The notes beneath the pieces were generated by a model, which was given only the letters and a program-made list of their open reading frames with translations, was not told the origin of the DNA and made no database searches. 64,000 bases of DNA from Hirudinaria manillensis (lineage: Eukaryota; Annelida; Clitellata; Hirudinida; Hirudinidae): contig CM067532.1 in the NCBI GenBank assembly GCA_034509925.1, forward strand, positions 1,643,142 through 1,707,141, written 5' to 3'. The first letter of the stretch is position 1. The number at the start of each line of letters is the position of its first letter. Both the position numbers and the translations under genes were made by a program. Below are positions 1 to 64,000 of the stretch, one piece after another.

Positions 1-476
1 TGGATGGATGGATGGATGGATGGATGGATGGATGGATGGATGGATGGATGGATGGATGGATGGATGGATGGATGGATGGATGGATGGATGGATGGATGGA
101 TGGATGGATGGATGGATGGATGGATGGATGGATGGATGGATGGATGGATGGATGGATGGATGGATGGATGGATGGATGGATGGATGGATGGATGGATGGA
201 TGGATGGATGGATGGATGGATGGATGGATGGATGGATGGATGGATGGATGGATGGATGGATGGATGGATGGATGGATGGATGGATGGATGGATGGATGGA
301 TGGATGGATGGATGGATGGATGGATGGATGGATGGATGGATGGATGGATGGATGGATGGATGGATGGATGGATGGATGGATGGATGGATGGATGGATGGA
401 TGGATGGATGGATGGATGGATGGATGGATGGATGGATGGATGGATGGATGGATGGATGGATGGATGGATGGATGGA
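1..476 (+). repeat. TGGA tetranucleotide array
   Basis: About 119 near-perfect copies of TGGA, running off the left edge of the window. All three forward frames stay open because the unit is 4 bp long, giving artificial MDGW repeats. Confidence 0.97.
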
Positions 477-728
477 TAGAAGAAAGACTTCCTCGGATAG
501 AGGATGCGGTGAGATCTTCTCTAGAGAAAAGGAGAATTAATGAAAGAAAGAAAAAAAAGAGGAATGAAAGAATGAGTGAATGAATGAATGAAAGAGAGAA
601 AAAGAATAAAAAGAGAGATGAGGTGACGACGAGGCGAGGGTGAGGCACGGAGTTTGAGCGAGTGGACATCCGTACGAGAGACCGAGTGACCGCCGAGGAC
701 AAACATATGCAGTCTCCTCTTTCTCGGA

Positions 729-959
729 TTGCAACAACATCTCCGACATCATCCGAGAACCACCACCACCACCTCTTCTTCTTCCTCCTTTTCATCCGGA
801 AGTAGTCAGTCACGTTCAGTCGCCCGTCTGCCTCTGACGACGTCGGTCCGTCTGTCCGTACGAGTCGAGGAAGCGCTAGATGAATTTCAAATCGCTTCGA
901 GTAGCTCTTGTCGCTGTTTCGACGTCGCTTTGTCGTCACGGTTGACCGGCGTCAGATGA
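729..959 (+). other. Possible upstream ORF ending 3 bp before the lachesin-like start
   Basis: An ATG at 729 opens a 76-codon frame whose stop codon (957-959) lies just before the main ATG at 963. Another ATG at 956 overlaps the main start out of frame. If the transcript begins upstream of 729, these would be upstream ORFs that lower translation of the adhesion protein. The peptide (Ser/Thr- and Arg-rich) resembles nothing I know. The transcription start is not visible, so this is inference. Confidence 0.25.
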
Positions 960-962
960 AGC

Positions 963-22928
<21,966 letters not shown>

Positions 22929-23176
22929 TTTTAATCTCCAGAATTTGTCATTCGTCGATACGTATTCACGTCGTTTTCGAGGTTCATATACGCTCGCAAT
23001 CGTCAGTCCCTGTCCACCGACGGGGTCTGCTTGCTTCCCCACCAAACATCGGACCAATCTTTGTCCATGGCATCAATTAGAAAAGATCGAGGCGACAATC
23101 ACATCGCTTTGAGTCGTCGCGTTACGGACGAAGTTATTGAAACAAAATTTGAATGTTTTCGAAATTTTCAGGAAAA

Positions 23177-23182
23177 AATAAA
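23177..23182 (+). terminator. Polyadenylation signal of the lachesin-like gene
   Basis: AATAAA lies about 250 bp after the stop codon at 22926-22928 and is followed 20-45 bp later by a GT/T-rich tract (TGCTTGTGTGTCTTTT), the usual downstream element. It is the first good signal after the last exon. Confidence 0.6.
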
Positions 23183-23479
23183 ACGAGAAGATTTCTCTTT
23201 GTAATGCTTGTGTGTCTTTTTTTTTAAACTTCGTTTGATTTCAAGAGAAGCGAGCAAAATTATGTGGCACTGCCTGCCAAAGTTTGACGCTTCTTAAGCA
23301 TTCATTGAAAACAATGAAAGCAATTCTTAAAACGAAGTATCTCCGAGCGAGTATCTGGCAAATAGGTAATTCATTTGTTTTAGACGAACCACAGTATTTA
23401 CGATGATTCTAGATTTTCATCCGATATACGTGTAAATTGCGATCAAAAATTACTGTAACGTTGTATTACCGCCGACTCG

Positions 23480-24740
23480 AGATGGGTTTATCTTCAAGAG
23501 ATTTTTTATAAACAATCACTGGTGTCAAAATAATTAATACAATACAAATATTTAATACATTCCATAATGTCCATTTCCAAGTATTCCTGATGGAAATTCG
23601 TCTCAAGTTCATAAATAATAATTTATTTCTAATCCATCAAAATTTTTGAGTCGTTCGCTCGCCTAATCTCAACCGGCAAATACAATGCAGACATTTTCAG
23701 CATCTCAAAGATATTGCATTGAAATATATTTAACTTTTCCCGACAGAATTAAACTAGCAATGTTTTGAAATGGAGGGTTTATCGGTCACAAGATGCAATT
23801 GTGGATAGCAGTTATAAATACTAAAAATAATATTATTATGATATTGTTATAACCCGGGAGTCCTCAAACTAATTAAGTTAATAGTTTCACTAGAACTTCT
23901 ACCTTCTATACTTGACGTATATTATCGTATCGTTAGAGCCGAGATCGACTCAGTTTACCTTTAAATTATGAATCTAATATTTTAAACATTGACTTCCTTT
24001 CGTTCTCCAAACACCATCCGCACCCATCCTTCAAGCTGAAATCGCCATAATATCGATATTTTCAAGCAAAGTTGAACAGAGGAGCCTTAGAGAAACAAAT
24101 CGCAAAAAAATGGAGTGCAAGTCCAACAAATCGCAAAAAAAATGGAGTGCAAGTCCAACAAATGGCAAATTCATTCGAGATTTTAATCTGATGTGCATTG
24201 GAATTCAGAATCAAACGGTTTTCTGGAGATCTCCCGCTAAGGCAACCATGGATTTATCTTTAACATATCTTCGATAACCAATCGCTAATGTCAAAGAAAA
24301 CAACAATATCGAAGAAATATTTAATAAATTCCACAAAGTCCATTTTTAAGTACTTCTAACACTTTATTTTTATGTTTATTTTTTAATTTCTAAAATAATC
24401 ATTTATTCCCAATTGGATTAATGCAATAGAATTGTAGGAAGTCAATATTCCAAATTGTTCGCCAGGTTAATTTGCCCTAGCGAATGAAAAATAAAATTTA
24501 CTAAGTTTAATAACAATCGCCGATAATTTACCAGTTTTTCTTGTTACAATTTAATGAATAAAGTAAAGAAATACAGATTTTTGTTTATTTTAATCTCTCA
24601 AATATTATTTATTAAATATTATTTAAATATTTATTCATAATTATTTATTTTTATATTCTTCGCATTTCCTGACAGTCTTGTAATGTTTTGCTTGGAGGCT
24701 TTTTCAACATATAAGATGCAGTTGTGAAAATAATTATAAT
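23480..24740. repeat. Diverged duplicated intergenic segment
   Basis: Segments 23480-23600 and 24240-24360 share word order: GGTTTATCTT/GGATTTATCTT, ACAATCACTGGTGTCAAA/CCAATCGCTAATGTCAAA, and ATATTTAATACATTCC/ATATTTAATAAATTCC. Words near 23760-23830 (TGTTTTGAAATGGAGG, AAGATGCAATTGTGG) recur at 24690-24730. This indicates an old tandem duplication of about 760-920 bp. Confidence 0.5.
24089..24152 (+). repeat. 31-bp tandem duplication
   Basis: Two adjacent copies of a unit containing CAAATCGCAAAAAAATGG and AGTGCAAGTCCAA, differing by one A in the homopolymer. Confidence 0.8.
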
Positions 24741-25619
24741 TATATAATATAATATAATTATATATATAATATATAATATAATAATATTAACCTTTTAGTT
24801 CACCTTTTATTATAAGTACGTAAGTCATTCATAGGAAGCACCTTGTCTTGGACTTAATTTATTACAGAAGTTACTACAATATATTATTATTATCATCATT
24901 ATTATTATTATTTATCAGCTACCTCTTAGTTCAACAATTTGTTATATTCATAACGACACTGTTGCTTAAACGAAGATGTTCTGCTATGTTTCACAGGTGG
25001 CTTAGAAGACTAGTAATATTACATAATGAACCAATCCTTTTTCATTGAAAAGCAGACTAAAATTAATCTTCTCATTTGGCAACATTTCCTACGCAATCCA
25101 AGCTCCTCACCCATGTCTCCGACTAACCTCGGGATTTAGCCAACAGCCACCTTCTGGCTAAAAAAAAGGTGAGAAATTCATGACAGGAATTGCCGAGCAA
25201 AACTCGTAAAAACGTTACAATTGTAGACGACATTGTCGTTGATGCCATTTGAAAGCTTTTGACTTTCATCGGCCGTGATGGAGGCGAGTACCCGGGGGGA
25301 ATTTGCACCGATTTGCGTCGAAAACGACACGTTTTATTAGTCTGGACGAGCGACAAATAGACTTGGGGTCATCCGTTTCCCGAGGATGAAACCCGCGCCT
25401 CAATTTCTATCTTCTTCGACTTCTTTCCATCTTGCCAAAACACACATCAGCCGATCCGTTGAGCAGGATTGTTTCGCTGAGACAACATTCATTTGTAATC
25501 ATTTAACAAAAACTTGACGATTATATCTGATATCAGAGGCTATTTCTTGGGAAATAATATAATGAGTAGATGGAATATCGTCATAGCAAGAACCAAAAAC
25601 TGAGGGTCAAGCCATACAA

Positions 25620-25842
<223 letters not shown>

Positions 25843-26525
25843 AAAAAATATTTCTTAATACTAAGTGACGCCATTGTCTTCTAGCGCTGCTCGAAAACAG
25901 CGCTCAAAGACACGTCATTCCTGGCTGTTAATTCCATAAAATGTCGAAGATAAATTGAGCAGAGCGCCAGAACTCGTTGAGAAAAGGTTAACAGGGGGAA
26001 CTCTCCCGGCATTGGACGTTAATTGGCGCTGATATTTCCAGCTTGCCACCTCTATTGCACCGGAAGTCATTTCCAGCCTTTTCCAGGCTGATTTTTGACG
26101 GTTTGGTTCGTTTATTTACTTTTTATTTTCATGATAACCAGTTGAAAATGGCGATTTATTCTTTATTATTTTCGATGAACTTCAACCAAATTGTGATCGG
26201 TTACGATAGGCCATTTTAAAGTTCCGTATGAATTTTAACATTTAAAATATTATTGTTATGAAAATCCATTTATTTAAAATATAAATTGTAAGTCGAATAA
26301 ACGAATTAGTAAATCTATTGAATGGAATTCGAACAACTGGTTGACAAACAGGATTGTGAACAAAATGTGATGTTAGTTCGTTGTCATGGAGACACGTTTA
26401 AACTGTTTTTTAGATCATTTCCGACGGTAATTTTATCACAATTTTTATGCAAAAGCGTCATATTCAACCATTATTTGCCCTATTATCTGTAAAAGATGAC
26501 AAATCAATAAACGCCTTGATTCCAT

Positions 26526-27573
26526 TCAACTGCTGAAACCGTTGAACCTTCCCGCCACCTGTCTCTCTGATTCTTTATCTTCTGTCGTCTGCCGCCTTCG
26601 ATTCAAATAATTACTTTTATTATTGCTCTATGGCTATCATGATATAATGTATTACTGATCACATCATCATTTATAATAACCATCGTCGCACATATTGTCT
26701 TAACTAAGACCATTGGTATATCTTGGAAAACTTTGAAAGGATGCAGGTAAGGACAGACGAGGGTAAGGGTGGAATCTTCCAGTGCGTCCAAGGCCTTTCA
26801 AGGCATACGACTCACTCATAGGATCAGTTACATACACACACACACATGCGCACACAAACACACACTCAAAGACGGATGCCTGTAAGTCCTGGAAGTCATC
26901 TCGATTGATTAAAGCTCATTCGTCAGTGATTGATACTCTCTTTAAGTCCACAATTCGACAATATCCAGACGCATTGGAATTGTAATTCCTAACTCATTAA
27001 AAGAAACTAGTAAAACGTTTAGTATAAGATTAATATTATTACTATTATTTTTGTTTTATTATCAAATTCACCTCCATTTTGTCCTTCGATTCTGAAACCA
27101 AGTCTTGACCTGAGCGTCTGTCATCCTAAGGACTTTGGCCAGAGACGTCCTTTCGGTAGATGCCAGGTACTTTTGCCTTCTGAATCTCTTTTCCAGCTCT
27201 ATGATCTGGAAACGAGAGAACGAGGTACGAGGTTTCTTCCGCTTTGGAGAGGATCGGTTTTGGTAAGGATGTCCTAGGCGCCTCTGAGAAGAAACTGGAA
27301 TTGAACAGTAGTGCTTGTCCAATCTTTCTTGGTGAACGTCATATGATTTCATTAATAAATTACGATGCTATTGATTTGATTACATTGCATTTCGTTGGTG
27401 GATCCTATGTTGCATTTTGTTGAATGTCTTAGTACGACAAAGAATTGTAAGAGGCGTTGCAACCAAATATTGTAAAGTCTGGATTAGGACAATCGTAAAG
27501 ACTCAATTTATTTAAGTAATCATTTTACAATATAATAACCACGTCGATCATTTACTAATCTTGGTAAACTTTA

Positions 27574-27655
<82 letters not shown>

Positions 27656-28137
27656 TATTAATGAATTATAATAATTTAATCGCTTAGAAATCACAACAGC
27701 ATCAAATGGTCCACCACTCTCGCGATGAGCAGCGAATGAAAGCAATGCCGTTCGTAAAAATTATTCAAACTTTAATACAAACCGTCGGCCAAAGTTTGTC
27801 CGATTAATAGTGGCACGATCCTGCATCCCCTCTGAATGAATTGAGACGAGGAACACAGAAATGGCGGACAATCTGGAAAAACCTGCGAAGCCTGAACGAA
27901 ACACCTGGAATTCCTAATGAAGGGGATAGCTTGTAGCCCCACAAAGGCCGGGTCACAAAGCGGATTTTCCAAGCCGTGATCTTTCATAAGGATCGGGGTG
28001 ACACGGCCTTCGGCTTTTGGGCTGCTTTCAAGTTGTTCGACGTTGTCATCGAGTGGGTGACTTTGTTCTTGTTGAGCCTCTGACGTTTTATGGTCCAGTA
28101 TGCTAGCAATGCTGAAGGCCAGAATCGACGAAGACAT
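26526..28137 (-). CDS. TLX: TLX/C15-class homeobox transcription factor
   Basis: Three exons on the minus strand: 28137-27883, 27283-27072 and 26595-26526, encoding 178 aa. An in-frame TAA lies upstream of the ATG. Exon 1 has an eh1 Groucho-binding motif (FSIASILD, about residues 8-15) and ends with [11 protein letters not shown], resembling the FPWMESSRRFV segment of TLX proteins. Exon 2 starts [10 protein letters not shown], a TLX signature, then [13 protein letters not shown] and the homeodomain with WFQNRRTKW; the TLX-type Thr in recognition helix 3 ([12 protein letters not shown]) is present. Exon 3 gives [13 protein letters not shown], matching TLX RRQTAEEREAERQ, then stops after only 22 codons. 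TLX/clawless proteins specify neurons and appendage or organ fields in the nucleus, usually as repressors. Vertebrate forms have about 290-330 aa, so this one is very short. Class assignment is strong; the first and last splice sites are by phase. Confidence 0.9.
27580..27654 (+). repeat. TAA array in TLX intron 1
   Basis: About 25 TAA copies between TLX exons 1 and 2. Confidence 0.93.
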
Positions 28138-30110
28138 TGGTTCTAGCTGGGACTTGAACCGGTGTCGTTAGGGTCTCTTTAATCCGTTCCGTGCGATTGA
28201 ATTTAAAGTTTATTAAGTCTGTTGAGTTTTTTTTTTGTGTGTGTGATAATCACAATTTTCAATCAAGAATTTTCTATTGATTCGTTGGTTCAGTCCAGTT
28301 GATAATTATTTTTTAGAATTTAATTGCATTTAATTAATTTATTCCACAAAATTTATTTATTTATTTATTAACCAACGACTTGTTCTTAAAGACAATTCAA
28401 TCGTTTACATTTTTCAAAGAAATACATGACCAGTATGTTTATCCTTGTTCTGAGAGCGATGTTTAGAATCCCTTTTGAGGAGATGAAAAAGATGGAGACA
28501 TAGTTTCACTCCAAACTCCGCCTTTTATGCGACTCGAGCCGTGGTTTGGTTGCAGCCATCAGAGTTGTCCGTCAGAAATACGAATGATTTCTACGATTAT
28601 GAATGATAAATACTTATTAATACTTAATAAATACTATATTTAAAATACTTGCGAGTTATTAATATTATTAAAATAAAGTACACGATGGAGCTTGCAATGA
28701 TTTTCACTCACTCACTCATTCACTCACTCACTCACTCATCTATATTTTAATTTTAGTGTTTGGTTATAGGAATTGCTTTGTTGACAAACTCTTGGCCAAG
28801 GTAAGCCTCAATACTTTTATACGACATTGTTTCTTATTTTAAATTGGACATTTTATCCACATGTTGATTCATTGACCATTTTATTCCATGTATTTAATTA
28901 AAAATAGGTTGTACGTTATTACTTGCTAACTTGCACCGGACGATCTGGTTGTCTTGCAGTAAACCAATTTGATTAATGCAAGTCACTGAGTTTAAATACC
29001 GCCTTTGAGGATGCATCGTCTTAATCATTTTTTTCAAATTTAATTTCTCGCAAAATGCCATCAATTATTTAAGCATTTCTTCAAAGATTCGTAAGCTTCA
29101 AAGTATCGTTCGTGGTAGGATTTGTGCCAAATAATCGTGACATTCTTTTCTAGAGAGAATATCAAACTGTCTTTACAAGTGACCTGAACTATGACTCAAC
29201 CTTTTTTTTGCTTTGACAGAGTACAATGGATCACACCAACCCTTAAAGAGGTTCGTGCCACACTCCTCAAAAGCGTCAAATGTCAATTTGCTGAGGTGAC
29301 AAAGCGCCAAACAATTAGCGGCAAAACTTCAAAACGTCTGCTTGACCAGTCTATAACCATAATTTCTGCTCTAGTTCTGTAAAGTTGAAATGTAATATAT
29401 TTTTAATTCACTTTAATCGCAAGACTTAATTGTTAGATTACTTTGTTTGCACTACCGTCACTTGGGTGTGAAAATTAGCAGAAAATTGACCCGACAAAGA
29501 AGCTATTAAAAGCATCCGCCAAAAATTAATAATAGATCTTTTTAAATTAAATATTCCTTCAAGCTTTGCTCCATCATGAGTTGAAGTGAATCATATCGCT
29601 GGCCGTACTCGCCAGATGTCGTAGGAAATTTGCTGTCTCAAAATTAGTAGGACCAGTTTTAGTTTATTTACTGGGACCTTTTAACCTTTGAACTATGAAC
29701 TTTGCTATTACCAAATGAGGTCATCTAAAATTATTCATTTATATAAAGTTTATTCGCCAGGGGCTCAGGTAAATCTAATGTGAGACTAGACCACTGAGAC
29801 TAGTATTGTATTGTATTTGGCCTAAACTGTAACAATTAGTAGAAAAACTCACATGACTCGATATATATTAACTCGTGATAATTTCTTTTAAAATTTGAAC
29901 ATTGCGATCAAACATATTAATCGATAATCAATAATGCAGTCACACGATTTCGTGAAATTCTGTATATTATTTTAAGTGTTTTTGGCGATTTGTTATTTAT
30001 TTCGGTAAGAAATTGCACATTTTACATCCATGCAGTGCTAAGATGCAACATTCTGAGACTAAGCATTTTATTGCAATCATTTGTCCTCTATGCTCACAGT
30101 CCCAGTTCTC
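28138..30110. other. Intergenic region with one possible orphan exon
   Basis: AT-rich. A strong acceptor (TTTTTTTGCTTTGACAG, ending 29219) precedes an open frame to a stop at 29382 on the + strand (VQWITPTLKEVRATLL and on). It may be a terminal exon or transposon fragment; I recognise no family and found no partner exon. TCAC repeats lie at 28706-28738. Nothing else is supported. Confidence 0.3.
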
Positions 30111-30968
30111 TCAGCAGCTCTTAAAACTTCGGACCTTTTCAATCTCCTCCTGAATTTTCTGGACTGTCCCGTTTATTGCCTCTATCTTATCTGCGTACTT
30201 TGCCTCGTGCTTTTCCAACGCTTCTGTGAGGCTTGCGATATTTTCTTCCGAGTCTGTTCCACACCTTATTGCGCTGAGCCACTCCCTGTCTTTTTCTAAC
30301 TTTGCTCCGAGCCATACCTTGTCCATCTCCAACTTGGCTATGAGAAACAACTTATCTTCCACTACTTTTTCCAGGAATCTTCCCTCTTCTTTCTCCAAAA
30401 TTGCTCTGTATCTTTCATTATCCTCATCTGAAATCCCTTTGTATATTTCCTTATCCTCCTCCAACAATACCTTGAACTTTGCCTTCTCTGCTTCACATCC
30501 CTTCTCTGTTTGTGTTCCTAATTTTGCCAGTAGTTCCAGTAAAGTCTTCGTCTGCGAAGCTTTTACTTCCTTGCTGGCGGGAAGCTTCCCGTTGAAGTAC
30601 TTGGCCCCACCTTCAAAAACCATGAATTACAATTTATTAAATTTATTAAATTTAACTTGATTAGGCTGACAAAGCCAGTTAATTTATAAGTATTCATACT
30701 CAGTATTAAAAAAAAAACTTACGAAGGTTTATAATGAATTTGGACAAAACATCCCGGCCTTCTGTTATGGTCAAATAAAAGCGGTTCCACAACCCTTTCT
30801 GATCAGATACCTGCATCTCCTCTTGGACTTTGTCAGGGATGACTTTTCTTTCAAGTGGCTTGGCTGGATTACCGGGCGATTCGTTTGGACCAACACCCGA
30901 TACGGAAGCGCCAACGCCGTTAGTAAGAGAGGGACCACTCACATTACCTTTTTTGGACAAAACATTTA
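30111..30968 (-). CDS. Unrecognised coiled-coil protein, 3' exons
   Basis: Two exons join in frame: 30968-30723 (donor GTAAGT) and 30610-30111, ending at TGA. The 5' end is not resolved; there is no in-frame ATG in the first exon and an acceptor at 30970-30969 suggests earlier exons. The visible product is about 247 aa. A Gly/Pro/Ser-rich start is followed by GLWNRFYLTITEGRDVLSKF and then a highly charged alpha-helical stretch rich in Glu and Lys with heptad-like Leu/Ile spacing (repeats of LEKDREW, LEMDKVW, LEEDKEIY types), predicted coiled coil. It has no signal peptide or membrane segment. Function unknown. The internal similarity of the LExDKxW units suggests short tandem repeats. The low-complexity helical composition makes remote homology hard to judge. 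Confidence 0.5.
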
Positions 30969-31786
30969 CTATACAAAATCATAGCGAAAAAACAAAAACG
31001 AAAGCTCCCCTAAAAACTTTGGATTCTGGATCAGGAATCTTGCACATGCAACAAAGTAGCATGCAATCTGCACTTAGTTTACACGATCTTATGTTATGTA
31101 TGCGTACCAATATTTAAATCAAGGCAAAAATGTATGCAGTCTTATGAAATACTTAACCAATATCTGAATGCGAACGCCTTACTCGTTATTAATACTTGAT
31201 AAAAACAACTAACTTTTCGTGCTGTAAAAAACAAAGTTCCTTAATGTTCCTCTCAGCATGGTTATCTAAAGTACTTGGAACGACTGTGCAGGTAATCTTA
31301 GAGAAATAACAGCCGACCCCTCTTCGTCATAAAGATGAAATTTCGCTCATTCAATGGCCGTTGTAGAATGAATTATTTACTGAAATAAAGATACTTAGTT
31401 TTGACATTAAATAATATTTAAAATATTTTTAACCGTAATAGGTAAAATGAAATTTACCTCATACGGGGAATATTGCTAATTAATTATTCAACGTGCTTAA
31501 TAACTCCTTTTAACGTTAAGTGAAGTTAAAATTAATTATCACATTTGATGTTGTGGATATTTACAAAAATTATGTAATATGTTTTGTATACATACAATAG
31601 TTTATTAAAATATATTTTTTATTAAATTATAGTTTATTAAGTTGAATTGTAAAATAATATTTTAAATACAAATCCGTTAAAATGTCAAGAATTAAATTTA
31701 AAGATAAAATTTTCATCGAGCCATAACCGCCGATCCGGATGCCTCTTAGTTACCTTCTTCATGTATATTCATTGTCTCATTCAAAT

Positions 31787-31949
31787 TCAAAATGTCTCGT
31801 TGCACTGAATAAGTTTTCCTTGCATGGATCGCCATGCCTTTTTATCCATCCAGCTCCTACCCATATTTGCTTCTGCTGCCTCTGTCATTGCATTTAAACA
31901 TGGCTCTATCTGCCGAAGTAGTTTTTCCTTAAAAAGATTCCCGCGATAT
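31787..31949 (-). CDS. Possible terminal exon of an unidentified gene
   Basis: On the minus strand, an AAAAAG acceptor at 31951-31950 precedes an open frame of 54 codons (YRGNLFKEKLLRQIEPCLN, then NMGRSWMDKKAWRSMQGKL) ending at TGA (31789-31787). Its composition looks coding, with charged and aromatic residues and no repeats. The polypyrimidine tract before the acceptor is weak, and I found no upstream exon. It ends before the coiled-coil gene begins, so it should be a separate gene. Family unknown. Confidence 0.25.
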
Positions 31950-34258
31950 CTTTTTCCAAATCACAAGTCTAAGAAACGAATGTCGTCGATGTTGGCGGAT
32001 TTATATAATTTTATACGAAGAGCTGTTCGCTTAATATAACAATTCGTACATATTCAGTTTATTAGTTTATTTACATGATAAAACTTAAAATAACTAAATC
32101 ACATGTCAGTAATAGGCATATAACTATAAGGAAAATGAATCAAAGTCGCTAGAATAGGTTGCAAGTTTAAAAATAATCTATTTGTGAATCAGTTATTTCC
32201 CTAGGTGGCAGAAGTGTTTAATATTTGTCGTAGTGTAGTAGTCATGAATTTATTTATTTTAAAATTTAACGAAGTTTAAAATTAATGGTTGATTCATATA
32301 ATGTCATCCATTAGACATATGTTTGCCAAATTTCAGCTCATTTGGATCTCGCGAAGCAATCGAAAATTCGCAAGATTAGAACTTCCACATACCAACTTAA
32401 AAAATAAAAACGTGTAACAATTATTTTATCTCAGTCGATGACGACGGTAACGATAGAGATGACTGCAATATTAATTAGAAAATGGTAGCTTTATACAGTA
32501 GGTCAATGCAAATTGTTACATCTTTTGCCAATTTTGAATAATTAATTGGTCTCAAGATTAATTTAGGGTATCTTCGTTCGCCGTCAGAAGGGGATTAAGT
32601 AATAAGTCATTGGAACTCCCAGTACGACCTATCGATATACAACTACAGATATCTACATTCCGGTATTTATTTTTATTTATTCGAGACGAACGAAGGGCCG
32701 AGGCCTCTGACACGTTCCGAAAAACAACTGAAGCGCAAATAGAACATAAACAATCGCCATTCGGGCTTTAAAAAAAAAACAAAAAACTCTTGTACAGATG
32801 TAAACTCGTGATATTTAAGGTATTAGTTAAGGTTTAGTTTGCGGATCTCAGCATTGAAGCGGGACGTGGTTGAGGAGTTTATTAAGCAAGAACACTTTAT
32901 TGCAGAAAGACATAACAACTTTTTATTTTTATTTTTTATTTTTTATTTTTCTGGGTCATTCCAAATCTTCAGAATCCTTCTCCAAATCTACGTCCTAGAT
33001 CTAGATCTTGTTAGTCTTTATTGACTCGTACAACTTTTTGCCCTGCCTTGGGGTTCATACATATTCATGTTTAAGAAATTCTGACTAAGAGTCGCGGTTC
33101 ATAAGACATAGTCCTATAAAGGCAGGAAAAGGCAGACCACGCCTCTCGGCATAAATAGCAAGCTCATGAATATTTAGTATTGCCTGAGAGTTCTGCAAAT
33201 TCCTTCGAGGGAAGACAATTTGAGAAATACATGTGTACGTGTCTGTTGTTACATCTTTTAATTGTTATATTAACTGATATTTTTCACAACTTTCAGAATC
33301 TAATCAATCTAGGCTATTGCAACTCAATTAGCATCGGCTTTCCATTTATCTTCATCTAATAGTAGCGTTTTGTAAAATAGGGAATTTTTGCTGCAGTTGT
33401 GAATAAATGTTCATCTGGCAAATAACATGCCTTGAAAATTAAACTGGAAGTAGGTTATGAACCTTGGGGGCGGAGATGGTGTGAAGGCTAAAGGAAACCG
33501 CAGAATTCAGAGGACAAGTTAAATATTTGTGAAAATTAAATTTTGCTAACCTAGCCAGCATCAATTTTTGATTTAGTAGAATTTAATAAAGTTCTTTAAA
33601 AAAAATGGTATTAACATTTCCAGTGCCTATATTATATGGGGTTAATGTTAAGTCTTGGATACAGATGACCAGTCGCCAGTCGCTTTGATAAGACAATTAT
33701 TTGCAAAAATGTATATATGATAAACATAACCATATTTTTAAAAATATTTTATTGCAATTTTATTTTTATAACATATTTATTTTCAATGAAATCGTGAAAA
33801 ATATATCTTATTCGAATGCTTTGGACAATGGCCATATTTTCATTGGCGCTTTGTATATTTATTTGGCTTCAAAAGTAAATGCGCCGAGAAGGCGAACATA
33901 GGCCCCGAATTTGTATGTCAAGTCGCATTTATATTGAGATATTCAGTCCCCGCTTACGTTTTTTTTTTGGAAGGCGATAAATCACCGAATTTGCTAGCGA
34001 ATTGCGAGCATTTACATCGACCAATTGATCCAAACCATGGTAACTACCTTGTGTATTGTCATGACATCCATCTACCTATTAAAATATTATTGACGTAAGA
34101 AAATTTCTGAACGTTGCAGAATCTGGATAGCACTTCGTCAATTCTTGGGATCAATTTAATACTAAAAGTTAATTGAGTCAACTGAACTATTACACAGAAA
34201 AATTAACAAATTTACTAGTCTAAATATTTATCAACTATGCCATTGCATTGGTTCCTAG
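31950..34258. other. Intergenic, AT-rich
   Basis: No supported gene. A 21-codon frame with ATG at 33453 (MNLGGGDGVKAKGNRR) followed by a weak GTTAAA donor in the right phase could be the first exon of the THAP gene downstream, but this is speculative. CCATGGTAAC at 34036-34045 is an X-box-like half. Confidence 0.4.
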
Positions 34259-37200
34259 GATGTGGTCAAACAGACTCCCACTACAGCAGCATCAAGTTAT
34301 CGAACAAGGTCCAGCCTCGGAATAAGACCAAAAAAGAGGCAATCATACGGAGACTTCATTGAACTCCCAGTAAAATGATATTTCCTTTAAGCCTTTCCAT
34401 GCTTTACCACCTACTGATACAAAAACTAACCTGTTCAAGGTTAAGAAGAGGATATCTAATAGCTCTGTTACAACACCCCAGAAAAAAGATGAGAAGCAAG
34501 CATCCATTTCTGTTGCTCCTATTCCTCCTGGTGAGTGAAATTTCCTGAGAATTTACGTTTTTGTTGACTCATTTATCTTTTGAGCATTTACAATGTTGCA
34601 CGTCATTCGTATGTGTTCCCTCAGGCATGAAGGAAAATTGGTTGAAGCAGCTGAAAATAAAATAATTGTTATTGTGTTATTCTTAGTAACTTTGTGGAAA
34701 ATAAAGAAATTTAATGTTAAAGTTAATTAGTTAAGCTAAAGGTTAAAATAAGGTCTGATTATAGTTTAATTAAAGTTTGAAATAGTTAAGAATGTGAAAT
34801 TTAGTTAAGAACAGGTTGAATGTAAAAAGTTCAAGTTTTGGAGCAATTCTAGTCATTAAGTTTGATACGCTTTTTTCAGCCCCTTCAGACGATGCAGAGT
34901 CTAAGAAAGAATTCAGGTAACGAACTACTTTTAGTAAATGACTTGCATATTGCCTTGATTTCTGGTAAAGTATGCATGGTAAACTGTAGTCTTACTTTGC
35001 CAGTGCCATAACTCTAAAAGATTGCTTCGTCCAATTGGAAAGGCTGCCATTTTGTTCAAAGACTGAGATTCTGGAGGTGCCCTCAACGTCTGCCTCTGCT
35101 CACAAGGTTGGAACTTTTGCCTGAATTGAGTTCTCGAAATTTAGCTGGGAAAATGTTTAACAAGTTTTAATTTCTTTGGACAAATATTGTCATAAATGTT
35201 ATTGATGTTGTAAATTAATTAACTTCATTTTGTGCTGAATTTGAGTTAACGCGACCGTGTTGGAGCACCATTGCTTCGGTAGCAATCTTTTTTCAAGATT
35301 AAATTTGAAATGAACTTTAAAATTCATTATTCATCAAATTAAACTTTAAAATACACAATATAATTGCATAAATTCAGCCGTTCAATCGCTCGGCTTGAAT
35401 TTGCATGATGTGATGATTTGTGACAAAATTTTTATTCTCACGAAGGATGTCCCGACCAAGAAGTCAGAAGCTAAGAAATGCTGCTTTCCTGGATGTACGA
35501 CCACAACTCAAGAAGAATTCTACGAGTGAGTGCATCCAATGATTTACTTTATGTGTGTGTGTTTTTTTATATGCAGTTCCAAAAAACTATTGTCGTTTAG
35601 CAATGCTCTGAGGTCACAAATAATGTTGGAGATTATTTTTGATTGTTAAATTGCAAGTAGGTTAATATTTGATTAATATTTGGATCATAATTTCCTCAGA
35701 GTGTCTACATACTTGTAAATCATGCAGTTGAGCTAGACATACTTCATTTAACAACAATTTGTAAATATAGCTGCTAATCAACAATAATGATGATAATAAT
35801 AATAACAATAACAATAATGATAATAATAAGAATAATATTAATAATAATAGTATTAAAGTTACTAAGCACAAAAAAAAAGGACAATCCGAGTACTTTAGCA
35901 GTGCCATCCACTGATTCCAGGATGCCACGGGACTCAGACACAAGGGAAAAGTGGTCAAAGCAGCTGAAGAAGAAGCTTGTTCTGGGGACAGTGGTGTGCT
36001 CAAAGCATTTCCAAGCCGGTGATTTTGTCCAGTCTTCGAGTGATGGAAAGTCGACGCTAAAGGAAGACGCCGTGCAGAAGAAAGTTGCACAGGTGGGCGC
36101 GGCCATTGCGATTCCTCCTCCGTCGAACTTTTCTCATTAATTTTAAAACGACTGTTAATCCGTGAAACTGGATCAATGGAATTGATGATCGACAGAACGC
36201 TGTATGCTCGAATGCAAACGAGTCCGGCCATTTGGGCATACGGGACACCATAGAGGAACTGTTCAGCAAGAAGATCATCACAGAAGCTGAATACAAACTA
36301 TTGGAGCCTTTCAAAGGTTTGAATTGATTGATTAGTTTTTATAAATTATTTTTATAATCGAATGAAGAATTGCTTGTGGGATTCAAAATATTGGAATTGC
36401 CGGGGTACACTTTAATTAAATTACTTAGTTTTAGCCCTGCTTTAGGCACTGCTTTTACAAGATTGTGATTATTTTATGATTAGCTTTTAATTTCATGGCA
36501 GCTATTCATGGTCCTCAAATACAACTCAAACATACCCTTTCATAGGTATCACCGAAATCTTTGTCACTTTGTAACAGAATATTTATCTCTTACACAGGAA
36601 TTAAATTCTCTTGGGACATATCATGAATTTGTGATTTTGTTGTTGTGATTTGATGTGATTATAACTGGTAATAAAAAAAAAATCAAATTAATTAATCATT
36701 TCAGATCTGACATGCACTGACATTGAGCTCAGAGAAAGAGGCAGCAACAAGGACAGGGTCGATTCCTTCGTGGAGGTGCTTCGCTTGTGCACCGAAGAGG
36801 CCAACAATCTCTTCAAGAAAGCAATTCCTCTGCTCCATAGATCTGGGTAGGATCTCCTTGTTACCATATTGGAACCACTCAAAACAACAACTTTCTCTCT
36901 TCGTAGTGCTCCCAATTACAGGGCGACAGTTCGTGACCTTTTCCCCGACCATGGCAACCTCCGACCTCCCGTCGAGACGTCATCGGACCTCGTCGACATC
37001 CTGATCGACCAGCAGCTCGTCCTCGAGGGGGTCAAAGCCCTCGTCGAAAGTTCAGCATGCAAGTGCTCTCCTTGTTATTATGCATTGCTATGAACTACTG
37101 TTATGATGCGCTCGTTCAATGTATTGTCTCTCTATTGAGATTTTTTGTTCTACAAAGGTCAATTGTTAAGTTAACCACCCTTCATTCAAACAGCTTTCCA

Positions 37201-39564
37201 TCTATCCTCTCTCGAACTGGGTGCTGACGATCCGTTACTGAAGCAGAAGATCGAACAATTCTCGAAGATCATCTTCCTCAATTCACCACAAACGTATAAC
37301 AGGATCAGAGAGCCGTTACACCTTCCCACTGTTTTGTTAGCCATTCAATATTTATTTGGTTGAATATCTATCTAGTTTTAAATTTAACAAACTTAAACTC
37401 AGTAAGAGATAATAATGGGTGCTAGTTAACATAACAAAGCATTAATAATAATTAATAATAATAATAATAAATAATAACCAAACAATTTCATTACGTTCTT
37501 GTTAACTGCTTGTTTTGACAAACCTATAACTATTTTCAGGTCCCTCTTCCCTTCTCTTAATCCCCCTGAAAGCAAGTGCCCATTTGATTTCTTGTCAATA
37601 TCCTGGCAAAAATAATCAATTGATCAAACCAACTCGTATATTATAACAATTTATTTCTTTACTAATACATTTTAATCTAAATAATAAATCTTTTAGACGA
37701 AAGCCGTGTGGAGTCCCTGACTCTGGGGCAGCTCCTGAACGAGGCTTCGAGGTTGAATTCTATGCCGGACGAGTCAATACGAAGTCTCATTCCGTTCGGA
37801 GGTTTGAGATGCCTATAGATATGGCTTTAATGCTTCAGTGGATTTATTTTTAGCTTGCTCTCCTTCACGACCCGATCAATGATTTATGGTCTCTATGACT
37901 CTTGTGGGCAGCTCGGATCCGAACTCCCATCTGAGCCGAGCAATGGCCGTAACCCTTCGGCCGCAGATGCTTGATTTATTTTATGGCTTGTCCTCCGTGA
38001 ATTGCGGAGAATAATTTATGAATTTAAAAAAAATGTTTGCTCATTTGCTTTCTGAATTAACACAAACGTCTCATTCAGGTTGCCAGTTGTGTCCCTATTC
38101 AAGCACTACGGTCAGCATGTACAAGCACGTCATATCCTCCATTTTCTTCAACGCCCCGGCATTCTTCAACTTTCTGGCAGAGTATCTACCTTTGCCAAGC
38201 ATACTGCTCTTTGCGAAGTGAGTTGGATGATTCAATTTAGACGGTTTTATTAATTTTAATATATTTAATGATATTTATACTTTTTTAAACCTAAGGTCTC
38301 CTCTCAGCAAAGAATGCGATTCAACAGGTTCGTAAACCATCAGAATTATAGTGATGTTGCTACATGTGCTTTCAGTTCAATTATTAACTTACTGCATTAA
38401 GCTCCATTAATGCCTCAGTTCAAAATTAACAACAGTCTATTTTTAATCAACAAAGCCGACCAAGAGGAACCCCAAACGTCGACGGCAGCAGAAGTAAAAA
38501 AGCAAGTTTCTGAATCCCCATCATCCTCTACCAAAACGCACGACAATGGCTCCAAAAACGAAAGTGAAACCGTCACTCTGAAAACGCCAGCCGCTGCGGA
38601 AGTCCCCGTATCTTCGGGATCCAGCTCAAAAGATGAATTTATGAGATGCGTTTGTCCAAAGACCGGTAAAAACGTCGCCAAGTTAGACGTGGACACGGAC
38701 GGCTTCCTGCCCAAAGACTTGACGGTGAAAGTCGTCGGGCATGTCCTGACCATAACGGGCTGTCGAGAGGAGAACGGCCAGAAGACGGAGTTCCTGAAAA
38801 CGATCGAACTGCCAAACTTTGTGGACGCTGACCAGGCTGGCTGCTACTACTTCAAGGGGAAAATGTCCATTCATGCACCCATCGTCGAAACCGCGACAGA
38901 GTCGGACGATCACCTCTCTTCCAGCACGAATGCGACCAATTCCGAGTGCTCTGCCGTCGGAAAAGAAAAAGCAGATTCGAGGCACGACCTGCAAGTTGGG
39001 GACAGCTCGACGCCAAAATCGACGAGGAAGAAAGCTGCCAAGTCGCTCTTCTCGAAGCCGTCGCTGGTGTCTAACGACGACGACCTGCCCAGGAACGTCG
39101 CCGTCTTGATGAACGTCGACGGCCAAGAATATGTCAGTCTCATCGCAGAAGTCAGCAAGCTTTTCAAGCCGAGCGAGATCACCGTCAAGGTATGACTTAT
39201 CAATTAATTATTGTTACTGATTTTAATACTTCAATTTATAATGCGAGCCTGACATTAGGCAGCTGCAAGTCAATAAAGAGTTCCACACTCTGCTTCTGCA
39301 GAGTCTTGCATTTCATTAGTAGAGAAAGCTTAGTTAATGGAGATTTACTTATTAACGATGCAGGTCAGAGAGAACAGAATCATTAGCGTGAAGGGCGAAA
39401 CACGCAGCAGCGATCCCCAGTCAAAAAGTAGGCTTTACGCCCTGATAGAAAGGGAATTCGACCTTCCAAAGAAGATCGACAAGAGCACTTTGAAAGCCGG
39501 ATGTCCCGGAGACGGGTTCCTGAAGATATTCGCCAAGGTGGCCTCGGACGAGAACGGACTTTAA
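34259..39564 (+). CDS. THAP zinc finger fused to tandem alpha-crystallin domains
   Basis: Fifteen phase-compatible exons: 34259-34308, 34392-34530, 34880-34916, 35004-35106, 35446-35525, 35921-36092, 36196-36316, 36705-36846, 36907-37058, 37194-37358, 37697-37801, 38079-38217, 38296-38327, 38402-39189, 39364-39564; 807 aa visible, 5' end missing. Residues about 121-190 form a THAP DNA-binding finger (CCFPGC, 35 residues, then CSKHF; later LKEDAV). Residues 196-290 are helical (IRDTIEELFSKKIITEAEY) and may be a CARD/DED-type fold. A C-x2-C motif (CQLCPYSS) follows near 425. Residues 557-635 (FLPKDLTVKVVGHVLTITG, LPNFVDAD, GKMSIHAP) and 690-800 (FKPSEITVKV, REFDLPKKID) match small heat shock alpha-crystallin domains. 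I know of no protein with this combination. The intron after 37058 appears to use a GC donor, and the one before 37697 a weak GT. A separate small heat shock gene starting at the ATG at 38410 is the main alternative. Confidence 0.65.
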
Positions 39565-40392
39565 GTTACGTAATGCATGGAATGTTGTTTCTTATCCATC
39601 ACCACTTCAAAGTTTACCGTCAGGGCACGAAATCCCTGCAATCATTGCATTTTGAAAAAGAAGACCGTTTCCTTAACGATTAATTAATTAATTAATTGTA
39701 ACCGTCGCCAGTTTCTTCGTTACTTTGTTTGAATATAGAATGAAGGATCATTTTGACTTCTTACCATTTGTCGTCAGAGGCGGACTCTTCCTCGTTCTTG
39801 TTTGCAGCAGAGAAACAACTTAACTTAATCATTTATTAATTCGATTGTTGTTATTGATGATGGTTACTGGAATGTTGAACTTGGGAATCCGATTGCTCGT
39901 TTCTTTGTTAATTTTGGCTCTTTTTGCTGGAAGAACAAATGTCGATCCTTGAGAGACCTTTTCAGGGAGGACCAAAGGTCGACGGAGCAGAACAAAGTTG
40001 ATGTAAACAAGACTATGATTTGCAATTCCGGTTTCGAGATGATGAGAGATGCCGAATTCGTTTGATGTTTTTTTGTGACGATGCGATGCTCTGTCTATGT
40101 TCTAGCTTTGGTACTTCTCCTTAGCCAGTTTTGTTGGTCTGTGATGTTGGCGATTTTTATTTTTGTGAGGATATGGCCTCAAGAATTATTTTGCAAAGTT
40201 CAAATTTATTTCCTGACTATTAACTTGAATATTAACAACTTACAAATTCATAGATAAATTAATTTACAATTAGTGTGTAACAAACGTCAACAAATTCATC
40301 TTAATTTAAAGTGGCTTTTGGCTCGTGGCTTTTGCCCCCATCGTCGGGGATGCTCCCAAACCGGCCTCTGTCCTGAGCAGAAGAGAACAGGT
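39565..40392. other. Space between convergent THAP-fusion and RAD21 genes
   Basis: Convergent 3' ends. A minus-strand AATAAA (read at 40210-40205) lies about 185 bp past the RAD21 stop and may be its polyadenylation signal. A tRNA-type B-box (GGTTCAAATCC) straddles the right end near 40390. No gene seen. Confidence 0.4.
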
Positions 40393-43300
40393 TCAAATCC
40401 TAGGATAGGACAAGTTCTTGAACTTGGGTCCCCTGGAAAGATTTATGTGCGAATATGATTCTGCTTGTGCTACGTCTATGAATCCATCTTTCTTCATCTC
40501 TAATAGAGTGTAAAATAGGAAGCACGCTTCATGTTTGCTTTGTACTAGTAAATCCTTCAAAGCGGAGGAGAAGCCGATGGTGTCTCCGGCTCCGTGCAGT
40601 TTGTTTCTCAGGAATTTGATGAATCCTCTTTTCAAGTCGGTAATTGGTGCTTTAGTCTGAAAGATTGATTGATCGATTGATTGATTGATTGATTTGTGGC
40701 TAAATCTGCATAAATACTTATCATGGATTGAGGCAATGGGCTATAAAATTCTCTTGCTGATATGCACAATGCATAGTCATTTTGCAGGATCTAATTATGA
40801 TTAAATTATAATAATAATTAAAGTAAATCCCCGATTGAGATTAGGATGGAAATTGTGTGTTGACCTTCTTCGGTGTCGTGACCATTTCGTAGGCTCTGAT
40901 GTTGTTTTCAAGAGGTGAAAAGGGGTCGAATACACTGAATCTACAGCAGCGAGGCAATACAAAGAGCTCGGGTGAAACTTGGAGTTCAGGTATGTTTTCT
41001 TTCGATCCAATAAGGTCATCAGTTGAATCATCTGTTCTTTTCTTGGCCTTTCTGTCTTTAATCACTTCTTTTGGTGGCTTTGGTAAATCATTGTAAATGA
41101 TTAATTCAACTTAAACTATTGAAAACACCTACAATGTATCTAGGTTTACTAAGATACTAAGAATCTAAGAGCAAATAGTTGTGAATTTGAAGGCCGAACA
41201 AAGGTTTTTGTTCCCTTGATTTGACTTGCAGATTTAATTTTGTTGTTGTTAATTCAGACTTAAAACATTGATTAAATCTGTTATTATGCTGATGACCATA
41301 TTTGACCTACCAGATCTGCCTGACTATTCTGAGCCTCATCAATAATCTGTTCTTTCTCTTTGAGACCATCTAAAACCTGCACAACTGAAGAACAAGAATC
41401 TCTGACTTAATTATTCATTCAAAACATCGGTAAGTGTTTTGTGCACTGTTCCAACCATCGGTTGCTGGAGGTGGTTCCACGGGAGCATCGTTTTGTAGTT
41501 CAAGATTTTCAGTGGAGATGTTCAATGTGCATACGTTTTCCTCTCTTCCATTCCTTGCTTCTCTCCTGGCAACTTCAATGTCAGGTACATCTTGATGATC
41601 ATCTTCAGGTGAGACGATCATGTTACTTTCTAACATCTTTGACAATAAAATATTTTTTATAATGCAACTAAGACCGATTCCTAACAGCCCTTGTGAATGT
41701 TTAGTTCAGGGGATCAATAAGTGTCTGTTATAAAATTATGACAAAATCCAACCCATAAAACCCATGATACTTTTTCAGACACTGTCATAACTTAATGTAA
41801 TGAAAAAATTTTCATATGATTAGACCATCTGCGCCACAACTGTAACTTTACTCAAGGCTAGTATAAAGATGGCATCCAGCCCTACCTGGATTAGTATTGG
41901 ATGAATGAGGTGCTGAGAAGAGCGCAGAAATATCTGAGGAACTCGACCACTCTCAGAGACTATCATAATCTTTTTGGTGGGAGGAGCCAATTCCAGGCCT
42001 GCCTGAAGAATGACGGCAGTGTCACTCAGGTGGCGCTTCATGGCCACTTTGGAGATGACTATGGTCTGGTCAATGATTAACTTTCTCCTCTTTTTTAGTT
42101 TTATTGCTGTATCTTGATGGTAAGATAATAAATTTGCTTGTTACTAAATTAATTCTTAAAGGTAATTCAACTAATACATAAAGGTGATCATTAAATTCCC
42201 TCTCGTAAAGGCCAAAACATTGCCTTTAGATAAACCCAATATCAAGATATTTAAAATTTAAGACTGAAAAGTAACATTTAAGTAAATATTCCATCGCACG
42301 TTGGCAAACTTCTGATTGTTGGCAAAAGTCTGATTCGTATTGATGACAGTGATGACTGAAAAGGGTCTAACCTGGATCATAGAGAATGTTCTTATCCAAT
42401 GTGATGTCCAAATCTGAGATTTTTATCAATTAACATTATTAACATAACATTGAAAATTCCTGGCAATCATCCAAATGTTAAATTACACCAACTAATATCA
42501 ATAACAAATTGATAATAATAATAATAATTTTAAATATTTTTGTTAGGAATAATTTTCCTTTCTTGGCTTAAATCCAATGAAATTTCATCTCATTCTTAAA
42601 AGAATCATCCTTTAAGTTTAAAATTGTATAAAATCATAAAAAAACATAATTTCTTAAACTGTTACAACAACAATTATCATGATTAACCTTTATTGGTTAC
42701 AAGATCCTCAGGTTGTAAGCCTGATTTGCCAATGAACTCAATGTCATCAGATATTTTCACCCTTTTATGCTTTCCAACACCAATTTCATCAGCAACTGAG
42801 ACTTCTTCCACTCGAGATTTCCTCTTGGATGGCTTTGATTGGTTTATTACTTCTGTTCCAGAACACCACAGTAAAAAAACACATTAATAATAACCATTTT
42901 GAATTAAGGTTAAGTATTTGGTTAAGTATTGATCAGTCTAATATAAAATAATAACAAAAGCTAATATAAAAATAAAATGGACTTCTAGAACAAAGTAAGC
43001 CTTATCTTGATCCATCTAACATCTAGCTGTAATAATTTATAAAAAGGTATTTTATCGTCAATATCATCATAGAAATAGAACTTCAATAAGTTTTGACAGG
43101 CAAAGAGGAATAAATTCAGGCAAACCATCAAGATGTGTTTCTGGCACACAAGCAACATCCACCTTCTTAGCTGTGATGTCTTTGGAGGGACCTTGTAAAG
43201 GTCGATGAAAACTGGATCCTAAAATCAATAGTTCAACAAATTGCTTGACATAAAACACAGATATCTTGATAAAATACTTTAATTTAAAAGCTTTAGTATT

Positions 43301-44483
43301 ACTTAAAGATAATTCTGATGCTATTATTTATTGCTATTGTTCTGGTATTAATAATAATTAGCAATGCTAATCAAGACTAAACGTGAATGCAAACTAATGT
43401 ATGTTGGATCACCTTCCATAATGACAGGCAACAGTTGAAGATCGTTGAGAAGTTCATCCATATCTCCAAAATCAAAATTATCTGATAATGTTTGTAATGT
43501 TAGCAAAAACACTTGGAAGAACAGAATCAAATTTAATTCAGAGCAATTAATGTTCTCATTTGATATCTTTTGTTCAGCTTCAAACATTAACAACTTGACA
43601 AATAAACTAAACATTATATTTAAAGAACTGTCCCAATCAATAGAAAAAATTAAATAAATTGACCCTTGACCTTCAACCATAAATGAACTAATCATGGGGC
43701 AATTTGGTTCCTTCAGGGTGATGTCCTCCTTATTACATTGGTGAGCTGTCAAATCCAGGTTGAATGCTAGGCTTGTACCAGTACTGTGTTAGGTGACAAA
43801 TGACAAAGACTGAATAATTACGGAAAAAAAATTCAATTATTTAATTTAATAAATCAAGTAATCAAATACTCCAATTGAAATGCAAAAGTACAAGCCAGCA
43901 TCTTATCCTATTATTAAATTACAGAGCACTAAGTTAAAGAGAGCCATTGAAATTAATGAATGAATCAAAATGCAAATTCAACCTCATCAATTCAAAAATA
44001 TTGAATGTCACCTACAGAAAATCGATATTAAATTCTTCTTCAAGTAAACCGAAGGTCTGCTCCATTGTCACAGTCTCCTTCTTATCAGCTGCTGAAACCA
44101 GGTCTATTGACTCCTTTGGCACAAGACCAAACCTGATGGCAGAAAGAGCTTCATCGCATTCTGTCAAAAGATACTTCACTTTTCTTGAGAATATTCTCAC
44201 TATACCATACATTAAATGTCCTGAAATCCTGAGACTTATGGAAATCTGGAATTTCATGAAATATATTTTATGCAGCAATCAGGTGAAAATGTCGAAATAA
44301 TGACTGTTATGTTCATCAATTCAAGATAACGTTAATTACTTTGTTGCGACATATTTCATTGACGATAGCCTTGATATCTGTTCGGAAAACCTGATTCTTA
44401 GAAACCTTTTTCTCCCAATGAGCGGCTATCCAGATCAACCTTAATGGACTGTTTTTGTTGGCAAGGCATTTCGCATAAAACAT
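40393..44483 (-). CDS. RAD21: RAD21-family cohesin kleisin
   Basis: Eleven exons, all in phase: 44483-44340, 44245-44016, 43783-43671, 43481-43413, 43218-43126, 42852-42688, 42106-41886, 41636-41456, 41384-41311, 41077-40865, 40656-40393; 588 aa (human RAD21 has 631). The N-terminal kleisin domain reads MFYAKCLANKNSPLRLIWIA, AHWEKKVSKNQVF, then LRISGHLMYGIVRIFSRKVK, the part that closes the SMC3 gate. The middle has DLTAHQCNKEDITL, basic KRRKLIIDQ and GLELAPPTKKIM, diagnostic of RAD21 rather than REC8. The C-terminal winged helix (FIKFLRNKLHGAGDTIGF to HEACFLFYTLLEMKK) binds SMC1. It acts in the nucleus to hold sister chromatids together and shape loops, and is cut by separase at anaphase. 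RAD21L (meiotic) cannot be excluded. The start is the canonical MFYA context. Confidence 0.92.
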
Positions 44484-46217
44484 TTCTTTAAATGTAATAT
44501 GTTGTTTAGTCCCTCGGAGTTATAACCATATCATTTTCTATTCAAACCTGGCCGAATTTTAGACGGAATTTTAATTTCCCTTTTAAGAGAATCTTTATTT
44601 ACCATAGTCACTTAGACAAGAAAAATATTTGGAAAATTAAACATAGATGCTACTGAACTCCAGCAAACCTGAGTCCGACGAGTCCACTACAGCGATATAT
44701 GCAGACGAAAAAAAACCCGTTGCCGCTGAATCAGCAGACGAATTATTTACAATCATAATTAATACTATTTAACTGAAATATTTTAAATTTAAAATTCTAG
44801 GTTACAGAATTAAATCTAGTTTTTAAAATAAAAATTCAAATTAAAGTAGGTACAGTCATAAAGTAGTGGTTACCAGATTCATTTTGTTTGGCGCCCCTTT
44901 TCCGGCGTAATTGTTCTCATTTGTATTATAGATCAATAAACAATTTTTGTTCTTTCTAAGACACTTTAATCCAGATTACCCAGTTCAGAAAAAGTCGCAA
45001 GGGGCGATCCAAAGTCAAGAAAAACAATCAGAAATTAGATTTGATGGGGTTGGTTGTGGGATGAAAATCTTTTTTAATTTTTTTATGGTTTCAATAATTC
45101 AATAAGATTCAAATTTTAGTTCACAATTTTGGGAGTTTGTACCATAACATTAAATAGTTAGATTCTCGTTATCATGGTACTATCAGATTTTTTTTAATTG
45201 CTAGAAAATTAAATCTCTTTATTCTCAAACTTATTACAACTTAAAATTTTCAACCTGAAACAAAATTGAAATTTTACATTTTGCTGAATATCGATCGTAT
45301 GAGCTAAACAACGTAGTCCCGTGCAATTTATGAATAGATTGTATTAAAGCAAGATAAATAATTGTCCGCTTTGACATCTGAAACAATTACTTTGTTTGAA
45401 GGCACTCAAACCTGCAGCTCGCAAAAGTCACGAAGCATTCCACAGTCTGATTTTTTCTTTACAGCAACAATCTCATCAGTCAAGAATGAACAGCTGCAAA
45501 AATGAAAAAAGCGGGTATCTTCTGATGCAGATAGGATTCTGAGTCAAATACATTTAATGTGATAGTCAGTTAGAACTACTTCTAACACGACTGGTCTCAT
45601 GCTATGCTTCTGCCCTATCTTTTTTCAGTTAGAATAAAATTAGAATAAAAATGATTCATAAAAAAAAAACTCATAATTTGATCGACGATTGATACTGCAA
45701 ACGAATGGCGGTCGGACTAAAACGATGTATTTCAAAAGCAACCAGAGGAAGCCGTTGCAAACGATTTTCTTATCCAAGAAGCGCTTCTTATCTCGCGAGA
45801 TGCACTTGATGAATAACCCCACACGTAATGGCCACACGTAGATAATTTCAAATCCTACATATATTCAAAGCCACTCTGACAAAAGAGAACACAATTTAAC
45901 GAGCGAATCCATTGAGCCAAAACCTCTGAATGAAATTGAATTCATTGGCTGTTTGAGAGAAAACCAGTAGGAGACTAGGCAAAGGTGGCGACAAAGGCGC
46001 TGAGGCATTTTCTGCCTGAAATGTGTTTTCGACATACGGAATGTAAAGATTCTGGCTTTTAAGGAAACTCAAAACACTAAAATAAAAGTATTTTAGAACG
46101 AAAAATTCGTCAAACATGACTAAAAAAGAATCTTAGAATCTCTGAGGATATTTCATAAATCGGTATTTCAAGTGCTTTAATATCATTTGTCATCCTTGCT
46201 CCAGTTGAAAAGTAAGA
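44484..46217. other. Divergent promoter region between RAD21 and the 46.2 kb gene
   Basis: The 1.7 kb between two divergent start codons. It contains a TCTCGCGAGA motif at 45791-45800. Open frames on the minus strand at 46117-45896 and on + at 45703-45810 (MAVGLKRCISK) have coding-like composition but no recognisable homology; they may be untranslated exons or small proteins. Confidence 0.4.
45791..45800. promoter_or_regulatory. TCTCGCGAGA palindromic promoter motif
   Basis: A perfect 10-bp palindrome known from metazoan housekeeping and bidirectional promoters. It sits about 1.3 kb upstream of the RAD21 ATG and 0.4 kb upstream of the divergent gene's ATG, in otherwise AT-rich DNA where such a CpG-containing word is unlikely by chance. 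Confidence 0.5.
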
Positions 46218-49200
46218 ATGGCGGAGGATACTGGCTACGAAAAGGTTAAACTCAATCCCCAGAGAATGATTCTGTCCGGGTTTGTGCAAAAATTCCTCAA
46301 CGAATTCCCCAAGATCGTCGCCATTGACCGCGATTACCGAGGCATTCTTCGCTTCATTCCAGCAAAGAAGGTGAACCTCTGATGTTGTTCTCTGCTTCTC
46401 GTGTAGGGTTGGATATTAAAATATGAGATTTGTTGCCCTGATGACTGGTTTTTATAGATTTTTAGGTTTTTATAGTAGCCATTGTTTTCAATCTTAAATT
46501 CTAAATCAATACTTGATTTCATTAAATTTTCTTCACGATCTTGCAAAGTTACGCACAATTCGATAAGGTGCCAGTCCACCCCTTTTGGGGTCGTAACATC
46601 GTAAAAACATCGCTTAGCCAAAGTTGCAAGACCAGGGATGAGAGTTAAAAATTGCTCATCTATTTATAGTGAATATTCATAGAATGTTGTCTTAAAGACC
46701 ACTTAAAGGGCTCCAGGTGTTTCACATTTTCAAAGTGGTTTTCACATCAAATCTTGACATTTACAATGTTGACCTTTTCCCGATACGCATACAACTAATG
46801 CAAACATTCTGACGATTCTCAAAGAGATAAAGTGTTTTACTAATTACTAAGAGATGATTAACCAATGTACCTCTTGATTAACACGTGTAGGACGTGAGAG
46901 AAAACTAGAACTAAACAAATACATGTACTTGACCATAAATCGATTAATGAATTCGCTAGCGAAAATTAAATTTATGTTAATAAATAACTTTGCTTATATT
47001 TGAATGCAAATAGATTTTTAGTATTTTTTTTCTAATTCCATTTATTGGAAAATCCAGCTATTCATAAATTTTAATATTGAGACAAATAGAATCAAAATTT
47101 CTTGTGCTGTAGAATGTCTTTAGCTGCACAAGTCACCTTTCTACCTTCCAAGTCAGTTCATTCAGCGCAGAAAATCCTAAATCTTTGGCTAAAGAATAAA
47201 AATACATCTTTGATTGCAACAAGCCAACAATGACAGCAACGAGATAATGCGACTAACATTCTTTAAGAGTTGTTAGGAATGCCCAGTATTGGGTTACCGC
47301 GTACCAGAAGGTTGCAATAAAAATCAAAAGCAAATAATTTCTTCTTTATCTCATCTTAAATATTGACTTAAAGTCTTAATTTAACAACCGAACATTCTAC
47401 TGCAAGTAACTACAGTATGATAATCTACAAGAAAGCCTGCCAATTTTTATTAAATTGTAATTAGCTGTTGGTTTAACCAAGTTTCATTAGCTAAACTCCT
47501 AATATTAGTAAAATTTCGCCATTGCTTACTTTCTGACGGGCATTACGATACATTAATATTTGAAAGACATGTGAAATATTCAGTCACCTTTTACCCATTT
47601 CGCAAAATACAAACCTCAGCCATCTTGTTTTTTGAAAGCATCCACTAACACTCCAGTGAATGTTACAATACTAATCGTTAACATCATCCTCAGCTGTTAT
47701 TGGTCAGTCATACCATAGAACAAAGAAGGTTGATCCTGAAAAGCAAGAACTATGGTCTGGTCAGCATACCGGACACTTTTCCACTATATATGGAAAGAAT
47801 TAACGTGTTCGGACGTGGTAAGTATTTGTTTTGGTTTTTTTTAAATATAGAAATTACATCAACAAAAACTTTCAACGCGTTAAATATTAAATGAAATATT
47901 CTTAAAAACCATTTAATGCAGTGGTTAAAAGGGAGGTTGTCTGGGATTACTTGCAAGTCAAAGTGGACAAATCGCAGAAAATCAGATTTCCAATATCCTT
48001 CGATGACCTACTTGTCTCGGATGGAGCACCTCTGAGGTCACAAGACCTTGGCCCTATGACCTTCAACAGCGTTGAAAAGCAGCATTACCTCGTGGTGCAT
48101 CCACTGGACGATGGTATAGACTTTACTCTGTTTCTTGTACTGTATAAGGTACCATGGGAAACTGCATAAATATATAAATTGTTTATATAATATATATGTA
48201 TATTAATTACAACTTACCAGTAAAATGGGCCCTGGCGGTGGTGAAGTTACTAAAAATAGAGATTAACACAGTATGGCATATTGACTGTGGTCCTCTGTAA
48301 GTTACATATTGCTAAATTATATGACAGTACCATGGTTAGGCAGTACTCACTGGAGCAAACATTTAGAAGCTTGTCACATGGAATGCATTTATCTGGAGAT
48401 AACTGTTCCCCATACATATTAATTGTATTGACGATTTGGTAATATTAATAATGATCATATTTTATTACTTTTATATACCATATATTATTATTATTATACA
48501 TTTATACACATACATTCGAATATAACATAATGTAATGCAATACATATCATTAAATACAATATATTAATAATGGTTATTATTATATTAACAGATAAAATCA
48601 ACTTCAACCCTATGGCAATACCATTGACGGAACATTTGTGGGTCATGATGGTTGAAGGTCATAGGGAAATGAATAGCAAAGAATGGTCGTCTCTGATGAA
48701 CGATTGTAAGGTTGCACTCCAACAGAAGATTGACGTCAGACCGCCAGAATTAGAAAGTGGGTTTGAAATGGATTTTCAGGGGATTTCATTTTGTTTAGTG
48801 CGGTTAGGTCACCTTCGTAGGTACTTGGACATGCGAGGAGTAAAAGATAGACTCAATTTTTATCGGCTTAACGTGGATTTCTGGAGTCAGGAGATAGGGT
48901 ATGGTCTGGATTGGGCTACGTTATGGTCTGGATGGGACTACGTTATGGTCTGGGTGGGTTAGGTGCTAGAGATCCCAACATTCATCTTCTTCGAATCTTT
49001 TTTTTTTGGAGGTCATACAGCCCACGTGTCTACGTATCTATGGATAGGAATTTTGACACAGATTTTAAAAATTTGTTCAGCTATAACTCGGTCGCGTGTA
49101 AATAGTATATCAAGAATTTAAAGTCATTCTTTCGAGTTGAGCTTGTACCGAATTCAATAGCAGAACACGCCTCGACCGCTAGCTGTGAACCTTGCATACC

Positions 49201-51294
49201 AAGAATTGATTGAATAAATTGATTGCCAAATGAATTTCACTACTTCGAATTGGATACTGTTACGACACTGCGTTCCCGAATCGCTACAGATTTTTATTTA
49301 TAAAAATTCGTTCCATATTATCCAAACAATAAATATGGGGTGGAGCGATTAGGCTTGGCACTATTATTTTTGATCGTGAGTTACATATAATTTTGCCAGA
49401 AATATTAATAATTGTATAATTGTTTCGCATTTCAGGGGTGATAGTCTTATCCAACGGTGCTTCCACCATGAAATCTCAGAAGAACATGCAACAGTCCTAC
49501 TATCGCTATCAACAACAACCACTACATCCTTCGATAAGATACCAGGGTGAATCAGAGGTCGACAACTATAAAATCAACCAGGGCTTAAGGAACATGAAAC
49601 TGGCAGACTCAGCAGAAAGACACGTCACCATAGTAACTCACGATAGTAACCTCAAGCAAAACCCTGTTCCGGCGAAAAACCCTGCACAGGTTAGCATCAG
49701 GGAGCCGACTAGCAGCTATTACAGCCAATACTATACCAGGAACGAATTGACAAATCTCAACCTCAACGCCACCAACAACCACAAAATATCATCCAATCGT
49801 CCCTCTTACAAGATGGAACGCCCCAGCGTTGCCGTCCAGACTGGCCAGCAACGACTGGGCATCGACCAGAAAGGACCGAAGATTCAGAGCAAACCATCGA
49901 TCAAATTGGACCACAGGCACGACCTAAAGATGGTCTCTCTGAATGATTCGCAGCACGACGGTGCGACTGGAAACTATAACAGGATAGCAGTAATGGGAAG
50001 ACCCGTCCAACAAAATCAGCAACACAGAGTTAACGGAGTCGAACGAAGGACGAAGTCTTACGATGTTAACAACAACTATGGCCATCTCGAAAAGACAGTC
50101 TCCAGTCAGGCCCTCTTCATGGACATAGCATGCAGCGACGTCGAAGAGGAAAGCGGAAGCGACGAAACTTTTCGCGACTCGAAACACAACAAGACGTTCG
50201 GCAATCGAGACGATAAGCTGCTCCAAGTTCCCAACGTAAAGTACGGCCACGTCAATTCAAAGCACAGAAATCGCCATGGAAAGAACTCGAAAAGTCTCAG
50301 CGACCTACGTTTTGACAGGATGGCTTCAGAGAGGACACTGGTGAAGGAAGAATCGGACGATGCTGACATCGAGAACGAGAGTCAGGTCACTGTTTTGTTC
50401 GCTCAACCGGAAAGACAAGATGGATTCAGAGAAAGGGCGGTAGTCCAGGTTCCGAGTAAGAAAAGTCTTCCAATCAACCCTATGCCAGATGTCGTCCATA
50501 GGAATGGCTCTGGAGTACGCTATAGAGAGACGGCCAATAGGTCAATCAATGGAGACAATCGCAGGATTATCGCAAGACTGCCTCCTACTGTGAACAATCG
50601 GCCTCACTTCAGCAGCACAGCGAAGGATTCTTACTTCAGTAGGATCTCCGGACAGGATTCTGACACCTCTAATTTCTATCTTCGCCACAAGAGGCCTCCC
50701 ATTAAAAAGTATCCGAGGCGTTTCAAATATTCTAGTGACGCTGACTTCTCTGGCAGTGAAGACATGCCCAGACAAAAGGGGATACCCTACAGTTACGTGG
50801 ACGCGGGCTATTTTCAAAAACCGAAAATGAAGGCCAGCAAGAATTATAACAACACTGCCTCCGACCTTGAAACAATTGCTAAAGGAAGAGCATCCTATAC
50901 CAGCAATTACTCTTTTGGCGAAAGTTATCCGCCCCCGGTTATGGCAAACAACATACGAGGCAACAGACTCTCCAGTTCTTCCATGTTTCTCGAACCTATA
51001 GAAGACAGCCACATGTACAGAAGAAATATAGTTCAGGGAGCGATGGACGGCAGACACCGGGCTCGCTCATCTTCTGCCAAAGTCCTCAGTGTGAGCAGAC
51101 TTGGTCAGCTTGTGCCTAGAGATGTCCATACGAATTACTTTCCAGCCTCGCACGGCCCTTCCAGTCTCGGCCAGGCAGGACCGATGCCTAGAACCCTAAT
51201 TTCCATCAATGACAGCCAGCCTTCCTTTCAAGTTAGGAGACCAATTAGAGATCATCCGCAGGGTTCTTACAAGCAGGTCATAAATCTCCGTTAA
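46218..51294 (+). CDS. Unrecognised 830-aa protein with disordered tail
   Basis: Five exons in phase: 46218-46370, 47694-47817, 47922-48113, 48592-48756, 49436-51294. The start MAEDTGYEKVKLNPQRMIL has a good context (AGAATGGCGG). The first 210 residues look folded, with alternating hydrophobic and charged segments (FLNEFPKIVAIDRDYRGIL, WDYLQVKVDKSQKIRFPISF, HYLVVHPLDD, EHLWVMMVEGHREM). The single large last exon (about 620 aa) is low in hydrophobic residues and rich in Asn, Ser, Arg, Gln and Tyr, with basic patches, acidic clusters (EEESGSDETF) and many SR/RSSS sites, typical of a disordered, phosphorylated cytoplasmic or nuclear tail. No signal peptide or membrane helix. I do not recognise the family. 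Putative polyA signal AATAAA at 51929-51934. Coding status is well supported by length and splice phase. Confidence 0.75.
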
Positions 51295-51779
51295 AAAGTC
51301 CTTGAATGATATCAAGATTTAAGAATTTACGCTGATTAGTTAACCAATCTAATGCTAGCAAGAAAAAAACGCTGTCAAATCTACTCTACCAGTCTGTGAA
51401 CATTGGTAGAACGTTGCTTATTTGACGTTAAATACTGCTTTGAACTATCAATTACAGCTTATTTGCACGGAATATAAACAACACGTAAAGTACCTCTACA
51501 TTTTTTATTTTATTTTGTAATTCTGTATGCTTGATCGAGTTATTTTGACCATTTTCCCGAAAGTTTTGGTCACGGTGTTTATTTAAGTTTGAAAACGATT
51601 TTCCTTCGAAATGCCTTACTGCTGACTACATACTGCAATGTATTAAATTTTGTTATGTTTAGAAAGTGTACGGGCTGTCCTAACAGGTGCTGCAAATCGG
51701 CTATTTTCAGAAAATGAACATCCCTTACAGAACTTTTCTCTTTTCGATGGTATTTAATACTGGCTAGAACTAGTGACCG

Positions 51780-52345
51780 ACCGGAGCTAAATTTTAGGAG
51801 CTTGGAAAATCATGTGCTAGGATTTGCCGAGGAAGAAGTTATTAAGGGAAGGATAGGGAAGGGAAATATATTATGTTGGAGTAATTTCAATGATTTTTTT
51901 ATTATAAAATTCCGTTATTTATTATTTTAATAAACTAACTAAGGAATCTAAGTTAGATATTTTGTATTTAGATAAGACTGAAACTAATCCTAATAGTCTC
52001 ATATATAATCATTCGATCAAAAGACATTATTACTTTTCCGCAGCGTTCAACAGAGGTTGTTTGCAATTAACTTCTCATATTTTGGCTTTCTCCACTCATC
52101 ATGTCTTTGATTCTTTCATCTCAAATTGGATAACTTCACAAAGCCTCTCATACCTTTGAAAACATTGCTAATGTATCCAGAAATGTTGCCAAAGATTGGG
52201 GAGTTGGAAGGATAGATGCTTTTGGGATAAATAAAAAATATAACCAAATAGAGAGAGAAGCCTACATGAGAAAGAAATGGTTAGATGCCTATGATGATCC
52301 TTTCGCCTTCTGCGAGGTTTGTCGGAACGAGCTGCCATTTTGACA
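51780..52345 (+). pseudogene. Coding-like remnant left of the Tc1 element
   Basis: Three short open stretches look like protein but lie in different frames or are broken by stops: 51785-51932, 51962-52159 and 52159-52345 (ENIANVSRNVAKDWGVGRID, later MRKKWLDAYDDPFAFCEVCR, then TGA). The last follows an ACAAAG acceptor-like word. It could be a decayed gene or transposon fragment, or the last exon of an unrecognised gene. No family identified. Confidence 0.25.
51929..51934 (+). terminator. Possible polyadenylation signal of the 46.2 kb gene
   Basis: AATAAA about 635 bp after the stop at 51294, in T-rich DNA. It is the first canonical signal I find downstream. Confidence 0.35.
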
Positions 52346-52491
52346 GCCATGGCAATATTGACAAGAATATATTTATACTCGGCTCCCAGTTCGGACTTTA
52401 ACGACCTGGAGTTTAAAGTGATGCAATGCATTCCGCTAGAAATATCGAGGTTTTAGCCAAAAGCCAGCCGGGCGCCGTTGTGGAGACAATA

Positions 52492-54025
52492 AAGATAGGA
52501 ATTTCACATTTTTCCTAATTTCTCGAGAACTAACCAATGAAATTTGTTCAAATTTGGGCATTGCATCATTTTATCACACACAAAACACCTTGTAAAATTT
52601 GAGCTTCCTATGACTAATACAACTTGTAAATTGAATAATAATGTGTTTTTAGACTTTCCAATAATGATAGGAACTTTTTGCATATGTGTTATAAAATTTA
52701 TATTACAAGGTTCATAAGATCTTCAAAGTAAGTTTTAGTGATATATAAACATGAAACATTGACAAAAAAAAATCCTTTTTAGTGTATTAGTTACAGTTTA
52801 ATGATGGGTAGAGGTAAAACTTTGTCTGAAAATGAGAAGGGGCAGATTACAGCCTTCAGGAAAGCTAATTATTCCTGCAAGATGATTGCTAAAGAGCTCA
52901 ATAGGTCTGTACATGTTATTTCTAATTATTTGAATGCTCCTGAAGCTTATGGTAGCAAGAAATCTCCCGGAAGGAAGAAGAAGCTGTCCGCCAACCAAGA
53001 ACGACTGCTGGTTAGAAAAGCATCATCAGGTAGATTTTCTGCAAATCAGCTAAGAACAGAGTTAAATTTACCTGTATGTAAAAGCACAGTATTAAATTAC
53101 CTAAATGGCAGTGGTATTTTAAAGTATGAGAAGAGATTAAAAGTTCCAGCCCTACAAGAACATCACAAAGTTGCCAGGGTTCAGTGGGCAAAAACGATGT
53201 TGTCAAACGCTGAAGGTTGGAAGAATATAATATTTTCTGATGAGAAAAAGTTCAACCTAGATGGTCCTGATGGTCATCAATGCTACTGGCATGACCTAAG
53301 AAAAGAGAAGGAGACATTTTTTAGCAGGAATCATGGGGGTGGAACAGTGATGATTTGGGCAGGGATTTCACATGATGGAGTCACTGATTTGGCCTTCCTC
53401 CAAGGAAGGCAAAAGTCAGTAGACTACATCCAAGTATTGATCAATAATCTCCTGCCCTTCGCCAAGAGGAAATATGGACGGAATTTTGTATTTCAGCAAG
53501 ACAATGCTCCTATCCACACTTCGAAAGTGACAAGAGACTTCTTCCAGGAAAATAACATCAAGGTTTTGAGTTGGCCAGCTCGTTCACCGGATCTCAATCC
53601 TATTGAAAATTGTTGGGGTGAGTTATCAAGAGCAGTTTATAAAGACCAAATTAGAGCTGGAAGATGCCATCAGTGTCGCCTGGAAGGAGATGAAATTGGA
53701 CTACATAAGAAAATTGTGTTTGTCTATGAATAATAGATGTTTCGATATAATAGAAAAAAAAAAGAAATATAATTTCGTATTGAATAACATTTTGTGTGCA
53801 AAAAATAAATTTCTGATCTTATTATTGACTTTCATCGCCAAATTCTTATCATATTTGGGCGCCCCAAAAAAGCGTTTTCGTTATTTCTCAATTAGTGTGA
53901 AATTAATACTCAATGAAATTTTTATACATAAATGTATAAACACTTTTTACATAACATTTTAAAATTTGAGTAAATTTCGTGAAATATAACATGAGTTACC
54001 ATAAAAAATCACTTTTTCCTATCTA
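52492..54025 (+). mobile_element. Tc1-family DNA transposon with decayed inverted repeats
   Basis: A 1,534-bp element flanked by TA on both sides (52490-52491 and 54026-54027), the Tc1/mariner target duplication. The left end AAGATAGGAA and the reverse complement of the right end TAGATAGGAA match 9 of 10, and a second block, GAAATTTGTTCAAATTT against GAAATTTACTCAAATTT, lies at exactly the same offset (48) on both sides. The repeats therefore extend at least 65 bp but are heavily mutated between the blocks. It carries the transposase remnant at 52801. The element is probably inactive in cis. Confidence 0.75.
52801..53962 (+). pseudogene. Tc1-type transposase, frameshifted
   Basis: The first frame (52801-53733) starts MMGRGKTLSENEKGQITAFR and contains the helix-turn-helix DNA-binding region (ANYSCKMIAKELNRSVHVIS), an AT-hook-like PGRKKK linker, and the catalytic core: IIFSDEKKFNLDG for the first Asp, FVFQQDNAPIHT for the second, and SPDLNPIEN for the Glu. 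Exactly 34 residues separate the second Asp and the Glu, so this is DD34E, Tc1 rather than mariner. After AVYKDQ near 53650 the family-like sequence continues in another frame (LELEDAISVAWKEMKLDYIR), showing a frameshift, and that frame runs on without the usual stop to 53962. The catalytic triad is intact, but the C-terminus would be wrong. Confidence 0.85.
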
Positions 54026-54027
54026 TA

Positions 54028-54537
54028 ATGAGCGGACTTCAAACTCAAACCAAAAGCAGCATGCCAATCGAGGCTCCAAAGAGAACGTGTGTTCGTACAG
54101 CAAGGCGGGGGTAGGTGACTTAAATATTTCATTATAAAACGTTTCCTTGTAAAAGGTGTTTCGATTTCGGCGTCAATGTTTTTTCAAGATGACAAGTTTA
54201 TCATTATTTTATAGACTAATCATTATTTAATAATAGACCAAAATGTTAGAAATTTAACTCTAGAATGTCACGAAATGTGTGCTCATTATTTGGAGAAATT
54301 GTTCGAAAGATGAAGCGAGCTTCACTTGATTCAAATAAATTTCGCAGTCTGGAAAACATATTTTACAATTTAGAATAAAGTTTATTTCCCTATTGTTCAA
54401 TGCAGATCATCCTAGAAGCCAAAATAGCACAGAAAAATAGAAATGCACGATTACGATCAATTAAGACTGAAGCAGCTAAAAACAACTCAATTTTAACTTT
54501 ACTATATAGTGGTTTAAGGAGACCAAAGTCTGTGTAA
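54028..54537 (+). CDS. Possible small two-exon gene beside the Tc1 element
   Basis: An ATG at 54028, immediately after the transposon's TA duplication, opens MSGLQTQTKSSMPIEAPKR and is followed by GTAGGT at 54112. A second block from a good acceptor (TTGTTCAATGCAG, ending 54405) reads IILEAKIAQKNRNARLRSIK to a TAA at 54537. The second block looks like a basic coiled-coil tail. The obvious donor and acceptor are out of phase, so the join is unresolved and one end may be wrong. No family recognised. Confidence 0.25.
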
Positions 54538-54829
54538 TAAACTACTCCAATCCAATAAGTAATTCCCAGCAGGTACTGGGGAGAGCCGAGGTCCCCAGTC
54601 AATCAATAACAGAGACTGCCTCTGTTCGCCAATATAATACATTAAGTACGTTAAGGATCGGTGCTCGCTGTTTTCAGCCTTTCTCTAACCTAAATGACTA
54701 GAACTATTTGCAGGGTTTAATTCGTCACTTGATCACGTGAAGCAACGCTTCCTTTTTGACAATAAAGTTGTCTTTCTACTGGCAAGGATCTTCAAATAAA
54801 GCAGACTGACGTACCAAATGATGAAATCA

Positions 54830-54864
<35 letters not shown>

Positions 54865-55916
54865 ACCATTACTATTATAAAGATGTCTTTCTGGCTAGGA
54901 TCTTAATGAACTCAAATCAAAACTTTTCAAAATCCAAAAAGTGATTTTTCTTTTCTTTGGATGGAACGGTAAATTCAGAAATGAGCAAATCTGGTAAACA
55001 AAGAATTAATAGCAAAATATTTATGTATGTATATATATATATATATATATTCATAAACAACAAAGAACAAGTAGTCTCTATTCTTGAAATATTGAGGCAC
55101 TCGTTCAAACAAACAAGTCTTGGGTAAATAAAGTCGAAACAACATTGACAACAACAACATCAACAAAGGAATAAAATAACGTAAATGACGAGTGGAAATT
55201 TAAAATTTAAATTTAAAAAGAAAAATGTGAAAAATCACAAATCTTGAAAAACAAAAATCTTCAAATGCTCTTTCGGAATGTTGTCGAACAACTGAAGAAA
55301 CGAAAACGAAATCATAATTAAACACTCGCCGCAACCGATTGGTAACCGATCGAAAATCAATTTATTTGTAGGATTTGCAATCGATACAATCGTGAAGTCA
55401 CTCAATCACTCCTGGACTACAATACTAAACAATACTATTTCCACGCACGAAACATGTTTAATACCGTAGCAACAATACAAACAACTTGATGGAGTGACCA
55501 ATCAAACGTTATTGAAGATCAGCAAAAAAAATTGTAGCCTCCAGAGTTTTCAAAAAAAGCAGACTGATGAATCAAATGATGAAATCAATTAATATTATTA
55601 AACTATTATTATTATTAAACCATTATTATTAGTAGTAAGACAAAGCATGAATAATCACGTAAGTTAATTGAATTTAATAATACTATCTTCTTGCAGAAAA
55701 GTGTCGTGGAGACACGGCAATAACAAATGGCGATTTTTAAATTTAAGTTTAAAAATAACAAAACTTTGCAGACGTGGAGATGATATTAAATATGTTCGAA
55801 CATCATCATCATCAGCAGCAGCAGCAGCTTCTAACCACTTCTCTAATTAACTGCTAATTAACTAACTCCATCATCATCATCATCCTCCTCCGTCAACGTC
55901 GTCTCGATCGACACGG
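54538..55916. other. Intergenic, upstream of the TBC gene 3' end
   Basis: AT-rich with short TTA runs (54832-54862, 55590-55630), a TA dinucleotide run (55027-55050) and CAT/CAG triplets (55800-55830, 55870-55890). No supported gene. Confidence 0.4.
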
Positions 55917-57755
55917 TTAGTCGTTTTCATCGCTGGAAACATTAGAGGCATTGGATCTCTTGAATTCCAAGTTCTTGTGGGGCTGCTGTGACATGCTGTT
56001 CTCAAAAGAGTGTCGAAGTTTGTCCAACTCCTGGAGTTCTTGCTGTTTAACGCAGTCGATTATAATTAATTAACTCGTTAACTTATTACGCGACCTTCCT
56101 TGACCGATCGATCGCAACACGATTATTCGCTAAACGATTGCCGGGAAGTCATAACAAAATTAAAATTCCTTGCCGTTAATTTCTGCAGGTGGATGTTCCT
56201 TTTGTTTCTGACCTTTTTCATGGAGAAAGGATTCAATTCATTGAAGGCAATCTGAGATCAAAACAAATTGGATGATGATGATGATGATGATAGTGATGAC
56301 GATGATGATAATGATATTTCTAATAACATCGCATGCCACCTCCTGCAACTCATGCCTCATCTTTCGTAAACAACAACTGATTGGTTAAATAATGACACAT
56401 CTCCACTGATCAATTACAATCAATCATTCAGTCAATAAATAAATGAATAAATAAATAAATAAATAAATAAATGAATAAATAAATGAATGAATAAATAAAT
56501 GAATAAATATATAAATAAATAAATCAATCAATCGCTTTCGACTGGCAGAGTATTCAATAGGATCTCAACCTGTGAAAGACGATCAATGTCGTGGAGACCC
56601 TCGCACATGCTCCTCACGAACATGTTCATCTCGGCGGCCGTCTTGTGGCTCAGCATCTGATCCTCATAGTACTTCATGATGGCGACCGCATACCTGAACA
56701 GCACCTGTATTGCACCATTAACAATGATACTCTCAAGACCCTCAATCAGTCTAATCAGTCCATCGAGCCCATGGTCAATCGACCGATAAATAAATAAATA
56801 AATCAATCAATCAATTAATCGATAAATAATTAAATCAGCCTGCATTAAGTCATTTAAGCTGTAATGTTTATTATTTCTGAGTGGTTAATTATCTTTTACT
56901 AGATTATCCTTGAGATAATCAAATACATTTCTTTGCAAATAATTAATCACATGGAGAAAGTTAGAATGTTATCAGCAAGTCATCACTACCACCAACTAAA
57001 GTAATCACAATCATCATCACTATCATCACTATCATCATTATCATTACCAACACCATCAACAATCATCATCATCACCTTGCTGCCCTCGTAAAGGAAGGTG
57101 TCCCAGATCCTAAGGAAGGTGTTGACGGGCATGTTGTCAACAAAAACGGTGAGGAACCAACTGAAGGTGAAGAGGCTCAGGTCGAAACTCAGCCACGCAA
57201 AGTGGTTCACGAGAACAGGAAGCTTCTCCGACACGAATTCCTTGAGGACCCTCTGCAAAAGGACAACAATCAATGATAATAAATCATAATAATAATAATA
57301 TTATTAATAAATAATTTTTATATTTAAATATTAATTTTATATTTTTAATAATATTATTAATAAATTTAATAATATTATATATATTAATTTTAATTTATTA
57401 TAATAATATTATTATTATTATATTTATTAATAATATTATATATTATAAATGGTGATATATATGTATGTATAAGAGACATGTATGAGCCTTAAACTTTAAA
57501 AAAATGCATTTAATATGATATTCAGAATAAATCGACCAAAAATCAAACAAAAAAAAAGGACGTTCTACCGACTTGGTCGGCATGGGCAGCAATGAGGGTG
57601 TGACTGTAGTACTTGGGTGGCATGACCATCTCTACCATGGCAACGAGACCCCAGAATGACTCCTCCTCTGATAGGAAAAGGAGCAGTATTGCAGCCAGCC
57701 TGTTCAATCCCTGAATTGAGATAAATATTATAATGATGATGAGTATTACTATTAA

Positions 57756-57792
<37 letters not shown>

Positions 57793-60700
57793 TTAATATT
57801 ATTATTGTTGTTATTATTAATAATATTATTATTATATATATTAATATTATTAATATTGTTGTTATTATTATTATTATTATTATATATATATTAATATTAT
57901 TATTATTGTTGTTATTATTAATATTGTTATTATATATATTAATATTATTATTGTTGTTATTATTAATATTATTATTATATATATTAATATTATTATTGTT
58001 GTTATTATTAATATTGTTATTATATATATTAATATTATTATTATTGTTGTTATTATTAATATTATTATTATATATATTAATATTATTATTGTTGTTATTA
58101 TTAATATTATTATTATATATATTAATATTATTATTGTTGTTATTATTATCATTATCTTAACAACTGACATAAACAAGACTTGCTAAATGAAGCACGTTTT
58201 CCAGTTCAAGTATTTATTCTTTGAATTAGGCACCATAAAAATTGATCAATTACTAAAGTAAATGCTAAAATAATGTCTATAATGAAAAGTCAGAGCATAA
58301 TATTTAGACTTTATATTTATTTATTTATTATTATTTATTTATTTATCAATATTTATATTTATATTTTTTTAAAGAAATTTATTCAAAAACTAAATAAAAT
58401 TCCTTGCAACGAATTACAATTAATTTCATGCAAAATTAAATTATAATTAGATAATCCCACAGTTCAGAGGTCGTACTCCTCCTCAGTAACGAAACACAAT
58501 CACTCACGATGTCATCAAAAACGTCAACGTCACCTGACAGTATCCGACTTCGGGATTGTGAATGGAAAATGCCAGGAGGATGTTCCTCAGGGAGGCAATT
58601 TTGGGTGAGGACAGGGTCGAGAAGTGCTTGTTGTTGGGGAGAGTTCGAAGGAGATCCAGTTCGATCTGTTGTGGTAAAAAAGAGAGAGAGAGTGTGTGAG
58701 AGAGAGAGAGAGAGAGAGGGGAGATTAATGGATTTGTTAATGTTAATTTTTATTAATTAATAATAGTTAATAGTTAATTTGAAAATAATCATCTTTGTGA
58801 GAATTTTGAAAAAAAGATTGTTTTCACATTTTAAAAATATTAAGTAAAAATTCAATTTTAAAATAATTTCAAACAAAGATCAAACTTCTAGATCAATTAG
58901 AATCAATATTTACATAAATTACATCTTTCAATAAAATTTAATTAAACTCTAATGGGAAAAAAAAAAAATAAACAAACAAAGAGTCACAGACTCGTACCTG
59001 ATTGGCTGCAGGTGTCACGACCACCTTGGTAGTGATCATGTCCAGGAGGCTGGAATATGACTTGACTACAGAGTTGTTCCTGTAGTCTTGGAGGAGGAAT
59101 TCGATGCATCTGATTGGTTCAGAATGTCAACAATGGTCAATCGATTTCAACAGATTGGAACGACGTCCCTTAGAAACTTATGATAATTTAATTTTATTAT
59201 TTTAACAACATTAATAATAATAAATTTTAATAGTAACAAATAATGAAATAACACTAATAGCTTACTTTAATAATAATAACAACAACAACAACTTGATGAA
59301 GGATAATAGTTAATTCATAACTAATTTCTTCATCTTTCTTTCCATCCATCCAATAAATGCATTCATTCAGTTTCCACTCCATCAATCCATCTCCCAACCT
59401 CTCAGTTGTGCAACAAACCCAGCTAATTGAATTGACAGCAACCTCCATCAATCGATTGATTCATTAGCATGCCATGCCAATCGTCAATCACAAATTCCAA
59501 TCCCAACAACTCCCCCAATGAGGCCTTACATTTTCCAGAGCCTTCCTCTGAACTGGTTGGGCACTCCGTCTCTGATCATCTGCTTGAGGTCGGGACTTTT
59601 CTTGGAAGTTCCCCTCTCCAGGCTGATGAGGGTCGTGTCCCATTTGAGAGACAAGGTCAGATCCGGCTGGAATTTCCGAGAACAATTTCGTTATTCAAAA
59701 TAGCTCAATTACTCAATTAGCACTCTCGACTTTTCATAAACAAAACAATCGACCAACAATAAGGATCCTAAGGAGTCTAAATAAAGCAGACTCATCAATA
59801 ATGTAATTGTCAATAAATTATGTTAATCAGTTCAATGATGTTGCAGTCAAAGCCCTCGAGTTATGCCAGCTCGCCACAACGGTGAACGGCAGATATATGA
59901 ATAAATTATGCTAATCAACTCGATGACATCATAGTAGTCGTAGCTTACCCTGGATTTGAAGAGGTTCGGCTTCAGCTGGGCTTCGGAGTTGGCGACGACG
60001 TTGGCTTTCGGGTTCACTTGGTGCTGAGTCAGGTGTTTCTCAAAGCCGTATTGATCGTAGGCCTGGTTTGGACCCTCCCTTTAAATAAAAACAGAGCTGG
60101 TTGAATGGAAGGTTGTGTGTGTGTGTGTGTATGCCTTACAAATCAGATTGTACAGTTGTTTTTGCGAGAGAGAAACAAGTTTAATTAAATAATTGAACAG
60201 CCGTTTAAGCCTGTGTTTGTCTTGTTTGAGAGAAGATTATTGCCACACACAGCAAGCGTAATTAGTTAAATATGTAATTAGTAAAGTAATTATTTAGTTG
60301 TGCACAGGCAGACAAGCAAAGTTTGCTCAGGATTTTCGTCTCAACTGGATGCTAATCAATCTTTGAGCAGAAATCGAAAATGGCAGCCATAAAGTAATTA
60401 AAATATAAATTCATGACAATCATGATGTCAGTACAGAAACTGTTGTTTTTGTTGTTATTATAACTCATGTTGTTGCGAATTACGTTAATACGTTGAATCA
60501 CGCTAACAGAATTAAACAGATTTGAGTGTCCTAATTATAACAATAATAATTAAAAATAACAAAAAAAAACAAAAAACAAAAATGAATGCTTAATAAAATC
60601 ATTTCAAATTAAATTTTCTATGCCATCTTGCAACAACTCTGTCTGCATTTCACCAGCAACTTACAGTATGTATCTGTACATCTTGTTGTCCGAGTTGGGA

Positions 60701-61956
60701 TCCTGCTGTAATTGGTCGTCCACAAACTGCCTGACCTTTTCCAGCGAATCAGGGTTCGTCTCTGCAAAAGACAGTAGCCTCGGTCACTGACGAAAAGTAA
60801 TTCATGTAAATGAATGATTACGAAGGTCAATTGTACTGTGGTATAAAAACAAGTTAACAAGTTAAGGTTAGAGGGTTAGGATTAGGGCATTAGGGTTAGA
60901 GGGTTAGGGTTAGAGGGTTAGGATTAGGGCATTAGGGTTAGAGGGTTAGGGTTAGGTTTTAATACATAACTTGCTTATGAATAAAAATCAAGGTCATGGT
61001 AAAAAAAAAAAGTGGTAAGTCATAACGTTTGTTCTACCACTGCACTGTCAACAGCTAAGCTCGATTGGACAAGAACGAATTAAGGACATGTTTTGCAACT
61101 GGGCACTTAATTAGATTTCATAGAAACTCAGTAACGAAATAATAATAATAATAATAATAAGCTTTACCAGCAGGACGGTTCACGAGATGATATGAACGAC
61201 GACGAGAAAGGCAGAAAAGGAGTTAACGTTAACTAATGGTAAACAAATCGATGTAATTATTAACCTTGAATTATAACATTATAAAGTTCAAACAATGAAA
61301 TAAAAATCAATAAACAACAATAATAATGATAACAATTGATGATGATAAACCTTGAATTGTAACAATATAAAGTTCAAACAACGAAATAAAAATTAATAAA
61401 CAACAATAATAATAAATTAACAATAAATTAATGATAACAACTGGTGACGATAAGAAAAAATCAAACCTGAGCAAAGAACGAGTATATCATCGAGGCATTT
61501 CAGATGCTTGCTCTGGAGTTGATAGTTCATGGCCTCCAGTTGGGTGATGCGACTGATGGAAGAGTAGCGAATGTTGTAAAAAGGTTATAGTTCAATGAAT
61601 TACTAATTAATAAACACAATAATATTAATATAACATTAATATAACATCTTATATTATAATATATAATATATAATAAAATAATATAATATAATAATATATA
61701 ATATAAAATAAAATATAATAAATATAAAATATAATAAATAATATTAATATAACATCTTATATTATAATATATAATATATGTGAATAACGTAATTTTAACA
61801 AACAATTAGTGATGCTGATAATGATTTAAGGGCTTATATAAATAACTTAATTTCATAATGGGTAATGAGACCAAAAAATTCCTAATGATATCTTATGGGA
61901 ACAACTTCACCTATTATTAAACATAATAAAATAATGTTCTGTATAAATATTAACAC

Positions 61957-61994
<38 letters not shown>

Positions 61995-62112
61995 TAATTA
62001 ATATTAAATGTTTATGATATTAAAATGCCTTATATAAATAGCACAGCGATAGCCAATGCTTTCGTATTGGGTAAGAAGACCAAAATAATAATAATAATAA
62101 TAATATAAAAGC

Positions 62113-62149
<37 letters not shown>

Positions 62150-62671
62150 GTAATAATTATTATAATATTACATATTATATTGTTTATAATATTACAATGC
62201 CTTATATAAATAGCACAGCAATAGCCAATGCTTTCATAATGGGTAAATAATAATATAAAAGCAATAATAATAATAATAATAATATAATAGCAATAATAAT
62301 AAATGTTTATATTGTTACAGTGCCTTATATAAATAGCACAGCAATAGCCAATGCTTTCGTATTGGGTAAGAAGACCAAAATAATAATAATAATAATAATA
62401 ATAATATAAAAGCAATAATAATAATACAATAGCAATAATAATAATAAATGTTTATATTATTACAATGCCTTATATATATAGCACAGCTTTAGCCAATGCT
62501 TTTGTATTGGGTAAGAAGACCAAAAAGTTTGGACTGACATCTGAGACTTGTCAAGCCTTTCTCCTGTGATGACGAGGATCTCGTTGAGGTCAAGGATTTC
62601 CTGGTTCAGCATCTGGTTCTGGATTTTGTAGGCCACCCTCTCGTCCTGGAATGACATAATGGAAGAGGGGG

Positions 62672-62724
<53 letters not shown>

Positions 62725-63908
62725 GTAATGATAGTAATGATAATAACAATTTGTTAAGTACCGAGTTAAGTGATCAGTTTTGTTTTAATTAATTGATTTA
62801 TTTGTTTGTTAATTTATTTATAAGGATATCTAAATCAACGAGGGAGGAGTAAATAAAAAATTATAAACTTAAAATTATTTAAAATAAAATTAAAAAATAA
62901 TAAAAAAACAGTGTATCCCCTGACCCTGATGCCCAAGCCTATGGAGCTTTATTATTAATTCATAATTAATAGATAATTATTAATTAATAATTAATATTGA
63001 TAAAAAATATTTTCTAGAAAGCAATACAGAATATGTACGATTAACTGGAATAACTCCTAATAATTATTTAACACATCATTCAATGGAAACTCTCTGGCAA
63101 AATCACCTCTAGCCTCTCCTGGGTCTTGACCTCGTTCGAGAAGATCTCCCCGGTGTAAACCACCCAAGATCCACTCTCGGAGTTCTCCCTGTTGCTGAAA
63201 TGCAAACTGCTTCCTTGCCGACTGTCGGTGTCCTTGTCCGTATTACTGTCTGCATCCTTGTCTCTGTCACTGCTGACGTCCTTGTCTCTGTCACTGTTGG
63301 TGTCCTTCTCCCTGTCACTGTTGATGTCCTTGTCAATGTCAAGGATCCTGTCTTTGTTACTGGTGCTGCTTGCCCTGTCGACATGCGTCACCGTTTCTGC
63401 AGCGTCGGTGCTCTTGGACTCGATTTTCTCGAGGTCCATTTGGAGCAGGTTCGACACCTCTTTCGAGAAATTTGCAGAATTTATTCTTTGCAGAGACTCT
63501 TGAATGCTGGAGTTTCCGAAGCAAGAGATCCGATTATCGCCCCTGGCATCGCCAGGAAAGGATTTCCTGAGCTCGACCCCCGGTCTGACGATGGAATCCT
63601 TGCCTGTAGAAATATCCTGGCATTTAAAAGCAGGTGGAGGCGGTCGGGCGGGCAGCTCCTTGGCCGATGATCTTTTCTTTACTTCTCTTGGCAAAGATTC
63701 CTTCGAGTTCACTGAGCAGGAATCTGCGCTCGACGTTCGATCGCCTCCCATTGCCACGGAATCGGTCTCCAGGCATTTGGGCGAGGCCTGGTTTGAGTTC
63801 GAGTAGCACTTGTCACTGAGGAAGTTCAGCATCTCGTCCTTCAGCTTCAAATTGTCCTTCAAGTTCTGGATGTCGGCTTCGTCAGACTCCTGCTTCAATT
63901 TCAAGGAC
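55917..63908 (-). CDS. TBC1D2: TBC1D2/Armus-type RabGAP, 5' truncated by the window
   Basis: Thirteen in-phase exons: 63908-63107, 62645-62539, 61552-61467, 60761-60665, 60078-59949, 59666-59530, 59109-58998, 58665-58534, 57710-57573, 57252-57076, 56704-56570, 56251-56174, 56042-55917; 751 aa visible. The first is a linker with acidic SDRDKD repeats and a proline run (ARPPPP), then coiled coil (KIQNQMLNQEILDLNEIL), DQYGF, and the TBC domain: GVPNQFRGRLWK, IELDLLRTLPNNKHF with the catalytic Arg finger, and GYCQ/GLNRLA with the Gln finger, then FLRIWDTFLYEGSK. The tail IAFNELNPFSMKK and QELQELDKL match TBC1D2 closely. These proteins stimulate GTP hydrolysis by Rab7 on late endosomes and link it to Rac1 and cadherin turnover. 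The N-terminal PH domain should lie beyond 64 kb. The last intron has a GC donor (GCAAGG). TBC1D2B is the alternative. Confidence 0.92.
56436..56528 (+). repeat. AAAT tetranucleotide run
   Basis: AAAT/GAAT tetramers (about 22) in the TBC intron, ending 42 bp before the last base of the 56570-56704 exon. Confidence 0.85.
57735..58152 (+). repeat. About 45-bp AT-rich minisatellite
   Basis: A unit of TTGTTGTTATTATTAATA, then a TTA run, then TATATATATTAATA recurs about eight times with spacing of 44-48 bp. It fills most of a TBC intron between the exons ending at 57710 and 58534. Confidence 0.85.
60866..60956 (+). repeat. Interstitial TTAGGG-like repeat
   Basis: About 15 units of GGGTTA and variants (GAGGGTTA, GGATTA, GGGCATTA) arranged as a higher-order unit of about 43 bp present twice. 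It lies in a TBC intron, so it is not a chromosome end. Confidence 0.85.
61826..62525 (+). repeat. Tandem duplications of a TBC intron segment
   Basis: A segment with CTTATATAAATAGCACAGC, GATAGCCAATGCTTTCGTA and TTGGGTAAGAAGACC occurs at 62030-62083, 62201-62248, 62321-62381 and 62466-62524, with a diverged copy at 61832-61880. ATA arrays separate the copies. The rightmost abuts the donor of the exon ending at 62539. Confidence 0.85.
62676..62726 (+). repeat. ATA trinucleotide array
   Basis: About 17 ATA copies just upstream (on the minus strand) of the TBC exon starting at 62645. Confidence 0.9.
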
Positions 63909-64000
63909 CTTAAAAAACATTACGTTGCAATGAACATTGTGATTCCAATTTGGCTTTTATGAATGTTGTATCACCACTTGCAGCACACATTATTAAAAAA

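Follow-up and report, generated by a model that had tools for sequence, protein, structure and literature searches.

Does a single leech gene join a THAP finger to two alpha-crystallin domains (ACDs), or do two adjacent genes lie end to end? The question arises from an earlier note on 64,000 nucleotides of Hirudinaria manillensis DNA (the whole stretch analysed, hereafter the window), which had read one protein across both kinds of domain. The locus is best explained as a single gene whose product runs from a THAP finger through a helical middle region, in which one or more units are CARD-like, to a small heat shock protein of the spiralian double-ACD type.

Domains at the two ends of the locus

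The canonical THAP finger claimed for the upstream end was confirmed. The two THAP exons, when joined, matched PF05485 at 47 bits and an E value of 4.5e-12 (cut-off 23.9 bits), and the C2CH residues are spaced as C-x3-C, a gap of 35 residues and C-x2-H. The coordinates of these and all other features of the locus are collected in Table 1. Searching the genome (148,429,096 bases in 23 contigs) with PF05485 at E ≤ 0.01 gave 10 THAP matches, this locus among them, and only this one (35446–36092) lies near an ACD locus, on the same strand. Given 10 THAP matches and 6 other ACD loci across 148 Mb, the probability that two fall this close by chance (within 5 kb and on the same strand) is approximately 0.001.

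Table 1. Features of the THAP–ACD locus, with positions in the window.
Feature	Position	Strand	Support
Heat-shock-element-like site, five alternating GAA/TTC units	34099..34121	+	13/15 bases matched
Tentative 5' coding exon	34990..35106	+	Coding score 15.1 nats; used by held-out gene finder
THAP exon 1 (first zinc-binding pair)	35446..35525	+	PF05485, both exons joined, 47 bits
THAP exon 2 (C-x2-H)	35921..36092	+	PF05485 30.7 bits, this exon alone, genome search
R1 first exon, CARD-like	36196..36316	+	Own-genome CARD profile 10.7 bits, 0/1000 shuffles as good
R1 second exon, CARD-like	36705..36846	+	Same CARD profile match; coding score 21.7 nats
R2 first exon	36907..37049	+	Coding score 17.3 nats; boundaries tentative, gene finder start 36922
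R2 second exon, doubtful	37194..37296	+	Coding score 0.8 nats; skipped when run free, included only when forced
R3 first exon	37704..37801	+	Coding score 10.4 nats
R3 second exon	38079..38217	+	Coding score 12.7 nats; donor 82nd percentile
Microexon of 32 nt, needed for fusion	38296..38327	+	4.1 nats
Exon with low-complexity arm, ACD1 (~38677–38895), linker and ACD2 start (39145 on)	38402..39189	+	ACD1 alone, HSP20 27.1 bits
Last exon, remainder of ACD2 and stop codon	39364..39564	+	ACD2 alone, HSP20 34.5 bits

Both of the small heat shock domains claimed downstream likewise passed the HSP20 cut-off of 20.8 bits singly; they lie at 38.68–39.55 kb on the strand of the THAP finger. The whole ACD part scored 55.1 bits in two stretches, the similarity between ACD1 and ACD2 was equalled by 3 of 2,000 shuffles, and the PDB sequence matches to residues 90–162 of this part were small heat shock proteins. 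For the beta-sandwich fold of small heat shock proteins, a single-sequence structure model of the ACD exon reached a mean pLDDT of just 44.6. Searching the genome in six frames with HSP20 gave 7 matches, none of them at this locus, likely because its ACDs are divergent and because an intron (39190–39363) splits ACD2. A protein search found the best ACD paralogue at C8:6673603 (35% identity), where a double-ACD protein occupies a single 400-aa frame. Small heat shock proteins usually carry an I-x-I/V motif after the last ACD, which is not required; by eye, none follows ACD2 in the translated last exon.

One gene or two

We modelled the locus using a gene finder that adds splice and start matrices to a codon-position Markov model. 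Its training set (261 confident exons and 134 introns) came from genome samples, small search loci and the window, except that 33–41 kb of the window was held out together with any loci repeating it. Run free, it returned one fused chain from 34611 to 39564, from THAP through both ACDs. The single frame proposed previously thus stood, in that a frame-compatible chain links all three domains, whereas the exon count of 15 and the 34259 start proposed with it were not confirmed: the chain has 13 exons (14 with the exon at 37194 forced in), and opens with an exon at 34611–34667, followed by 34990–35106, with the 5' end tentative. The spliced model is 710 aa long with a pI of 6.06. Splice percentiles refer to a self-trained set of approximately 149 introns, with the window among its training sequences. 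Its donors are loosely constrained at the third intron position (A 0.28, C 0.19, G 0.29, T 0.25), which makes splice prediction uncertain genome-wide.

The fused chain depends on how the middle region is spliced to the ACD exon. With the exon at 37194 forced in, the fused path scored −12727.5 through the acceptor at 38402 and −12728.1 through 38456, against −12730.1 for a chain split at the ATG at 38410; across start rates of 1/2000 to 1/20000, the held-out gene finder put the fused path ahead by 1.6–3.9 nats. Without the microexon, the fused path (−12733.7) loses to the split one (−12728.7). The junction from 38327 to 38402 that had been put forward is feasible but weak, its donor ranking at the 80th percentile and its acceptor at the 9th. 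Given this small lead, the dependence on the microexon and the poor acceptor, sequence alone is close to neutral on the join.

The same numbers leave room for two adjacent genes, a THAP and helical protein ending at around 38335, followed by a separate double-ACD protein with its own start at ATG 38410. The ACD frame opens with that ATG, the split model lies behind by just the 1.6–3.9 nats given above, the fused acceptor is weak, and other double-ACD proteins of this genome stand alone, as does the 400-aa frame of locus L010. Against two genes, only 74 bases would separate the stop codon from ATG 38410, 38230–38400 contains a single TATA-like match (at 38260), and no strong heat-shock-like site lies near the 38410 start. 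Three-unit heat-shock-like sites do occur at 37.8–38.42 kb, one with 1 mismatch inside the exon at 38079–38217 and two with 2 mismatches. Neither AATAAA nor ATTAAA was found in 38218–38420; as both are also missing past the end of the gene, in 39565–40400, this is uninformative on a split. Alternatively, one locus may yield two products, the long THAP form and, under other conditions, a short double-ACD form from the internal start. ATG 38410 is in frame and an acceptor at 38376 (13th percentile) would permit the short form, but the promoter scan before 38410 gave no evidence for it.

The strongest reason to join the leech parts into one gene comes from an earthworm. Among nine double-ACD proteins from Eisenia fetida transcripts, the accessible part of the report describes one, EfsHSP59.doubleACD (PQ603081), in which CD-search places a THAP domain alongside two ACDs (Tilikj et al., May 2026, PMC13226371). 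This transcript argues against two genes, and it also overtakes the statement in the earlier note that no protein with both domains had been described. Being an assembly, the transcript may contain errors of its own. Together with the chance of nearness estimated above, it nevertheless makes it unlikely that accidental neighbours have copied a rare annelid architecture. We therefore consider it likely that a single gene encodes the THAP finger and both ACDs; two adjacent genes seem improbable to us, and a second, short product from the same locus somewhat more so. On this analysis, the locus probably encodes a real annelid stress protein and is not an accident of gene prediction.

The middle region and its surroundings

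Between the THAP finger and the ACDs, no Pfam family passed its cut-off. We divided the region into three parts (R1–R3) and compared them with a profile built from five CARD segments of the leech's own genome, in which CARDs gave 23 matches at E up to 1, nine of them over the cut-off. R1 was the best match, with none of 1,000 shuffles scoring as well, compared with 43 for R2 and 174 for R3, and hhalign aligned R1 with the genome's CARDs at a probability of 41%. When the profile was run over 482 segments of predicted proteins, including those of a locus that repeats 10 kb of the window, the top two overlapped each other around R1; their scores of 8.8 and 6.6 bits were below that of R1 as cut by hand (10.7 bits). 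The Pfam CARD model matched none of R1, R2 and R3 at E up to 10. From these profile comparisons, a death fold in R1 is possible.

We also considered whether R1–R3 are three clean tandem repeats, and rejected this. The similarity of R1 to R3 was matched by 1,659 of 2,000 shuffles, which leaves only a weak case for tandem repeats; the corresponding counts were 45 of 2,000 for R1 and R2, and 85 of 2,000 for R2 and R3. A genome search for paralogues of the middle region gave six matches, all of which are the locus itself, and each of two PDB sequence searches gave only one irrelevant weak match.

The THAP part and middle region could in principle represent a P-element-like transposase that was domesticated and joined to a chaperone. 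Directly after the THAP finger, R1 matched the P-element helix-turn-helix family PF12017 over profile positions 2–68 of 73 at an E value of 0.098. The match reached 13.5 bits against a cut-off of 23, neither of the two PF12017 matches in the genome passed that cut-off, and the 710-aa model matched no transposase family at E 0.1. The P-element origin raised for this region is thus unsupported, and we regard it as very improbable.

Other features of the window were recorded alongside the locus. An open 316-aa frame at 52783–53733 (+) encodes a Tc3-like transposase (DDE_3 at 62.4 bits, with Tc3 helix-turn-helix families), and an open 624-aa frame at 49420–51294 (+) matched no Pfam family over its cut-off. 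Immunoglobulin-domain exons lie at 10370–14388 (+), with I-set at 31.4 bits in 13960–14388 and a weak match, below the cut-off, in 10370–10951. A predicted gene at 26526–27352 (−) has a partial homeodomain (25 bits; cut-off 22.9). A TGAT-type repeat of approximately 1.7 kb at 18456–20235 produces three overlapping long INQS-repeat frames on the minus strand that are not genes. Rfam gave no matches over the 64 kb. Elsewhere in the genome, hirudin-family exons on contig C4 gave four matches, three of them over the cut-off, in keeping with a leech genome.

Proposed working and comparison with known proteins

Upstream of the THAP end, the heat-shock-element-like site of Table 1 is the sole site in the window with at most 2 mismatches to the GAA/TTC consensus. 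Sites of this quality numbered 2 in 254,000 bases, and the simulated mean was 0.43 per 64 kb. The position of the site was noticed after looking, and is therefore suggestive only. Scanning approximately 1.5 kb either side of the HSP20 match at five HSP20-bearing loci (L001, L002, L003, L007 and L010) revealed no site with 3 or fewer mismatches. At another such locus (L006), a heat-shock-like cluster at 2649–2862, including one site with 1 mismatch in 15, lies approximately 1 kb from the HSP20 match on the minus strand.

We infer from these features, starting with the predicted leech splice junction, a stress-induced, nuclear chaperone with two ACDs that is tethered by its THAP finger. Stress would act through the heat-shock-like element at 34.1 kb to increase expression of the gene, the finger would hold the protein on DNA in the nucleus, and the tandem ACDs, as a built-in dimer, would hold unfolding proteins there, while the middle region may gather copies of the protein. 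The product would act as a DNA-targeted chaperone or stress sensor. As a whole, this mechanism is possible and we put it forward tentatively. If the join is confirmed, the protein would be a chaperone placed on DNA by its own finger and a case of chromatin-targeted protein protection. The more specific proposal, in which the CARD-like middle supplies death-fold assembly units to a small heat shock protein anchored on DNA, appears unlikely; if true, chromatin, protein-folding stress and cell-death signalling would be connected by a single annelid chain that stress induces.

Among known systems, the leech model resembles THAP-domain DNA-binding proteins in having a C2CH finger of the expected spacing, but its partner domains are chaperone domains and other sequence precedes its finger at the N terminus. 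Tandem ACDs are common to the model and to spiralian double-ACD (dimeric) small heat shock proteins such as Tsp36 of Taenia saginata. In the accessible part of the literature, double-ACD proteins are on record from annelids and flatworms as well as from phoronids and some molluscs, and a 2022 annelid survey covers 228 small heat shock proteins from 23 species, mostly with two ACDs (PMC9075518). These proteins are described there without THAP, a word that is absent from the main text of the survey, whereas the leech model has a THAP finger. Among the matches listed for THAP paired with alpha-crystallin, Hsp20 or small heat shock in the open-licence PMC literature, only the Eisenia paper looked relevant by title and the opening of its abstract. 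The leech locus is thus probably the second known case of an architecture first described in 2026.

Both earthworms and leeches belong to the clitellate annelids, and a THAP-chaperone limited to one lineage is in keeping with an annelid. The leech gene is likely the counterpart of EfsHSP59.doubleACD, compared by architecture and not by sequence: in each, one annelid protein has THAP and two ACDs, and the long N-terminal helix before the ACDs is missing, with THAP in its place. As far as the accessible account goes, the earthworm protein has a predicted nuclear location, and 7 h of endosulfan at 21 °C raised it (PMC13226371). According to the same account, it is 525 aa long (5' incomplete) with a pI of 8.23, compared with 710 aa and 6.06 for the leech model; it has cysteines in strand beta-7, of which we saw none by eye in the leech model; and no CARD-like middle region is mentioned for it, whereas the leech model has R1 (PMC13226371). 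If leech transcripts confirm the join, the architecture would be common to earthworm and leech and would date at least to their common ancestor. To the picture from the earthworm transcript, the leech locus adds a gene structure, a candidate heat-shock promoter and the middle region.
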